Shown: piece by piece, positions 1-64,000 of the stretch
How the letters are laid out: every line of letters starts with the position of its first letter
Numbering within the stretch: the stretch's first letter is position 1
Source of the DNA: Streptomyces sp. NK15101
GTDB lineage: Bacteria; Actinomycetota; Actinomycetes; Streptomycetales; Streptomycetaceae
DNA length: 64,000 nucleotides
Direction of reading: 5' to 3'
Assembly (NCBI RefSeq): GCF_020400725.1
Contig: NZ_JAINVG010000020.1
Location: forward strand, 1 to 64,000
The notes under the pieces: model-generated
What the model saw: only the letters and a program-made list of their open reading frames with translations
Database searches by the model: none
What the model was told of the DNA's origin: nothing
Program-made: the position numbers and the translations under genes

Positions 1-509
1 CACTCCTTGGTGCCGGCGATGAAGACCGGGAGGGCGTTGACGAAGGCGACCTTGGCGTCGATGGCGCACTGGGCGTAGAACTTCGCCGCGTCCTCGGAGC
101 CGACGGGCAGGTAGCAGACGAGGACGTCGACCTGACGGTCCTTGAGGATCTGGACGACGTCGACGGGCTCCTCGGCGGACTCCTCGATGGTCTGGCGGTA
201 GTACTTGCCGAGACCGTCGAGCGTGTGGCCGCGCTGGACCGTGACGCCCTTGTTCGGGACGTCGCAGATCTTGATGGTGTTGTTCTCGCTGGCGCCGATG
301 GCGTCGGAGAGGTCGAGGCCGACCTTCTTCGCGTCGACGTCGAAGGCGGCGACGAACTCGACGTCACCGACGTGGTAGTCGCCGAACTGGACGTGCATCA
401 GGCCGGGCACCTTGGTCGCCGGGTCGGCGTCCTTGTAGTACTCGACGCCCTGGACCAGCGAGGCGGCGCAGTTGCCCACGCCGACGATGGCTACGCGAAC
501 CGAACCCAT
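1..509 (-). CDS. ino1: myo-inositol-1-phosphate synthase, N-terminal part (cut by window edge)
   Basis: Converts glucose 6-phosphate to inositol 3-phosphate with NAD+. In actinobacteria this is the first step to mycothiol and phosphatidylinositol. The ATG at 509 opens [20 protein letters not shown], a Rossmann NAD-binding start (GVGNCA), followed by [13 protein letters not shown]. About 169 residues of an expected 360 are present; the rest lies beyond position 1. A GGGAG ribosome site precedes the ATG. It lies 48 bp downstream of the PadR gene on the same strand, so the two are probably one transcript under the PadR operator at 1277. Family assignment is firm. Confidence 0.93.
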
Positions 510-557
510 TCCGGTTGCTCCCTGTGTGATCGTGGAAGCCCTGCTGTGCGCAGGGTT

Positions 558-1238
558 TCACTTGGCGGTGTCGTCGGACGGATCCGGCCGGGTACTGCCC
601 CCGTGCCGGGGCAGGCCGCCCGTTTCTCCAGAATCGTTGTCGTGCCGAGCGGGGGCGTCGGGGCCGGATCGCTGATCCCGTCCCGCCCGCTCGCTCTCGA
701 TGAGCTCGTTCAGCCAGCGCACTTCGCGCTCCACGGACTCCATGCCGTGGCGCTGCAGCTCAAGCGTGTAGTCGTCCAGGCGCTCGCGGGTCCGGGCCAG
801 GGAGGCGCGCATCTTCTCCAGGCGCTCTTCCAGCCGGCTGCGGCGGCCTTCGAGCACGCGCATCCGCACTTCGCGCTCGGTCTGTCCGAAGAAGGCGAAG
901 CGCGCCGCGAAGTGCTCGTCCTCCCAGGCGTCCGGGCCGGTGTGGGAGAGGAGCTCCTCGAAGTGCTCCTTACCCGCCGGGGTCAACCGGTAGACGATCT
1001 TGGCCCGGCGTCCGGCGAGCGACGCGGCGAGGGCCTCCTCGGGGGCGCTGCCCGGCTCCTCGATCAACCAGCCGTTGGCGACCAGCGTCTTGAGGCAGGG
1101 ATAGAGCGTTCCGTAGCTGAAGGCCCGGAAGACGCCCAGCGAGGTGTTGAGGCGCTTCCGCAGCTCGTACCCGTGCATGGGGGCCTCGCGCAGCAGGCCG
1201 AGAACGGCGAACTCGAGGATGCCGGAGCGTCTGCTCAT
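558..1238 (-). CDS. PadR family transcriptional regulator
   Basis: 226-residue regulator. The N-terminal winged helix is typical of PadR (SGILEFAVLGLLREAPMHGY, then RAFSYGTLYPCLKTLVANGWL), followed by a charged helical C-terminal half consistent with the dimerising PadR domain and a disordered tail. The open frame extends upstream to 1334, but the ATG at 1238 has a GAGGAGG-type ribosome site and begins where the family begins. It is directly upstream of ino1 on the same strand. A perfect 14-bp inverted repeat of the PadR type lies 38 bp upstream of the start, so autoregulation and control of ino1 are likely. The ligand is unknown. Confidence 0.9.
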   Translation of the reverse strand: MSRRSGILEFAVLGLLREAPMHGYELRKRLNTSLGVFRAFSYGTLYPCLKTLVANGWLIEEPGSAPEEALAASLAGRRAKIVYRLTPAGKEHFEELLSHTGPDAWEDEHFAARFAFFGQTEREVRMRVLEGRRSRLEERLEKMRASLARTRERLDDYTLELQRHGMESVEREVRWLNELIESERAGRDQRSGPDAPARHDNDSGETGGLPRHGGSTRPDPSDDTAK

Positions 1239-1276
1239 CCGTCGCCTCCTCTTCCGCTCTTCGGGGCCCTTATGCC

Positions 1277-1307
1277 GTGCTGATGTATCGGCTCGATACA
1301 TCAGCAC
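1277..1307. promoter_or_regulatory. PadR-type operator, perfect 14-bp inverted repeat
   Basis: Two perfect 14-bp arms (GTGCTGATGTATCG and its complement) separated by GCT. The core ATGT...ACAT halves match the pattern bound by PadR proteins. It sits just upstream of the padR start at 1238 and, further off, behind the divergent PBP gene. Binding is inferred, not shown. Confidence 0.8.
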
Positions 1308-1457
1308 GATAGAACGGCCTCCCTGTCTCGACAAGTGGGACCACCGTGACCGGCGTCACATCGTCAATTCATAGCGATCGAGTTGCCCGATTTGGGGTGA
1401 ACTCCGGCTCTAGGCGGGTTTTGGCCGTGCGTAGTCTGTGCGGCATGCAGATCACCG

Positions 1458-1483
1458 GGAACCGAGCGATGCCGTGGGGCGTC
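1458..1483 (+). promoter_or_regulatory. candidate sigma-E (ECF) type promoter for the PBP gene
   Basis: GGAAC at 1458-1462 and CGTC at 1480-1483 are separated by 17 bp. This matches the Streptomyces cell-envelope-stress sigma-E pattern (GGAAC, 16-17 bp, CGTC). It would give a leader of about 120 nt before the PBP start at 1611. The 372-bp gap 1239-1610 otherwise holds the PadR operator and no supported gene. Confidence 0.45.
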
Positions 1484-1610
1484 AGTGCTGCGGGTGACCG
1501 GCTGCGGTACGGGGGGACCTCCGATGGGGTTCCCGCGTGCGCATTTCGGGGGGACCGGAACTCAACTGCCGCTTCCAGGCGTACGCGCCTGCCCGAGGAG
1601 TAGTCGTTCG

Positions 1611-4346
1611 ATGAGCGAGCATCGTCGCAAAATGCCGCCGCAGCAGCCGCCGACGGGCGGTCGCGCGGCGGCACGGCGCGCTGCCCAGCAGCCGATGGGC
1701 CGCAGGTCGGCCCCGGCCCATGACGTCGGTACGGGGGCCCCTTCGGCCTCGTACGGACCTCCCTCCTCCTATGGAGAGGAGCAGCGCCCCTACGGAGGGC
1801 GCGCGGAGGCCCGGCGGGCCGCCCAGCGCGGCAGCCGCCGCAGGGGAGCCGATTCCGGCCCCGGCGGCCCCGGCGGGGGACGGCGCGGTGGTGGCGGTGG
1901 CGGCGGTCGCGGCAGTGGTCCGGGACGGGGTGCCGGCGGTCGCCCGCCGGGCAAGAAGCGGTTCATCGACTACCCGCGCCACGACAAGTACGGCTGGCGT
2001 CGCTGGATGCCGTCGTGGAAGCTCGTGACGGGCACGTTCCTGTTCTTCGCGGCGAGCCTGATGGGCGCTGCCACGATCGCGTACTCGCAGGTGGAGATCC
2101 CCAAGGAGGCCGACACCGCGAAATCGCAGAACAACATCTACTACTGGGCCGACGGATCGCGCATGGTCGCGACGGGCAGTGGCACCAACCGCCAGATCGT
2201 CCCGTTCGCGGGCATCCCGAAGTCCATGCAGAACGCGGTGATCTCGGCGGAGAACAAGACCTTCTGGGAAGACTCCGGTGTCGACCCGATGGGTATCGCC
2301 CGCGCCGTGTGGAACATGGCCAAGGGCGGTGAGACCCAGGGTGGTTCGACCATCACCCAGCAGTACGTGAAGAACAACCGCCTCGACGACCAGTCGCAGA
2401 CCATCACGCGGAAGGTGAAGGAACTCTTCATCTCCATGAAGGTGGGCAACGAGGTCGGCAAGGACCAGGTCATGGCCGGCTACCTGAACACCTCGTACTA
2501 CGGGCGTGGTGCGTACGGTATCCAGGCGGCCGCCCGCGCCTACTTCAACAAGGACGTCGGGGACCTCAACGCCAGCGAGTCGGCGCTGCTCGCCGCGGTG
2601 CTGAAGGGCGCGACGTACTACGACCCCGCCGGCTACCCCGAGATCGATCCCAGGGCCACCGCCGAGGCGAACACCACGCGGGCCACCGAGCGGTGGAAGT
2701 GGATCCTCGACGAGATGCAGAAGGACGGGCACATCTCGGCCGCGGAGCGGGCGAAGTACACCACCTTCCCCAAGGTGAGGAAGCCCAACCAGAGCGCCAA
2801 CCTGAGCGGCCAGATCGGCTACCTGGTCAAGACCGCCAACGCGAACATCAAGGCCCAGTTCGGCATCAGCGTCCAGGAGCTGGAGCGCGGCGGCTACGAG
2901 ATCTACACCACCTTCCAGAAGCGGAAGGTGGAGGCGCTCGAGGACTCGGTCCAGAAGATCATCAAGGACAACATCGACCCGAAGAAGCGCCCGGACGACG
3001 ACACGCACGTCCAGTTCGGCGGGGCTTCCGTCGACACGGCCACCGGGAAGATCGTGGCGCTCTACGGCGGTGTCGACGCCACCAAGCACTTCACCAACAA
3101 CGCCGACGCCACCGGTGCCATGGTCGGATCGACGTTCAAGCCCTTCGTGCTCGCCGCCTCGATGAAGTACGGCGTGCGGGACCCGAAGCTCGGGCCGGTC
3201 CAGGACGCCTCCACCCGCACGATCGTGGATCCGGACAAGAGCCGCTACGCCGGCAAGGACGGGCAGATCGTCCGCAAGTACAACGGCGAGATCTGGACCA
3301 ACGAGAAGGGGGAGGAGTGGCGTCAGAGCAACGACGAGCACGCCAGCTACCCCAGCATCACCCTTCGCAGGGCGATGGTCCGCTCCGCCAACTCGCCGTA
3401 CGTGCAGCTCGGCATGGACATCGGGATCGACAAGGTGCGCGAGACCGCTGTCGACGCCGGTCTGCTGGAGAGCTCGCTCGTCCAGGGCGAGGTGCCCTCG
3501 TTCTCCCTCGGTATCTCCAGCCCCAGTGCGATCCGCATGGCCGGTGCCTACGCCACCTTCGCCAACAAGGGTGAGCAGAACGACCCCTACTCGGTGGAGC
3601 GCGTGAAGAAGGAGGGCGTGGTCATCAAGAAGCACGAGGCCAAGACCAAGAACCCCTTCTCGCCGGCCATCGCCAGCAACGTCACCGACGTCCTGCGGAG
3701 CGTCGTGGACGAGGACGAGGGCACCGGCAAGAAGGCCCGCATTCCGGGCCGTCCCGTGGCCGGCAAGACCGGTACGACCGACGACAACCTGTCGGCCTGG
3801 TTCGTCGGGTACACCGCGCAGCTGTCCACCGCGATCGACATGTACCGCTACGACGACGACGACACCAAGAAGAACCGCGAGTTCCTGGAGATGTACAACA
3901 CGGGCGGCCAGGAGAAGATCCACGGTTCCTCGTTCCCCTCGCGGATCTGGCAGGACTACATGACGGAGGCCGTCAAGGACATGCCCGTCGTGGACTTCCC
4001 CGAGCCGGAGAAGCTGGAGGGCGCCGAGCCCGTCTTCGGCGGTGTCCCGAGCCCGACGCCGACCCCGACGGCCACCCCGACGCCCACCGAGTCCGCGACG
4101 CCGTCGACGACTCCCCCGGCCACCCCGACGACGAGCGCCCCGGCGAAGCCGACCAGGACGCCGAAGCCGGGCAAGACGACCTGTGACATCTTCGACTGGG
4201 AGTGCAACAACCCGGGAGGCACGGGCGGCAGCACCGGGGAGCCCACCACGACGGCGCCCACCAGCGAGTCACCGACGCCGACGGGCACGCCGACGGACAC
4301 CTCCGGCGGCGGGAACGGCAAACCCGGAGGGGCCTGGGTCCCCTGA
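1611..4346 (+). CDS. bifunctional class A penicillin-binding protein (transglycosylase/transpeptidase)
   Basis: 911-residue membrane-anchored peptidoglycan synthase. It polymerises glycan strands and cross-links peptides outside the membrane. Order: a basic, Gly/Arg/Pro-rich cytoplasmic tail (about 1-135), one TM segment (VTGTFLFFAASLMGAATIAY), a GT51 domain with E214 in ENKTFWEDSGVD and QGGSTITQQYVKN, then the transpeptidase with S507-TFK, SAN near 592 and K719-TG. The C-terminal 110 residues are Pro/Thr/Ser-rich. The usual His of the GT51 EDxxFxxHxG motif is Asp here. The ATG at 1611 follows GAGGAG; the open frame extends to 1485. It is the first of several cell-wall genes in this block. 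Confidence 0.93.
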   Translation: MSEHRRKMPPQQPPTGGRAAARRAAQQPMGRRSAPAHDVGTGAPSASYGPPSSYGEEQRPYGGRAEARRAAQRGSRRRGADSGPGGPGGGRRGGGGGGGRGSGPGRGAGGRPPGKKRFIDYPRHDKYGWRRWMPSWKLVTGTFLFFAASLMGAATIAYSQVEIPKEADTAKSQNNIYYWADGSRMVATGSGTNRQIVPFAGIPKSMQNAVISAENKTFWEDSGVDPMGIARAVWNMAKGGETQGGSTITQQYVKNNRLDDQSQTITRKVKELFISMKVGNEVGKDQVMAGYLNTSYYGRGAYGIQAAARAYFNKDVGDLNASESALLAAVLKGATYYDPAGYPEIDPRATAEANTTRATERWKWILDEMQKDGHISAAERAKYTTFPKVRKPNQSANLSGQIGYLVKTANANIKAQFGISVQELERGGYEIYTTFQKRKVEALEDSVQKIIKDNIDPKKRPDDDTHVQFGGASVDTATGKIVALYGGVDATKHFTNNADATGAMVGSTFKPFVLAASMKYGVRDPKLGPVQDASTRTIVDPDKSRYAGKDGQIVRKYNGEIWTNEKGEEWRQSNDEHASYPSITLRRAMVRSANSPYVQLGMDIGIDKVRETAVDAGLLESSLVQGEVPSFSLGISSPSAIRMAGAYATFANKGEQNDPYSVERVKKEGVVIKKHEAKTKNPFSPAIASNVTDVLRSVVDEDEGTGKKARIPGRPVAGKTGTTDDNLSAWFVGYTAQLSTAIDMYRYDDDDTKKNREFLEMYNTGGQEKIHGSSFPSRIWQDYMTEAVKDMPVVDFPEPEKLEGAEPVFGGVPSPTPTPTATPTPTESATPSTTPPATPTTSAPAKPTRTPKPGKTTCDIFDWECNNPGGTGGSTGEPTTTAPTSESPTPTGTPTDTSGGGNGKPGGAWVP

Positions 4347-4381
4347 TCCCCCTGATCCGGGCGACGATCCGGGCACGTCCC

Positions 4382-4444
4382 GAGGGCCGCCGCGTCCGCT
4401 CCGTACCTTCCGTACGGACCGGCCGCGGCGGCCCTCGCCGTTTT
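4382..4444 (+). terminator. terminator after the PBP gene
   Basis: Perfect 13-bp stem (GAGGGCCGCCGCG at 4382-4394, complement at 4424-4436) followed by GCCGTTTT. The loop contains a smaller CCGTAC hairpin. It lies 35 bp after the PBP stop and before the next gene on the same strand. Confidence 0.75.
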
Positions 4445-4463
4445 CCCGGGGACGTACGGCAGG

Positions 4464-5978
4464 ATGTCCCCCATGCCGAGCCTCCAGAAGTCGAGCGCGC
4501 CGCAGGACCGCTCGCAGACGGTCATCCCCACCCACCGGGACAAGGTGGCCGCAGCGGGCAGCGAGCTGATCGGCGGCCCCTACGGGCGCCGGGCGGCGGC
4601 CGGCACCGGACAGCTGACGCCGGTGCGGGTGATCGCGCTCGTGGCCCTCGGCATGTACGCCCTCGGCATGGTGCAGAAGCTGCCCTGCTACAACTGGGCC
4701 TGGTTCCACGGGACGACCTCCCAGTACACCCACGCCTGCTACTCGGACATCCCGCACCTCTTCGTCGGGCGGGGCTTCGCGGACGGCCTGGTCCCGTACT
4801 TCGACCGGCTGGGCGGCGACATACCGTTCCTGGAGTACCCCGTCCTGACGGGCCTCTTCATGGAGGTCGCGGCCTGGCTGACGCCCGGCGGCGGCGACAC
4901 GAACCAGCAGGAGCAGTCGTACTGGCTGGTCAACGCCGGCATGCTGATGGTGTGCGCGGCCGTCCTGGCGGTCTGTGTGACCCGGACGCACCGGCTGCGC
5001 CCCTGGGACGGTCTGCTGGTCGCCCTCGCGCCCTCGATCGCGCTCACCGCCACGATCAACTGGGACATGCTGGCCGTCGCGCTGACCGCCGCCGCCGTCC
5101 TGATGTGGTCGCGGAGCCGGCCGCTGGCCTTCGGCGTCCTGCTGGGCCTGGCCACCGCCGCCAAGTTCTACCCGATACTGCTCCTCTGCCCGCTGCTGCT
5201 GCTCTGCTGGCGGGCCGGGAAGTGGCGGGCGTACGGGACCGCGGTGCTCGGCTTCCTGGGGTCCTGGCTGGTCGTGAACCTGCCCGTGATGCTGCTCGCG
5301 CCGGAGGGGTGGAAGCAGTTCTACCTCTTCAGCCGGGACCGGAACGTCGACTTCGGTTCGGTCTGGCTGCTGGTCAGCCAGCGGACGGGCGAGGTGATCA
5401 CGCCGGGCCGCGCCAACCTCTACGCGCTGCTGCTGATGGCGGCGGCGGTGGCGGGCCTCGCGTTCCTGGCGTTCACGGCGCCCCGCAGGCCGCGCTTCGT
5501 CCAGCTGGCCTTCCTGGTCGTCGCCGCGTTCGTGCTGACGAACAAGGTCTACTCGCCGCAGTACGTCCTGTGGCTGGTCCCGCTGGCCGCGCTCGCCCGG
5601 CCCCGCTGGCGCGACTTCCTGGTCTGGCAGGCCTGCGAGGTCATGTACTTCGTCGGCATCTGGATGTACCTGGCGTTCACGACCAGCGGCAACAAGCAGG
5701 GCCTGCCGGTGGACGGCTACCAGTTCGTGATCGTCCTGCACCTGCTCGGCACGCTGTACCTGTGCGCGATGGTCGTACGCGACATCCTGGCGCCCGAGAG
5801 GGACCCGGTCCGGCAGGACGGCGCGGACGACCCGTCGGGAGGCGTCCTGGACGGGGCCGAGGACGTCGTCGTGGCGGGCAGGGCGGCCCGCCCGGCCCGG
5901 CACGCCGCCCCCGCCGTGGAGGAGGGACAGCGGGTGAGCTGGGGCACCGCCGACGACCCCTGGGGCGCCCCCGAATAG
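4464..5978 (+). CDS. GT87-like polytopic membrane glycosyltransferase (mannosyltransferase-type)
   Basis: 504-residue integral membrane protein with about ten hydrophobic segments after a 45-residue hydrophilic N-terminus. GRGFADGLVPYFDRLGGDIP and FLEYPVLTGLF lie in the first large outer loop, in the style of DUF2029/GT87 polyprenyl-phosphate-mannose-dependent transferases. A long hydrophilic C-terminal tail starts near residue 440. Substrate cannot be read from sequence; a role in a cell-envelope glycan or lipoglycan is inferred from the family and from the PBP/FemX neighbourhood. A second ATG at 4473 has better ribosome-site spacing and may be the true start. Confidence 0.8.
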   Translation: MSPMPSLQKSSAPQDRSQTVIPTHRDKVAAAGSELIGGPYGRRAAAGTGQLTPVRVIALVALGMYALGMVQKLPCYNWAWFHGTTSQYTHACYSDIPHLFVGRGFADGLVPYFDRLGGDIPFLEYPVLTGLFMEVAAWLTPGGGDTNQQEQSYWLVNAGMLMVCAAVLAVCVTRTHRLRPWDGLLVALAPSIALTATINWDMLAVALTAAAVLMWSRSRPLAFGVLLGLATAAKFYPILLLCPLLLLCWRAGKWRAYGTAVLGFLGSWLVVNLPVMLLAPEGWKQFYLFSRDRNVDFGSVWLLVSQRTGEVITPGRANLYALLLMAAAVAGLAFLAFTAPRRPRFVQLAFLVVAAFVLTNKVYSPQYVLWLVPLAALARPRWRDFLVWQACEVMYFVGIWMYLAFTTSGNKQGLPVDGYQFVIVLHLLGTLYLCAMVVRDILAPERDPVRQDGADDPSGGVLDGAEDVVVAGRAARPARHAAPAVEEGQRVSWGTADDPWGAPE

Positions 5979-5986
5979 CGACGGAG

Positions 5987-6019
5987 ATCACCCCCGGGAG
6001 CAGGGCTCCCGGGGGTGAT
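5987..6019. terminator. bidirectional terminator between convergent genes
   Basis: Perfect 15-bp stem (5987-6001 with 6005-6019) and a 3-nt loop, 8 bp after the glycosyltransferase stop and 40 bp before the end of the opposing gene. It is followed by TCGTTT on the plus strand. Confidence 0.85.
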
Positions 6020-6059
6020 TCGTTTCGGCAGGACCGGCCGGTGCCGCGGCCCGGCCGGC

Positions 6060-7091
6060 TCAGCGCTCGACGAGACGGTCGAACTGCGTCGTGGTGTGGC
6101 GCAGATGTGCCACGAGCTCGTCGCCCACCCTGGGCTCCTGGGCGTCGGCCGGCACGAACAGGATCGACACCTGCATGTGCGGCGGCTCGGCGAACCAGCG
6201 CTGCTTCCCGGCCCAGACGAACGGCGAAAGGTTCCGGTTGACGGTGGCCAGGCCCGCCCGGGCGACGCCCTTGGCGCGCGGCATGACGCCGTGCATCGCC
6301 TTCGGGGCCTCCAGGCCCACGCCGTGGGAGGTGCCGCCGGCGACGACGACCAGCCAGCCGTCCGACGCGGCCTTCTGCTGGCGGTAGCCGAACCGGTCGC
6401 CCTTGGCGACCCGGGTCACGTCGAGGACGGAGCCCCGGTACTCCGTGGCCTCGTGGTCGCCCAGCCACAGCCGGGTGCCGATCCGGGCACGGAAGCGGGT
6501 CTGCGGGAACTGCTGCTGCAGCCGGGCCTGCTCCTCGGCCCGCAGGTGGCTCACGAACATGGTGTGCAGCGGCAGCCGGGCGGCCCGCAGCCGGTCCATC
6601 CAGGCGATGACCTCCTCGACCGCGTCCGTGCCGTCCGGGCGGTCCAGGGGCAGGTGGAGGGCGAAGCCCTCCAGACGGACGTCCTCGATGGCGGCGTGGA
6701 GCTGCTGGAGCTCCTCCTCGCGCACGCCGTGCCGCTTCATCGAGCTCATGCACTCGATCACGACCCGGGCGCCCACCAGGGCGTGGACGCCGTCCACGGA
6801 CGACACGGAACGGACCACCCGGTCGGGCAGCGGAACCGGCTCCTCGCCCCGGCGGAAGGGGGTGAGGACCAGCAGGTCGCCACCGAACCAGTCCTTGATC
6901 TTCGCGGCTTCGTACGTGGTGCCCACGGCGAGCATGTCGGCGCCGAAACGGGCCGCCTCGTCCGCGAGCCGCTCGTGCCCGAAGCCGTACCCGTTGCCCT
7001 TGCAGACCGGAATGAGACCGGGGAACTGGTCGATGACGGTCTTCTGGTGCGCCCGCCAGCGAGCGGTGTCGACGTAGAGGGAGAGCGCCAT
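6060..7091 (-). CDS. alanine racemase N-terminal-fold PLP protein
   Basis: 343-residue homologue of the alanine racemase barrel. K31 in PVCKGNGYGFG sits where alanine racemase has its PLP lysine (VKADAYGHG). The C-terminal half retains GTRLWLGD and the family beta domain. It diverges strongly from canonical Alr, so the amino acid used is uncertain. It lies 71 bp from femX, which is transcribed first on the same strand, so a role in supplying or modifying an amino acid for peptidoglycan is a reasonable inference. It ends on the terminator at 5987-6019. Confidence 0.75.
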   Translation of the reverse strand: MALSLYVDTARWRAHQKTVIDQFPGLIPVCKGNGYGFGHERLADEAARFGADMLAVGTTYEAAKIKDWFGGDLLVLTPFRRGEEPVPLPDRVVRSVSSVDGVHALVGARVVIECMSSMKRHGVREEELQQLHAAIEDVRLEGFALHLPLDRPDGTDAVEEVIAWMDRLRAARLPLHTMFVSHLRAEEQARLQQQFPQTRFRARIGTRLWLGDHEATEYRGSVLDVTRVAKGDRFGYRQQKAASDGWLVVVAGGTSHGVGLEAPKAMHGVMPRAKGVARAGLATVNRNLSPFVWAGKQRWFAEPPHMQVSILFVPADAQEPRVGDELVAHLRHTTTQFDRLVER

Positions 7092-7162
7092 GGCCGGCCC
7101 GGAACCTTTCTGATGGCAGCGGTGGGTCAGAGGTGTGTACGAGGACGAAGCCTACGGAACGG

Positions 7163-8281
7163 TCAGCGGCGCGACATGTAGATGTCGAGCGCCTTGTGCA
7201 GCAGCTTGTTCAGCGGGAAGTCCCACTCGCCGACGTACTCGACGGCCTCGCCGCCCGTGCCCACCTTGAACTGGATGAGCCCGAAGAGGTGGTCGGTCTC
7301 GTCGAGCGAGTCCGAGATGCCCCGCAGGTCGTACACGGTCGCGCCCATGGCGTACGCGTCGCGGAGCATCCGCCACTGCATCGCGTTCGAGGGCCGGACC
7401 TCACGGCCGATGTTGTCGGAGGCACCGTAGGAGTACCAGACGTGCCCGCCGACGACGAGCATGGTCGCGGCGGAGAGGTTCACACCGTTGTGGCGGGCGA
7501 AGTAGAGCCGCATGCGGTTGGGGTCCTCGTTGTTGAGGACGGTCCACATGCGCTGGAAGTACGACAGCGGGCGCGGCCGGAAGTGGTCGCGGACGGCCGT
7601 GATCTCGTACAGCCGCTGCCACTCGGCCAGGTCCTCGTAGCCGCCCTGGACGACCTCGACACCGGCCTTCTCGGCCTTCTTGATGTTGCGGCGCCACAGC
7701 TGGTTGAAGCCCTTGAGGACGTCGTCGAGCGAGCGGTTCGCCAGCGGGACCTGGAAGACGTAGCGCGGCTGCACGTCGCCGAAGCCGGCGCCGCCGTCCT
7801 CGCCCTGCTGCCAGCCCATCTTCCGCAGCCGGTCCGCGACCTCGAAGGCGCGCGGCTCGATGTGGGTGGCCTCGACGTCCTTGAGGCGCTTGACGTCCGG
7901 GTCCTGGATGCCCGCCTTGATGGCGGCCGAGTCCCAGCGGCGGATGACCACCGGCGGGCCCATCTTCACCGAGAAGGCGCCCTGGTGCTTGAGGTGCGCC
8001 AGCATCGGCTGCAGCCAGTCGTCCAGGTTGGGCGCGTACCAGTTGATGACCGGGCCCTCGGGCAGATAGGCGAGGTAGCGCTTGATCTTCGGCAGCTGGC
8101 GGTAGAGCACCAGGCCGGCGCCGACGAGCTCGCCGGACTTGTCGAACCAGCCGAGGTTCTCCGAGCGCCACTCGGTCTTCACGTCAGCCCACGCCGGGAC
8201 CTGGCAGTGGCTCGCGGCGGGCTGGCTCTGGATGAATGCCAGATGCTGCTCACGGCTGATGGTCCTCAGGGTCAGGCTCAT
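7163..8281 (-). CDS. femX: FemX-type lipid II aminoacyltransferase (FemAB family)
   Basis: 372-residue Fem transferase. In Streptomyces FemX uses Gly-tRNA to add the single glycine bridge to the LL-diaminopimelate residue of lipid II. Visible family features are the N-terminal [20 protein letters not shown], the GNAT-fold core ([27 protein letters not shown]), and [20 protein letters not shown], which is characteristic of Fem proteins. The open frame runs on to 8710, but the ATG at 8281 has a GAGGAG site and the correct family start. It is followed by the alanine-racemase-fold gene. Known to be essential in S. coelicolor. Confidence 0.9.
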
Positions 8282-8400
8282 GCGGGGCGCTCCTCGGCAG
8301 GTGTGTCCCCATCGGTCAGGGGCTCCGGCTCTCGCGCCGAAGCCTACTGCGACCGGGGAGCGCCCCGAATGGGCGTGTGTGCCCCGACGCGCGGTCGGAC

Positions 8401-8703
8401 TCAGCCGAAGAGGCCGCCGTGCGCCATTCCGAGGTAGAAGCCGACCGCCGAGGCGCCGAGTCCGATGATCATCAGGAAGCGCTCGCGTGTCGTCACGGAG
8501 ATGAACTGTCCGTACGCGCCGGTCAGGATGCCGATCAGACCCGACCAGGAGCTCAACAGGTGCAGGTTGTGGAACTGCGCCGTGACGAAGGCGAGGATCC
8601 CCAGGGCCAGTGTCACGCCCATCAGGGCGTCCTGGAGCGGATGAGGCTTGCCGTCGGTCGCGAAGAGCGAGTGGCCGGGGTCGGGTCGCATTGCCTGTGC
8701 CAT
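8401..8703 (-). CDS. small conserved membrane protein
   Basis: 100 residues with three hydrophobic segments ([50 protein letters not shown]) after a short soluble N-terminus. AGGAGGTG precedes the ATG. No enzymatic motif is visible and I do not recognise a named family beyond conserved actinobacterial membrane protein. It is upstream of femX on the same strand, 119 bp away. Confidence 0.75.
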
Positions 8704-8988
8704 GGGGCACCTCCTGGCGTGGCTACCGGAAGGCGGCGCATCCTAGCGCCGCCCACATCCGTTGTGTACAGATTGCGTCCCCTCCCCGGGGAATTTCAAC
8801 CGCAAGCCGATGTGCGGGTACTCTGTACAGCTGCGCCGGTGTCTGCCCAGGTCCCTCGGGGATCCCCGACAGCGCTCCTCGCTCGCCGAGGGGGACTGTC
8901 AGTGGTGGCGGATACCGTTGCTTACGCATCACGACCCTCCTGCCACGGAACGACCGTGGCCGCTGAGTCCAAAGGAGGTGGGTTCCAC
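8704..8988 (+). promoter_or_regulatory. rpsF operon leader region
   Basis: No gene is seen in these 285 bp. TTCAAC (8794-8799) and TACTCT with 18-bp spacing form a plausible housekeeping promoter. TGTACAG occurs twice, at 8765-8771 and 8824-8830, one copy on each side of that promoter. The region also carries the start signals for the divergent membrane-protein gene. Confidence 0.35.
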
Positions 8989-9279
8989 ATGCGTCACTAC
9001 GAGGTGATGGTCATCCTCGACCCCGATCTCGAGGAGCGCGCTGTCTCCCCGCTGATCGAGAACTTCCTCTCCGTCGTCCGTGAGGGCAACGGAAAGGTCG
9101 AGAAGGTCGACACCTGGGGCCGTCGTCGTCTCGCCTACGAGATCAAGAAGAAGCCCGAGGGCATCTACTCGGTCATCGACCTGCAGGCCGAGCCTGCGGT
9201 CGTCAAGGAGCTCGACCGCCAGCTCAACCTGAACGAGTCGGTCCTCCGGACCAAGGTCCTCCGTCCCGAGACCCACTGA
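8989..9279 (+). CDS. rpsF: 30S ribosomal protein S6
   Basis: 96 residues, standard S6 length, with [19 protein letters not shown] at the start and [17 protein letters not shown] in the core. Binds 16S rRNA together with S18. The ATG at 8989 follows a very strong AAAGGAGGTG site; a longer open frame exists but no homologue begins there. It is first gene of rpsF-ssb-rpsR-rplI. Confidence 0.97.
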
Positions 9280-9353
9280 GCACCTAGCTCAGAGGTCATC
9301 GGGTTCGAGTAGCAACACAGCAGCCAGAAGCAAACCCGCCGAGAGGTTCCCCC

Positions 9354-9938
9354 ATGGCAGGCGAGACCGTCATCACGGTCGTCGGCAATCTTGTCGACGA
9401 CCCCGAGCTGCGCTTCACCCCGTCCGGTGCGGCGGTCGCGAAGTTCCGTATCGCGTCCACCCCCCGCACCTTCGACCGTCAGACCAACGAGTGGAAGGAC
9501 GGCGAAAGCCTCTTCCTGACCTGCTCGGTCTGGCGTCAGGCGGCGGAGAACGTCGCCGAGTCGCTCCAGCGAGGCATGCGCGTCGTCGTGCAGGGCCGGC
9601 TGAAGCAGCGGTCCTACGAGGACCGTGAGGGCGTCAAGCGCACGGTCTACGAGCTGGACGTCGAGGAAGTCGGCCCCAGCCTCAAGAACGCCACGGCCAA
9701 GGTCACCAAGACCACCGGTCGCGGCGGCCAGGGTGGATACGGCGGCGGCCAGCAGGGCGGCGGCGGTGGCGGCTGGGGTGGAAACTCCGGCGGCGGTGGC
9801 CAGCAGGGCGGCGGCGGTGCTCCCGCCGACGACCCGTGGGCGACCGGCGGCCCCTCCGGCGGCGGCCAGCAGGGCGGCGGCGGTGGCGGCTGGGGTGGAA
9901 ACTCCGGCGGCGGCTACTCGGACGAGCCCCCCTTCTAG
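9354..9938 (+). CDS. ssb: single-stranded DNA-binding protein SSB
   Basis: 194 residues. The OB fold covers residues 1-115 ([38 protein letters not shown]). A Gly/Gln/Trp-rich linker follows, then the acidic partner-binding tip SDEPPF. Protects single-stranded DNA and recruits replication and repair proteins. Placement between rpsF and rpsR is standard. The linker contains a 56-bp perfect duplication (see repeat). Confidence 0.97.
9741..9914 (+). repeat. 56-bp perfect direct repeat within ssb linker
   Basis: Positions 9741-9796 recur at 9858-9913 without a mismatch, encoding [18 protein letters not shown] twice. The identity at DNA level suggests recent slippage or recombination in the linker, which tolerates length change. 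Confidence 0.85.
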
Positions 9939-9995
9939 GGCCTGGCCCTCGAAGCAGCTCGTACCCCCACTTCTTGATCACACAGGAGAAACACC

Positions 9996-10232
9996 ATGGC
10001 GAAGCCGCCTGTGCGCAAGCCTAAGAAGAAGGTCTGCGCGTTCTGCAAGGACAAGACCGCGTACGTGGACTACAAGGACACGAACATGCTGCGGAAGTTC
10101 ATTTCCGACCGCGGCAAGATCCGTGCCCGCCGCGTGACCGGCAACTGCACGCAGCACCAGCGTGACGTCGCCACGGCCGTCAAGAACAGCCGTGAGATGG
10201 CGCTGCTGCCCTACACGTCCACCGCGCGATAA
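9996..10232 (+). CDS. rpsR: 30S ribosomal protein S18 (zinc-binding form)
   Basis: 78 residues, normal S18 length. CAFC near the N-terminus and NCTQH in the middle supply a Cys/Cys/Cys/His zinc site, so this is the C+ form. Many actinobacteria carry a second, Cys-free S18 that is induced under zinc shortage; that copy is not in this window. It is 57 bp after ssb and 18 bp before rplI. Confidence 0.96.
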
Positions 10233-10250
10233 GGGAAGGGTGACCGAAAA

Positions 10251-10697
10251 ATGAAGATCATCCTCACCCACGAGGTCTCCGGCCTCGGTGCCGCTGGCGA
10301 CGTCGTCGACGTCAAGGACGGCTACGCTCGCAACTACCTGGTCCCGCGCGGTTTCGCGATCCGCTGGACCAAGGGCGGCGAGAAGGACGTGGCGCAGATC
10401 CGCCGCGCCCGCAAGATCCACGAGATCGCGACCATCGAGCAGGCCAACGAGATCAAGGCCCAGCTCGAGGGCACGAAGGTGCGCCTGGCCGTTCGCTCCG
10501 GCGACGCCGGCCGTCTCTTCGGCTCCGTGACCCCGGCCGACATCGCCTCGGCGATCAAGACCGCGGGTGGCCCCGACGTCGACAAGCGTCGCGTCGAGCT
10601 CGGTTCGCCGATCAAGACCCTGGGCTCGCACCAGGTCTCCGTGCGTCTGCACCCCGAGGTTGCCGCGAAGCTCGGCGTCGAGGTCGTCGCCGCGTAA
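10251..10697 (+). CDS. rplI: 50S ribosomal protein L9
   Basis: 148 residues. The N-terminal 23S rRNA-binding domain shows [19 protein letters not shown] and [15 protein letters not shown], followed by the long connecting helix and the C-terminal globular domain. It is the last gene of the rpsF operon and is followed by a strong hairpin. Confidence 0.97.
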
Positions 10698-10729
10698 CGC
10701 TGCCCTTGGCAGTCTGCGCTCAGCAGTGA

Positions 10730-10763
10730 GGAAGGGCCGCACCCCCCGGGGTGCGGCCCTTCC
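10730..10763. terminator. terminator after rplI
   Basis: Perfect 16-bp stem (GGAAGGGCCGCACCCC and complement) with a CC loop, 33 bp past rplI. It also serves the opposing MATE gene ending at 10817. Confidence 0.85.
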
Positions 10764-10792
10764 GCCGTTCTCCTTCCGCTGCCGCCTTCGCC

Positions 10793-10806
10793 GTTCCACG
10801 TGAAAC
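10793..10806. other. parS-like site (one mismatch)
   Basis: GTTCCACGTGAAAC differs at one base from the Streptomyces parS GTTTCACGTGAAAC bound by ParB. It is intergenic between rplI and the MATE gene. Confidence 0.65.
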
Positions 10807-10816
10807 GGGTGGCCCC

Positions 10817-12151
10817 TCAGCGGGTGGCGCCCGTGACGATCCAGCGGCCGGAGCGCATACGGAACCAGAGCGTTCCCATCCGGACCGTCATCATCAGGGT
10901 CATCGCCCACCAGAGAGCGGTCAGCCCGCCGCCGAGGGCCGGGACCAGGAGCGCGACCGGGGCGAAGACCGCCAGCGTGAGCAGCATCGCCCAGGCCAGG
11001 TAGGGGCCGTCTCCCGCACCCATCAGAACCCCGTCGAGGACGAAGACGACTCCGGAGACCGGCTGGGAGATCGCGACCACGAGCAGGGCCGGGAGCAGGG
11101 CGTCCTGCACGGTGGTGTCGCCGGTGAAGAGGGGGACGAACAAGGGACGGGCGACGATGAGCAGCGCGCCGAGCACCACCCCGGAGACCACGCCCCACTG
11201 GACCATCCGGCGGCAGACCTGTCGTGCCCCGTCGGCGTCGTCCGCACCGAGGTAGCGGCCGATGATGGCCTGGCCCGCGATGGCGATCGCGTCGAGCGCG
11301 AAGGCCATCAGGCTCCACAGGGACAGGATGATCTGGTGGGCGGCGACCTCGGCGTCTCCGAGCCTGGCGGCGACGGCCGTGGCGATCATCAGGACCGCGC
11401 GCAGGGAGAGCGTGCGGACCAGGAGAGGGGCGCCTGCCTGGGCGGAGGCGCGTATGCCGGCCGGGTCGGGGCGGAGGGAGGCGCCGTGGCGCCGGGCGCC
11501 CCGTACGACCACGACGAGGTAGGCGGCGGCCATGCCGCACTGGGCGATGACCGTGCCCCAGGCGGATCCGGCGATTCCCAGGCCGGCCCCGTAGACCAGT
11601 CCGGCGTTGAGCGCGCCGTTGGCCGCGAAGCCGGCGATGGCCACGTGGAGCGGTGTGCGGGTGTCCTGGAGGCCGCGCAGGACGCCGGTGGCGGCCAGGA
11701 CCACCAGCATGGCGGGGATTCCCAGGCTGGAGATCCTGAGATAGGTGACGGCGTACGGGGCGGCGGTGTCCGAGGCGCCGAAGACGTCGACGAGCCATGG
11801 TGCCGTGGGCAGCGTCAGCGCGACGACGGCGGCGCCGAGGAGGAGTGCCAGCCAGATGCCGTCCATGCCCTGTCGGATGGCGGCCTGGAGATCGCCCGCG
11901 CCCACGCGTCGGGCTACGGCGGCCGTGGTGGCGTAGGCGAGGAAGACGAAGACGCTGACGGCGGTGGAGAGGAGTGCTGCGGCGATCGCGAGGCCCGCGA
12001 GCTGGGGTGTGCCGAGATGGCCCACGATGGCGCTGTCGACCATGAGGAACAGCGGCTCGGCGACGAGGGCACCGAAGGCCGGCAGGGCGAGGGAGACGAT
12101 CTCGCGGTCGTGCTGTCGGCGGGTGTCCGAGGTCGCGGGGGCCTGAGTCAT
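10817..12151 (-). CDS. MATE family (DinF-like) efflux transporter
   Basis: 444 residues with twelve hydrophobic segments in two similar halves, as in cation-coupled multidrug and toxic-compound extruders. The N-terminus reads HDREIVSLALPAFGALVAEP with FLMVDSAIVGHLGTPQLAGL, the usual MATE entry; RGLQDTRTPL is characteristic of the DinF branch. Substrate is unknown. It is convergent with rplI and divergent from dnaB, with which it shares the 12152-12575 gap. Confidence 0.9.
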   Translation of the reverse strand: MTQAPATSDTRRQHDREIVSLALPAFGALVAEPLFLMVDSAIVGHLGTPQLAGLAIAAALLSTAVSVFVFLAYATTAAVARRVGAGDLQAAIRQGMDGIWLALLLGAAVVALTLPTAPWLVDVFGASDTAAPYAVTYLRISSLGIPAMLVVLAATGVLRGLQDTRTPLHVAIAGFAANGALNAGLVYGAGLGIAGSAWGTVIAQCGMAAAYLVVVVRGARRHGASLRPDPAGIRASAQAGAPLLVRTLSLRAVLMIATAVAARLGDAEVAAHQIILSLWSLMAFALDAIAIAGQAIIGRYLGADDADGARQVCRRMVQWGVVSGVVLGALLIVARPLFVPLFTGDTTVQDALLPALLVVAISQPVSGVVFVLDGVLMGAGDGPYLAWAMLLTLAVFAPVALLVPALGGGLTALWWAMTLMMTVRMGTLWFRMRSGRWIVTGATR

Positions 12152-12575
12152 GAGCTCAATCTAATCTTCCACAGGTAAGAGATGCAATTGGTAAGCGATC
12201 CTTACTTTGGCCTGGTGCGGGGCTTCGGGTGTGGGCCGTTTGTTCTGATCTTGGTCCCGGTGGAAAACTTTTTCTCCCCCACAGCCCGTGGATGGGGAAA
12301 GTGCAGGTCAGATGGGTGAGATCGGGGGTGTTATGAGTTTGTCCACATGGCTGTCCCCCGCTCCGTGCACAGGATCCGGGGAGTTCTCCACAGCATCTGG
12401 CCCGTAACCCACAGGGCCTGTGGATAACCAGATTGGCTGGGGCTCTCCACAGGCCTACCGTGGTCCGGCGCCCGACGCGCCAGAAGCGGTCGCGAAGCCA
12501 CTCTTTGATCAAGGCCGTGGCGTAAGAAAGAGTGGCATGGCGAGGTCCGCGGAGCGGACGGGAGGAGGTGGCTTG
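12152..12575 (+). promoter_or_regulatory. dnaB leader with DnaA-box group
   Basis: No gene is supported here. Perfect DnaA boxes are TTGTCCACA at 12339-12347 and TTATCCACA on the minus strand at 12419-12427. Weaker ones are TTCTCCACA at 12384-12392 and CTCTCCACA at 12443-12451. All four fall within 113 bp, 125 bp or more upstream of dnaB. DnaA control of helicase expression, or a DnaA titration site, is inferred. Confidence 0.65.
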
Positions 12576-14057
12576 GTGAGCGTTCCCGAGCCCATGGACG
12601 ACCCCTGGGCCGACAGCGGACCGAGCGACCGGCTGCCCACCCGTACCCGGGGTGAAGGACGCGGTCGCGGCCGCGGCCGCGACGACCGGCACGAGCGGGG
12701 CGGCGAGGGTCCTTGGGACGGAGGGCTCTCCGGCTTCGAGCGCGTTCCCCCGCAGGACCTCGACGCCGAGCAGTCCGTCCTCGGCGGCATGCTGCTCTCC
12801 AAGGACGCCATCGCGGACGTCGTGGAGATCATCAAGGGCCACGACTTCTACAAGCCCGCCCACGAGACCGTCTACGCGGCCATCCTCGACCTCTACGCCA
12901 AGGGCGAGCCGGCCGACCCGATCACGGTCGGCGCCGAGCTCACCAAGCGCGGCGAGATCACCCGCGTCGGCGGCGCCTCCTATCTCCACACCCTGGTCCA
13001 GTCGGTCCCGACCGCGGCCAACGCCTCGTACTACGCGCAGATCGTCCACGAGCGCGCGGTCCTGCGCCGCCTCGTGGAGGCCGGCACCAAGATCACGCAG
13101 ATGGGCTACGCGGCCGACGGGGACGTCGACGAGATCGTGAACTCGGCCCAGGCCGAGATCTACGCCGTCACCGAGCAGCGCACCACCGAGGACTACCTGC
13201 CGCTCGGCGACATCATGGAGGGGGCTCTCGACGAGATCGAGGCGATCGGCTCCCGGAGCGGCGAGATGACCGGTGTGCCCACCGGCTTCACGGACCTCGA
13301 CGCGCTCACCAACGGACTGCACCCGGGCCAGATGATCATCATCGCGGCCCGTCCCGCCATGGGTAAGTCGACCCTCGCCCTGGACTTCGCCCGGGCGGCC
13401 TCCATCAAGCACAACCTGCCCAGCGTCATCTTCTCCCTCGAAATGGGCCGCAACGAGATCGCGATGCGTCTCCTCTCGGCCGAGGCCCGGGTCGCGCTCC
13501 ACCACATGCGCTCCGGCACGATGACCGACGAGGACTGGACGCGCCTCGCCCGCCGGATGCCGGACGTCTCCCAGGCCCCGCTGTACATCGACGACTCCCC
13601 GAACCTGTCGATGATGGAGATCCGCGCGAAGTGCCGCCGGCTCAAGCAGCGCAACGGCCTGAAGCTCGTCATCATCGACTACCTGCAGCTCATGCAGTCG
13701 GGCGGTTCCAAGCGGCAGGAGAGCCGTCAGCAAGAGGTCTCCGACATGTCGCGAAACCTGAAGCTCCTCGCCAAGGAGCTGGAACTGCCGGTGATCGCGC
13801 TCTCCCAGCTGAACCGTGGCCCCGAACAGCGCACCGACAAGAAGCCGATGGTCTCCGACCTGCGTGAGTCCGGCTCCATCGAGCAGGACGCCGACATGGT
13901 CATCCTGCTGCACCGCGAGGACGCCTACGAGAAGGAGTCACCGCGCGCGGGCGAGGCGGACATCATCGTGGGCAAGCACCGTAACGGCCCGACGGCCACG
14001 ATCACCGTGGCCTTCCAGGGCCACTACTCGCGTTTCGTGGACATGGCCCAGACCTGA
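12576..14057 (+). CDS. dnaB: replicative DNA helicase DnaB
   Basis: 493-residue hexameric helicase that unwinds the fork 5' to 3'. After an acidic/basic low-complexity N-terminus come the DnaB N domain (PQDLDAEQSVLGGMLLSKDA) and the RecA-like motor with Walker A ARPAMGKST, Walker B LVIIDYLQLM and LSQLNRGPEQRTDKKP. No intein or insertion is seen. The GTG at 12576 follows GGAGGAGG; an ATG at 12420 is in frame but overlaps a DnaA box and has no ribosome site. Confidence 0.95.
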   Translation: MSVPEPMDDPWADSGPSDRLPTRTRGEGRGRGRGRDDRHERGGEGPWDGGLSGFERVPPQDLDAEQSVLGGMLLSKDAIADVVEIIKGHDFYKPAHETVYAAILDLYAKGEPADPITVGAELTKRGEITRVGGASYLHTLVQSVPTAANASYYAQIVHERAVLRRLVEAGTKITQMGYAADGDVDEIVNSAQAEIYAVTEQRTTEDYLPLGDIMEGALDEIEAIGSRSGEMTGVPTGFTDLDALTNGLHPGQMIIIAARPAMGKSTLALDFARAASIKHNLPSVIFSLEMGRNEIAMRLLSAEARVALHHMRSGTMTDEDWTRLARRMPDVSQAPLYIDDSPNLSMMEIRAKCRRLKQRNGLKLVIIDYLQLMQSGGSKRQESRQQEVSDMSRNLKLLAKELELPVIALSQLNRGPEQRTDKKPMVSDLRESGSIEQDADMVILLHREDAYEKESPRAGEADIIVGKHRNGPTATITVAFQGHYSRFVDMAQT

Positions 14058-14063
14058 TCCCAG

Positions 14064-14205
14064 AGGTTGTAGGGTCGCAATTTTCGTGGCACGGTCTCAG
14101 CTGCGACGGCACTTATGCCGCCGTTGTGAGACTCCCTGTCGCACTGCAGGGTGTCGGATTCCCACTCGCTGCATAGCGAGCGGCGATGCTCGCCCCGTAC
14201 GTGAG
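14064..14205 (-). repeat. dispersed repeat, copy A
   Basis: On the minus strand this reads TGCCGTCGCAGCTGAGAC then GTGCCACGAAAATTGCGAC. The same order of blocks appears in copy B (15062-15245). Both copies continue on the plus strand into GTCGGATTCCCAC and GGCGATGC. Short hairpins are present (CTCGCT at 14165-14170 with AGCGAG at 14175-14180). No open frame is supported. It lies 7 bp after dnaB and 39 bp before the PPOX gene. Confidence 0.6.
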
Positions 14206-14244
14206 GTGCGATCGCGTTTTCCTGCTCCGGCGCGGCGCGGTTCC

Positions 14245-14685
14245 TCAGTCCTGGGCGGGGACGTCCAGGGCGGTCCCGTACAGGCGCGAGACCCGGAGCA
14301 GGATGGTCACGCGCCGGTCAGGCAGCGGCTGATCGCCAGGGGCCGCCTCGTCGGCCGGGTCCGCGATCTCCGCCTCTCCCTCCGCCACGGCGAACGACCA
14401 GATGTCCGGGCCGCTGACATGCAGTGAGGCGTGCGGGTCGCGGCGCAACTGGCGGACCTTGAGGCGGTCGGCGGTGGAGGAGACCCTCAGGACGCGCTCC
14501 TCGGCGTTCCAGTCGTAGAGGACGGTCGACAGGTGAGGGTGGCCGGTGCTCCTGACGCTAGCGAGTACGCCGAACTGCTGCCGGCTCAACAGCTGGGAGA
14601 GCTCCTGGTCGGTGAGCACTCGGGGGGCCGGGCCGTCGTTCTGGGTGGTGCCGGTGGTGGTCTCAGTGGCGGTGTGCTCGCTCAC
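14245..14685 (-). CDS. PPOX-class split-barrel FMN/F420-binding protein
   Basis: 146 residues. After a Thr-rich leader the pyridoxamine-5'-phosphate-oxidase-like fold begins (LTDQELSQLLSRQQFGVLAS, HPHLSTVLYDWN, RVSSTADRLKVRQLRRDPH, HVSGPDIWSFAVAEGEAEI). Relatives bind FMN or the deazaflavin F420 and reduce small organic compounds; which cofactor applies here is not visible. GTG start at 14685 with GAAAGG upstream. The gene is flanked by repeat copies A and B and appears to be an addition between dnaB and the serine hydrolase compared with my memory of S. coelicolor. Confidence 0.8.
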   Translation of the reverse strand: MSEHTATETTTGTTQNDGPAPRVLTDQELSQLLSRQQFGVLASVRSTGHPHLSTVLYDWNAEERVLRVSSTADRLKVRQLRRDPHASLHVSGPDIWSFAVAEGEAEIADPADEAAPGDQPLPDRRVTILLRVSRLYGTALDVPAQD

Positions 14686-14963
14686 GTCGGTCAGCCTTTC
14701 GGTGGTTGGGGTGGGGCGGGAGGGCAGGTCGGACAGCTGCGGCGTGGATGGCGAGCCGGCTCATCGGCGGCGGGCGAGGCGCGCGACGGCGCGGAGCCGA
14801 ATGCGGCAAACACGTGGTCTCCCCTGTCAGTTGTCGCAGCAAGGGAGACCGTAGCAGATGGTTTCGTTGCAGACTATTTTCTTCGGTCTCATTCAGGGGC
14901 AGGGGGCGCCGTCGTCGACCGGTCGGTTCAGGGCTCACCGGTCGGTCAAGGCCGTGCAGGAAA
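14686..14963. other. intergenic, no gene seen
   Basis: No reading frame with a plausible start, ribosome site and codon bias was found in this stretch between the PPOX gene and repeat copy B. It includes two close GACCGGTCGGT/TCACCGGTCGGT words near 14920-14946 and the promoter side of the PPOX gene. Base composition is less GC-rich than the core genes. Confidence 0.5.
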
Positions 14964-15245
14964 TGCCACGTCCGTGAAACCGAGAGGCTGTGCCATCGAT
15001 CTGAGACGGCGGAAGAACCGCTGGTCGGCGAATGCGGCCTGCCACGCGCGACGAGGCCCTACAGAGGTGTGGGGCCTCAAAATTCGCGGCACAATCTCAG
15101 CCCCGATGGCACATCGGTGGCACTCGTGCCGTCTTCGTGAGGCCGGCTGGTCGTCCTGTCGGTTGAACCTGTCGGATTCCCACCCGTTCTCGTTCGTGCT
15201 GCCCTCTTCTCATCCGGGCACGTGCTGAGAGGCGATGCCTCGTCT
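14964..15245. repeat. dispersed repeat, compound copy B
   Basis: Two parts. B1 (14964-15060, plus strand) reads TGCCACGTCCGTGAAACCG, TGTGCCATCGATCTGAGAC, CGCTGGTCGG, TGCCACG and aligns along its length with copy C (17239-17340). B2 (15062-15245) carries the block in the opposite orientation (minus strand TGCCATCGGGGCTGAGA, TGTGCCGCGAATTTTGAGG) and then GTCGGATTCCCAC, as in copy A. So one block matches the repeat on each side. Confidence 0.6.
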
Positions 15246-15261
15246 CCCGTGGGACCTCAGC

Positions 15262-16152
15262 TCACTTCGCCGGAACCTGATGGATCGGAGACGCCGACGG
15301 TGTCAGGTCCGCGAACGAGGTCGGCCACGCGACGTCATCGATGGCGAGCCACGGCGCAGCGGCTACGGCGGTAGGTGTCACCCCGGTGAACGCTTTGACC
15401 TCGCGGTGGAGGTGGGCCTGGTCGGCGTAGCCGCTTTCGGCCGCCACCTGGGCGGCGGTGTTGCCCGCCGCGAGGAGATGGGCGGCGTGATCGAAGCGCA
15501 CCAACCGGGCGGCGTGCTTGGGCGTGAGGCCGATCTGGGACCGGAAGCGGGACCACAGGCGCTTACGGCTCCAACCCACCTCGCTCGCAAGGCTGTCGAC
15601 GCGCACCCGTCCCCGGCTGGTGCGCATCAGCCGCCAGGCAGCGGCGACCTCTGGATCAAGCGACGGGCGGGCGCTCATCCGTCGGCCGAGGGCGTCCGCT
15701 GCGATCGTGAACCGCTCGTCCCACGACGCGGCGGCCCGCAGCCTTTCCTCGGTTCGCCCGGCGTCGCGGCCCCAGACATCCTCCAGGGTGACCACCGTCC
15801 CGCTGAGGTCGGTCGATGCTCCGAACACCGTGAACGCCAGGACCGGCGACAACCGGATCTGGAGGCACTCGATCCCTCCGGCCGCCCGGCCTCCGAGCCG
15901 AAGGTCGCCCGGTACCAGCCCGACGACCGTGCTGCCGCATGCGCGCCGGCCGTGGGCGTCGTGGACAAGGCTGTCTCCGTCGCTCAGGTCCACGAACAGA
16001 GTCACCGAGGGGTGCGCGACCATGGCGATATCCACGTCTGCCGGAGCACACTGGCGGAACCCGGCCATGCTGACCCCCGGCAGCCGACCGGGCTGCCGGG
16101 GCACGGCGACCTCCACCGACGCCCAGTCAGGTGGTGATTCGGCGGACTTCAC
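15262..16152 (-). CDS. AraC family transcriptional regulator
   Basis: 296 residues. The C-terminal 100 residues form the double helix-turn-helix of AraC/XylS proteins (VDSLASEVGWSRKRLWSRFR, then QVAAESGYADQAHLHREVKA and FTGVTPT). The N-terminal half is a cupin-like sensing domain. It lies 23 bp after the alpha/beta hydrolase on the same strand, so probably co-transcribed, and may control it. Codon choice is visibly less GC-biased than in neighbouring core genes. The pair sits between repeat copies B and C. Confidence 0.85.
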   Translation of the reverse strand: MKSAESPPDWASVEVAVPRQPGRLPGVSMAGFRQCAPADVDIAMVAHPSVTLFVDLSDGDSLVHDAHGRRACGSTVVGLVPGDLRLGGRAAGGIECLQIRLSPVLAFTVFGASTDLSGTVVTLEDVWGRDAGRTEERLRAAASWDERFTIAADALGRRMSARPSLDPEVAAAWRLMRTSRGRVRVDSLASEVGWSRKRLWSRFRSQIGLTPKHAARLVRFDHAAHLLAAGNTAAQVAAESGYADQAHLHREVKAFTGVTPTAVAAAPWLAIDDVAWPTSFADLTPSASPIHQVPAK

Positions 16153-16175
16153 AGCACCAGGCTAGGCCATGGGTG

Positions 16176-16985
16176 TCAGCGGCCCGTCGCCGCGAAGCGC
16201 AGCAGCAACTCACTGGTCGCCTCCGGCGCTTCGAGCATGGGGAAGTGCCCGACGTCGGGCAGTTGCTCGACTCGCGCGTTCGGCACCGTGTCGTAGTGGT
16301 GCGCCGAAGACGGATCCCAGCGGGGGTCGGCAGCGCCGAAGATCACCAGAACCGGGACGTCGAGTGCGGTCAGGCGCGCGGGTACGCTCCGCTCGGCGAT
16401 GTACGCGGCGTTGTGGCGCAGCACCGTCCTGAACGTGCGGTAACCGATGCCCCGTACGTCGGCGACCAGGTCGTCCGGGACGTCCACCGGGCGGTTGCAC
16501 ACCGCGGTCACCCCCCGGCGGAGCATCGCGTCGGAACGGACTCTCCATAGAAGCGGGCCGAGCGGCGGGTCGATCAGGACCCGAAGGAGGACGGGCTGCG
16601 GAAGGAGCGCGTCGGGACTCGGGCCACTGCTGATCAGTGCGAGCGAACCCACCAGGTCCGGGCGCTGTTCGGCGAGGGCGGTGGCGATGTACCCGCCGCT
16701 GGAGTGCCCGGCCACGGTGACCGGACGAAGGCCGAGCCCATCGAGCGCCTCGGCCAGTCTGGCTGCCTGCTCAGGCACGTCGTACGGCGGCGCGGGCGGG
16801 GACTGACCGTGGCCCGGGAGGTCGACCCGGATGACGTGATACCGGCTGGCCAGTGCCGACATCACCGGGCCCCAGGAGCTGCCCGAGGCCCCCGATCCGT
16901 GGATGAGCACGAGCGGCGGCGCTTCCCGCGGGCCGTCGTGGACCACGTGCATCCCGTGTACGTGCTTGCCGTCGTAGATAGCCAT
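16176..16985 (-). CDS. alpha/beta hydrolase
   Basis: 269 residues of the alpha/beta-hydrolase fold. Oxyanion region LVLIHGSGASGSSWG, nucleophile elbow GHSSGG, candidate Asp in FGAADPRWDP, and catalytic His in VGHFPMLEAPE. Esterase, lactonase or C-C hydrolase activities are all possible. It is the first gene of a two-gene unit with the AraC regulator. ATG start at 16985; repeat copy C and an AT-richer gap lie upstream. Confidence 0.85.
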   Translation of the reverse strand: MAIYDGKHVHGMHVVHDGPREAPPLVLIHGSGASGSSWGPVMSALASRYHVIRVDLPGHGQSPPAPPYDVPEQAARLAEALDGLGLRPVTVAGHSSGGYIATALAEQRPDLVGSLALISSGPSPDALLPQPVLLRVLIDPPLGPLLWRVRSDAMLRRGVTAVCNRPVDVPDDLVADVRGIGYRTFRTVLRHNAAYIAERSVPARLTALDVPVLVIFGAADPRWDPSSAHHYDTVPNARVEQLPDVGHFPMLEAPEATSELLLRFAATGR

Positions 16986-17238
16986 GCTCGGGAGGATGCC
17001 GGGGCTGCCGGCCCTCGGTCTTGTACAAATGTCGTCACGGGGCCGAGCATCGCCAGGACTGCCGTCTCCACGGCGAGCGGGACTTCCGCGAAAGCCAGGC
17101 CGTTAGAGGTCGGCAGCCGTCGGCAGTCTCGAACTGCCGGGCATTCATACAGTTCGACGTGTCCCTGTGTACCGGCTACACCGCGACGGGACATCAGCAC
17201 ATCGCGGTCCTGGCCGTTCGTGAGGCGTGTCGAGGATG
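16986..17238. other. intergenic, promoter side of the hydrolase-AraC unit
   Basis: No gene is supported. GGTCTTGTACAAATG sits close to the hydrolase start. The stretch holds several short CGGCAG words (17111-17127) and runs into repeat copy C at 17239. Confidence 0.4.
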
Positions 17239-17340
17239 TGCCACGACTCATGAGACCGGGGCGTGTGCCATCGCCGTGAGACAGCTTGAAAGCAGCTGGT
17301 CGGTAGCCCGCCCCGTGCCACGGGCCGTGAGACCCTGCAA
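17239..17340 (+). repeat. dispersed repeat, copy C
   Basis: Reads TGCCACGACTCATGAGACCG, TGTGCCATCGCCGTGAGAC, AGCTGGTCGG, then TGCCACGGGCCGTGAGAC. The order and spacing match B1 at 14964-15060, at roughly 70 percent identity by eye. It is in the same orientation, so B1 and C are direct repeats around the hydrolase-AraC unit. Confidence 0.6.
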
Positions 17341-17371
17341 GAGGGAAGTTCCGCGGCCGGCATCGCGTTGG

Positions 17372-18763
17372 ATGGGTTCTGTGACGACATCTTCCGAAGC
17401 CTTGTTGCCCGGTACCGAGCGGGCTCTGCTGCACCGCGTCGCGGTCGCCCAGTCCGAAGGGCGGGCACCGTCCTTCGTGGGGGCGGTGGTCCGTGACGGT
17501 TCGCTGGTGTGGAGCGGCGCGCGCAGTTGCGTGGACGGCCATGCGCCGGACGCCGACACCCAGTTCAGGATCGGGTCCATCACCAAGGTGTTCACCGCCG
17601 TCCTGGTGATGAGGCTCCGCGACGAGGGCCTGCTCGGGCTCGACGATCCGCTGGAACGGCACCTGAAGGGAACGGGCGTCGGCGAGGTGACGATCGCCCA
17701 ACTCCTGGGCCACACCGGCGGACTCGCCGCCGAGACGCCCGGCTCCTGGTGGGAGCGGTCCTCGGCCGCCCTGCGGCCGGGGCTCTCCGACGTCCTGGGG
17801 GAGCAGCCCTTCCTCCAGTCGCCGGGGCGCCGGCACCACTACTCCAACCCCGGCTACACGCTGCTGGGTTCACTGGTCGAGGCGGTCCGGGGGGTGTCCT
17901 GGGAAGAGGCGCTGCGGCGCGAGATCCTGGAGCCGTTGGGGATGGGTCGCACGACGGTCGATCCCGTCGCCCCGCACGCGGGCGGCTGGGCGGTGCACCC
18001 CTGGGCCGACGTCATGCTGCCCGAACCGTCCGAGGACCTCGGTCTGATGGCATCGGCCGGACAGCTCTGGTCGACGGCCGCCGACCTCGCCCGCTTCGCC
18101 GCCTTCCTCGCTGCGGGGGACGAGCGGGTGCTCTCCGCGGCGACCGTGGAGGAGATGCGTGCCCCCGCCTCTCCCGCCGGGGAGGGCGACTGGGAGGGGA
18201 GCTACGGACTCGGTCTCCAGCTGGTGCACAAGGACGGCCGCACCCTGATCGGCCACAGCGGCTCCCTGCCCGGCTTCGTCGCCTCCCTGTGGGTGAGCGT
18301 GGAGGACGGCCTTGCGGGCATCGCGCTCGCCAACGCCACCTCAGGTCCGCTGACAGGAGTCGTGGCCGCCGATCTCGTACGGATCGTGGCGGAGGCGGAG
18401 CCCCGGTTCCCGGAGCCGTGGCGGCCCCTTCCCGAGGCCGAGGTCGACCAGGAGCTGCTGTCCCTCACGGGACCCTGGTATTGGGGCACGTACGTCTACG
18501 GGCTGCGGCTCGGTCCCGAGCGGAGCGTGGTGCTCGAACCGCTGCGGGGCGCCGGACGACGGGCCCGCTTCCGGGCGCTGCCCGAGGGCGGCTGGGTCGG
18601 CCTGAACGGCTACTACGCGGGCGAGACGCTCAGGGCGGTGCGGCGCGCCGACGGCAGCGTGAGCCATCTCGACCTCGGCTCGTTCGTCTTCACGCGGGAG
18701 CCGTACGAGCCGGGGGACGCGGTTCCGGGCGGTGTGGACGAGGCGGGCTGGCGCGGTCTCTGA
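17372..18763 (+). CDS. serine hydrolase of the beta-lactamase/class C PBP family
   Basis: 463 residues. The active-site triad motifs are present: SITK in RIGSITKVFTAVLV, YSN in HHYSNPGYTLLG, and HSG in IGHSGSLPGF. A C-terminal 110-residue beta domain follows. No signal peptide is visible, so a cytoplasmic or tail-anchored esterase/peptidase is as likely as a true beta-lactamase. The ATG at 17372 is taken; a GTG at 17381 is an alternative. Two parS sites lie just beyond the stop. Confidence 0.85.
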   Translation: MGSVTTSSEALLPGTERALLHRVAVAQSEGRAPSFVGAVVRDGSLVWSGARSCVDGHAPDADTQFRIGSITKVFTAVLVMRLRDEGLLGLDDPLERHLKGTGVGEVTIAQLLGHTGGLAAETPGSWWERSSAALRPGLSDVLGEQPFLQSPGRRHHYSNPGYTLLGSLVEAVRGVSWEEALRREILEPLGMGRTTVDPVAPHAGGWAVHPWADVMLPEPSEDLGLMASAGQLWSTAADLARFAAFLAAGDERVLSAATVEEMRAPASPAGEGDWEGSYGLGLQLVHKDGRTLIGHSGSLPGFVASLWVSVEDGLAGIALANATSGPLTGVVAADLVRIVAEAEPRFPEPWRPLPEAEVDQELLSLTGPWYWGTYVYGLRLGPERSVVLEPLRGAGRRARFRALPEGGWVGLNGYYAGETLRAVRRADGSVSHLDLGSFVFTREPYEPGDAVPGGVDEAGWRGL

Positions 18764-18776
18764 GCAGATGAGGGGT

Positions 18777-18790
18777 GTTTCACGTGAAAC
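18777..18790. other. parS site
   Basis: Perfect GTTTCACGTGAAAC palindrome, the Streptomyces centromere site bound by ParB. It is the first of two sites spaced 20 bp apart, centre to centre, between the serine hydrolase and the GNAT gene. Confidence 0.92.
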
Positions 18791-18796
18791 CATGCC

Positions 18797-18810
18797 GTTT
18801 CACGTGAAAC
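18797..18810. other. parS site
   Basis: Second perfect GTTTCACGTGAAAC of the pair, 7 bp before the end of the convergent GNAT gene. Two helical turns separate the two sites, putting them on the same DNA face. Confidence 0.92.
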
Positions 18811-18816
18811 GTCTCC

Positions 18817-19269
18817 TCAGAGGCTCTTCTTGAACCCCACGTGGGAGGCCTCGAAGCCCAGCCGCTCGTAGAAGCGGTGGGCATCGGTGCGGGTGACGTC
18901 GGAGGTCAGCTGGACGAGCCTGCAGTCCTGGCGCCCGGACTCCTCGACGGCCCATTCGATGAGCTGCGTTCCGAGACCGCTGCCGCGCTCGTCGGCGTGG
19001 ATGCGGACGCCCTCGATGATCGACCGGGTGGTCCCCCGGCGGGAGAGCCCCGGGATGACCGTCAGCTGGAGGGTGCCGACGACCTTGTCCCCGCGGACGG
19101 CCACGACGACGTGCTGGTTCGGGTCGTTCGCGAGGCGCTCGAAGGCGACGAGGTAAGGGGCGAGGTCGTCAGGGGATTCACGCTGTGCGCCCAGGGGGTC
19201 GTCGGCGAGCATCGCGACGATGGCCGGCAGGTCCTCCGCGGTGGCGGGGCGTATCTCAAGATCGCTCAT
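18817..19269 (-). CDS. GNAT family N-acetyltransferase
   Basis: 150 residues, single GNAT domain. Acetyl-CoA-binding loop in VRIHADERGSGLGTQLIEWA and the terminal FYERLGFEASHVGFKK are typical. Substrate unknown. It is downstream of the MarR gene on the same strand (42 bp gap), possibly co-transcribed. Confidence 0.88.
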   Translation of the reverse strand: MSDLEIRPATAEDLPAIVAMLADDPLGAQRESPDDLAPYLVAFERLANDPNQHVVVAVRGDKVVGTLQLTVIPGLSRRGTTRSIIEGVRIHADERGSGLGTQLIEWAVEESGRQDCRLVQLTSDVTRTDAHRFYERLGFEASHVGFKKSL

Positions 19270-19311
19270 GGCCGCAGGGTAACGCCGGGGCGCCCCGCCC
19301 CGGCGCCGGAC

Positions 19312-19770
19312 TCACACGGGCGCGCCCACGCCCTCCACGACCTGGACCAGCGGGGCCAGTTCGGGGTTCTTCGCGGCTTCGTCGAGAGCCTCGCGCAGCG
19401 CCCTGTCGTTGGTGGGGCGGGCCTCTTCGAGGAGCTTCTGACCGGCCTCGGTCACATCGGTGTAGATGCCGCGCCGGTCGGTGGCGCAGAGGTACCGGGT
19501 GAGCAGACCGCGGTCCTCCAGCCGGGTGACGAGCCGGGTGGTGGCGCTCTGGCTGAGCACCACGGCGTCGGCGACCTGCTTCATCTGGAGGTGGCCGCCG
19601 GGGCCGCTGTGCTGGCGGCTGAGGACGTCGAGCAGCGAGTACTCCCGCACGCTCAGACCATGACCGGACTCCAGGGCGCGCTCGATGTGGGACTCGATCC
19701 TGCCGTGGAGCAGGGAGAGGGCGCACCAGCGCTGGGCGAGCGCGGTGAGTGCGGGGTCCGTCGCGGTCAT
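19312..19770 (-). CDS. MarR family transcriptional regulator
   Basis: 152 residues with the winged helix GHLQMKQVADAVVLSQSATT and wing RLEDRGLLTRYLCATDRRG. The ATG at 19770 follows GAGGAGAG; an upstream in-frame ATG at 19836 lacks a ribosome site. Upstream, GCAGACGCCCATTATTGCG is an AT-rich spot that may hold its promoter. No Cys suited to peroxide sensing is evident apart from one in the wing (YLCATD). Targets are probably itself and the GNAT gene. Confidence 0.87.
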   Translation of the reverse strand: MTATDPALTALAQRWCALSLLHGRIESHIERALESGHGLSVREYSLLDVLSRQHSGPGGHLQMKQVADAVVLSQSATTRLVTRLEDRGLLTRYLCATDRRGIYTDVTEAGQKLLEEARPTNDRALREALDEAAKNPELAPLVQVVEGVGAPV

Positions 19771-19858
19771 GTTCTCTCCTCGGTGTCTCCTCGGCGCCGG
19801 TGCGGCTCTCGGTCCAGGGTAGACGAAGGAACGCAATAATGGGCGTCTGCAAGTAAAC

Positions 19859-20722
19859 CTATCCGGCGGCGACCGTCAGGGGAGCGAAGCGGCGGCGCCA
19901 GTCGCCGGGGAGATCGGGCAGGGAGCGGACCATCACCGATGTGGTGGCGATCGTGTCGATGCCGTTCTCCTTCGTCCAGCTCAGCAGGGAGGCGTGCCGC
20001 ACGTCGATGTCCGTGCGCAGCGGTCGGTCGGTGGCGGCGGCCAGCGAGGCGATCAGGGCCTTCGCGGTGCCCGGGTCCCGGGCGATCAGGGGGCCGATGA
20101 CATGGGTGTCCATGTTGGGCCAGGCGGCCGCGAAGCCGGTGATCTCGCCGTCCTCCTCCGCGACCCTGAGGTGATCCGCGAAGGCGGGGAGGCGGGCGAT
20201 GAGATGGGTGCGGTCGAGACCGAAGACCTCGTGGTCCAGGCGCAGGACCGCCGGGAGGTCCTCGGCCGTCGCCGGGCGAACCGGAACGTCCGGGGCGGGG
20301 GCGGCGAAGGTGAAGCGCCCGCGCACCATCTCGGACCGGCTCGTCTCGGTGAAGCCCAGCTGTTCGTACAGGGGCTGCCCGTTCGCCGTGGCGTACAGCG
20401 TGAGCGGGGTGTCCCCGGCCTCCGCCAGCACGTGCCGCATGAGCCGGCGGCCCACGCCCTGGCGTGCGTACCGCTCGGCGACGAGCACCATGCCGATCGC
20501 GGCGAGCCCGGGACCGTACGAGGTGACCACGGAGCAGGCGGCGAGGCCCGGGCCGTCGGGGTCGTCGATGCCGTAGCCGGTGCCGGCGGTGAGCAACAGG
20601 CCCCACTTGTGTTCCTCGCGTGGCCAGCCCCGGTTCTCGGAGAGGTCGGCGCAGGCGAGGAGGTCCTCGGAAATGAGACGTCGGATCGGAAGCCGGGCGA
20701 GGGAGGAGGGGGGAGTCGGCAT
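19859..20722 (-). CDS. GNAT acetyltransferase with C-terminal sterol-carrier-like half
   Basis: 287 residues. The first 140 form a GNAT domain (VLVAERYARQGVGRRLMRHV, LYEQLGFTETSRSEMVRG). The second half repeats the fold weakly (VRPATAEDLPAVLRLDHEVF) and resembles the YitH/HAT C-terminal domain of tandem acetyltransferases. It is upstream of MarR on the same strand with an 88-bp gap. Substrate unknown. Confidence 0.8.
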   Translation of the reverse strand: MPTPPSSLARLPIRRLISEDLLACADLSENRGWPREEHKWGLLLTAGTGYGIDDPDGPGLAACSVVTSYGPGLAAIGMVLVAERYARQGVGRRLMRHVLAEAGDTPLTLYATANGQPLYEQLGFTETSRSEMVRGRFTFAAPAPDVPVRPATAEDLPAVLRLDHEVFGLDRTHLIARLPAFADHLRVAEEDGEITGFAAAWPNMDTHVIGPLIARDPGTAKALIASLAAATDRPLRTDIDVRHASLLSWTKENGIDTIATTSVMVRSLPDLPGDWRRRFAPLTVAAG

Positions 20723-20836
20723 GCCTTTCAGGCTCTCCGAAGCGGTGATCTGCCGTCCACTGCTTTACCGGATCCGGCCGATCTCCCTGGCCGATACCCG
20801 AGGAGTCGTTGATTCCGCCGGTGGGGCACCTGGACG

Positions 20837-21490
20837 ATGTTTCACGTGAAACCCCGAACGCGACGACTGCACCTCTTCGACCTCGACGGCACCCTGATCA
20901 GGGGCTCGGCCGCCGCGGTGGAGATCTCCCGGCAACTCGACCTGGTGGACGAGATCGCCGTTCTGGAGGAGGGGTTCCTGCGGGGGCTCACGCCGGACGA
21001 GTTCGCCGTCCAGGCCCGTGAGCTGTGGGCCGCGCTCACCCTGGAGCAGGTAGCGGCGGCCTTCGAAGGGGCCCCCTGGCTGACGGGCATCCGCGAGGTC
21101 TGGGCGGACATCCGGGCGCGGGGAGACCGCTGCGCGGTCATCTCCCTCTCACCCGACTTCTTCGTCGAGCGGCTTCTCGACTGGGGGGCCGACTCGACCC
21201 ACGGTTCGCTCTGGCCGGCGGTCCCCTTCACCGAGCCGATCCACCGGCCGGGCATTCTCGACGCGCGCGCGAAGGTGCGGATCGCGAGGGAGCTCTGCGC
21301 GGGGTACGGGGTGGACCCCGCCGACTGCGTCGCGTACGGGGACTCGATGTCCGACGCGGAGCTCTTCGCGATCGTGCCGGAGACGGTGGCCGTGAACGCG
21401 GACCACCACCTGGCCGGGCTCTCCCGCCACAGCTACTCCGGCGGGGACCTGCGCGAGGCCTACGCCCTGGTCCGAAACAGCGCAGCCTAG
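20837..21490 (+). CDS. HAD superfamily phosphatase (SerB-like)
   Basis: 217 residues. HAD motif I is LHLFDLDGTLIRGSA, motif II SLSPDF, and motif IV YGDSMSDAELF. The small cap after motif I places it with phosphoserine-phosphatase-like enzymes; the actual phosphate ester is unknown. The start is unusual: ATG plus the next codons (MFHVKP) are made of a perfect parS site at 20839-20852, so either the first residues are templated by parS or translation begins later. Confidence 0.85.
   Translation: MFHVKPRTRRLHLFDLDGTLIRGSAAAVEISRQLDLVDEIAVLEEGFLRGLTPDEFAVQARELWAALTLEQVAAAFEGAPWLTGIREVWADIRARGDRCAVISLSPDFFVERLLDWGADSTHGSLWPAVPFTEPIHRPGILDARAKVRIARELCAGYGVDPADCVAYGDSMSDAELFAIVPETVAVNADHHLAGLSRHSYSGGDLREAYALVRNSAA
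20839..20852. other. parS site overlapping the start of the HAD gene
   Basis: Perfect GTTTCACGTGAAAC, two bases into the coding sequence. ParB bound here would cover the translation start region of the gene. Confidence 0.92.
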
Positions 21491-21595
21491 CCAGAAAACC
21501 GGGCCTATGGCCCGAGAACGCCGCTTTCCGTCCGAAGCGCCGGTCGGAAGCGCCATGCTGCGGTCACTGAAGCCGGCCAGCACGAGGCGAGGCAC

Positions 21596-22789
21596 ATGAT
21601 GGATGCTCCGACCACCACGACGGACGAGCGGGAGCCGCCTGACGCGGAGGGGAAGGAATCCCGGACAGCCGGGGGACCGTCCGCCGACGCGGTGCTCGTC
21701 CGGCGCACCCTGGCGGAGATCGCGCCGGTCGCCGGCCGGGTGACCTCGTACTTCTACGCCCTGCTCTTCGTCCGGCACCCCGAACTGCGCGAGATGTTCC
21801 CCGCGGCCATGGAAACCCAGCGGGACCGGCTCCTGAAGGCCCTGCTGACGGCGGCCGAGCACATGGAAGACACCCCGGTCCTCACCGCGTACCTGGAGAA
21901 CCTCGGCAGGGGGCACCGGAAGTACGGGACCCGGGCGGCCCACTACCCGGCCGTCGGCGAGGCCCTCATCGGAGCTCTGGAGCGGTACGCGGAGAGGAGC
22001 TGGGACGAGGAGACCGAGGCGGCCTGGGTCCGCACGTACACGACGATCTCCCAGATCATGATCGACGCGGCCGCGGAGAACGAGCGGACCGCGCCCGCCT
22101 GGTGGCAGGCCGAGGTGGTCTCCCACGACCTGCGCACCCCGGACATCGCCGTCGTCACCCTCAGGCCCGACCGGCCGTACCCCTTCCTCGCCGGGCAGTA
22201 CACGACGCTGGAGACCCCCTGGTGGCCCCGGATCTGGCGCCACTACTCCTTCGCCTCGGCGCCCCGGCCGGACGGACTGCTCTCCCTGCACGTCAAGGCC
22301 GTCCCGGCCGGCTGGGTGTCCAACGCGCTGGTCCACCGGGCGCGCCCCGGGGACGTGCTGCGGCTCGGTCCGCCGGCCGGCTCCATGACGGTCGACCACT
22401 CCACGGACACCGGCCTGCTCTGCATGGGCGGAGGCACCGGAATAGCGCCGATCAAGGCCCTGGTCGAGGACGTCGCCGAGCACGGGGACCGGCGCCCGGT
22501 CGACGTCTTCTACGGAGCGCGCAGCGGCCACGACCTCTACGACATCGACACGATGCTGCGGCTCCAGAAGACCTTCCCGTGGCTCTCCGTCCACCCGGTC
22601 ACCGAGGAGCAGGGGAGGCTCCCGGACGCCGTCTGCCGCTACGGCCCGTGGAACGAACGGGACGCCTATCTCTCGGGGCCGCTCGACATGGTCCGCCGGG
22701 GCGTCGACGCCCTGCGCGGCGCGGGGGTCCCCTCGGATCGCATCCGCCACGACTTCCTCGCGGAGCTCACCTCCGCCGCTGCCGGTTAG
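21596..22789 (+). CDS. flavohaemoprotein-like globin fused to FAD/NAD(P) reductase
   Basis: 397 residues. Residues about 30-165 are a globin domain, with H107 (LGRGHRKYG) placed as the proximal haem ligand by alignment to flavohaemoglobins and AHYPAVGEALIGAL after it. The reductase follows: RHYSFASAP for FAD, MGGGTGIAPIKAL for the nicotinamide, and a normal C-terminus. Compared with Hmp the N-terminus carries an acidic 25-residue extension, and the C-terminal F-helix wording differs. Role in NO detoxification or O2 chemistry is inferred from the family. Confidence 0.85.
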   Translation: MMDAPTTTTDEREPPDAEGKESRTAGGPSADAVLVRRTLAEIAPVAGRVTSYFYALLFVRHPELREMFPAAMETQRDRLLKALLTAAEHMEDTPVLTAYLENLGRGHRKYGTRAAHYPAVGEALIGALERYAERSWDEETEAAWVRTYTTISQIMIDAAAENERTAPAWWQAEVVSHDLRTPDIAVVTLRPDRPYPFLAGQYTTLETPWWPRIWRHYSFASAPRPDGLLSLHVKAVPAGWVSNALVHRARPGDVLRLGPPAGSMTVDHSTDTGLLCMGGGTGIAPIKALVEDVAEHGDRRPVDVFYGARSGHDLYDIDTMLRLQKTFPWLSVHPVTEEQGRLPDAVCRYGPWNERDAYLSGPLDMVRRGVDALRGAGVPSDRIRHDFLAELTSAAAG

Positions 22790-22817
22790 GGCCTGAGCCG
22801 CCGGACGGGACCTAACC
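22784..22817. terminator. bidirectional hairpin spanning both stop codons
   Basis: Ten-bp stem with one mismatch (GGTTAGGGCC with GGACCTAACC). The TAG of the globin gene lies in one arm and the TAG of the NUDIX gene in the other. Confidence 0.6.
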
Positions 22818-23291
22818 CAGGTCGGGGGCGTGCATCGCGCGGACACCCTCGATGTTGCCGTCGAGGTAGTGGCGCAGGGAGAGCGGGACGAGGTGCACGG
22901 CGGCGATGCCGACCCGGCTGAAGGGCACCCGGACGATCTCGTACTCGCCGACCGGCTCCTCGACCTCGGGGCCGTGCCGCAGCGAGGGGTCCATGGAGCC
23001 GAGCCGGCACACGAAGAAGTGCTGGACCTTCACCCCGGAGACCCCGCCGTCGACGATGTGCTCGACGGTGTCGACGAAGCAGGGCACCACATCGGTGATC
23101 TTGGCGCCGAGCTCTTCGAGCACCTCGCGGTGCAGGGCCTCGACGACGGTGGAGTCGGTGGGCTCCACGCCGCCGCCGGGGGTGACCCAGTAGGGATCCA
23201 TGCCGGGCTTGGTCCGCTTGATGAGGATCAGATCGTCCCCGTCGAGCAGGATGGCGCGTGCGGTGCGCTTGATCACGGGACGTTCGGTCAT
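22812..23291 (-). CDS. NUDIX hydrolase
   Basis: 159 residues. A full Nudix box is seen: GGGVEPTDSTVVEALHREVLEELGA in agreement with GX5EX7REUXEEXGU. Hydrolyses a nucleoside-diphosphate-linked substrate not identifiable from sequence. ATG at 23291; the open frame extends far upstream inside the LysR gene but that part is a shadow. Lies 35 bp downstream of LysR on the same strand, so probably co-transcribed. Confidence 0.88.
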   Translation of the reverse strand: MTERPVIKRTARAILLDGDDLILIKRTKPGMDPYWVTPGGGVEPTDSTVVEALHREVLEELGAKITDVVPCFVDTVEHIVDGGVSGVKVQHFFVCRLGSMDPSLRHGPEVEEPVGEYEIVRVPFSRVGIAAVHLVPLSLRHYLDGNIEGVRAMHAPDLG

Positions 23292-23326
23292 GGGAAGAAA
23301 ATGGCCCGTCCGAGGTGTCCTGAAAC

Positions 23327-24223
23327 TCACCAGTTCCCGGCTGCGCGCAGCAGTTCCTCGTGGGCCCGGGCGAGCGGGGACAGGCCGAGCGTCCCCGTGC
23401 GTGCGACCAGGAAGTAGGTCCGGAGCGGAGGGACCGGGGGGTCGACCAGCGCCACGAGACGCCCCTGCCGCAGGGCCTCCTCGCACAGGTAGCGCGGCAG
23501 GACGGCGAGCCCGGCGCCGGAGGCGGCGGAGTCCCGCACGGCCCGCAGGTCGGGGGCGATGACGGTGGCGGCCGCCGCCGGTTTGGTCTCGAAGACACTC
23601 GCCCAGTAACGGGAGACGAAGGGCAGCGACTCGTGGACCTCGACCACCGGCAGCTGCTCCAGGACCACCGCGCCCTTGCGCAGGAGCACCTCGGGGGAGA
23701 GCCGGGCGGCCCAGCGCGGGGCCGCGACCAGGACGTGCTCCTCGTCGCAGAGCGGGGTGGAGACCAGCAGGCCTCCCCGGGGGCGGGCGGTCGCGATGGC
23801 CAGATCGTGATGGCCCGCGGCGAGCCCGTCGAGGATCTCCTCCGTGTCGCCGAGGAAGGAGGCCCGCACGGCGAGCCCCTGGTCGACCAGGGGGGTGAGG
23901 GCGGGCAGCGCGCGGAGCGCGGTGAACTCCGGGGGGCCGGCGAGATGGAGGGTGCGCACATCGCTCTCCTCGTCGAGCCCGCTCTCGGCGATCTCCACGA
24001 GAGCGTCCAGATGGGGTGCCGCGCGGTGCGCGAGCTCGTCGCCGATGGTGGTCGGGGTGACTCCGCGCGCCTGTCTGAGGAAGAGCGGCCGCCCGAGCTG
24101 TCGCTCCAGCGTGCGGATCTGGCTGGTGACGGCGGGCTGGGAGAGGCCCAGGAGCGCTGCGGCGCGGGTGAAGGAACCGGCCCGGTGCACTGTGACGAAC
24201 GTGCGCAGCAGGGCCAGATCCAT
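23327..24223 (-). CDS. LysR family transcriptional regulator
   Basis: 298 residues, normal LTTR length. N-terminal HTH (MDLALLRTFVTVHRAGSFTR, AAALLGLSQPAVTSQIRTLE) and a two-lobed effector domain follow. The divergent neighbour expected for many LysR proteins is absent: the next gene upstream points the same way. AT-rich DNA at 24293-24360 (CTATAAATAAG) presumably holds its promoter. Inducer and targets unknown; the NUDIX gene downstream is the closest candidate. Confidence 0.88.
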   Translation of the reverse strand: MDLALLRTFVTVHRAGSFTRAAALLGLSQPAVTSQIRTLERQLGRPLFLRQARGVTPTTIGDELAHRAAPHLDALVEIAESGLDEESDVRTLHLAGPPEFTALRALPALTPLVDQGLAVRASFLGDTEEILDGLAAGHHDLAIATARPRGGLLVSTPLCDEEHVLVAAPRWAARLSPEVLLRKGAVVLEQLPVVEVHESLPFVSRYWASVFETKPAAAATVIAPDLRAVRDSAASGAGLAVLPRYLCEEALRQGRLVALVDPPVPPLRTYFLVARTGTLGLSPLARAHEELLRAAGNW

Positions 24224-24390
24224 GTCCGCCCCCTCCCGGCCGCATGGCCGTCCGACTCAGGCGGTCGGCTGACTGCGCCTCAGGACCGTCCAACTATAAA
24301 TAAGTCGATAGGTCGCTGTCGCTACCGTGATTGGACACTGACGCTCAGTCAACTAGCCTTGTTCAGGCGGTTTCCGAGCGGGAAACCGAG

Positions 24391-24427
24391 GGCGTTCCGA
24401 GCCACGAGGGGGGAGGCTCGGAGCGCC
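24391..24427 (-). terminator. terminator after the cystathionine lyase-like gene
   Basis: Thirteen-bp stem with one G-T wobble (24391-24403 with 24415-24427), 36 bp beyond the stop of the minus-strand gene ending at 24463 and upstream of LysR. Confidence 0.65.
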
Positions 24428-24462
24428 CCGCTCCGCGTACGCCGGGCCCGGGACCACCGGTC

Positions 24463-25602
24463 TCAGCCGGCGCTCCCGGCCGCGTCGAGGGCGCGCAGCA
24501 CATCGGCGATCAGGTCCTCCGGGTCCTCGGCTCCGACCGAGAAGCGGATGAAGCCCTCCGCCACCGCGTCCCCGCCCCAGCGCCCGCGCCGCTCCGCCGT
24601 GGAGCGCACGCCACCGAAACTGGTGGCGTCGTCGACGAGCCGCAGCTCCTCCAAGAACCGGTCGGCCCGCTTCCGGTCCGCCAGCTCGAAGGAGACGACC
24701 GGGCCGAAGCGCCGCATCTGCCGGGCGGCCACCGCGTGCGAGGGGTCGTCGGGCAGCCCGGGGTAGCGCAGCCCGGTCACGTCCGCGCGTTCGGCGAGCG
24801 TCCGCGCCAGCGCCAGCGCGGTGGAGCACTGCCGGTCGATCCGCAGCTGGAGCGTGGCGAGCGACCGATGGGCGAGCCAGGCCTCCATGGGACCGGGGAT
24901 GGCGCCGACGATCTTCCGCCAGCGCCGTACCTCGGCCGCCCGCCGGGGATCTCGGCAGCTCACATGACCGAGCAGGACGTCGCCGTGCCCGGTCATGCCC
25001 TTGGTGTCGCTGGCGACGGAGAAGTCCGCGCCCAGCGCGAGCGGGCGCTGTCCGAGCGGGGTGGCGAGGGTGTTGTCGACGGCGACGAGCGCCCCGGCGG
25101 CGTGGGCCTCCCGCACCAGACGGCGGACGTCGCACACGTCGAGACCGGGGTTGGACGGGGTCTCGAGCCACAGCAGCCGGGCTCCGTCCAGTACGGACAG
25201 CTGGGCGTCGCCGCCGGTCGGAGCGGTGCGGACCTCGACGCCGTACGCCCGCAGCTGTTCGTGCAGCAGGGGCAGGGCCTGATAGCCGTCGGCCGGCAGA
25301 ACCACCGCGTCGCCGGCCTTCAGCTGCGAGAACAGGACGGCGGAGATCGCGGCCATGCCGGAGGCGAAGACCAGGGTCTCCACCCCCTCCTCCCCCGGTG
25401 CCTCCAGCTCGCCGATCGCCCGCTCCAGATGGGTCCAGGTGGGATTCTCGTCGCGGCCGTAGGTGTAGGGGCCGGTCGGCTCGCCGGGCAGGTGGAAGTG
25501 GGCCGCGAAGACCGGCCCCGGCAGGGTCGGCTCGTACTTCACGGGCTCGGGCAGCCCGGCCCGTACCGCCCGGGTGCCGTCGCCGAGTTCGTCGTCCTTC
25601 AC
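24463..25602 (-). CDS. cystathionine gamma-lyase/synthase family PLP enzyme
   Basis: 379 residues of the Cys/Met-metabolism PLP family. Family landmarks are YTYGRDENPTWTHLERAIGE, LVFASGMAAISAVL, LETPSNPGLDV and the PLP lysine K201 in SDTKGMTGHGD. Likely cleaves or forms a thioether such as cystathionine. GTG start at 25602 follows GGAGGAAC and overlaps the stop of the phosphatase gene by four bases (GTGA), so translation is coupled. An in-frame upstream ATG at 25677 has no ribosome site. Confidence 0.88.
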   Translation of the reverse strand: MKDDELGDGTRAVRAGLPEPVKYEPTLPGPVFAAHFHLPGEPTGPYTYGRDENPTWTHLERAIGELEAPGEEGVETLVFASGMAAISAVLFSQLKAGDAVVLPADGYQALPLLHEQLRAYGVEVRTAPTGGDAQLSVLDGARLLWLETPSNPGLDVCDVRRLVREAHAAGALVAVDNTLATPLGQRPLALGADFSVASDTKGMTGHGDVLLGHVSCRDPRRAAEVRRWRKIVGAIPGPMEAWLAHRSLATLQLRIDRQCSTALALARTLAERADVTGLRYPGLPDDPSHAVAARQMRRFGPVVSFELADRKRADRFLEELRLVDDATSFGGVRSTAERRGRWGGDAVAEGFIRFSVGAEDPEDLIADVLRALDAAGSAG

Positions 25603-26093
25603 GGTGTCCGTTCCTCCAGTTCCGCGCGTACGGCCGCGAGCAGTCCCTCGCTCGCGGCCTCCACCATCTCCAGGCACTCCTCGAAGTCCTCATGGTCCCC
25701 GTAGTAGGGGTCGGGGACGTCGAGGAGTCCGGCCCCGGCGGCCGGGTCGTAGGAGCGCAGGAGCCTTATTCTCGCCGCCTCCTCGGGGGTGCGGGCGAGC
25801 CGGGTGAGCTCCCGCAGATGTCCTTCGTCCAGGGCGATCACCAGGTCGAGGGCGGGGAACCACGAGGGCCGGAACCGCCGGGCGGTGTGCGCGGAGGTGT
25901 ATCCGTTCCCGTCGAGGACGGCGACCGTGCGCGGGTCGGCCCCGTCGCCCTCGTGCCAGCCTCCGGTGCCCGCGCTGTCGACCTCGACCAGCCCGCCGAG
26001 GCCGGCCTCCTCCACCCGGCGGCGGAAGACGTGCTCGGCCATCGGCGAGCGGCAGATGTTGCCCGTGCAGACGAAGCAGACGCGGTAGGTCAT
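25599..26093 (-). CDS. ptpA: low-molecular-weight protein-tyrosine phosphatase
   Basis: 164 residues. The P-loop C9-TGNIC-R15-S is at the N-terminus and DVPDPYYG near residue 128 supplies the general-acid Asp. Removes phosphate from phosphotyrosine. In S. coelicolor the equivalent PtpA affects secondary metabolism. It lies 10 bp... before the four-TM gene end and is coupled by a GTGA overlap to the PLP lyase downstream. Confidence 0.92.
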   Translation of the reverse strand: MTYRVCFVCTGNICRSPMAEHVFRRRVEEAGLGGLVEVDSAGTGGWHEGDGADPRTVAVLDGNGYTSAHTARRFRPSWFPALDLVIALDEGHLRELTRLARTPEEAARIRLLRSYDPAAGAGLLDVPDPYYGDHEDFEECLEMVEAASEGLLAAVRAELEERTP

Positions 26094-26102
26094 GGTCCCC
26101 GC

Positions 26103-26480
26103 TCAGTCGCCGTCGGGGAGCACGACGTTCAGCGCCCACGAGACGACGGAGATGATCAGGCCGCCCAGGACGGCGGTCCAGAAGCCCTCCACGTGGAAGC
26201 TGAGGTCGAGCTGCTCGGCCAGCCAGGACGTGAGGAGCAGCATCAGGGCGTTGACCACCAGGGTGATCAGACCGAGGGTCAGGATGAAGAGGGGAAGCGT
26301 CAGGAGCTTGACGACTGGCTTGACCAGGAAGTTCACCAGCCCGAAGACGAGAGCCACGAGAATGAGGGTCCAGGCCTTCTTGGCGGTGCTCTCACCGGTC
26401 AGGGTGATGTCCTGGAGCAGCCAGATGGCGACTCCCAGGGCGCCCGCGTTCGCGAGCGTCTTGACTACGAAATTCTTCAT
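26103..26480 (-). CDS. phage-holin-family / Mycobacterial 4TM-like membrane protein
   Basis: 125 residues with four hydrophobic segments: LANAGALGVAIWLLQDI, WTLILVALVFGLVNFLV, FILTLGLITLVVNALMLLL and FWTAVLGGLIISVVSWAL. Named holin-like for membership of a bacterial membrane family; a lysis role is not implied. The ATG at 26480 is taken, with 26501 as alternative. It is followed 9 bp later by ptpA on the same strand, so the three genes to 24463 form one unit. It faces the cupin gene across 51 bp. Confidence 0.82.
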   Translation of the reverse strand: MKNFVVKTLANAGALGVAIWLLQDITLTGESTAKKAWTLILVALVFGLVNFLVKPVVKLLTLPLFILTLGLITLVVNALMLLLTSWLAEQLDLSFHVEGFWTAVLGGLIISVVSWALNVVLPDGD

Positions 26481-26531
26481 GTGTCTGATCGTGGCAGACA
26501 TGATCGGGCCGAAGGCAGGGGCGAGCGGGCG

Positions 26532-26849
26532 ATGAAGGCATTCCGACTGGACGAACTGGAAGCGGAACGCGCCGCGAACAAGGGTGCGTACCTCCAGTTC
26601 CTGCGCGAGCGGAACATGTCGGTGGGTCTGTACGCGCTCGACGCCGGGGAACTCGATCCGCAGCAGCCGCACGGTCAGGACGAGGTGTACTTCGTGGTCA
26701 GCGGGCGGGCGTCGATCACGGTCGGCACGGAGACGACCCAGGTGGCACGCGGCAGCGTGGTCTACGTGCCGGCCGGGGTGGAGCACCGGTTCCACCACAT
26801 CAGCGAGGACCTGCGGGTCATGGTGGTCTTCTCGCCGCCGGAGAGCTGA
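26532..26849 (+). CDS. cupin-domain protein
   Basis: 105 residues, one cupin_2 barrel. Metal-site motifs read HGQDEVYFVVSGRASITVG and VPAGVEHRFHHI. A small metal-binding enzyme or sensor of unknown substrate. ATG at 26532 after GAGCGGGCG; longer frames upstream are shadows of the phosphatase and membrane-protein genes. Divergent from the four-TM gene. Confidence 0.82.
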   Translation: MKAFRLDELEAERAANKGAYLQFLRERNMSVGLYALDAGELDPQQPHGQDEVYFVVSGRASITVGTETTQVARGSVVYVPAGVEHRFHHISEDLRVMVVFSPPES

Positions 26850-27043
26850 GCCGGGTGCGGGCCCGCGCCGAGCACGGGGGCCGAGCCGGACCCTGAGGGC
26901 GGTGCCGGCACGAGGGACCGAGCCCCTAGGGGGCGGATCAGGGGAGAGCGGGGGCCGCAGGGACCCCACGGGCTTCCTCCCGACCCTAGCCTTGAGGGTG
27001 TTCGGCGCGGAGTGCGCGGTTCTTCGAGAGCGAGGTAGGGACG

Positions 27044-27262
27044 ATGGCCGTACGGGAGATTCTCGCGGGGATGCCCTGGTGGGTGAAGTGGGTCGCCATA
27101 CCCGTTCTCGCCCTGCTCGTCTTCGGCGGGCTGATCACCAGCGTCCTCAGCTTCGTGATCGGTCTGCTCTTCAAGGTGCTGCTCTTCGTGGCCCTCGTCG
27201 CCGGACTGATCTACGTCGTGCGGAAGTTCAGCTCCTCCGCCAGGTCGCGCGAGGACTGGTAG
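27044..27262 (+). CDS. DUF5326 family small membrane protein
   Basis: 72 residues with an amphipathic N-terminus (MAVREILAGMPWWVKWVAIP) and two adjoining TM segments, then a short basic/acidic tail (RKFSSSARSREDW). GAGGTAGGG precedes the ATG. Function unknown. A conserved neighbour of ssgR in Streptomyces as I recall. Confidence 0.75.
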   Translation: MAVREILAGMPWWVKWVAIPVLALLVFGGLITSVLSFVIGLLFKVLLFVALVAGLIYVVRKFSSSARSREDW

Positions 27263-27439
27263 CACAAGCTACTGATCGGTATGAAGGCGATGGCGGACGT
27301 TAGCCCGGGCGAGGGAACGCCCCCGCCGAATCAGGGTATGGGCCCTGAGGCTGCCACTAGAGTGGAATCTCGCCGCCGCGATGGGGACTACAGGCGTAGA
27401 CCTCCATACTGACCAGCGGTTTCCCAGGCCCGGCGGGCG

Positions 27440-27477
27440 CGCGGGGGCGGCCCCCGCGGGCGGGTGCACTGCACCCG
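27440..27477. promoter_or_regulatory. two adjacent palindromes before ssgR
   Basis: Palindrome 1 at 27440-27458 has 9-bp arms around one base (CGCGGGGGC, GCCCCCGCG). Palindrome 2 at 27461-27477 has 8-bp arms (CGGGTGCA, TGCACCCG). They end 28 bp before the ssgR ATG. Candidate operator for SsgR itself or another regulator, or a leader hairpin. Confidence 0.45.
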
Positions 27478-27505
27478 TCCTCACGCCTGGGGGTGACCTT
27501 TGGCC

Positions 27506-28270
27506 ATGGCTACGCAGACGGCAGCGCCTACGCTGATCGGCTCGGTGCAGCGGGCGCTGAGACTCCTGGAGGCCGTGGCCTCCCATGCGGAGGGCGCCCC
27601 CGCGAAACAGCTCGCACGTGAGACGGGCCTCCCGCTGCCCACCACGTACCACCTGCTCCGCACCCTGACGCACGAGGGCTATCTGCTCCGCGACAAGGGT
27701 GTGTTCGTCCTGGGCGACGCCGCCGTCCGACTGGCCGGCGGCGGAGCTGTGCAGAATCGTCGCATCAAGATCGAAGATTCCCTTGCCCGTTGGCGGGACG
27801 AGATCGGTGTACCCATTTACTTCGCCTGCTACCGCGAAGGCGAGATCGAGCTCGTCGCCGTCGCCGATACCCCTTCCGCCCCCGCGGTGGAGGAATGGGC
27901 CGACTTCCGCGAGACCGCGCACGCCCACGCGATCGGGCAGTGCCTGCTGAGTCAACTCGATCTGAAAACTCGTCAAGACCACCTCGACCGCCACCCGGTG
28001 GAAGCCATCACTCCGTACACGGTGCGTAATCGCCGTGTCCTTTTGGATCGTTTGGGTGGTTTGGGGCGAATGGAGCCGCTGGTGGAGCGTCAGGAATATG
28101 CGCTCGGCACGGTCTGCGCCGCGATCCCCATCACCGCGGGCTCCGTGGCGGCCACCATGGCGATTTCCCTCCCCCTCCACCAGGAAGAACGGTTGCTCCC
28201 CGCGATCGAGCGGCTACGCACGGAGATCGGAAGACTCTTCGGCTCCCTCGCTTTCTCTATCAGTATCTGA
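27506..28270 (+). CDS. ssgR: SsgR, IclR-family activator of ssgA
   Basis: 254 residues. IclR winged helix at the N-terminus (SVQRALRLLEAVASHAEGAP, LPTTYHLLRTLTHEGYLL) and an effector-binding domain with AHAHAIGQCLLSQLD. In S. coelicolor SsgR switches on ssgA for sporulation-specific division. ATG at 27506 preferred over a TTG at 27500. The 3' quarter uses more TTG and GGT/TTT codons than neighbouring genes. ssgA follows 138 bp later. Confidence 0.93.
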   Translation: MATQTAAPTLIGSVQRALRLLEAVASHAEGAPAKQLARETGLPLPTTYHLLRTLTHEGYLLRDKGVFVLGDAAVRLAGGGAVQNRRIKIEDSLARWRDEIGVPIYFACYREGEIELVAVADTPSAPAVEEWADFRETAHAHAIGQCLLSQLDLKTRQDHLDRHPVEAITPYTVRNRRVLLDRLGGLGRMEPLVERQEYALGTVCAAIPITAGSVAATMAISLPLHQEERLLPAIERLRTEIGRLFGSLAFSISI

Positions 28271-28363
28271 AAAATCACTCCTTGTGATCTGCTAGTGCGT
28301 ACAGCACGATTGCGTCAAGAGGGCCACAGGGGATCATTCCTGGCCGTTTCGGTCACAGCTTTC

Positions 28364-28387
28364 AGCAGCTGTGTTCACACAACTGCT
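28364..28387. promoter_or_regulatory. inverted repeat before ssgA
   Basis: AGCAGCTGTG and CACAACTGCT form 10-bp arms with one mismatch and a TTCA loop, 21 bp before the ssgA ATG at 28409. It could be an SsgR operator or an mRNA hairpin affecting ssgA translation. Confidence 0.45.
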
Positions 28388-28408
28388 TCATCTACTGCGG
28401 GGTACACG

Positions 28409-28849
28409 ATGCGAGAGTCCGTTCAGGCCGAGGTCCTGATGAGCTTCCTCGTCTCCGAGGAGCTCTCCTTCAAGATCCCGGTCGAACTCCGGTATGAGAC
28501 CCGGGATCCCTACGCGGTGCGGATGACCTTCCACCTCCCCGGAGACGCCCCTGTGACCTGGGCGTTCGGGAGGGAGCTGCTCCTCGACGGGATCAACCGG
28601 CCGAGCGGGGACGGTGATGTGCACATCGCCCCGACGGAGCCGGAGCGGCTCTCGGACGTCTCCATCCGGCTCCAGGTGGGCGGCGATCGCGCGCTGTTCA
28701 GGGCCAGCGCTCCACCGCTGGTCGCCTTCCTCGACCGAACGGACAAGCTCGTTCCGCTCGGTCAGGAACGGACACTCGGCGACTTCGAGGACCACCTGGA
28801 GGCCGCGCTGGGCCGGATCCTGGCCGAGGAGAACGCCGGCCCCGCCTGA
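28409..28849 (+). CDS. ssgA: SsgA, sporulation-specific cell division activator
   Basis: 146 residues from the ATG at 28409, or 136 if the second Met (28439) is used; both occur in annotated SALP proteins. The SALP core is clear: VSEELSFKIPVELRYETRDP, VRMTFHLPGDAPVTWAFGRE and LLLDGINRPSGDGDVHI. SsgA is a small cytoplasmic protein that controls septum siting and new wall synthesis during sporulation, with SsgB recruiting FtsZ. GGGG before the first ATG is only a modest ribosome site. A run of CGAGCCGG-like words (28860-28950) follows the stop. Confidence 0.94.
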   Translation: MRESVQAEVLMSFLVSEELSFKIPVELRYETRDPYAVRMTFHLPGDAPVTWAFGRELLLDGINRPSGDGDVHIAPTEPERLSDVSIRLQVGGDRALFRASAPPLVAFLDRTDKLVPLGQERTLGDFEDHLEAALGRILAEENAGPA

Positions 28850-28973
28850 GCCGCCCCCACCCGAGCCGGTCCGTCCGAACCGGCTTCCCGAACCGGCTCC
28901 CCGAGTCGGCGCCCTCTCCGAGCCGGACCCTCCTCCCCGAGCCGGGCCGGCCCGACGCCTCCGCACGTCCGCC

Positions 28974-30434
28974 TCACTTGGCGCGACGGCGCCGCCCTCC
29001 CCGTACCGCCGCCGGCTTCCCGCCCCCGGACGCCGGCCGGTCGGCGGAGACCACCAGGGCCGCGAGCGCCGTGGTGACCGGAACGGACGCCACCAGACCG
29101 ATCGAGCCGACCAGGGTCCGGACGATCTCCTCGGCGACCAGCTCGCTGTTGGCCACCGTCCCCATGCTGCTCTGGGCGATGGAGAAGAGCAGCAGCAGCG
29201 GAAGGGCGGCACCCGCGTAGGCCAGCACCAGCGTGTTCACGACCGAGGCGATGTGGTCGCGGCCGATCCGGATCCCCGCCCGGTACAGGCGGCGCGGCCC
29301 CATGCCCGGATCGGCCTGGTGCAGCTCCCAGACCGCCGAGGTCTGGGTGACCGTCACGTCGTCGAGCACGCCCAGCGAGCCGATGATGATCCCGGCGAGC
29401 AGCAGGCCGGACATGTCGATCTCCGGGTAGAGGCCGTGGATCAGACCGGTGTTGTCGTCGGTGTTGCCGCTGAGCGAGGCCCAGCCGACGAAGAGCGAGC
29501 CGAGCAGGCCGATCAGCAGCAGCGAGATCAGCGTGCCGAGCACGGCGACCGAGGTGCGGGCCGAGAGCCCGTGGCACATGTAGAGCGCGATCAGCATGAT
29601 CGCGCTCGACCCGACCACCGCGACGATCAGCGGGTTCGACCCCTCCAGGATCGCCGGCAGGATGAAGTACGTCAGCAGGAGGAAGCTCACGGCGAGTGAG
29701 ATGAGCGCCATGACGCCCCGCATCCGCCCGACCAGCACGACCGCGACGGCGAAGATGCCGGCGAGCAGTGCCAGCGGCAGCTTGCGGTTCACGTCGGTCA
29801 CCGAGTACTGCAGGTCGCGCGGGGCGTCGGGGGCGTACGCCACCACCACCCCCTGGCCCTCGTGCAGTTGGCGCGGCGCGTCGGGCTGCACGATCTCGAC
29901 GAACCTGCGGCCCTTGTGCGGGCCGCTGGTGACCTCGACCGTCGCCTTCTCGCACTGCCCCTGCTGGGCGTTGACCGCCTCGCGCCCCTCCGGGGTGGAG
30001 GTGTCGCCGGTCGGCGGGACCTGAGCGGCGTTCACGTCCTTGCAGTCGACGTGCTCGACGGAGACGACCTCGCCCTGCTCGGTCTGCCGGTCGAAGCCGA
30101 CGCCGGTGCGCTCGTGCGCCGGGGTGCCGCCCGGCCACAGGACCGCGAGCCCGACGACGACGGCGGTGGCGAAGGGGATCAGGATCGCGGCGATGACCTT
30201 GCGCAGGTGCCGTGAGACCGGGGCGGCGGGCCCGTGGCTGTGGCTGTGGCCGTGTCCGCCTCCGTGTCCGCCGCCTCCGTGGCCCCCGCCTCCGCCTCCG
30301 TGCCCACCTCCGTCCCCGTGTCCGTGTCCGTGCCCGTGGGGCGGCCCGGAATCGTGGCCCGAACCGGGCCCGGGATCGTGCCCGGGTCCGTGGGTGTGGT
30401 GGTGTGGCTCGAGGGGCTGCTGGGGGGAAGTCAC
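28974..30434 (-). CDS. YibE/YibF-type membrane protein with His-rich N-terminus
   Basis: 486 residues. The first 65 are an exceptionally His/Gly-rich tail (HHHTHG, HGHGHGHGDGGG, HGHSHSHG), then one TM segment, a soluble domain (residues about 100-210) and about seven more TM segments of the YibE/F family (GLLLAGIIIGSLGVLDDVTV). The His tail suggests binding of Ni, Zn or Co but the transported or sensed species is unknown. GTG at 30434. It ends shortly after ssgA and diverges from the thiC riboswitch. Confidence 0.8.
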   Translation of the reverse strand: MTSPQQPLEPHHHTHGPGHDPGPGSGHDSGPPHGHGHGHGDGGGHGGGGGGHGGGGHGGGHGHSHSHGPAAPVSRHLRKVIAAILIPFATAVVVGLAVLWPGGTPAHERTGVGFDRQTEQGEVVSVEHVDCKDVNAAQVPPTGDTSTPEGREAVNAQQGQCEKATVEVTSGPHKGRRFVEIVQPDAPRQLHEGQGVVVAYAPDAPRDLQYSVTDVNRKLPLALLAGIFAVAVVLVGRMRGVMALISLAVSFLLLTYFILPAILEGSNPLIVAVVGSSAIMLIALYMCHGLSARTSVAVLGTLISLLLIGLLGSLFVGWASLSGNTDDNTGLIHGLYPEIDMSGLLLAGIIIGSLGVLDDVTVTQTSAVWELHQADPGMGPRRLYRAGIRIGRDHIASVVNTLVLAYAGAALPLLLLFSIAQSSMGTVANSELVAEEIVRTLVGSIGLVASVPVTTALAALVVSADRPASGGGKPAAVRGGRRRRAK

Positions 30435-30510
30435 CGGCCGATCATCGCAAGAACGGCGGGGGCCCACTGTTCAGCACGCCAGGGATGACGCTAGCGTGGT
30501 GGCACCTTTG

Positions 30511-32430
<1,920 letters not shown>

Positions 32431-32476
32431 GACCGGCGGGCGAGGCCCTGCCGTCCCAGAGCCTCGCTCGCCCACC

Positions 32477-32505
32477 GCCGGTACGACCACGGCCGGTACG
32501 ACCAC
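32477..32505 (+). repeat. short tandem repeat between thiC and the TerD-VWA gene
   Basis: GCCGGTACGACCAC occurs at 32477 and again at 32492 (15-bp period), with decayed copies (ACACGACCGCGGCCGG, ACGACCGCGCCGG) running to about 32560. It is non-coding on both strands as far as I can tell. Confidence 0.55.
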
Positions 32506-32597
32506 GCCGACACGACCGCGGCCGGTGACAGCCGCCGTCGGGACGACCGCGCCGGTGAGTACCGGCCGTTCGGGCGCGGACTCGGCAGACTGATGTC

Positions 32598-34049
32598 ATG
32601 ACAGCGAGATCCCTCAGCAAGGGTGCCAACGTACCGGTGGACTCTCCGGCGCTGCGCGTCGAGCTCGTCTGGTCCCATGGACCGGGCGTGCCCGACGTCG
32701 ATGCTTCGGCACTGCTGCTGACCTCGGCCGGCCGGGTCCGCGACGACGGAGACTTCGTCTTCTACAACCAGCCGCGGCACGCGTCCGAAGCCGTGACCCA
32801 TCTGGGAAAGCAGAGCGCCGCCGACATCACGAGCGACAGCGTGGCGGTGGACCTCCGCCTGCTGGAGGCCGGGGTCGAGCGCGTCGCGCTGTGCGCCTCG
32901 GCCGACGGCGGGACCTTCGGCCAGGTGCCCGGTCTGATGCTGAGACTGCTCGACGCGGCTTCCGGGAACGAGCTGGTGCGCTTCGCCATGGCGGCCGGGA
33001 CGGAGACGGCGTTCATCTGCGGCGAGCTGTACCTGAGGCAGGGGCGGTGGAAGTTCCGGGCGGTGGGCCAGGGTTACGCCTCGGGGCTCGCCGGTCTGGC
33101 CACGGATTTCGGCATCACGGTCGACGAGCCGTCCTCCGGCGCCGCGCCACCGGCACCCGCCGTACCGTCGGCATCCGCCGTACCTGCTCCGCCCGCTGCG
33201 TCGGTTCCGCCCGTGGTGCAGCTCCCGCCCGTCGCACCGGCTCCGCCCGCCGTGCCGGCGTCGGGCGCGGCGCCCGGGAGCCCGCGCCTCGGCAAGGGCG
33301 AGGAGCGCCTCCCCGTGGACATGCGCAAGCGGCTGTCGCTGCGCAAGGAACAGGTCGCGGTCAGCCTGCGCAAGCACGGGGCGGAGGGCATCGTCGCGCG
33401 TGTCGTCCTCGTGCTGGACGCCTCCGGCTCCATGAGCTTCCTGTACACGCGGGGCGTCGTGGCCGACGTGGTGGAGCGGATGGCCGCGGTCGCCGCGCAG
33501 CTCGACGACGACGGTGAGATGCAGGCGTGGACGTTCGCCTCCCAGCCCGCCCGGCTGCCGGACCTCCGGCTCGGCGAACTCCCCGACTGGCTGCGCCTGC
33601 ACGTACGCGTCGGGCAAGTGGGCCTCTTCCGTCGCAACAAGAGGCCGAGGGGACTCGAACCCGGGCAGGTCGACATGAGGACGGTGGGCATCCAGAACGA
33701 GGAGCAGCGCGTCATCGCCGAGGTCCGCTCCCACGTCGCCGCGAACCCCGTACCCGCCCCCACCCTGGTGCTGTTCTTCTCCGACGGCGGCGTCTACCGC
33801 AACGCCGAGATCGAGCAGGAGCTGCGCGCGGCGGTGGAGGAGCCGATCTTCTGGCAGTTCGTCGGTCTGGGGCGGTCCGACTACGGAGTGCTGGAACGGT
33901 TCGACACGCTGCCCGGACGGCGCGTCGACAACGTCGGCTTCTTCGCTGTCGACGACATCAGCACGGTCCCCGACCAGGAGCTCTACGACCGGATCCTGTC
34001 CGAGTTCCCGAGCTGGACGGCCGCCGCGCGCCGGGCCGGCATCCTCTGA
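32598..34049 (+). CDS. TerD-domain protein fused to a VWA domain
   Basis: 483 residues. Residues 1-175 are a TerD/stress-protein fold ([10 protein letters not shown], then [11 protein letters not shown]-like [20 protein letters not shown] and [10 protein letters not shown]). A Pro/Ala/Val-rich linker (about 175-235) leads to a VWA domain with the metal-ion site D274-ASGS and further Asp/Thr ([12 protein letters not shown]). TerD proteins bind Ca2+ and accompany tellurite resistance and chemical-stress systems, often with VWA and TerY partners. Here the two are one polypeptide. ATG at 32598. Role unproven. Confidence 0.85.
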
Positions 34050-34121
34050 GGGGGAGCTGCCGGATCGTGTCGTGAGGGCGGTGGCCCTCGACGGCCGGGC
34101 GGTCCCCGGTCCCGCCGTTCC

Positions 34122-34772
34122 TCAGGAGGGCGTCGGATCCGGGGGTGCCGCGGCGGCGAGGGCGTCGCGGAGGAAGGGGAGGATGCCGCGCTCCAGGAGG
34201 GCGCGGCGCCAGGCCTCCCGGGCGAGGGAGAGCTCGTCGTCGGCCGTGGCGGTCCCGTCCGACGCGGCCGGACTGTTGCGCAGGGCGGTCACGAGGAGGC
34301 CGATGCCCGCGGAGAGCAGGCCGGCGGCGGCGAGGGCGGCGAAGACGAGGCCTGCCGTCAGCAGGGTCCCGCCGAACACCACGGTGGGCGCGAGGGCGTG
34401 CAGGACCCCGCCGACCAGCAGGAATATCGCGGCGGCGGTGCCCGCGAGGACGGGCAGCAGCACGGTGACGACGGCGACGACGCCGGCACCCGCGCCGGTG
34501 TCCGTGCCCGGTTCCGTTTCGGTCCTCCGGGCCCCGAGGGCCGCCCGGTTCTGCTCGCGTACCTTCACGAAGTGGTCGTACTCGACGGCCGCCGCCGTGG
34601 TGATGAGCGCTGTCGCGTTCATCGTCATGGCGCGCAGTTGCGCGACCGTGAGCCTCGTTCCGACCCCGGCGAGATCCGGACGTGCGTGGGCGGTGCTCAG
34701 TGCGTCGTCGAGGACCCGCTCGTACTCGGCGCGATCCTCGGTCAGCAGGTGCGGAGCCACGTTCATGTGCAT
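34122..34772 (-). CDS. conserved membrane protein, unknown function
   Basis: 216 residues. An N-terminal helical soluble part (MNVAPHLLTEDRAEYERVLD, RAMTMNATALITTAAAVEYD) is followed by two adjoining TM pairs (about 95-165) and a soluble helix. No recognised domain. GGGGG lies 6 bp before the second ATG (34766), which is the likelier start. Convergent with the TerD-VWA gene, 72 bp away, so no operon link. Confidence 0.65.
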   Translation of the reverse strand: MHMNVAPHLLTEDRAEYERVLDDALSTAHARPDLAGVGTRLTVAQLRAMTMNATALITTAAAVEYDHFVKVREQNRAALGARRTETEPGTDTGAGAGVVAVVTVLLPVLAGTAAAIFLLVGGVLHALAPTVVFGGTLLTAGLVFAALAAAGLLSAGIGLLVTALRNSPAASDGTATADDELSLAREAWRRALLERGILPFLRDALAAAAPPDPTPS

Positions 34773-34931
34773 CCCCCGATGCTCCGTAGGCCCGGATCAG
34801 CCGTGGGAAACGGTCGGTTGGGCGGAAACGGAGGAGAGCCTGCTACGGATGACCCGATGGTATTGCGGCGACGCCACGGCCTGACAGGGTGTTTCCGGAA
34901 ATCGACTTCCCCGGATGCGCAGCGTTATGCG

Positions 34932-36428
34932 TCAGCCGTTCAGGGGGAGTTGGACGACCAGTAGCTTTCCGGCCATGGTCACTCCACCGTCCATGGCGAT
35001 CGCGAGACCGTCGGCGTACACGTGCGGTCCGTCGACGACCGGGCCCGAGCCGTCCTCGCCGTCCTCGGTGCCGACCTGGCCCAGGAGGTACGGGATGGGG
35101 CTGTGGCCGTGCACGATCCGGCGGCCGCCGTAGGTGGAGAGCAGCTCCTGGACGGCCTGCGGGCCGCCGTCGTCGCGGAACGCGAAGCGCTTGGTGAACT
35201 TCCGGAAGAGGTCCCAGACCTCGTCGGCGTCGTTCCGGTTGAGGATCTCGTGGACCGTGTCGTTGACGTCCTCGATGGTCTGGCCGTATTCGAGGTACGC
35301 GGTGGTGTCGGAGTGCACGAGGAGGTGGTCGTCCTCGCGGACCACGGCGTCGAGCCGGGACATCCACTGGAGGTGGACGTCCTGGAGCCGGTCCATGTCG
35401 TGCTTCTGGCCGCCGTTGAGCAGCCAGGCGGCCTGGAAGGTGGCGGTGCCCGCGCCGGAGTTGACGGGGGTGTCGCCGAAGCGTTTGGCGCCGATCAGCA
35501 GCAGCTCGTGGTTGCCCATGAGTGCCTTGCAGTAGCCGCCTGCGGCGGCGGCCTCGGCGGAGAGGCGCATGACGAGGTCGATGACGCCGATGCCGTCGGG
35601 GCCGCGGTCGGTGAAGTCGCCGAGGAACCAGAGCCGGGCGTTGCCCGCGGCCCAGCCGCCGTTCTCGTCGATGAGGCCCTGGGCGCGCAGGGCGGCGAGG
35701 AGTTCGTCGAGGTAGCCGTGGACGTCGCCGACGACGTAGAGGGGACCGGGGCCGTCGCCGTTCGCGGGCTCCGGGGCGGGGGCCGGTTCGGGGGTGACGG
35801 TGACCTGGACGGTGTCGCCGCGGTTGATGACCGGGAGGTCGCGCTCGGTCGGGGTGTATCCCTCGGGCGGCTCGCCCTCGGGGAAGGCGTTGCCCGGGTG
35901 GCCGGTGGCGACGGAGACGATGGACGAGCCGGCCGGTGCGGCGTACGCCGGGGCGAGCCGGCGCCCCAGGTGGAGGGTCGGATCGGCGGGCATGGGCGCG
36001 GGGGCCTGCGGCGCGGCGGGCGGGGTCACCGGCGGCGCGGGAGCCTGCGGCGTGTCGGCCGTGGCGGCGGGCGCGGGCGCCGGTGCCGGCGGGGCGGTGG
36101 CGGGCGCCGCCGGGGACGCCTCGGTCGCGGGCGCCTCGGCAGGGAGGGCCTCGGACGGCGGGGTCGGCACCGGGACGGCCTCGACCGGAGAGGGGGCGAT
36201 CGGGGGGAGGCGGTCGGCGGATGCCGGGGGTTCGACGGGTGCCGGATATGGAGGGGGAGTCAGGCGTTCGACGGGTGACGGCTCGACCGCCGGGGTCACC
36301 GGCGGCTTCTCCGGGGAGGGCGGTTCGGCGGCATGGCCCTGCACGGGCACGCGGGCGTACGGCGGTACGCGGAAGTCACGCAATGTCGCCGTGCGCACCA
36401 CGGGCTCCTGACCGGCCCCCTGAGTCAT
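34932..36428 (-). CDS. metallophosphoesterase with long Pro/Ala-rich N-terminus
   Basis: 498 residues. Residues about 30-230 are Pro/Ala/Thr/Val-rich and probably disordered. The calcineurin-like domain follows with DVHGYLDELLAAL, GDFTDRGPDG, GNHELL and VHGHSPIPY, the full dinuclear metal set. Probably a Ser/Thr phosphatase or nucleotide phosphatase. The ATG at 36428 follows GGAGGGG; the frame is open to 36653 without a better start. Confidence 0.85.
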   Translation of the reverse strand: MTQGAGQEPVVRTATLRDFRVPPYARVPVQGHAAEPPSPEKPPVTPAVEPSPVERLTPPPYPAPVEPPASADRLPPIAPSPVEAVPVPTPPSEALPAEAPATEASPAAPATAPPAPAPAPAATADTPQAPAPPVTPPAAPQAPAPMPADPTLHLGRRLAPAYAAPAGSSIVSVATGHPGNAFPEGEPPEGYTPTERDLPVINRGDTVQVTVTPEPAPAPEPANGDGPGPLYVVGDVHGYLDELLAALRAQGLIDENGGWAAGNARLWFLGDFTDRGPDGIGVIDLVMRLSAEAAAAGGYCKALMGNHELLLIGAKRFGDTPVNSGAGTATFQAAWLLNGGQKHDMDRLQDVHLQWMSRLDAVVREDDHLLVHSDTTAYLEYGQTIEDVNDTVHEILNRNDADEVWDLFRKFTKRFAFRDDGGPQAVQELLSTYGGRRIVHGHSPIPYLLGQVGTEDGEDGSGPVVDGPHVYADGLAIAMDGGVTMAGKLLVVQLPLNG

Positions 36429-36637
36429 CGACCCCTCCACCACCGTCGCGATGCCCTGCACATCGCGGACCGGCCTGGTCGGGGTGGTCCGCGGTGTCGT
36501 CCGCCCATCATAGGAATGAGGGCCCTTCCGTGTGACGCACCAGGGTGGTGAATCCGGGTTCACTCCGGGTTCACCGGTCGTTTCGCCCGAATTGTGAAGG
36601 TCTAGTCCAGGGGTGGGGCCGGTGTGGGGACCGGTTT

Positions 36638-36667
36638 CCCCGCCCCTGCCCACGGGCAGGGGCGGGG
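36638..36667 (-). terminator. terminator after the LacI-family gene
   Basis: Perfect 14-bp stem (CCCCGCCCCTGCCC and complement) around AC, 46 bp past the minus-strand stop at 36714. Read on the minus strand it is followed by AAACC. Confidence 0.75.
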
Positions 36668-36713
36668 ACGGCGGTTCGGGTGACGGCGGGTTCGGGCGCC
36701 GCCGCCCGTGGAG

Positions 36714-37820
36714 TCAGTCCTTGGCCGGTGAGCGCGGTGGGCTGACCGTGGTGCGCGGCGAGCGCCGCTGCGAGGAGGTGCGGACGATGAGTTCGGTCGG
36801 TATCACCTGTTCGACCGGGCCGTCGGTCTCGATCCCCTCGATGGCGTCGATGAGGAGCTGGACGACGGCCGTGCCGATCCGGCGCGGCTTGAGCGAGAGC
36901 GTCGTGATGGGCGGTTCGGTGGTGGCGTAGACGGTCGACTCGCTGCAGCAGACCAGCAGCAGGTCGTCCGGGACGCGCAGTCCGTAGCGGCGGGCGGCCG
37001 CGAGGAGGTCGGTCCCGTTGGGGTCGAAGAGGCCGTACACGGCGTCGGGCCGGTCCGGGCGGGCGAGCAGCCGGTCGGCCGCGACGGCGCCCGCGCACGG
37101 GTCGTGCGCCGGATAGGCCTCGTAGACGGGGTCCTGGCCCACCCGTGCGCACCAGTTGAGGTACGCGGTGGTGGACAGGCGGGTGTACGTGTCGGTGGTG
37201 GTTCCGGTGAGGAGGCCGATCCGGCGGGCGCCGGCGTCGGCGAGGTGGTCGAGCAGGTCGAGGACGGCGGCTTCGTGGTCGTTGTCGACCCAGGCGGTGA
37301 CCGGGAGGGTGCCGGCGGGGCGTCCGTCGGAGACGACGGGCAGGCCCTGGCGGACCAGTTCGGTGACGACCGGGTCGTGGTCGGAGGGGTCGATGACGAC
37401 GGTGCCGTCGAGGGCGACGTTCGACCAGACGTCATGGCGGGAGGTGGCGGGGAGGATGACCAGGGCGTAGCCCCGGGCGAGTGCCGCCGATGTGGCTGCT
37501 CTGGCCATCTCCGCGAAGTACGCGAATTCGGTGAAGGTGAAAGGTTCATCCCCGTACGTGGTCACGGTCAGGCCGATGAGTCCCGACTTGCCGGTACGGA
37601 GCGTGCGGGCCGCCGCGGATGGGCGGTAGCCCAGCCTGTCGGCGACCTCGCGGACGTGGCGGCGGGTGGCGTCCGGGAGTCGGCCCTTGCCGTTGAGCGC
37701 GTCGGAGACAGTCGTGATGGAGACCCCGGCGGCGGCGGCCACGTCCCGGATGCCTGCCCGGCCCTGCCGGCTTCCCCGGGTCTGTGCCCGGCTCACCTGG
37801 TGCTTCCCTGCTGCTGTCAT
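36714..37820 (-). CDS. LacI/GalR family transcriptional regulator
   Basis: 368 residues. N-terminal lambda-type HTH with hinge (GIRDVAAAAGVSITTVSDAL, GRLPDATRRHVREVADRLGY) and a periplasmic-binding-protein-like effector domain (GLIGLTVTTYGDEPF, RRIGLLTGTTTDTY, DAVYGLFDPNGTDLLAAARR). Ligand probably a sugar or nucleoside but not identifiable. ATG at 37820. No sugar transporter is adjacent; the divergent gene is the aminotransferase at 38212. Confidence 0.88.
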   Translation of the reverse strand: MTAAGKHQVSRAQTRGSRQGRAGIRDVAAAAGVSITTVSDALNGKGRLPDATRRHVREVADRLGYRPSAAARTLRTGKSGLIGLTVTTYGDEPFTFTEFAYFAEMARAATSAALARGYALVILPATSRHDVWSNVALDGTVVIDPSDHDPVVTELVRQGLPVVSDGRPAGTLPVTAWVDNDHEAAVLDLLDHLADAGARRIGLLTGTTTDTYTRLSTTAYLNWCARVGQDPVYEAYPAHDPCAGAVAADRLLARPDRPDAVYGLFDPNGTDLLAAARRYGLRVPDDLLLVCCSESTVYATTEPPITTLSLKPRRIGTAVVQLLIDAIEGIETDGPVEQVIPTELIVRTSSQRRSPRTTVSPPRSPAKD

Positions 37821-38211
37821 GGCGAGCCGATAGTAGGGCGATGAGGGGCGGTCGGGACGGTCGCATATGCAGACGTTGACAGGCACGTTTCTGCATGATC
37901 GAAAAACCTCAAAAGCCGCTAAATCAAAGGCAGTTAGGGTTCCTGGCGTGCAATCCATGGTTATCGAACGGCGTAGGCCTGGCGAGGGGGTGAGGTCTCG
38001 AAGAGGTCTCAACTCACCTCTACGGGGGATGCGCGCCACGGCGCCCGCCACCGGCGCACGCCACCCTGGTGCGCGCCCCCTTCTTCGGGGGGCGCGAGCG
38101 GGGCCGTGTCCGCAGCGTGTCCCTCCTGTTGTCCACAGCCCATTCGCAGCGGCCGCGAATCCTCTTAAGGTGAGGAGTATTGGCGGTACGGACGGTCGAG
38201 GAGGCCACACT
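37821..38211. promoter_or_regulatory. 391-bp divergent intergenic region with one DnaA box
   Basis: No gene is supported. TTGTCCACA at 38129-38137 is a perfect DnaA box. TGCAGACGTTGACAGGCACG near 37866 contains a TTGACA -35-like word; two AT-rich stretches follow (37905-37930). Near 38160 CCTCTTAAGGTGAGG forms a short dyad just before the aminotransferase. Confidence 0.45.
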
Positions 38212-39309
38212 GTGAGCGAGACCAGCGGGACGAGCACCGGCAGCCCCAGGCTGCGCGCCGAGCTGGACGGCGTCCCCACCTACAAGCCGGGCAAGCCGGC
38301 CGCCGCGGGCGGCCCCGTGGCCTTCAAGCTGTCCTCCAACGAGAACCCCTACCCGCCGCTGCCGGGGGTCATGGAGAGCACGCTGGCCGCCGCCGCGAAC
38401 TTCAACCGCTACCCGGACATGGCCTGCACCGGTCTGACGGAGGAGCTGGCGAACCGCTTCGGCGTGCCCGTCTCCCACCTGGCCACCGGCACCGGCTCGG
38501 TCGGCGTCGCGCAGTCGCTGCTCCAGTCCACCTCGGGTCCGGGCGACGAGGTGATCTACGCCTGGCGCTCCTTCGAGGCGTACCCGATCATCACCCAGAT
38601 CAGCGGGGCCACCTCCGTGCAGGTGCCGCTGACCGAGGGCGAGGTGCACGACCTCGACGCGATGGCCGAGGCGATCACCGACCGGACCCGGCTGATCTTC
38701 GTCTGCAACCCCAACAACCCCACGGGCACCGCCGTGCGCCGGGCGGAGCTGGAGCGCTTCCTGGACCGGGTGCCCTCCGACATCCTCGTCGTGCTCGACG
38801 AGGCCTACCGGGAGTTCGTCCGCGACAGCGACATCCCGGACGGCATCGAGCTCTACCGGGACCGGCCCAACGTCGCCGTGCTGCGCACCTTCTCCAAGGC
38901 GTACGGCCTGGCGGGGCTGCGGGTCGGCTTCGCGGTCGCCCACGAGCCGGTGGCGGCGGCGCTGCGCAAGACGGCGGTGCCGTTCGGCGTGAGCCAGCTG
39001 GCGCAGGACGCGGCGGTGGCCTCGCTGCGGGCCGAGGACGAGCTGCTCGGGCGGGTCGGCTCGCTGGTGGCCGAGCGCGAGCGGGTCCACGCGGGGCTCG
39101 TGGCCCAGGGGTGGACCGTGCCGGACACCCAGGCCAACTTCGTCTGGCTGCGGCTCGGCGAGCGGACCCTGGAGTTCGCGGCGGAGTGCGAGCGGCACGG
39201 CGTGGTGGTGCGGCCGTTCGCGGGCGAGGGCGTGCGCGTCACGATCGGTGAGTGCGAGGCCAACGACCTGTTCCTGAAGGCGGCGGAAGTCTTCCGCCAG
39301 GGCCTCTGA
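38212..39309 (+). CDS. hisC: histidinol-phosphate aminotransferase-like enzyme
   Basis: 365 residues, class I/II fold. [15 protein letters not shown] at the N-terminus, VCNPNNPTG for [13 protein letters not shown], and the PLP lysine K229 in [15 protein letters not shown]. The NENPYPP and PLP sites fit HisC or the closely related phenylalanine aminotransferase Pat. Since it lies outside a his operon it may be the second, aromatic-specific copy. GTG at 38212 follows GAGGAGG. The stop abuts the stop of the next, convergent gene with no gap. Confidence 0.85.
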
Positions 39310-39690
39310 TCAGTTCCCGGCGAGTTCCACGCGGATCGGGTCGCCGTTCCTGACGGTGGCCAGGATCCGTGGGTCGCCGTCGAGCGCGCCCAGCAGGTTG
39401 CAGGGGCTCGCCAGCCGGCATTCCTCGCCCCGCGAGATCGGGGTGGGTCCGTAGGGGAGGGCGAGCGCGTCGCCCTCCGTCCAGAACGCCACGGTGCCGG
39501 GCTCGACGACCTGCTGGGCGTCGGACTCGATCGCGGCGGAGACCGGAGTGTCGAAGTAGACCTCCTCGCCCCACGTCCGGGCGGTGGAGACGATCGGGAG
39601 AGCCCCCGCGAGCGCCTTGCTCGTGGGGGTTTCCTCGAGGGTGGCCGTGGTGTGTCCGGCCGGCCAGGAGATGCGTATCCGAAGAGTCAT
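39310..39690 (-). CDS. cyclophilin-like-fold protein
   Basis: 126 residues of the short cyclophilin-like (TM1367/DUF3830-type) family: RIRISWPAGHTTATLEETPT, GEEVYFDTPV, VVEPGTVAFWTEGDALALPY and YGPTPISRGEECRLASPCN. Prolyl isomerase catalytic residues of true cyclophilins are not apparent, so function is unknown. The ATG lies 9 bp from a palindrome at 39699-39715. The stop codon starts on the base after the hisC stop. Confidence 0.75.
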   Translation of the reverse strand: MTLRIRISWPAGHTTATLEETPTSKALAGALPIVSTARTWGEEVYFDTPVSAAIESDAQQVVEPGTVAFWTEGDALALPYGPTPISRGEECRLASPCNLLGALDGDPRILATVRNGDPIRVELAGN

Positions 39691-39698
39691 GCACCGGA

Positions 39699-39715
39699 TT
39701 CAACAATATGTTGAA
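39699..39715. promoter_or_regulatory. candidate operator of the cyclophilin-like gene
   Basis: TTCAACA and TGTTGAA arms around ATA, a perfect 17-bp dyad 9 bp upstream of the minus-strand ATG. AT-rich in a GC-rich context, in keeping with a dimeric HTH protein such as MarR or TetR type. Regulator unknown. Confidence 0.5.
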
Positions 39716-39792
39716 GGCCTCGGAAAGTGTGACCCGCGGTACAGCCCCCCGCCTTACGGTACGGATTTCGTATAAGCAATAATGCTTGTGAA

Positions 39793-39808
39793 TGTGAACG
39801 CGTTCACA
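39793..39808. promoter_or_regulatory. Rex operator (ROP) of the cyd operon
   Basis: TGTGAACGCGTTCACA is a perfect 16-bp match to the Streptomyces Rex site TGTGAACNNNTTCACA form. A wider overlapping dyad (TTGTGAA at 39786, TTCACAA ending 39809) encloses it. Rex senses NADH/NAD+ and is known to repress cydABCD in S. coelicolor when respiration is adequate. It lies 81 bp before cydA. Confidence 0.92.
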
Positions 39809-39889
39809 AGCGTGTCCTGCTTCCTCCCTGTTTGGGTGGAACCCGCCAGGCAGACTGCCCGCTGTGACCACGTCGAGTAAGGAGAAGAC

Positions 39890-41398
39890 GTGAACCTAGC
39901 TTTGGCGCCGGAGACTCTGGCGCGCTGGCAGTTCGGCATCACCACCGTCTACCACTTCCTGTTCGTACCCCTGACGATCTCGCTTGCCGCGCTCACTGCC
40001 GGCATCCAGACCGCCTGGGTCCGCACGGGCAAGGAGAAGTACCTCAGGGCGACGAAGTTCTGGGGCAAGCTCTTCCTGATCAACATCGCCATGGGTGTGG
40101 TCACCGGAATCGTGCAGGAGTTCCAGTTCGGCATGAACTGGTCCGACTACTCCCGCTTCGTCGGCGACATCTTCGGTGCCCCGCTGGCCTTCGAGGCGCT
40201 CATCGCCTTCTTCTTCGAGTCGACCTTCATCGGTCTGTGGATCTTCGGCTGGGACAAGCTGCCGAAGAAGATCCACCTCGCCTGCATCTGGATGGTGTCG
40301 ATCGGCACGATCCTCTCCGCGTACTTCATCCTGGCGGCCAACTCCTGGATGCAGCACCCCGTGGGCTACCGCATCGACAAGGAGCGCGGCCGGGCGGAGC
40401 TCACCGACTTCTGGCAGGTGCTCACCCAGAACACCGCGCTCACCCAGTTCTTCCACACGATGACGGCGGCGTTCCTGGTCGGCGGTGCGTTCATGGTGGG
40501 CATCTCCGCGTTCCACCTGGCGCGCAGGAAGCACATTCCGATCATGCGGGCCTCGCTGCGGCTCGGCCTGATCACGCTGATCATCGCCGGTCTCGGCACC
40601 GCGATCAGCGGCGACCTGCTCGGCAAGGTCATGTTCAAGCAGCAGCCGATGAAGATGGCCGCCGCCGAGGCGCTCTGGGACGGCGAGGCGCCCGCACCCT
40701 TCTCGATCTTCGCCTACGGCGACGTCGAGAAGGGCCACAACACGGTCGCCATAGAGGTGCCGGGCCTGCTGTCCTTCCTCGCGAACGACGACTTCGACTC
40801 GTACGTCCCGGGCATCAACGACGTGAACAAGGCCGAGCAGGAGAAGTTCGGTCCCGGCGACTACCGGCCCAACATCCCCGTCGCCTACTGGGGCTTCCGC
40901 TGGATGATCGGCTTCGGCATGGCCTCGCTGGGCATCGGCATGCTCGGCCTCTGGCTGACCCGGAAGAAGTTCATGCTGTCACCGGGGCTGCGGACCGGTG
41001 AGGACGAAGTGCCGAACCTGGTCCTGTTCAAGCGGAAGGCGCTCAGCCCCCGCCTGGGCAAGTGGTACTGGATCATCGCCCTCTGGACGATGGCGTTCCC
41101 GCTGATCGCCAACTCCTGGGGCTGGATCTTCACCGAGATGGGCCGCCAGCCCTGGGTCGTCTACGGCGTGCTGCGCACCCGTGACGCGGTCTCCCCCGGC
41201 GTCTCCCAGGGCGAGGTCCTCACCTCGATGATCGTCTTCACCGCCCTCTACGCGATTCTCGCCGTCATCGAGGTCAAGCTCCTCGTCAAGTACGTCAAGG
41301 CGGGCCCGCCGGAGCTCACCGAGGACGACCTCAACCCGCCCACCAGGATCGGCGGGGACTCCCGCGACCCCGACCGGCCCATGGCCTTCTCGTACTGA
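39890..41398 (+). CDS. cydA: cytochrome bd oxidase subunit I
   Basis: 502 residues with nine TM segments. Carries the b558, b595 and d haems; axial-ligand His lies in TTVYHFLFVPLTISL and GRQPWVVYGVLRT is a family hallmark. The Q-loop is of the short type found in Gram-positives. Quinol oxidase with high oxygen affinity. GTG at 39890 after AAGGAG. First gene of cydA-cydB-cydCD under the Rex operator. Confidence 0.96.
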   Translation: MNLALAPETLARWQFGITTVYHFLFVPLTISLAALTAGIQTAWVRTGKEKYLRATKFWGKLFLINIAMGVVTGIVQEFQFGMNWSDYSRFVGDIFGAPLAFEALIAFFFESTFIGLWIFGWDKLPKKIHLACIWMVSIGTILSAYFILAANSWMQHPVGYRIDKERGRAELTDFWQVLTQNTALTQFFHTMTAAFLVGGAFMVGISAFHLARRKHIPIMRASLRLGLITLIIAGLGTAISGDLLGKVMFKQQPMKMAAAEALWDGEAPAPFSIFAYGDVEKGHNTVAIEVPGLLSFLANDDFDSYVPGINDVNKAEQEKFGPGDYRPNIPVAYWGFRWMIGFGMASLGIGMLGLWLTRKKFMLSPGLRTGEDEVPNLVLFKRKALSPRLGKWYWIIALWTMAFPLIANSWGWIFTEMGRQPWVVYGVLRTRDAVSPGVSQGEVLTSMIVFTALYAILAVIEVKLLVKYVKAGPPELTEDDLNPPTRIGGDSRDPDRPMAFSY

Positions 41399-41416
41399 GG
41401 CTGAGGAGATCGAGGC

Positions 41417-42418
41417 ATGGAACTCCACGACGTCTGGTTCGTACTCATCGCCGTCCTCTGGACCGGCTACTTCTTCCTCGAAGGCTTCGACTTCGGGATC
41501 GGAGTCCTGACCAAGCTGCTCGCCCGCGACCGGGCCGAGAAGCGGGTCCTCATCAACACCATCGGACCCGTCTGGGACGGCAACGAGGTGTGGCTGCTCA
41601 CCGCCGGCGGCGCGACCTTCGCCGCGTTCCCCGAGTGGTACGCGACGCTGTTCTCCGGCTTCTACCTGCCGCTGCTGATCATCCTGGTCTGCCTGATCAT
41701 CCGGGGCGTCGCCTTCGAGTACCGGGTGAAGCGGCCCGAGGAGAACTGGCAGCGCAACTGGGAGCAGGCGATCTTCTGGACCTCGCTGATCCCCGCGTTC
41801 CTCTGGGGCGTGGCCTTCGGCAACATCGTCCGGGGCGTGAAGATCGACGGAGACATGGAGTACGCCGGCACCCTCTGGGACCTGCTCAACCCGTACGCGC
41901 TCCTCGGCGGCCTGGTCACGCTCACCCTCTTCACCTTCCACGGCGCGGTCTTCGCCTCGCTCAAGACGGTCGGGGACATCCGGGGCCGGGCGCGGGCGCT
42001 CGCGCTGAAGCTGGGCCTGGTCACGGCGGTGCTCGCGCTGGGCTTCCTGAGCTGGACCCAGGTCCGCACGGGGGACGGCTGGAGCCTCGCGGCGATGCTG
42101 ATCGCCGTGGTGGCGCTGGTCGGCGCCGTCGCCGCCATCAAGGCGGGGCGCGAGGGCTGGTCCTTCGCGCTCTCGGGCGTGACGATCGCCGCCGCCGTGG
42201 CGATGCTCTTCCTGGCGCTCTTCCCGAACGTCATGCCGTCTTCACTCGACCCCGAGTGGAGCCTTACCGTGACGAACGCGTCCTCGAGTCCGTACACGCT
42301 CAAGATCATGACCTGGTGCGCGGCGATCGCGACCCCGCTGGTGCTGCTCTACCAGGGCTGGACCTACTGGGTGTTCCGTAAGCGCATCGGTACGCAGCAC
42401 ATCGCCGACGCTCACTAG
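41417..42418 (+). CDS. cydB: cytochrome bd oxidase subunit II
   Basis: 333 residues with eight or nine TM segments. The start MELHDVWFVLIAVLWTGYFF and LEGFDFGIGVLTKLLARD are diagnostic. Pairs with CydA and contributes to the quinol oxidase core. Eighteen bases after cydA with a GAGGAG site. Confidence 0.96.
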   Translation: MELHDVWFVLIAVLWTGYFFLEGFDFGIGVLTKLLARDRAEKRVLINTIGPVWDGNEVWLLTAGGATFAAFPEWYATLFSGFYLPLLIILVCLIIRGVAFEYRVKRPEENWQRNWEQAIFWTSLIPAFLWGVAFGNIVRGVKIDGDMEYAGTLWDLLNPYALLGGLVTLTLFTFHGAVFASLKTVGDIRGRARALALKLGLVTAVLALGFLSWTQVRTGDGWSLAAMLIAVVALVGAVAAIKAGREGWSFALSGVTIAAAVAMLFLALFPNVMPSSLDPEWSLTVTNASSSPYTLKIMTWCAAIATPLVLLYQGWTYWVFRKRIGTQHIADAH

Positions 42419-42480
42419 TCGCCACCCGGCCGCCGACGTCCACCCACCGGCGCTCGGCGGCCGACGCTCTTCAGAGGGGC

Positions 42481-45400
42481 ATGTTTCACGTGAAACCGAT
42501 CGATCCGCGCCTGCTCCGGTACGCCAGGGCCACCCGTCTCTTCCTGATCGCGGTGGTCGTGCTCGGCCTCGTCGGAGCGGCGCTGGTCATCGCCCAGGCG
42601 ATGCTCATCGCCGAGATCGTGGTGGGGGCCTTCCAGCAGGACCGGTCGGTCGCCGACCTGACCACCTCCCTGCTGCTGCTCGCCGGAGTGGCGGTGGCAC
42701 GGGGCCTGGTCTCCTGGCTGACCGAGCTCGCCGCCCACCGGGCGAGCGCGGCGGTCAAGTCCGAACTGCGCGGCCGGCTCCTCGGCCGCGCGGCCGCACT
42801 CGGCCCGGGGTGGCTGAGCGGTCAGAAGGCCGGTTCGCTGATCGCCCTCGCCACGCGGGGCGTGGACGCCCTCGACGACTACTTCGCCCGCTATCTGCCG
42901 CAGCTGGGTCTCGCGGTCGTCGTGCCGGTGGCGGTCCTGGCCCGGATCGTCACCGAGGACTGGGTCTCGGCGGCGATCATCGTGGTCACGCTGCCGCTCA
43001 TCCCGGTCTTCATGATCCTCATCGGCTGGTACACCCAGGCCCGGATGGATCGGCAGTGGAAGCTGCTCTCGCGGCTCTCCGGCCACTTCCTGGACGTGGT
43101 GGCCGGCCTCCCCACCCTCAAGATCTTCGGCCGGGCGAAGGCCCAGGCCGAGTCGATCCGCGCGATCACCTCGGAGTACCGCCGGGCGACGATGCGCACG
43201 CTGCGGATCGCCTTCCTCTCCTCCTTCGCCCTGGAACTCCTGGCGACCCTGTCGGTCGCGCTCGTCGCCGTGACCATCGGCATGCGGCTCGTCCACGGTG
43301 AGCTCGATCTGTACACCGGGCTCGTCATCCTGATCCTGGCGCCCGAGGCGTACCTTCCGCTGCGGCAGGTGGGTGCGCAGTACCACGCGGCGGCGGAGGG
43401 ACTCGCGGCGGCGGAGGAGATCTTCGACGTCCTGGAGCAGCCGGTACGGGACGGTGGCACGGCGGCCGCCCCGGAGTCCGTACGCCTCGAGCTCGACGGC
43501 GTGACCGTCCGTCACGCGGGGCGCGCCGAGCCCTCGCTCGACGCGGCGACGCTGACGGTCGAGCCGGGCGAGACGGTGGCCCTGGTCGGGCCGAGCGGGG
43601 CCGGCAAGTCGACGCTGCTCGACGTCGTCCTGGGGTTCGCGGTGCCCGAGGAGGGCGGTTCCGTACGGGTCGGGGGCGCCGACCTGGCGACGCTCGACCT
43701 GGAGGAGTGGCGGTCCCGGATCGCCTGGGTCCCGCAGCGTCCGTACCTCTTCGCGGGGACGGTCGCCGAGAACGTACGGCTGGCCCGCCCGGACGCCTCC
43801 GACGAGGCGGTACGGGACGCCCTGCGGGACGCCGGGGCGGACGGGTTCGTCGAGGGGCTGCCGCAGGGGCTCGACACCCCGCTCGGTGAGGACGGCGCGG
43901 GGCTTTCGGCGGGGCAGCGGCAGCGGCTCGCGCTCGCCCGGGCGTTCCTGGCGGACCGGCCCCTGCTGCTGCTCGACGAACCGACGGCGGCGCTGGACGG
44001 TGCGACGGAGGCGGGGATCGTGGAGGCGGTCCGTCGTCTCGCCGCGGGGCGGACGGTGCTGCTGGTCGTGCACCGGCCGGCGCTGCTCGCGGTGGCGGAC
44101 CGGGTGGTGAGCCTTGACCGTGCCCTGTCGGGTACGGGCCCCGGGGGCGCGGGTGCGGGGGAAGGCGACGGCGCCGTCGGGGTGTTGCGCCCGCCCTCCC
44201 CCGAACTCCCGGCTCCGCTCGAGCAGGGGGGACCCCCATCGCCCCTGGCGGAACGCCTGCCCACCACAGGTCCGGAACGGACGCCCACAACCGGTGGGTC
44301 GTGGTCGGCGCGTGTGCGCGGCATGGCCGGGGCGCTCAAGGGGCGCATGGTGCTCGCCCTGCTGCTCGGGAGCCTGGCGCTCGGGTCGGCCGTGGGGCTC
44401 ATGGCCGTGTCCGGCTGGCTCATCTCGCGGGCCTCCGAGCAGCCGCCCGTGCTCCATCTGATGGTGGCCGTCACCGCCACGCGCGCCTTCGGCATCGGCC
44501 GGGCCGTCTTCCGGTACGCCGAGCGGCTCGTCTCGCACGACGCCGTCCTGCGGATGCTCGCCGACCTGCGGGTCTCCGTCTACCGGCGTCTGGAGCGGAT
44601 CGCCCCGGCAGGGCTGAGCCGCGCCCGGCGCGGTGACCTCCTCGCGCGGCTCGTCCAGGACGTCGACGCGCTCCAGGACTACTGGCTGCGCTGGCTGCTC
44701 CCGGTCGGCGCCGCGTTCCTCGTGGGCGCCGCCTCCGCCGGGTTCACCGCCTGGCTGCTGCCCGAGGCCGGTGCCGTCCTCGCCGTGGGCCTGCTGATCG
44801 CCGGAGCCGTCGTGCCGGCGGCCGGCGGGGTCCTCGCCCGCCGGGCCGAGCGGCGGCTCGCCCCCGCGCGCGGCACCCTGGCGACCGCCGTGGCCGACCT
44901 GCTGCGCGGCTGCGCCGAACTGACCGTCGCCGGTGCGCTCCGGGGCCGGATCGAGCGGGCGCGGGACGCCGACCGCGCCCTCACCTCCATCGCCTCCCGG
45001 CAGGCCGCCGCCACCGCGCTCGGCGCCGGCCTCTCGGCGCTGGTCTGCGGCCTGACGGTCGCGGCCGCCGCGCTCGTCGGCGTCCAGGCCGTGCGGGACG
45101 GGCGGCTCGACGGGGTGGCCCTCGCCGTGATCGTCCTGACGCCGCTCGCCGCCTTCGAGGCCGTCACCGGCCTGCCGCTCGCCGTCCAGTACCGGCAGCG
45201 GATCAGGCGCAGCGCCGAGCGGGTCTTCGAGGTGCTCGACGCCCCCGTCCCCGTCCACGAACCGCGGACGCCCGCCGCTCCCCCGGCGAGCCCGTTCCCG
45301 CTGGAGCTGGCCGGCCTCTCGGCCCGGCACGGCGGCCAGGAGCGGCTCGCCCTCGACGGGTTCGGTCTCACCCTGGAGGCGGGCCGCCGGGTCGCGGTCG

Positions 45401-46080
45401 TCGGCGCATCCGGCTCCGGCAAGACCACGCTCGCCCAGGTGCTGCTGCGGTTCCTGGACGTGGAGCACGGCACGTACCGGATCGGCGGCGTACCGGCCAC
45501 GGAACTCGACGGCGACGCGGTGCGGCGGTTCGTCGGACTCTGCGCCCAGGACGCCCATCTCTTCGACAGCTCCGTCCGCGAGAACCTGCGGCTCGCCAAG
45601 GTCGGCGCGGACGACGGGGAGCTGCGCGAGGCGCTGCGCCGGGCCCGGCTGCTCGACTGGGTCGACGGACTGCCCGCCGGGCTCGACACGCTCGTGGGCG
45701 AGCACGGCTCCCGGCTGTCCGGAGGGCAGCGGCAGCGCCTCGCGCTCGCCCGGGCCCTCCTCGCCGACTTCCCGGTCCTCGTCCTCGACGAGCCCGCCGA
45801 GCACCTGGACCTGGTCACCGCCGACGCGCTCACCGACGACCTGCTCCGGGCCACCGAGGGCCGCACCACCGTCCTCATCACCCACCGGTTGCACGGTCTC
45901 GACGCCGTCGACGAGGTGGTGGTCCTCGACGGGGGCCGGACCGTGCAGCGCGGCCCGTACGCCGAGCTCGCCGCGGCGGACGGTCCGCTGCGCCGGATGC
46001 TGGAGCAGGAGCGGGAGACCGATCTGCTCGCCGGATCGGCGGCGACCGGTGCGGAGCGGCCGACTTTTCTCGCCAAATAG
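42481..46080 (+). CDS. cydCD: fused CydC-CydD thiol/haem ABC transporter
   Basis: 1199 residues, two complete ABC half-transporters in one chain. Half one: six TM, Walker A GPSGAGKST, LSAGQRQR, LLLLDEPTAALD. A Gly/Pro-rich linker (about 550-620) leads to half two: six TM, GASGSGKTT, LSGGQRQR, LVLDEPAEHLD. E. coli CydDC exports cysteine and glutathione and is needed to assemble cytochrome bd. Fusion is normal in Streptomyces. The ATG and first codons (MFHVKP) coincide with parS at 42483-42496. Confidence 0.94.
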   Translation: MFHVKPIDPRLLRYARATRLFLIAVVVLGLVGAALVIAQAMLIAEIVVGAFQQDRSVADLTTSLLLLAGVAVARGLVSWLTELAAHRASAAVKSELRGRLLGRAAALGPGWLSGQKAGSLIALATRGVDALDDYFARYLPQLGLAVVVPVAVLARIVTEDWVSAAIIVVTLPLIPVFMILIGWYTQARMDRQWKLLSRLSGHFLDVVAGLPTLKIFGRAKAQAESIRAITSEYRRATMRTLRIAFLSSFALELLATLSVALVAVTIGMRLVHGELDLYTGLVILILAPEAYLPLRQVGAQYHAAAEGLAAAEEIFDVLEQPVRDGGTAAAPESVRLELDGVTVRHAGRAEPSLDAATLTVEPGETVALVGPSGAGKSTLLDVVLGFAVPEEGGSVRVGGADLATLDLEEWRSRIAWVPQRPYLFAGTVAENVRLARPDASDEAVRDALRDAGADGFVEGLPQGLDTPLGEDGAGLSAGQRQRLALARAFLADRPLLLLDEPTAALDGATEAGIVEAVRRLAAGRTVLLVVHRPALLAVADRVVSLDRALSGTGPGGAGAGEGDGAVGVLRPPSPELPAPLEQGGPPSPLAERLPTTGPERTPTTGGSWSARVRGMAGALKGRMVLALLLGSLALGSAVGLMAVSGWLISRASEQPPVLHLMVAVTATRAFGIGRAVFRYAERLVSHDAVLRMLADLRVSVYRRLERIAPAGLSRARRGDLLARLVQDVDALQDYWLRWLLPVGAAFLVGAASAGFTAWLLPEAGAVLAVGLLIAGAVVPAAGGVLARRAERRLAPARGTLATAVADLLRGCAELTVAGALRGRIERARDADRALTSIASRQAAATALGAGLSALVCGLTVAAAALVGVQAVRDGRLDGVALAVIVLTPLAAFEAVTGLPLAVQYRQRIRRSAERVFEVLDAPVPVHEPRTPAAPPASPFPLELAGLSARHGGQERLALDGFGLTLEAGRRVAVVGASGSGKTTLAQVLLRFLDVEHGTYRIGGVPATELDGDAVRRFVGLCAQDAHLFDSSVRENLRLAKVGADDGELREALRRARLLDWVDGLPAGLDTLVGEHGSRLSGGQRQRLALARALLADFPVLVLDEPAEHLDLVTADALTDDLLRATEGRTTVLITHRLHGLDAVDEVVVLDGGRTVQRGPYAELAAADGPLRRMLEQERETDLLAGSAATGAERPTFLAK
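42483..42496. other. parS site overlapping the start of cydCD
   Basis: Perfect GTTTCACGTGAAAC two bases into cydCD, in the same register as in the HAD gene at 20839. The ribosome site lies outside it. Confidence 0.92.
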
Positions 46081-46100
46081 GACTTACTAGGCTCAAGTCC

Positions 46101-47813
46101 ATGACCGCCGCCGCGTCCGACGCCCCGGACCCCCTGGAAGCCGCCACCCGGGCCACCCGCAGTCTCCAGGGGCTGTCCACGGAGCTCACCGCCCGCGTGC
46201 CGCAGCTCCTGGAGGCCATGCGCTCGGTCGGCACCGGGCTCGAACTCCACTCCACCCTCGACCGGATCTGCGAGACCGCCGCCGAGCTCGCCGACGCCCG
46301 GTACGCCGCGATCGGCGTCGTCGACGAGGAGGGCGAGGGCCTGTCCGACTTCGTCACCCACGGCGTCGGCGAGGACGTGGTCCGCCGGATCGGCCACCGT
46401 CCCGACGGCCACGCGGGGCTGCTCGGCGCGCTGATCCGCGACCCGCAGACCATCCGCCTCGCCGATCTGTCCGCCGATCCGCGCGCGGCGGGCTTCCCGC
46501 CCGGACACCCGCCGATGCGGAGCTTCCTCGGCGTCCCCATCCGGGTCCAGGGGGAGATCTTCGGCAACCTCTACCTGGCGGAGAAGCGCGGCGGCGGCGA
46601 GTTCAACGACTACGACGTGCACATGGTCCGGGTCCTCGCCACCGAGGCCGGCATCGCGATCGGCAACGCCCGTCTGTACGAGGCGGCCCGGCAGCGCGAA
46701 CGGTGGATCGACGGCTCGGTCGCCGTCACCACCGCCCTGCTCTCCGGCGGCGACGCGGACGACGCCCTCACGGTCGTCGCCGAACAGGCCCGTCGGCTCG
46801 CCGCCGCGGACGCCGGGATCGTGATGCTGCCCGCCGAGGAAGGCGGCCTGGAGATCGTCGCCGTCTCCTCGCCCCGGCCCACGAAGTCGCTGGGCATGGT
46901 GATCCCGTCCGAGAGCGCCGTCGTGAAGGAGCTCCTGGCGGGCGAGGCCGTCTTCGTGGCCGACGCCTCGACCGATCCGCGCATGATCAGCCGGCTGACG
47001 TCCTCGTACGGACCGAGCATGATGCTGCCGCTGCAGAGCGGCGGACGGGTCCTCGGCGCGCTCGCCACGCCCCGGGTGCACGGCGCCCGGCAGTTCACGG
47101 AGGCCGAGCGGACGCTCGCGACCCAGTTCGCCTCCCAGGCCGCCCTCGCCCTGATGATGGCCGACGCGCAGCGCGACCGGGAGCGCCTCGCCGTCTTCGA
47201 GGACCGCGACCGGATCGCCCGCGACCTGCACGACCTGGTCATCCAGCGGCTCTTCGCCACCGGCATGATGCTGGAGAGTGCCCAGCGGAGGTCGGTCGTG
47301 CCGGCCGTGCGCGAGGGCGTGGGCAAGGCCGTGGACGAGCTGGACGTGACCATCCAGGAGATCCGCACGGCGATCTTCGCGCTCCAGCAGGGCCCCGCCG
47401 AGGCCCCGTCGGGGCTGCGCACCCGCGTCCTGCGGGAGATCAACATGGCGGCCGTGCCGCTCGGCTTCAAGCCCGCGCACCGCTTCCTCGGCGCGATCGA
47501 CTCGAGGGTCGGAGAGCTCACCGGCAAGAACCTCATCGCCGCCCTGCGCGAGGCGCTCTCCAACGCTTTCCGGCACGCGGAGGCGAGCCGCATCGAGGTC
47601 GTCGTCGACGCCGGGATCACCCTGCCCGACGGCTCCGGCGGGGTACGGCTCTCGGTCGCCGACGACGGCATCGGCATCCCGGAGGGCGGGCGGCGCAGCG
47701 GCCTGCGCAATCTGGCGCGCCGGGCCGAGTCGCTGGGCGGCGCGAGCTGGTGCGGCCCGGGCCTGGGCGAGGACGGCGGCGGGACGACGGTGGTGTGGGA
47801 GGCCCCGCTGTAG
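46101..47813 (+). CDS. two-GAF sensor histidine kinase (DosS/DevS-like)
   Basis: 570 residues, soluble. GAF 1 (about 55-200) holds FPPGHPPMRSFLGVPIRVQG; H136 falls where DosS/DosT of Mycobacterium carry the haem-ligating His. GAF 2 covers about 215-355. The HisKA_3 helix has H377 in DRIARDLHDLVIQ, followed by an ATPase domain (REALSNAFRHAEAS, VADDGIGIP). It lies 20 bp after cydCD on the same strand. Probably senses O2, NO or redox and pairs with a NarL-type response regulator encoded elsewhere. Haem binding is an inference. Confidence 0.87.
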   Translation: MTAAASDAPDPLEAATRATRSLQGLSTELTARVPQLLEAMRSVGTGLELHSTLDRICETAAELADARYAAIGVVDEEGEGLSDFVTHGVGEDVVRRIGHRPDGHAGLLGALIRDPQTIRLADLSADPRAAGFPPGHPPMRSFLGVPIRVQGEIFGNLYLAEKRGGGEFNDYDVHMVRVLATEAGIAIGNARLYEAARQRERWIDGSVAVTTALLSGGDADDALTVVAEQARRLAAADAGIVMLPAEEGGLEIVAVSSPRPTKSLGMVIPSESAVVKELLAGEAVFVADASTDPRMISRLTSSYGPSMMLPLQSGGRVLGALATPRVHGARQFTEAERTLATQFASQAALALMMADAQRDRERLAVFEDRDRIARDLHDLVIQRLFATGMMLESAQRRSVVPAVREGVGKAVDELDVTIQEIRTAIFALQQGPAEAPSGLRTRVLREINMAAVPLGFKPAHRFLGAIDSRVGELTGKNLIAALREALSNAFRHAEASRIEVVVDAGITLPDGSGGVRLSVADDGIGIPEGGRRSGLRNLARRAESLGGASWCGPGLGEDGGGTTVVWEAPL

Positions 47814-47821
47814 GCCCCCGA

Positions 47822-47846
47822 CCTCCGGGCCCCTAGGGCCGGGAGG
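47822..47846. terminator. terminator between the kinase and the HAD gene
   Basis: Arms CCTCCGGGCCC and GGGCCGGGAGG with one central mismatch around CTA. The CTA is the stop codon of the minus-strand HAD gene. Shared by the convergent pair. Confidence 0.6.
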
Positions 47847-48696
47847 CCAGGGCGTCGGCGACGAGCTGTTCGATGACGACGGCCACGCCGTCGTCGTTGT
47901 TGCCGACCGTGCGGCCCGAGGCGGCGGTGACGACGTCCGGGTGGGCGTTGCCCATGGCGTACGAGCGGCCGGCCCAGCTCAGCATCTCGATGTCGTTCGG
48001 CATGTCGCCGAAGGCGACGACCTCCTCGGCCGCGATGCCGCGCTCGGCGCAGCACAGGGCCAGGGTGGAGGCCTTGGAGACGCCGAGCGCGCTGATCTCG
48101 ATGAGGGCGGTCGGGCTGGAGCGGGTGAAGGCGGCCCGGTCGCCCGCGGCCTCCCGCGCGAGTGCGAGGAACACGTCCGGGTCGAGCTCGGAGTGCTGGG
48201 CCAGCAGCTTGAGCACCGGGGCGGCCGAGCCGGGCTCCTCCTCGAAGAGGAGCTTCTCGGCGGTGGCGACGGTGGCGCCGGGGTCGAGGAAGAAGGGCGG
48301 GTACTGCGGCTCGTAGTGGATGCCGGTGGTGAGCTCGACGGCGAAGGAGGTCCCCGGCGCGGCGGCGCGCAGGGCGCGGACCACGTCGAGCGCGACCGGC
48401 CGCTCCAGCGGGCGCACCTCCAGGAAGGCGCCTCCCGCGTGGAGGTCGACGACGGCGGCGCCGTTGGCGCAGATCGCCAGGCCGTGTCCGTGGACGTGGT
48501 CGCTGACGACGTCCATCCAGCGGGCCGGGCGGCCGGTGACGAAGAAGACCTCGATCCCGGCCTGCTCGGCCGCCGCGAGGGCGGCGACCGTGCGCTCGGA
48601 GACGGACTTGTCGTCACGCAGCAGGGTGCCGTCGAGGTCGGTGGCGATCAGCCGGGCAACCGGGGCGGAAGGGCGGGGGGAACGGGGAGAGGTCAC
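47833..48696 (-). CDS. Cof-type HAD phosphatase
   Basis: 287 residues. Motif I RLIATDLDGTLLRDDKSVSE, FVTGRPARWM, and GDMPNDIEMLSWAG of class IIB (Cof/YbiV) hydrolases with the large cap domain. Acts on a sugar or cofactor phosphate. GTG at 48696 after GGAAG is preferred; a GTG at 48723 is in frame. Convergent with the histidine kinase. Confidence 0.88.
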   Translation of the reverse strand: MTSPRSPRPSAPVARLIATDLDGTLLRDDKSVSERTVAALAAAEQAGIEVFFVTGRPARWMDVVSDHVHGHGLAICANGAAVVDLHAGGAFLEVRPLERPVALDVVRALRAAAPGTSFAVELTTGIHYEPQYPPFFLDPGATVATAEKLLFEEEPGSAAPVLKLLAQHSELDPDVFLALAREAAGDRAAFTRSSPTALIEISALGVSKASTLALCCAERGIAAEEVVAFGDMPNDIEMLSWAGRSYAMGNAHPDVVTAASGRTVGNNDDGVAVVIEQLVADALASRP

Positions 48697-48787
48697 CGCA
48701 CCATTCTTCCGTATGGGACGCACGGGCGTGCGAGGAGCCGCACATATGAGCCTTGCTACTTGGCCGGGGCGCTCTCCTGCGGGGTTC

Positions 48788-49184
48788 TCAGTACGCGATC
48801 TCCACGACGGCCCGGTGGGCGCGGCGGTCGTCGACGTGGGTGAGCAGGTAGTGCGCGAGATCGGCGCGGGATAAGGACTTCGGCCGTGTCGGCGGGGCGT
48901 TCTCCGCGGTCCGGTAGGTGCGGGTCGGCGGGCCGTCGGCCGGCATCGGGCGCCGGACCACCGTCCACGCGGTGCCGTCCGCGGCGGGAGGCCGTACGAA
49001 GCCCTCCATCCGTGCCATGTCGGCGTAGCCGTGCCGATAGAGCCGCTGGATCACGTACCGGGTGACGAGCCGCTGCGGCAGCGGCACCTCCGGGGTGGTC
49101 TCCAGGCCGGTGGCCGGCGTCGAGGGCCTGGGCCAGGAGCTGTGCGCCCGTACCGCCGGTGGCGCCGAAGATCATGAGTTTCAT
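48788..49184 (-). pseudogene. remnant of an NAD(P)-binding (NmrA/SDR-like) gene, internally deleted
   Basis: The start MKLMIFGATGGTGAQLLAQA with LDAGH (ATG at 49184) is the normal nucleotide-binding motif of this family. After about 25 residues, coding continuity is lost and the C-terminal part resumes in another frame (LETTPEVPLPQRLVTRYVIQ, RHGYADMARMEGFVR, WTVVRRPMP, ADLAHYLLTHVDDRRAHRAV). About 70-80 residues normally between the two are missing. The C-terminal half is well preserved, so inactivation may be recent. Confidence 0.75.
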
Positions 49185-49189
49185 GACGC

Positions 49190-49549
49190 CGCCGCCCCGC
49201 CCGCTGTGCCAGCGCGTCGACGAGGGCGGCGGCGACGGCCCGCTGCCCGTCGAGGCTGAGGTGGATGCCGTCGTCGAGGTGCAGGCCGGCGGTGGCCCGC
49301 CGGGTGTCGACCGTGAGTCCCGGGCGCCCGAGGAGGAATTCGGCGACGCCGTCGACGTCCTCGCCGGACCAGCGATCCCGGCGAGCCGGCAGTGCGGGTA
49401 GGCGTCGGCCCGTTCCTGGTCCACGGCGCTCGGGGTGAGCCAGATCCAGCGGTCCGGACCGGAGGGTCCGCCGCGCCCGGCGAGATCCCGCAGGGCGAGG
49501 AGGTTGAGCTCGGTCTCCGCATGGCTGACCAGCCGGGTGCCGGCGGCCC
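49190..49549 (-). pseudogene. C-terminal remnant of an SGNH/GDSL hydrolase with frameshift
   Basis: Minus-strand translation gives LVSHAETELNLLALRDLAG, DRWIWLTPSAVDQERADAYP in one frame and, after a one-base shift near 49371, EDVDGVAEFLLGRPGLTVDT and LDDGIHLSLDGQRAVAAALV in another. WIWLTPSAVDQERA and DGIHLSLDGQRA resemble GDSL block-V text with its Asp and His. The N-terminal half including the Ser block is gone. The frame has no proper stop before the next remnant. Confidence 0.65.
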
Positions 49550-49550
49550 C

Positions 49551-49778
49551 CGCGCCGAGGACCGCCGCCACCACGAGCTGTACGTCTCCGAGGACGGGCG
49601 CCGCGTGCTGGGAAGCGTCCGCGAGGTCGCCTCGCTGCACGAGGACGACCTGTTCGCGGCGCTCGGCGAGGAGGACGGGACCCGGCTGACGGAGCTCCTC
49701 GGGCGGATCGCCGAGCAGCAGGGCCTCGCCCCCGGCGTGCACCCGGGCTACCGCCGTCTGCCGAAGTGCCCGGGCTGA
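49551..49778 (+). pseudogene. C-terminal remnant of a MarR-family regulator
   Basis: Plus-strand text RAEDRRHHELYVSEDGRRVL, REVASLHEDDLFAALGEEDG and LLGRIAEQQGLAPGVHPGYR matches the wing and dimerisation end of MarR proteins, ending at 49778. The HTH part is absent; the upstream sequence is the antisense of the SGNH remnant. The break near 49550 marks a deletion or recombination junction between two formerly separate genes. Confidence 0.65.
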
Positions 49779-49979
49779 GCGAGGAACCGCGCGGAGCGGG
49801 CGCGGGGCCGACGCTGAGCCGGTGAGGAGGCGGCGCGGAGCCGATGCCGGGCCGGTGCGGGGCCGACGCGAGGCGGCGCATTCCGGTGTGCGCCAGGACA
49901 TGGCCGTAAACACCCGTTCGTTTTGGACACGACGGGGAAGACCCCTGGGAGCTGACGGCGTCTCCAGGGAGGGCGGGGC

Positions 49980-50624
49980 ATGGTCGCGGGCCGGCGGAGC
50001 GCGGAGTGCGACTCCTGCGGGGCGCCGTACGGGAGGTGGGTCGCGAGCCTCGGCATGGCCCTCTGCGCGGAGTGCGAGCGGGCCGGAGCGGCGCACCCCG
50101 GGCGGGACCCGGTGCCGGTGGGCGAGATCCTGGCCGGTCTGGCCGACGTCGTGAACCAGGACGCCCGCGTCGTGGCGCAGCGGGCGCGGCCGGGGAGCGC
50201 GGTGCGGGGCGCGGCCGGGCCCGGGAGCGCCGTACGGGATCTGTTGGGGTCCGGGAGCGCCGTACGGGACGGCGCGGGGGCCGGGCATGCCGTACGGGAC
50301 GTGGCCGGCCCCGGGAGCGGGGCATCGGACGAGCGGGCTCCGGTGCTCGCGGCCTGTGACCGGTGCGGGGCGCGCACCGAGTGGCACCGCACGGTGCGCG
50401 GGCGCTGGATCATGATCGAGCCCGGGGAGCTGACGGCTCGGCTCGTCCCGGTCGGCAGACGCTGGCGCGTCGGCGGCGACGGGACCGCGGTCAACCTGGG
50501 CGCGGCCGCGCCCTCGGACAGGTGCCGGGTCAGCCACTTCGACGTCTGCCCCTCCCGTCCGGCACCGGCCGACTCACCGGTCATGCTCGCCCTGTGGCGG
50601 AGCCACGCCAGGCGCACGGCCTGA
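49980..50624 (+). CDS. DUF6083 protein with in-frame 10-residue repeats
   Basis: 214 residues. Two Cys4-type zinc ribbons are visible (CDSCGAPYGR with CAEC; CDRCGARTEWH). Between them lie five 10-residue repeats (PGSAVRGAAG, PGSAVRDLLG, SGSAVRDGAG, AGHAVRDVAG, PGSGASDERA). The ATG at 49980 follows GGAGGG. DUF6083 proteins are of unknown role; zinc binding and possibly nucleic-acid binding are inferred from the ribbons. It lies downstream of the pseudogene cluster. Confidence 0.7.
   Translation: MVAGRRSAECDSCGAPYGRWVASLGMALCAECERAGAAHPGRDPVPVGEILAGLADVVNQDARVVAQRARPGSAVRGAAGPGSAVRDLLGSGSAVRDGAGAGHAVRDVAGPGSGASDERAPVLAACDRCGARTEWHRTVRGRWIMIEPGELTARLVPVGRRWRVGGDGTAVNLGAAAPSDRCRVSHFDVCPSRPAPADSPVMLALWRSHARRTA
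50191..50330 (+). repeat. five tandem 30-bp repeats in the DUF6083 gene
   Basis: Units begin at 50191, 50221, 50251, 50281 and 50311 with a strict 30-bp period. CGGGAGCGCCGTACGGGA is shared by units 2 and 3; units 1, 4 and 5 have diverged. In frame, so copy number can change without breaking the gene. Confidence 0.8.
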
Positions 50625-50654
50625 CGGGCTCCGCCTCCGGGCGGGCCGGGACGC

Positions 50655-51548
50655 TCAGCCCAGCTGGGCGAGCGCCTCGGTGGCGATGTTCTCGAAGACG
50701 GTCTGGTCGGCGGCGAAGACGGAGTCCGCGATCGGCCAGTGGATCACGATCTCGGTGAAGCCGAGCTCCCGGTGACGCCCGGCGAAGTCGACGAAGGCGT
50801 CCACGGACTCCAGCGGCCGCGCCCGGTCCGGGGTGAAACCGGTCAGCAGGATCTTGTCCAGCTCGGCGACGTCCCGCCCGGCCTCGGCGCACGCCTTGGC
50901 GAGCTTCTCGACCTGGCCGCGCAGGGCCGCCACCGACTGCTCGGGCGTCCCCTCCTCGTACAGCTTCGGGTCGCCGGTGGTCACCCACCCCTGTCCGTAC
51001 CGCGCGGCCAGCCTCAGCCCGCGCGGTCCGGTCGCCGCCACCGCGAACGGCAGCCTCGGGCGCTGGACGCAGCCGGGGATGTTCCGCACCTCGTCGGCCG
51101 AGTAGAACGTGCCCCGCTCCGTCACCGCGTCCTCGGTGAGGAGCCGGTCGAGGAGCGCCACGAACTCACCGAACCGGTCGGCCCGCTCCTTCGGCGTCCA
51201 CGCCTCCTGCCCGAGCGCGGTGGCGTCGAAGCCGTTGCCGCCCGCGCCGATGCCGAGGGTGATCCGTCCGCCGGAGACGTCGTCCAGCGTGATCAGCTCC
51301 TTGGCGAGCGTCACCGGGTGCCGGAAGTTCGGCGAGGTCACGAGGGTGCCGAGGCGGATCCGCTCGGTGGCCGTCGCCGCCGCGGTGAGCGTGGGCAGCG
51401 CGCCGAACCACGGGCCGTCGCGGAAGCTCCGCCAGGAGAGGTGGTCGTAGGTGTACGCGGCATGGAACCCGAGGTCTTCGGCCCGCCGCCAGGTCTTCTT
51501 TCCTTCCGCCCACCGGTGGATGGGGAGGATCACCGTGCTAAGACGCAT
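50655..51548 (-). CDS. LLM-class F420-dependent oxidoreductase
   Basis: 297 residues, luciferase-like TIM barrel. LTAAATATERIRLGTLVTSP, NFRHPVTLAKELITLDDVSG and GRITLGIGAGGNGFDATALG are family signatures for binding F420 or FMN. Substrate unknown. Ends 30 bp from the convergent DUF6083 gene. Confidence 0.88.
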   Translation of the reverse strand: MRLSTVILPIHRWAEGKKTWRRAEDLGFHAAYTYDHLSWRSFRDGPWFGALPTLTAAATATERIRLGTLVTSPNFRHPVTLAKELITLDDVSGGRITLGIGAGGNGFDATALGQEAWTPKERADRFGEFVALLDRLLTEDAVTERGTFYSADEVRNIPGCVQRPRLPFAVAATGPRGLRLAARYGQGWVTTGDPKLYEEGTPEQSVAALRGQVEKLAKACAEAGRDVAELDKILLTGFTPDRARPLESVDAFVDFAGRHRELGFTEIVIHWPIADSVFAADQTVFENIATEALAQLG

Positions 51549-51596
51549 GACCTCGACGATACGCCGAGTCTCCCGCCGCGATGAATGCGCCGACGT

Positions 51597-52517
51597 TCAG
51601 GACGGAAGCACCACGTCGCCCGGGCCGTCCGCCCGACCGGGTACGGACGGCGTGCCGAGCAGACGGCTCATCGTCTCGGCGGCGCGGACGGCCGCATCGC
51701 CGCAGCAGTTGTTGAAGAGGACGTGGACCTCGCGGGCGCGGTCGGCCATCGCGCGGACGGCCGGCGTCCAGGAGGAGAGCTCCTCAGGCGTGTACCGGTG
51801 GCGGAACCGCTCCTCCTTCGTGCCCGTTCCCCAGGCGCGGTTGCGGCCGTGGAAGCGCACCGCCGCGAGCCGGTCGGAGGTGACCGGGGTGACCGGCGGG
51901 ATGGACGTGGGGAGTGACTGCACCATGTCCACGGCTACGGCGGTCAGGTCCAGCTCCGCCAACAGGCCGAAGGTGGAGGCGGAACGGTCCGGACGCCACC
52001 AGTCGGGATGCCGGAACTCCACCGCCACCGGCCAGCCCTCGGTGCGCTCCCGGCACCGGCGCAGCATCGACGTCGCCGCCGCGCCCGGAGCCAGCCACGG
52101 AGGGAACTGGAAGAGAAGCGTCCCCAGTCGTTCCGCCCGGCGCAGGGGCTCAAGGGCTCCGCTGAAACGGAGCCACACCTCGTCGAGCAGCCCGGGGTCC
52201 GCCTCCGCCCGACCGCGCCGCTCGGCCGCTGCCTGCCGCAGGTCGGCCGGCAGGGCGCCGGGTCGCGTCGGATGCCCGGTCAGCAACGAGAACGCCTTCA
52301 CGTCGAACCGGAAACCGGCCGGTGAACGCTCGACCCAGAGAGTGCTGTTACGCGTGCTGGGCAGTGCGTAGTAGGTGGCGTCCACTTCGACCAGCGGAAA
52401 CTTCGTGGTGTAGTACCGCAGCCTGGCCTCCGCGCCGCGGTGGCCTTCCGGGTACCAGCCGCTGGAGAGCAGTTCCTTGTCCGTCCACGAACACGCGCCG
52501 ACGAGAATGTCACCCAT
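51597..52517 (-). CDS. DUF72 family protein
   Basis: 306 residues, TIM-barrel family of unknown function. GACSWTDKELLSSGWYPEGH, FPLVEVDATYYALPS, FRFDVKAFSLLTGHP and LFNNCCGDAAVRAAE are typical. ATG at 52517 begins MGDILVGACSW; a longer frame to 52634 has no ribosome site. It is transcribed toward the LLM gene (48 bp gap). Confidence 0.85.
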   Translation of the reverse strand: MGDILVGACSWTDKELLSSGWYPEGHRGAEARLRYYTTKFPLVEVDATYYALPSTRNSTLWVERSPAGFRFDVKAFSLLTGHPTRPGALPADLRQAAAERRGRAEADPGLLDEVWLRFSGALEPLRRAERLGTLLFQFPPWLAPGAAATSMLRRCRERTEGWPVAVEFRHPDWWRPDRSASTFGLLAELDLTAVAVDMVQSLPTSIPPVTPVTSDRLAAVRFHGRNRAWGTGTKEERFRHRYTPEELSSWTPAVRAMADRAREVHVLFNNCCGDAAVRAAETMSRLLGTPSVPGRADGPGDVVLPS

Positions 52518-52768
52518 GGCCACCGTCTTCCCGACCCCGTGCCGCTGACTCTCTCCCCGTGCTCGCGGTTCCCTCGGAAGTGAACGGGTTTGCCCCTCTC
52601 GCACCACGGAGGACGTGACAGGTGCTCGCACCACGGGACGCGACGGATGGACGAGGCTTGACAGGGCTTACGGGGGGCCGGGGCGGAACCGCCCGGCGGC
52701 CGTCGCGGCCACGTGGTGCGCCTCCGTCGTGCAGCGGTCGACGGGCGGGATCACGGTGCTCGGGCACG

Positions 52769-52788
52769 GGGCCCGGGCTCCCGGGCCC
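52769..52788 (-). terminator. terminator after the 52796-53260 gene
   Basis: Perfect 9-bp GGGCCCGGG stem with a 2-nt loop, 7 bp after the minus-strand stop. The rest of the 278-bp gap 52518-52795 shows no gene. Confidence 0.55.
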
Positions 52789-52795
52789 ACGGTGG

Positions 52796-53260
52796 TCAAC
52801 GGACGCGGGAGCTCATCCAGGGAGTGAGGGTGCTGCCCGTGACCAGTTCCTTGTACGTCTCGTCGCCGGGCAGCGGGACGACCAGCCACCAGCCGGGCGG
52901 GAAGAACCGTCCCTTCACGTGCGCGAGGCCGCCGTGGACGGAGCGGAGGAAGGCGGGGACGGCGTCGCGGGGCACGTCGGCGAACTCGATGCCGTCCACG
53001 GTGATCAGGGCGTCGTCCTCGGGGAAGACCTGGACCGTGACCAAGGGGGAGCCGCCCAGTTCGACATAGGCCTCGTGCGGCAGCGATCCGTCCGGGTCGA
53101 GCACGGCGAACGCGCCGGAGGAGGTGCGCCGGGAGGTCCGGTCCGCGCCGATGTCGTCGGTCACCGTCATCTCCAGGTGGAACTCCCGGGCGACCTCCCG
53201 GATCGCGGTGACGGCGGCCTCGGTGCTGGGCAGATGCGGGTGAGCCATGGAACCGATCAT
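52796..53260 (-). CDS. conserved hypothetical protein
   Basis: 154 residues (150 if the second Met at 53248 is used). Soluble, mixed alpha/beta (HLPSTEAAVTAIREVAREFH, YVELGGSPLVTVQVFPEDDA, GLAHVKGRFFPPGWWLVVPL). Several Trp near the C-terminus. I do not recognise the family. Between KptA and DUF72 on the same strand with gaps of 29 and 278 bp, so it may be co-transcribed with KptA. Confidence 0.6.
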   Translation of the reverse strand: MIGSMAHPHLPSTEAAVTAIREVAREFHLEMTVTDDIGADRTSRRTSSGAFAVLDPDGSLPHEAYVELGGSPLVTVQVFPEDDALITVDGIEFADVPRDAVPAFLRSVHGGLAHVKGRFFPPGWWLVVPLPGDETYKELVTGSTLTPWMSSRVR

Positions 53261-53289
53261 GCCCCATCGGTTCGAGCGAAAGGGGAGCG

Positions 53290-53844
53290 TCAGTGATTCC
53301 GGCCGGAGGGGAAGCGGAGGAACTCCGGCGGGACGGCGTCGGTCAGCCAGACGCCGTTGGCGCTGACGTGGAAGACGTGACCGGCCCTGTGCATGGCGGC
53401 GGCGTCGACGCTCAGCACGACGGGCCGTCCCCGGCGTGCGCCGACCCGGGTCGCCGTCTCCCGGTCGGGGGAGAGGTGGACGTGGTGGCGGGCCATGGGC
53501 CGCAGCCCTTCCGTCCGGATCGAGGGAAGCCGGTCCGCGACCGTACCGTGGTAGAGGTACGCGGGCGGTTCCGCGGCCGGCAGGTCCAGGTCGACCGAGA
53601 CGGTGTGGCCCTGGCTGGCACGGATGCGGGTGCCCTCGACGGCGAAGCGCTTCTTGTCGTTGGTCGCGACGACGTGGTCCAGCTCCTCGCGGGTGATCGG
53701 GAAGCCGTGCGCGGCGGTGGCCCGGAGCAGGGCGTCGATCTCGGTCCAGCCGTGCGCGTCGAGGACGAGCCCGATGCGTTCGGGTTGGTGGCGCAGGTGC
53801 TTGGAGAGGTACTTCGACACCTTGACGGTGCGTCTTTCGTCCAT
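53290..53844 (-). CDS. kptA: RNA 2'-phosphotransferase (Tpt1/KptA)
   Basis: 184 residues. The four conserved basic/His motifs are visible: SKYLSKHLRHQPERIGL, RIRASQGHTVSVDLDL, LYHGT and HHVHLS. The enzyme moves an internal RNA 2'-phosphate to NAD+. Its bacterial purpose is unclear, as splicing-derived 2'-phosphates are not known in most bacteria. ATG at 53844; frame extends to 53934. Three DnaA boxes lie upstream. Confidence 0.9.
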   Translation of the reverse strand: MDERRTVKVSKYLSKHLRHQPERIGLVLDAHGWTEIDALLRATAAHGFPITREELDHVVATNDKKRFAVEGTRIRASQGHTVSVDLDLPAAEPPAYLYHGTVADRLPSIRTEGLRPMARHHVHLSPDRETATRVGARRGRPVVLSVDAAAMHRAGHVFHVSANGVWLTDAVPPEFLRFPSGRNH

Positions 53845-53870
53845 CCGTAATTCCGATCGGGTTTCAGGTT

Positions 53871-53924
53871 TGATCCACAGCAAAGCGTGGTTATCCACAA
53901 GCGAGTTGCCGATTCTGTGGACAA
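53871..53924. promoter_or_regulatory. group of three DnaA boxes upstream of kptA
   Basis: TTATCCACA at 53891-53899 and, on the minus strand, TTGTCCACA at 53916-53924 are perfect boxes; TGATCCACA at 53871-53879 is a weaker one. They fill the 102-bp gap between kptA and the MerR gene stop. Confidence 0.65.
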
Positions 53925-53946
53925 CGGCTCCCACCCGTCAAGCTAT

Positions 53947-54906
53947 TTATCCAATTCCCTCCTGTCTGTCGTGATATGAGGCAAGTGCGTCCAATGTCCT
54001 TTTGTTGAGCTCTCGTTCCGTCGCCGCCGTGACGAACGGCGCGACGCCCTCCGCGCCGACCAGATCCTGTACGGCACGGATCGTCGCCCCCGGCAGGGTC
54101 ACCGTCCGGGGCTCCTCGTCCTTCACGGAAGAGGCGTCCGGTGAAAGGTGGATCCGGAGGTGCCGGGTGGCCAACAAGCGCATCGCCCGCGCCAGTTCGG
54201 CGTCCACCGTCTGCTGGGCGAGCGGCCTGAGGCGCCGCACCATCGTCGCCGCCTCGGCCGCGTCCGCGTCCGTCGGCGGCCGGTGCTCCAGGTAGCGCGC
54301 GAAGACGTGCTCGGTGGTGAACTCCAGGAAGCGGGACGCTATGTGCTCGACCTGATCGCGAAGTTCCCTCAGATGACCGGTGATCGCCGCCAGCGGCACA
54401 CCCGCCGCGTACAACTCGGCCGCCACCGCCAGCTCCTGCGGGCTCGGTACGAGGTACTCCTCGCCCTCCCGCCCCGGCAGCCGCTCCAGCACGCCGAGTT
54501 CGACGGCCTCCCGGATGGCCTCCTCGTCCGGCGTCCCGCCGAAGCGGGCGTCCAGCTCCGCGCGGGAGATCCGGTCCGCCTCCTCGTCCGTCCACGGCCC
54601 GTGGACCTCCGCGACCAGGCCCAGCACGCCGCCGAGCCCCCGGCCGGTGTCCCAGGCCTCCAAGAGCTCCTTGATCGAGGCCAGGGTGTAGCCCCGGTCG
54701 AGCAGGTCGGCGATCTGCCGGAGCCGCGCGAGGTGCGCGTCCCCGTACACGTTCGACCTGCCCCGCCGCTCCGGGCGGGGCAGCAGACCGCGGTCCTGGT
54801 AGGCGCGGATCGTCCGGACCGTGGCCCCGCTGTGATGGGCGAGATCCTCGATCCGGTACTCCGGCTGTGCTGACTGCTCGGACAAACCCGCTCCCGCCAC
54901 CCGCAT
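53947..54906 (-). CDS. MerR family transcriptional regulator
   Basis: 319 residues, longer than simple MerR proteins. N-terminal HTH ([40 protein letters not shown]) and long helices with an effector half of about 200 residues (ITGHLRELRDQVEHIASRFL). The exact start is unclear: ATG 54906, GTG 54900 and TTG 54885 are all possible, the last having a GGGAGCGGG site. Signal unknown. Confidence 0.82.
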   Translation of the reverse strand: MRVAGAGLSEQSAQPEYRIEDLAHHSGATVRTIRAYQDRGLLPRPERRGRSNVYGDAHLARLRQIADLLDRGYTLASIKELLEAWDTGRGLGGVLGLVAEVHGPWTDEEADRISRAELDARFGGTPDEEAIREAVELGVLERLPGREGEEYLVPSPQELAVAAELYAAGVPLAAITGHLRELRDQVEHIASRFLEFTTEHVFARYLEHRPPTDADAAEAATMVRRLRPLAQQTVDAELARAMRLLATRHLRIHLSPDASSVKDEEPRTVTLPGATIRAVQDLVGAEGVAPFVTAATERELNKRTLDALASYHDRQEGIG

Positions 54907-55071
54907 CCTCCACCCCGCCGCCGCGGGGCCCCTCCTGGGAGGGATCGTACGACCGCCGGCCCGGCCCGGGCCCTGCCGGTCACGACGGCATGACCACCCG
55001 CCGGGCCCCGGCCGGACCGCGCCGGTCGTGACGCCGTGACCACCGGCCGGGCCCCGGCCGGACCGTGCCGG

Positions 55072-56874
55072 TCACGCCGGTGGCTGCCAGCGGGCCAGGC
55101 CCCGCAGGACTCCGGGGCTGAGCCGGGACAGGAAGTGGGCGCCCCGGGCCTCGGGGGTCACCGGGACGACGGCCCGGTCGTGCAGGACCGCCCCCAGGAT
55201 CGCGTCCGCGACCTTCTCCGGCGGGTAGTTCCGCAGCCCGTACAGCCGGGAGGCCTTCTGCTGCCGCCGCCTCTCCTCCGCCGCGTCCGTGACCCCGGCG
55301 AACCGCGCGGTCGCCGTGATGTTGGTGTTGACGATGCCGGGGCATATCGCCGACACCCCGATCCCCTGGTCGGCCAGTTCGGCGCGCAGGCACTCGCTGA
55401 GCATCAGCACCGCCGCCTTCGACGTGCTGTACGCGGGCAGCGCCCGAGAGGGCTGGAAGGCCGCCGCCGAGGCGGTGTTGACGATGTGGCCGCCCTGGCC
55501 GCGCGCGGTCATCTGCGCGCCGAAGAAGCGGCAGCCGTGGATGACGCCCCACAGATTGACGTCCAGGACCCGCTTCCACTCCTCGCCCGAGGTCTCGAAG
55601 AAGGAACCGGTGAGCCCGATGCCCGCGTTGTTCACCAGGACGTCGACGACGCCGTACTCGGCCGCCACCTTCGCGGCCAGCTTCTCCATCGCCTGCTCGT
55701 CGGCGACGTCGGCCGTCTCGCCCCAGGCCTCCGGGGCGCCGATCAGGCGCGCCATCTCGGCCGTGCGGGCAGCACCCACGGCGTCCCGGTCCACGGCCAC
55801 CACCCGGGCGCCGGCCTCCGCGAACGCGAAGGCGGTGGCCCGGCCGATGCCGCTGGCCGCCCCGGTGACCAGGACGAGCTGGCCGCCGAACCGCTCCGTG
55901 TACGCCGGCTTCACGCCGCTCTTCGCCGCCGTCGGCGCGGCGGGCCGGCGAAGACCCGACGCCTTGGCCGCCGCGTCCTCGTTGGCCCGGACGAACTCGG
56001 AGATCCAGGCGGACAGCCGGTCCGGCCGGGTGCGCGGCACCCAGTGCTTGGCCGGCAGGGTGCGCCGGGTCAGGTCCGGCACCCAGGTGCCCAGGTCGTC
56101 GTAGAGCCGCTCGGAGAGGAACGCGTCCCCGGTCGGCGTGATCAGCTGCACGGGCGCGTGCGCGTACGCGTCGGGGCGCGGCCTGCCGAGCCGGGCCCGG
56201 ACGTTGTCCCGGTAGAGCCAGGCGCCGTGCGCCGCGTCGTTCGGCAGGGAGGGCGTCGGGTAGTCCCCGGCGGGGACCTTCTCCATCCGCTCCAGGACCT
56301 TCGGCCAGCGCTTGCCGAGCGGGCCGCGCCAGGCGAGCTCCGGCAGCACGGGCGTGTGCAGCATGTACACGTACCAGGACTTGGCGCCCTGGCCGAGGAG
56401 CTGGCCGATCCGGCGCGGGGTGGGCCGGGTCATCCGCTGCTTGATCCAGTGCCCGAAGTGGTCGAGCGAGGGTCCCGACATCGAGGTGAAGGAGGCGATC
56501 CGGCCCTCGGTGCGGGGCACGGTGGCGAACTCCCAGGACTGCACCGAGCCCCAGTCGTGGCCGACGAGGTGGACCGGCCGGTCCGGGCTGACGGCGTCGG
56601 CGACCGCGAGGAAGTCGTCCGTCAGCTTCTCCAGCGTGAAGCCGCCGCGCAGCGGGACCGGCGCCGTCGACCGGCCGTGGCCCCGGACGTCGTACAGCAC
56701 CACGTGGAACTCCTCGGCCAGCCGGACCGCGACCTCCGACCACACCTCCTTGGAGTCCGGGTACCCGTGCACGAGCAGGACGGTGGGCCGGCCCGTGTCG
56801 CCGAGCTCGGCGACGCACAGCTCGATACCGCCCGTCCGGACCCAGCGCTCCCGCGCCCCGTTCAGCCCCGCCAT
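55072..56874 (-). CDS. EphD-like fusion: alpha/beta hydrolase + short-chain dehydrogenase
   Basis: 600 residues. Residues 1-300 are an epoxide-hydrolase-like domain (HGYPDSKEVW, nucleophile D107 in VGHDWGS, H277 in AKHWVP). After an Ala/Lys linker, residues 330-600 form an SDR with GAASGIG, NNAG and Y482-xxx-K486. The layout matches Mycobacterium EphD (Rv2214c), involved in mycolate metabolism, yet Streptomyces has no mycolates, so the substrate here is different or unknown. Coupled to the M24 gene by a one-base TGATG overlap. Confidence 0.87.
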   Translation of the reverse strand: MAGLNGARERWVRTGGIELCVAELGDTGRPTVLLVHGYPDSKEVWSEVAVRLAEEFHVVLYDVRGHGRSTAPVPLRGGFTLEKLTDDFLAVADAVSPDRPVHLVGHDWGSVQSWEFATVPRTEGRIASFTSMSGPSLDHFGHWIKQRMTRPTPRRIGQLLGQGAKSWYVYMLHTPVLPELAWRGPLGKRWPKVLERMEKVPAGDYPTPSLPNDAAHGAWLYRDNVRARLGRPRPDAYAHAPVQLITPTGDAFLSERLYDDLGTWVPDLTRRTLPAKHWVPRTRPDRLSAWISEFVRANEDAAAKASGLRRPAAPTAAKSGVKPAYTERFGGQLVLVTGAASGIGRATAFAFAEAGARVVAVDRDAVGAARTAEMARLIGAPEAWGETADVADEQAMEKLAAKVAAEYGVVDVLVNNAGIGLTGSFFETSGEEWKRVLDVNLWGVIHGCRFFGAQMTARGQGGHIVNTASAAAFQPSRALPAYSTSKAAVLMLSECLRAELADQGIGVSAICPGIVNTNITATARFAGVTDAAEERRRQQKASRLYGLRNYPPEKVADAILGAVLHDRAVVPVTPEARGAHFLSRLSPGVLRGLARWQPPA

Positions 56875-57719
56875 CAGACCGCTCCCTCGTTCCAGCGCCG
56901 CACGTGCGGCAGATCGTCGTCCAGCCAGAAAGCACTCTGCTCGGGGTCCCGGGAGTCGGTGACGACCAGGATCTCCTCGAACTTCGCGCCCGTCCCCCGG
57001 AATCCGAGGTGCGGCTCGACCGCCCACAGCCCGGGCACGGGCGGGTGGTCGGAGAACTTGTACGGCGACCAGAGCGGCGACCAGCCGTCCCGGTGACCGT
57101 GCACGGCGTCGCTCGCGAGCCCCTTGAGCGACTGGGTGCCGAAGCCGAAGAGCGTCGGCGCCCAGCGGCGCTCCTTCACCCGGTCGATCTTGTGGGCGAT
57201 GACGCCGAAGGGGTAGGCCCGGTGCCGGTTCGCGTACCCCTGGCGGACCATGAGCCGGTCCACGTCCTCGTATATCTCGCGCAGCGTGCGGCGCTCGCGC
57301 ACCTCGCGCAGGGTCAGCTCGCGGTGGGCCTCCAGGTCGGCGAGCAGCTTGTCGTGCAGGGGGTTGAGGCCCAGGCAGCCGCTGTAACCGATGTCGGCCG
57401 TGTATCCCTTGTAGACCGGCGCCATGTCGAGGATGAACGGCATCCCCGCCTCCAGGCGCCGGTTCGTGGGGAAGAACTGCAGGGGGATCCTGAAGTCCAC
57501 GAAGGCCGTGCGGTCGCCGAACCAGGCGAAGGGCCGGTGGAACCAGTCCCGCACGCCCCGCTCGTGGAGCCAATCCCGCTGCATCCGGGCGGCCTCGCGC
57601 TCGGTCACGCCCGGCTTGAGCTGGGCCGCGACGGCTTCCGCGCACTCGTAGGAGAGCCGCTGTACTTCCCTGAACCCCCGCAGCTCCGCGGAGAGTTCGC
57701 CTGTCACTGCTGAGGCCAT
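56874..57719 (-). CDS. M24 family (creatinase/prolidase fold) metallopeptidase-like protein
   Basis: 281 residues. FILDMAPVYKGYTADIGYSG supplies two metal Asp, and FEEILVVTD the Glu near the end; AYPFGVIAHKI holds a His. Peptidase or creatinase-type hydrolysis of a C-N bond is possible. ATG at 57719 favoured over the open frame to 57809. The stop overlaps the start of the EphD-like gene (TGATG), implying tight joint expression. Confidence 0.8.
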   Translation of the reverse strand: MASAVTGELSAELRGFREVQRLSYECAEAVAAQLKPGVTEREAARMQRDWLHERGVRDWFHRPFAWFGDRTAFVDFRIPLQFFPTNRRLEAGMPFILDMAPVYKGYTADIGYSGCLGLNPLHDKLLADLEAHRELTLREVRERRTLREIYEDVDRLMVRQGYANRHRAYPFGVIAHKIDRVKERRWAPTLFGFGTQSLKGLASDAVHGHRDGWSPLWSPYKFSDHPPVPGLWAVEPHLGFRGTGAKFEEILVVTDSRDPEQSAFWLDDDLPHVRRWNEGAV

Positions 57720-57950
57720 GCCACCCGCCGTCCCGTGTGAGCGCCCGACTGCGCTACGCGTCCGTAACTTGACACCGATGAATGTGACAATGCCCGGCGG
57801 CTGCGTCAAGGGGTCGGACGGCGGCCTGTGGAAAAGACCGGCCGAGGCCCGGGGAGGAAGACTTTCGTCGCGACGCCCCTACGGGCTTGTACTCCTGAAG
57901 TGGGAGAAGGACCGAGCCGTTGGGCTGACGACTGCTGTGGCGCACGCCAC

Positions 57951-57962
57951 TACCGTCGAAGC
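57951..57962 (+). promoter_or_regulatory. -10 box for a leaderless transcript of the ABC operon
   Basis: TACCGT at 57951-57956 is six bases before the GTG at 57963, and CTGACG lies about 20 bp upstream. No ribosome site is present before the GTG. Transcription starting at the G of GTG is inferred. Confidence 0.5.
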
Positions 57963-58925
57963 GTGACTGTGATCGCCACCGAAAGCCTCAGCAAGCGGTT
58001 CCCCCGGGTGACCGCTCTCGACCGGCTCTCCCTGGACATCGGGCCCGGTGTGACCGGACTGGTGGGTGCCAACGGAGCCGGCAAGTCCACGATGATCAAG
58101 ATCCTGCTCGGACTCTCCCCCGCCACGGAGGGCACCGCGCAGGTCCTGGGCCTCGACGTCCGGACCCACGGTCCCGAGATCCGTGAGCGCGTCGGGTACA
58201 TGCCCGAGCACGACTGCCTCCCGCCGGACGTCTCGGCGACCGAGTTCGTCGTCCACATGGCGCGGATGTCCGGACTGCCCCCGACCGCCGCCCGGGAGCG
58301 GACCGCCGACACCCTGCGCCACGTCGGCCTGTACGAGGAGCGCTACCGCCCGATAGGCGGCTACTCGACGGGCATGAAGCAGCGGGTGAAGCTGGCCCAG
58401 GCGCTCGTCCACGACCCGAAGCTGGTCCTCCTCGACGAGCCGACCAACGGCCTCGACCCGGTCGGCCGGGACGAGATGCTCGGACTGATCCGCCGGGTCT
58501 GGACCGACTTCGGCATCTCCGTCCTCGTCACCTCCCACCTCCTGGGCGAGCTGGAGCGCACCTGCGACCACGTCGTCGTCATCGACGGCGGCCGACTGCT
58601 GCGCTCCAGCTCCACCAGCGACTTCACCCGGACCACCACGACGCTCGCGGTCGAGGTCACCGACTCCGACCTCCACCCCGACGGCACGGCGGCGTTCCGC
58701 GAGGCCCTCGCCGCCGCCGGCGTGACGGTCCACGCGGGCGTGGAGGACGGCCTGCCGGGCGCCGGCCACATCCTGCTGCTGGAAGCGGCCGGCGAGGAGA
58801 CGTACGACCTCGTGCGGGACACCGTCGCCGGTCTCGGCCTCGGCCTCGTCCGCATGGAGCAGCGCCGCCACCACATCGCCGAGGTCTTCAAGGCGACGGA
58901 CCAGGAGGAGGTGCCGGCTCGATGA
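57963..58925 (+). CDS. ABC transporter ATP-binding protein 1
   Basis: 320 residues. Walker A GANGAGKST, signature YSTGMKQRVK, Walker B LVLLDEPTNGLD and an H-loop; a C-terminal accessory domain follows. Exporter-type (ABC-2) ATPase. GTG at 57963. It overlaps the permease gene by four bases (ATGA). Confidence 0.9.
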   Translation: MTVIATESLSKRFPRVTALDRLSLDIGPGVTGLVGANGAGKSTMIKILLGLSPATEGTAQVLGLDVRTHGPEIRERVGYMPEHDCLPPDVSATEFVVHMARMSGLPPTAARERTADTLRHVGLYEERYRPIGGYSTGMKQRVKLAQALVHDPKLVLLDEPTNGLDPVGRDEMLGLIRRVWTDFGISVLVTSHLLGELERTCDHVVVIDGGRLLRSSSTSDFTRTTTTLAVEVTDSDLHPDGTAAFREALAAAGVTVHAGVEDGLPGAGHILLLEAAGEETYDLVRDTVAGLGLGLVRMEQRRHHIAEVFKATDQEEVPAR

Positions 58926-59812
58926 GCTCCCAGGCCCCCGACACGACCCGGATCCACAACATCGGCTACCGGTCCTACGACGGCCCGCGCCTCGGCCGGG
59001 CGTACGCGCGCAGGTCGCTGTTCTCGCAGTCGCTGCGCGGCGCGTACGGCCTGGGCCGCAGCGCCAAGTCCAAGGTGCTGCCGATGCTGCTCTTCGCGGT
59101 GATGTGCCTGCCGGCGCTGGTCATCGTCGCGGTCGCGGTCGTCACCAAGCAGTCCAAGCTGGCGATCGAGTACACGGAGTACGCGGTCTACCTCCAGCTC
59201 GTCATCAGCATCTACCTGGCCTCGCAGGCGCCCCAGTCCGTCTCCCGGGACCTCCGCTTCCGGACGGTGCCGCTGTACTTCTCCCGCCCGATCGAACGCG
59301 TGGACTACGTCCTCGCCAAGTTCGGCGCGATGGCCTCGGCGCTCTTCGTCCTCACCGCCGCCCCGCTGCTGATCCTCTGGATCGGCTCGCTCCTCGCCAA
59401 GATGGACTTCGTCGAGCAGTCCAGGATGTTCGGCCAGGGGCTCGTCTCGGTGGCCCTGCTCTCGCTGCTCTTCGGCGGCATCGGGCTGGTCATGGCGGCC
59501 CTCACCCCGCGCCGCGGCTTCGGCGTCGCCGCCGTCATCGCCGTCCTGACGATCTCGTACGGGGCCGTCTCGACCCTCATGGGCATCGCCTACGCCACGG
59601 AGAACCAGGGCGCCATCGTCTGGCTCGGCCTGTTCTCGCCGATGACCCTCATCGGCGGCGTCCAGACCGCCTTCCTGGGCGCGCCGAGCAGCTTCCCCGA
59701 CGGCTCGGACCCGGGAGCCGGGGTCGGCGTCGTCTATCTGCTGGCCGTCCTCGCGCTCGTCGCCGGCTCGTACGGCATCCTGATGCGCCGCTACCGAAAG
59801 GTCGGGCTGTGA
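58922..59812 (+). CDS. ABC-2 permease 1
   Basis: 296 residues, about six TM segments (VLPMLLFAVMCLPALVIVAV, LYFSRPIERVDYVLAKFGAM, FGGIGLVMAALTPRRGFGVA). Starts ATGAGC inside the upstream ATPase gene and its stop overlaps the next GTG. Substrate unknown. Confidence 0.87.
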   Translation: MSSQAPDTTRIHNIGYRSYDGPRLGRAYARRSLFSQSLRGAYGLGRSAKSKVLPMLLFAVMCLPALVIVAVAVVTKQSKLAIEYTEYAVYLQLVISIYLASQAPQSVSRDLRFRTVPLYFSRPIERVDYVLAKFGAMASALFVLTAAPLLILWIGSLLAKMDFVEQSRMFGQGLVSVALLSLLFGGIGLVMAALTPRRGFGVAAVIAVLTISYGAVSTLMGIAYATENQGAIVWLGLFSPMTLIGGVQTAFLGAPSSFPDGSDPGAGVGVVYLLAVLALVAGSYGILMRRYRKVGL

Positions 59813-60720
59813 CCACGCTCGAAATCGACCATGTCTCCCGCTGGTTCGGAAACGTCGTGGCCGTGAACGACGTCACGATGACGGTGGGACCGGGCGTCAC
59901 CGGCCTCCTCGGCCCGAACGGCGCCGGGAAGTCCACCCTGATCAACATGATGGGCGGCTTCCTCGCCCCCTCCACCGGCGGCGTCACCCTCGACGGGCGG
60001 ACGATCTGGGGGAACGAGTCGGTCTACCGCGAGATCGGCGTCGTCCCCGAGCGGGAGGCGATGTACGACTTCCTCTCGGGCCGCGAGTTCGTCCTGGCCA
60101 ACGCCGAACTGCAGGGCCTCGGCGCCAAGGAGGCCCAGCGGGCCCTGGCCACCGTCGAGATGGAGTACGCGCAGGACCGGAAGATCTCCACGTACAGCAA
60201 GGGCATGCGGCAGCGCGTGAAAATGGCCTCGGCCCTCGTCCACGAGCCGTCCGTCCTCCTGCTCGACGAGCCGTTCAACGGCATGGACCCGCGCCAGCGC
60301 ATGCAGCTGATGGAACTGCTGCGGCGGATGGGCGCGGACGGGCGCACGGTCCTGTTCTCCTCGCACATCCTGGAGGAGGTCGAGCAGCTCGCCTCCCACA
60401 TCGAGGTGATCGTGGCCGGACGGCACGCGGCCTCCGGCGACTTCCGCAGGATCCGCAGGCTGATGACGGACCGCCCGCACCGCTACCTCGTCCGCTCCAG
60501 CGACGACCGGGCCCTCGCCGCGGCCCTGATCGCCGACCCGTCGACGGCCGGCATCGAGGTCGACCACGCGGAGGGCGGACTGCGCGTGCAGGCCGTGGAC
60601 TTCGGGCGGTTCACGGAGCTGCTGCCGAAGGTCGCGAAGGAGCGCGGGATCCGTCTGCTGACGGTCTCGCCCTCCGACGAGTCCCTCGAATCGGTCTTCT
60701 CGTACCTCGTCGCGGCCTGA
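59809..60720 (+). CDS. ABC transporter ATP-binding protein 2
   Basis: 303 residues. Walker A GPNGAGKST, signature YSKGMRQRVKMA, Walker B VLLLDEPFNGMD. GTG at 59809 overlaps the permease stop (GTGA). Resembles ATPase 1 but is clearly a separate paralogue. Fifteen bases to the second permease. Confidence 0.9.
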   Translation: MTTLEIDHVSRWFGNVVAVNDVTMTVGPGVTGLLGPNGAGKSTLINMMGGFLAPSTGGVTLDGRTIWGNESVYREIGVVPEREAMYDFLSGREFVLANAELQGLGAKEAQRALATVEMEYAQDRKISTYSKGMRQRVKMASALVHEPSVLLLDEPFNGMDPRQRMQLMELLRRMGADGRTVLFSSHILEEVEQLASHIEVIVAGRHAASGDFRRIRRLMTDRPHRYLVRSSDDRALAAALIADPSTAGIEVDHAEGGLRVQAVDFGRFTELLPKVAKERGIRLLTVSPSDESLESVFSYLVAA

Positions 60721-60734
60721 AAGGAGCCTGACCG

Positions 60735-61454
60735 ATGTACAACCCCACAGTCGCCCGGCTCACCTACCGGGCCCTCCTCGGCCGCCGCAGGGCGCTGATC
60801 CTCTTCCTGCTGCCCGGCCTGCTGCTGCTCATCGCGGCCGCGGTCCGCGGCTTCAACGGCGCGGACGACCAGGTCGCGGCCGACGTCCTCGGCGGCTTCG
60901 CACTGGCCACGATGGTGCCGTTGATCGGCGTGATCGCCGGGACGGGTGCGATCGGGCCCGAGATCGACGACGGTTCGATCGTCTATCTCCTGTCGAAGCC
61001 GGTGAAGCGGCCCACGATCATCTTCACCAAGCTGATCGTGGCGATCGCGGTGACCATGGTCTTCTCCGCCGTCCCGACGCTGATCGCCGGCTTCATCCTG
61101 AACGGCAACGGGCAGCAGGTCGCCGTCGCCTACACGGTCGCCGCGCTGGTCGCCTCCATCGCCTACAGCGCGCTCTTCCTGCTGCTCGGCACGGTCAGCC
61201 GGCACGCCGTGGTGATCGGCCTGGTGTACGCCCTGGTGTGGGAGGCCCTCTTCGGCTCCCTGATCTCGGGCGCCAAGACCCTGAGCGTCCAGCAGTGGGC
61301 GCTGGCCCTCGCGGAGAAGGTCACCGGCGACGGGCTGGTCAATTCCGAGGTCGGCCTCACGACCGCGGTGGCGCTCCTGGTGGGGGTCACGGTCGTGGCG
61401 ACCTGGTTCGCCGGCCAGAAGCTGCGCAAGCTGACCCTGGCCGGCGAGGAGTAG
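60735..61454 (+). CDS. ABC-2 permease 2
   Basis: 239 residues, six TM segments (ALILFLLPGLLLLIAAAVRG, ATMVPLIGVIAGTGAIGPEI, VAALVASIAYSALFLLLGTV). GPEIDDGSIVYLLSKPVKRP is typical of ABC-2 permeases of this kind. AAGGAG ribosome site. Last gene of the four; convergent with the MFS gene. Confidence 0.86.
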   Translation: MYNPTVARLTYRALLGRRRALILFLLPGLLLLIAAAVRGFNGADDQVAADVLGGFALATMVPLIGVIAGTGAIGPEIDDGSIVYLLSKPVKRPTIIFTKLIVAIAVTMVFSAVPTLIAGFILNGNGQQVAVAYTVAALVASIAYSALFLLLGTVSRHAVVIGLVYALVWEALFGSLISGAKTLSVQQWALALAEKVTGDGLVNSEVGLTTAVALLVGVTVVATWFAGQKLRKLTLAGEE

Positions 61455-61461
61455 GAGACGC

Positions 61462-62859
61462 TCAGACCGTGCGGTCCCGGGCGGCGAGCATGCCGACCGC
61501 CAGGGCCGCCGCGCAGACCCCGAGGACCACGCAGATCGGCGGGGTCCAGGAGCCGGTGGCCTGGTGGAGGGCACCGGCCGCCAGCGGCCCGGCGGCGGCG
61601 AGGAGATAGCCGACCGTCTGGGCCATGCCGGACAGCCCGGCCGCGGTCACCGCGTCCCCGGAGCGCAGCACGATCAGGGTCAGGGCGAGGCCGACGGCGC
61701 CGCCCTGACCGACGCCGAGGACCGCCGACCAGAGCCAGGCGCCCTCCACGGGCGCCACCATCAGTCCGGCGTAACCGGCCGCGACCAGCGTCGTGACCAG
61801 CACGACCAGCGGACGCTGGCCGCGCATCCGGCCGGCGAGCAGCGGCACCACGAAGGCGCCGGCGACCTGGATCAGGTTGTTGAAGGCGAAGACCACGCCG
61901 GCCGTGGAGCGGCTCATCCCGTGGTCGGTGAAGATCGTCGGCATCCAGGCGATCAGCACGTACGACCACAGCGACTGCAGCCCCATGAAGAGGGTGACCT
62001 GCCAGGCCAGTGCCGAGCGCCAGACACCCGCCGGGCGGGCGCCGCCGGCCGGGACGGCCCGTACCCCGTGCCCCGGGCGCCCGCGGGCGATCAGCACCTG
62101 CGGAAGCCAGGCGAGGGCCGCGGCCGCGGCGAGCAGCGACCAGAAGCCCAGGGAGGCCTCCCAGCCGCCGCCCAGGGCCTTCTCCAGCGGGACCGCGGCC
62201 GCGGCGGCGACGGTGGCGCCGGCGATCATGGCGCCCGTGTAGACCGAGGTCATCGAGGCGGCCCGGTCCGGGAAGTCACGCTTGATCAGGCCCGGCATCA
62301 GCACGTTGAGCAGGGCGATCGCGGTGCCGACGAGGATCCCGCCGCCGTACAGCGCGTACACGGACGGCAGCACGCGCGCGAGGATGCCGGCGCCGAGCAG
62401 CAGGAGCGCCGCGAACAGCACGCGTTCGGCGCCGAACCGGCGTCCGAGCCACGGCGCCACCAGGGCGCCCAGGCCGAGGAAGAGCACCGGCACCGAGGTC
62501 ACGAGCGAGCTCGCGGTCGACGAGAGCCCGAAGGCGGCGGATATCTCGCCGACCAGCGGCGCCACGCTCGCCAGCGCGACCCGCATGTTGAGCGAGGCCA
62601 GCACGATGCCGACCAGGAGCAGCGCCGGGTGCGCGAGCAGGGCGCGCCGGGCCGCCGCCCCCTCGGCCGACGGCCGGACCCCGGCCCCGGCGCCGACGAA
62701 CCCACGGACTTCCGCCCCCGTACGCCTCCCGAAGTCCGACCGCGCCCCGGAGGCCGTGTCCGCGCCCCTGCCCGTGCTCGCCCGCGCCCCGGAGCCGGTG
62801 TCGGTGTCCGTGTCCGCGACCGTGGCCCTGTCCGTACCCGTCCGCGCTCCGGAGCTCAT
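61462..62859 (-). CDS. MFS transporter, CynX/NimT type
   Basis: 465 residues with twelve TM segments after an unusual 70-residue Thr/Asp/Gly/Ala-rich N-terminus ([10 protein letters not shown]). [20 protein letters not shown] and [20 protein letters not shown] are in the style of the cyanate/2-nitroimidazole CynX/NimT group. The ATG overlaps the GntR stop (ATGA). Substrate unknown. Confidence 0.84.
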
Positions 62860-63536
62860 CGGCCCCGCTCCGTCAGTGCCGCGACCGTCTCCATCGGGAC
62901 CCGCAGCAGCTCGCGGGCCTGCCGCTCCGCCGCATCCGGGTCGCCGGCCTCGACGGCCGCCACCAGGGCCTCGTGGGCGTCGATGTCGACCGGGGGCATC
63001 TCCCGGTCTCCGAGGGCCTCCACCAGGACCTCGTGCACCTGCGCGGAGAAGAAGCGGTACACCTCGACGAAGGCCGCGTTGTGGGTCGCGCCGACGACCG
63101 CGAGGTGGAAGGCGAGGTCCGCGTCCGCGTCCCGGTCGCCCTCCTCGCGCAGACCGGCCAGGGCGGCCCGCAGCCGCAGCAGGTCGTGGGTGTCGCGCCG
63201 GGTGGCCGCGAGCCGGGCGGCCTCGGCCTCCAGGGCGACCCGGAGTTCCAGCACGTCGGCCGCGCCCGCGTGCCGGACGCCGCGCAGCACGGCGGACGGA
63301 TCGGCGGTCGACCGGACGAAGGTGCCGTTGCCCTGGCGGGACTCCAGGAGGCCCGCGTGGACGAGGACCCGGACCGCCTCGCGGACGGTGTTGCGGCCGA
63401 CGCCGAGCTGCTGCGCGAGCTCGTGCTCGGTCGGGATGCGGTCGCCGACCGCCCACTCGCCGTCGGCCAGCTGTGTGCGCAGCTGGTCCACCACGGAGTC
63501 CACCAGCGAGGTCCGCCCCGCCGCCCTGAGTGCCAT
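62856..63536 (-). CDS. GntR/FadR family regulator
   Basis: 226 residues. Winged helix ([40 protein letters not shown]) and the FCD helical effector domain with likely metal-binding His ([11 protein letters not shown]). First gene of a pair with the MFS transporter, overlapping it by four bases. Probably represses the pair until its ligand appears. Ligand unknown. Confidence 0.88.
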
Positions 63537-63671
63537 CGAAATCCTCTATTCGCCCGGTTGCCCAGTCATCCTACAAGTGACCTCCCTCGCCTCTCCGGCC
63601 GGGCCGCAGCGACCGGACTACTGTGGGCTCGTACGTGTGCCGAACACCCTCATAACCCTCGGGAGTCAGTC

Positions 63672-64000
<329 letters not shown>

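Follow-up and report, generated by a model that had tools for sequence, protein, structure and literature searches.

Two putative non-autonomous Tn7-like transposons stacked behind dnaB in Streptomyces sp. NK15101

Introduction

Between dnaB and a serine hydrolase gene of Streptomyces sp. NK15101, two small groups of accessory genes alternate with non-coding repeats, raising the question of how these cassettes arrived and what the repeats are. A preliminary description of the window, the whole 64,000-nt stretch analysed (contig NZ_JAINVG010000020.1, positions 1 to 64,000), placed each cassette between direct repeats and proposed insertion or exchange by repeat-mediated recombination. The analysis points elsewhere: on sequence grounds, the cassettes are very probably two non-autonomous Tn7-like transposons that inserted successively immediately downstream of dnaB, at a Tn7-like attachment site.

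The dnaB replicative helicase gene (12420-14057, plus strand; Pfam DnaB and DnaB_C) is given as its longest frame, and its true start may lie later; its 3' end, with the stop codon at 14055-14057, is the landing site. Element 1 (E1; 14068-15063, plus strand, 996 bp) carries on the minus strand a PPOX-class gene of pyridoxamine-phosphate-oxidase fold (14245-14685, 146 aa; PF01243, 8.9e-11), which scores 78.0 bits against the NCBIfam model TIGR03618 for an F420-dependent PPOX family, just under its cut-off of 79.05. Element 2 (E2; 15068-17339, plus strand, 2272 bp) carries, likewise on the minus strand, an AraC-family regulator with the AraC HTH (15262-16152; PF12833, 1e-17) and an alpha/beta hydrolase (16176-16985; PF12697, 1.7e-31). 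The serine hydrolase gene, of the beta-lactamase family, follows at 17381-18763 on the plus strand (PF00144, 5.7e-64; GTG start chosen by eye). Pfam thus upholds the gene calls of the preliminary description.

Two types of transposon end

The three repeats described earlier as A, B and C are present, with borders refined here, and the kinship proposed for A with B2 and for B1 with C, in the same orientation, is borne out by local alignment. The A-B2 alignment scores 35, with 34 of 45 columns identical, against a mean of 16.0 and a maximum of 26 in 1000 dinucleotide shuffles; B1-C scores 45 (75 of 105 columns identical), against a shuffle maximum of 27; in neither case did a shuffle score as high. 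Since A-B1 (score 16) and A-C (score 17) stand at chance level, the repeats fall into two types. Judged by their letters, A (14068-14160, with inverted GTGCC-N-TGAGAC site repeats) and B2 (15068-15179) are the left ends of E1 and E2, and B1 (14964-15063, also placed by alignment) and C (17239-17339) are their right ends, all on the plus strand. The end profiles match them with E-values of 6.1e-19, 2.2e-24, 3.5e-22 and 1.7e-17, respectively, values that are not independent because these very ends belong to the training sets of the profiles. Repeat B, formerly taken as a single repeat, is actually made up of two ends, one right and one left, with 4 nt between them.

E1 has the termini TGTAGGG/CCCTACA and E2 TGTGGGG/CCCTGCA, the last three bases of E2, GCA, being one base off ACA. 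The left and right ends of a unit differ overall, and have in common short terminal inverted repeats and subterminal site repeats. Alignments of both end types show several site repeats in both ends together with a terminal TGT...ACA, as in Tn7 and Tn7-like elements.

The inverted site repeats of the left ends might in principle fold, as would suit a reading of the repeats as RNA structures (terminators or riboregulators) that recur incidentally. Against it, these sequences delimit units that have target duplications, and Rfam has no match at the locus, its sole match in the window being Scr3920, elsewhere; an RNA element was rejected, and this reading is scarcely credible. A repeat dispersed through the genome is ruled out by a whole-genome motif scan allowing at most one mismatch, which gave 13 matches versus 9 for a reversed control pattern; three of the 13, including the sole exact one (14094-14112), lie in the present locus. 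A third left end stands elsewhere in the genome, at C167:38685. Phage records searched with right end 1 gave no match, and a phage origin was rejected on that result.

Target duplications and order of insertion

Both units are flanked by exact 5-bp duplications, another feature shared with Tn7. The E1 duplication is GAGGT (14063-14067 and 15064-15068, the last base of the right copy being the first base of E2). That of E2 is AGAGG, found immediately to its left at 15063-15067, where it begins on the final base of E1, and to its right at 17340-17344; 14062-14066 also reads AGAGG and is the original left copy. E1 is located inside the left border of E2, which makes E2 the older insertion and E1 the younger.

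A 5-bp duplication at each cassette is the mark of transposition, not of homologous recombination between repeats. Recombination exchanging cassettes, as first proposed, would agree with the same-type repeats that flank the cassettes in one orientation, and between two left or two right ends it could delete units. It does not, however, account for the exact duplications, the unlikeness of left and right ends, the commonness of units that stand singly with one end of each type, or the fixed distance to dnaB, and it is very improbable as their origin. Each cassette is bounded by unlike ends, and the appearance of direct repeats comes from the head-to-tail placement of two units belonging to one transposon family.

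Empty sites support insertion. The joined flanks (473 nt) gave one full-length alignment, of 441-522 nt, in at least 25 of 121 Streptomyces genomes, and in these empty-site matches the serine hydrolase gene is the neighbour of dnaB. The interval therefore lacks the cassettes in these genomes and is not filled in nearly all Streptomyces; the earlier view of two accessory cassettes inserted here, with ends precise at the repeats, stands.

The same ends bound units in other genomes. The left-end model matches 64 of 295 Streptomyces genomes and the right-end model 105 of 295, and loci were fetched for many of the left-end matches. Exact 5-bp duplications flank 14 of 30 end pairs, versus 2 of 870 mismatched pairings; the 30 were hand-picked from adjacent left and right matches in one orientation and include composites (L066) and a trimmed right end (L125). 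The 16 pairs lacking an exact duplication include a PPOX unit in G162 C18, an E1-like unit away from dnaB with the same ends and 91% identity over 14072-15064; the E1 cargo gene is mostly found outside such units. Some units, of 210-233 bp, are nearly ends alone (L066, L126, L145, L148 twice, L151). The end sites include a variable word, and the left and right ends of a given unit tend to carry the same one (28 pairs, excluding L036 and L125, uncorrected for relatedness such as that of L154/L155 or L145/L151).

The dnaB 3' end as a landing site

Tn7-like transposons home to a few conserved genes. Among 60 left ends examined, from fetched loci with E no higher than 2e-3, 21 begin 7-16 nt past a dnaB stop, counting that of the window (E1, at 10 nt), and another 3 belong to later units at a dnaB site of this kind. 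The other 36 are not beside dnaB by that test, some of them being later array units or lying where a contig or stretch ends; one of the 36, L104 in the present genome, stands 7 nt behind what was read by eye as a dnaB tail, where tblastn finds no DnaB. Insertion downstream of a conserved gene, at a fixed short distance from its 3' end, is again Tn7-like, although the gene is dnaB and not glmS, a tRNA, parE or comM, the sites named in portions of PMC10293859 and PMC11406308. A literature search, covering its sources in part, turned up no description of dnaB as a Tn7-like site, nor, in excerpts of literature using both terms, any link between Tn7-like elements and DnaB; dnaB is absent from the examined text of PMC10293859, PMC8649781 and PMC11406308. 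In the excerpt available, Benler et al. 2021 describe a clade, dominated by Actinobacteria, of which no member has been characterised experimentally (PMC8649781).

Transposase genes in relatives

Neither E1 nor E2 contains tns genes, and without encoded TnsABC or TniQ they can be filed only as non-autonomous derivatives, having the ends of an autonomous family and no transposase gene. They resemble MITEs and other non-autonomous elements, which consist of ends alone or ends plus cargo and are presumably moved by another element's transposase. Unlike MITEs, many of these units, both of the window's included, have whole genes as cargo, and they have a common homing site.

Relatives with this kind of ends encode tnsABC and tniQ, as Tn7-like elements do. 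One of them, in G166, has the order left end, TnsA (NF033179 TnsA_like_Actin, 1.9e-76), TnsB (Mu-transpos_C above its cut-off, rve below its own), TnsC (TniB/AAA), TniQ (2.5e-21, 878 aa), right ends. Directly behind dnaB, tns genes occur at nine loci (L114, L115, L143, L146, L194, L195, L197, L201, L202), with TniQ matched in all except L201 and exact duplications at L114, L194 and L202. Three of the nine (L195, L197, L201) have no left end by profile, their link to dnaB being a TnsA start about 220-255 nt past it; contigs end within the tns operon in L146 and L201, and the matches to TnsC in L143 and TnsB in L202 are partial or fragmentary. Taken together, the absence of tns genes from the units, their dnaB-adjacent ends and the tns genes behind dnaB in relatives suggest that E1 and E2 are non-autonomous passengers of Tn7-like transposons homing to the 3' end of dnaB.

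The units might instead be dead remnants of full tnsABC-tniQ elements whose transposase genes were deleted after insertion, never mobile as cassettes. Decayed intermediates do exist (TnsA and a TniQ remnant in L149, TniQ pieces in L109, a lost left end in G143), and a search of this genome at the thresholds used gave no relative of TnsB or TniQ among the matches listed. Yet tblastn (1e-8) finds no match to TnsA, TnsB, TnsC or TniQ in 11 of the 14 units flanked by exact duplications, and tns-free units recur, their borders unchanged, at different sites and in arrays of differing order, so that this alternative is improbable.

As mobile passengers, the cassettes would have moved in trans. TnsA-TnsB from an autonomous relative visiting the cell would bind the GTGCC(A/G)-N-TGAGAC sites in both ends, and TnsC with a TniQ/TnsD-type selector reading the coding end of dnaB would bring the complex to a position some 10 nt beyond the stop codon, and the cassette would be joined there with a 5-bp duplication. 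Because the dnaB end is left intact, the site would be open to reuse and units would pile up head to tail. No autonomous element with site words exactly matching those of the window was pinned down. That a TniQ clade is the key to the dnaB site is rejected in its simple form, since lineage does not predict site: on a tree of 25 TniQ proteins, of which 8 are from dnaB sites, the dnaB label must change 5 times (as low a number as in 33 of 500 shuffles), and on one of 28 TnsB proteins 6 times, and TniQ is 72% identical between L115, at dnaB, and L129, at another site.

Tn7 shows target immunity, according to the part of PMC11406308 consulted. The present units stack at one site despite it, and such repeated use bears directly on that immunity. 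The dnaB site would also offer a natural safe place for gene insertion in industrial actinomycetes.

Arrays on plasmids

Two plasmids (L214, L215) carry rows of five and three units, respectively, behind a truncated dnaB. Two units are common to both, in different order, and a 1246-bp unit found in two plasmids aligns at 96.5% over precisely its own extent, left and right ends included. In L214 the fifth unit stands 48 nt behind the fourth, the other units being 4-5 nt apart. Truncated dnaB tails are found in these two and likely in L064, and in these only. That such truncation is the rule for plasmids was rejected: L216-L220 and L223, chosen for the absence of an annotated gene where dnaB matched, each contain a long dnaB whose alignment begins at residue 110 or before, so that the missing gene is an annotation gap. 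In L217 the long dnaB is accompanied by a degenerate left end.

The arrays recall integron gene cassettes in being single-gene units, head to tail at one anchored site and shuffled between plasmids. They differ in that the units are bounded by Tn7-type ends with duplications and the anchor is the end of dnaB; integron cassettes are not known to have such ends and duplications. The present system may work like an integron without being filed as one. Transposase-free stacked units would account for the movement of small genes (PPOX, RibD_C reductase, VanX-like dipeptidase, PIG-L deacetylase, AraC-hydrolase) between Streptomyces with no visible vehicle. A broader reading is put forward tentatively, as somewhat less likely than its converse: actinobacteria, Streptomyces included, might possess an integron-like system in which transposase-free Tn7-type cassettes stack head to tail at the dnaB 3' end as a common safe site, with the plasmid dnaB tail as platform and the site word as transposase address. 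On that reading linear plasmids would offer arrays a landing platform consisting of just a truncated dnaB tail, and single-gene cassettes with standard ends would circulate, the word in the end sites deciding by which transposase a cassette can be moved.

Two nested units between dnaB and the serine hydrolase gene

The interval between dnaB and the serine hydrolase gene holds two nested mobile units. Element 1 (996 bp) carries a PPOX-class gene between a left end that starts at 14068 (repeat A) and a right end that ends at 15063 (repeat B1), and element 2 (2272 bp) carries an AraC regulator and an alpha/beta hydrolase between a left end starting at 15068 (repeat B2) and a right end ending at 17339 (repeat C). 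The repeats claimed in the preliminary description are real, as the A–B2 and B1–C similarities exceed all of 1000 shuffles each; the same alignment test gives no similarity beyond shuffles for A–B1 or A–C. The mechanism proposed there, insertion or exchange of cassettes by recombination between direct repeats, gives way to transposition as the most likely route, given that the units are flanked by target duplications: GAGGT (14063–14067 and 15064–15068) for element 1 and AGAGG (15063–15067 and 17340–17344) for element 2. The first base of element 2 is part of the right GAGGT of element 1, indicating that element 2 inserted earlier and that element 1 entered its left border. Removal of both units, with a single copy of the duplication kept, leaves 45 nt from the dnaB stop to the hydrolase start (17381). 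The empty site, with joined flanks at full length and in one piece, occurs in at least 25 of 121 Streptomyces genomes, and its gap is 44 nt in the one genome measured (G076). Judged from sequence, the two units are most likely Tn7-like cassettes of the non-autonomous kind, inserted at a homing site behind dnaB.

The inner part of the left end of element 2 (15153–15235), a CCTGTCGCATTGAAGCTGTCGGATTCTCAC-like stretch, recurs in other Streptomyces genomes (loci L044–L047), where the copies adjoin left-end-like sequences with different site words. Elsewhere in the window, 24307–24431 matches the Streptomyces RNA Scr3920 in Rfam at 104 bits.

The dnaB 3′ end as a landing site

The fetched loci contain 60 left ends at E up to 2e-3. 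Of these, 21 start 7–16 nt past a dnaB stop codon, the window's own and one on a plasmid included; most of these stops follow the peptide YSRFVDMAQT or one that differs little from it. Another three belong to later units behind a dnaB site, and 36 do not adjoin dnaB by the same test. In nine loci, tns genes (the transposase and target-selection set of Tn7-like transposons) lie directly behind dnaB; the left end went undetected in L195, L197, and L201, a contig end cuts the dnaB-site tns locus in L146 and L201, and TnsC of L143 and TnsB of L202 match only partly or in pieces. A class-level sample yielded a left end in 5 of 296 genomes: that of the window, another Streptomyces (away from dnaB), G457 (weak, without dnaB), and two genomes of another genus, G484 and G552, in which the left end directly follows dnaB and is accompanied by a TnsA stretch. 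The lineage of TniQ does not predict use of the dnaB site (five label changes on a tree of 25, with 33 of 500 shuffles as low).

A third left end in the window's genome (locus L104, position 2001; contig C167, 38685) starts 7 nt past a short stretch, RLQGRYSRFIDMTRT, and a stop. By eye, this stretch reads as a dnaB tail; tblastn gives no DnaB match at the locus, and no right end follows within 16 kb behind the left end. A RibD_C-like gene, also recognized by eye, lies upstream.

Ends and transposase genes in Streptomyces

The end profiles rest on 14 right and 9 left ends; for the sequence-only end models, the numbers are 16 and 10. At E 1e-3 or better, the left end is present in 64 and the right end in 105 of 295 Streptomyces genomes. 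Genome G166 has a left end and, behind it in this order, TnsA, TnsB, TnsC, TniQ (878 residues), and right ends, which matches a Tn7-like transposon in gene content and arrangement. TnsB relatives (E 1e-20 or better) occur in at least 140 of the 295 genomes; for the window's genome, none at E 1e-20 is among the matches listed, and a search for TniQ at E 1e-3 in 13 genomes, five of them positive, found none there.

Genome G248 carries three end-bounded units in tandem (contig C60, 229780–255379; L129, L130), the first with tnsABC and tniQ and the third with a distant tnsABC set. These sets are 28–33% identical, implying two different transposases at one site. The dnaB-site element L143 has two TniQ-related frames (6132–8786 and 10930–12405), the second matching residues 394–870 only. 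An autonomous dnaB-site element in G293 (L114) encodes ABC-three-component proteins CTD6 and MC2 and an AAA protein at 5206–8706, likely a defence system.

Cassettes without transposase genes

An exact 5-bp duplication flanks 14 of 30 left/right pairs, compared with 2 of 870 mismatched pairings. Three of these 14 units contain tns genes (L114, L194, L202); none were seen in the other 11, which comprise both window units, L064, L072, L116, L118, L122, L135, L145, L154, and L155. Cargo of tns-free units includes an SgcJ/EcaC-type protein (L064), a D-Ala-D-Ala dipeptidase-family protein (L118), and a RibD_C reductase (L073, L127); in L122, L154, and L155, the small frames matched no family. Units of 210–233 bp hold almost nothing beyond the two ends.

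The PPOX gene of element 1 is also found without these ends in other Streptomyces (L231, L232, L234–L242, L246). In six of these loci (L234, L236–L238, L241, L242), approximately 1.4 kb separates the gene from its upstream region, a stretch that the cassette lacks; the difference hints at how the gene was captured.

Arrays on plasmids

Plasmid NZ_CP108530 (L214) has a dnaB match limited to the last 110 residues and, behind it, an array of five units; gaps of 4–5 nt separate the first four, and 48 nt lie between the fourth and the fifth. On NZ_CP108854 (L215), the match covers the last 59 residues and precedes three units 4–6 nt apart. NZ_CP109310 (L064) has a single unit behind an incomplete match (residues 362–542). 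A 1246-bp unit, fourth in L214 and second in L215, is 96.5% identical from left to right end, and a PIG-L deacetylase unit, second in L214 and third in L215, is 94% identical. The RibD_C unit of L215 resembles that of a chromosomal dnaB site (L073), with 98% identity along an 815-bp stretch that runs to the right end. The arrays thus behave like integrons, but their ends are Tn7-type. Tn7 usually displays target immunity (PMC11406308), whereas units here stack, mostly 2–7 nt apart; immunity would therefore have to be weak, absent, or class-specific.

Among the titles and abstract openings listed, in a search outside which preprints and most subscription journals fall, none presents dnaB as a Tn7-like site or reports such cassettes. 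In passages of the three papers found to contain both "Tn7-like" and "DnaB" as whole words, DnaB serves as a negative control or is mentioned in an unrelated context, and dnaB is absent from the available text of PMC10293859, PMC8649781, and PMC11406308. Earlier work describes an Actinobacteria-dominated clade without characterised members (PMC8649781) and reports that tnsB and tnsC adjoin type I-E CRISPR loci in Streptomycetaceae, an arrangement not regarded as an active transposon (PMC12231136). Taken as a wider system, the cassette arrays look new and are open to testing.

Site words and other landing sites

The word preceding TGAGAC varies by unit, being GTGCCAC in the window and TGAAGC, TGACAC, CCGACAC, or GGACAC elsewhere. 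Within units, left and right words tend to agree, at a mean of 4.5 of 7 positions; 5000 reshufflings gave 3.68 and never more than 4.21. The test covers 28 pairs and ignores kinship between units. Agreement is poor by eye in L073, L109, L116, and L143. Such words may correspond to transposase specificity classes and so constitute a possible address.

Sites other than dnaB are also occupied by elements that share this type of ends. A second recurrent site lies just upstream of the gene for Ku, the end-joining protein: the frame facing the left end of L135 contains MPRSIWSGAISFGLVTVPVNV, which reads as the start of Ku, and the left ends of L107, L118, and L128 share a similar flank. On a plasmid (L063, approximately 15466–16108), a right end lies beside an annotated Ku gene. 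A third site is just behind a gene ending ...RRVEVSFPRG..., presumably for an OmpA-family protein (left ends at 16908 in L066 and 2001 in L117). At a fourth recurrent site (L068, L122, L123, L129, L138, L154, L155), a CTGTCTGCCCCCGGCGAACT-like motif precedes the left end by approximately 20–30 nt.
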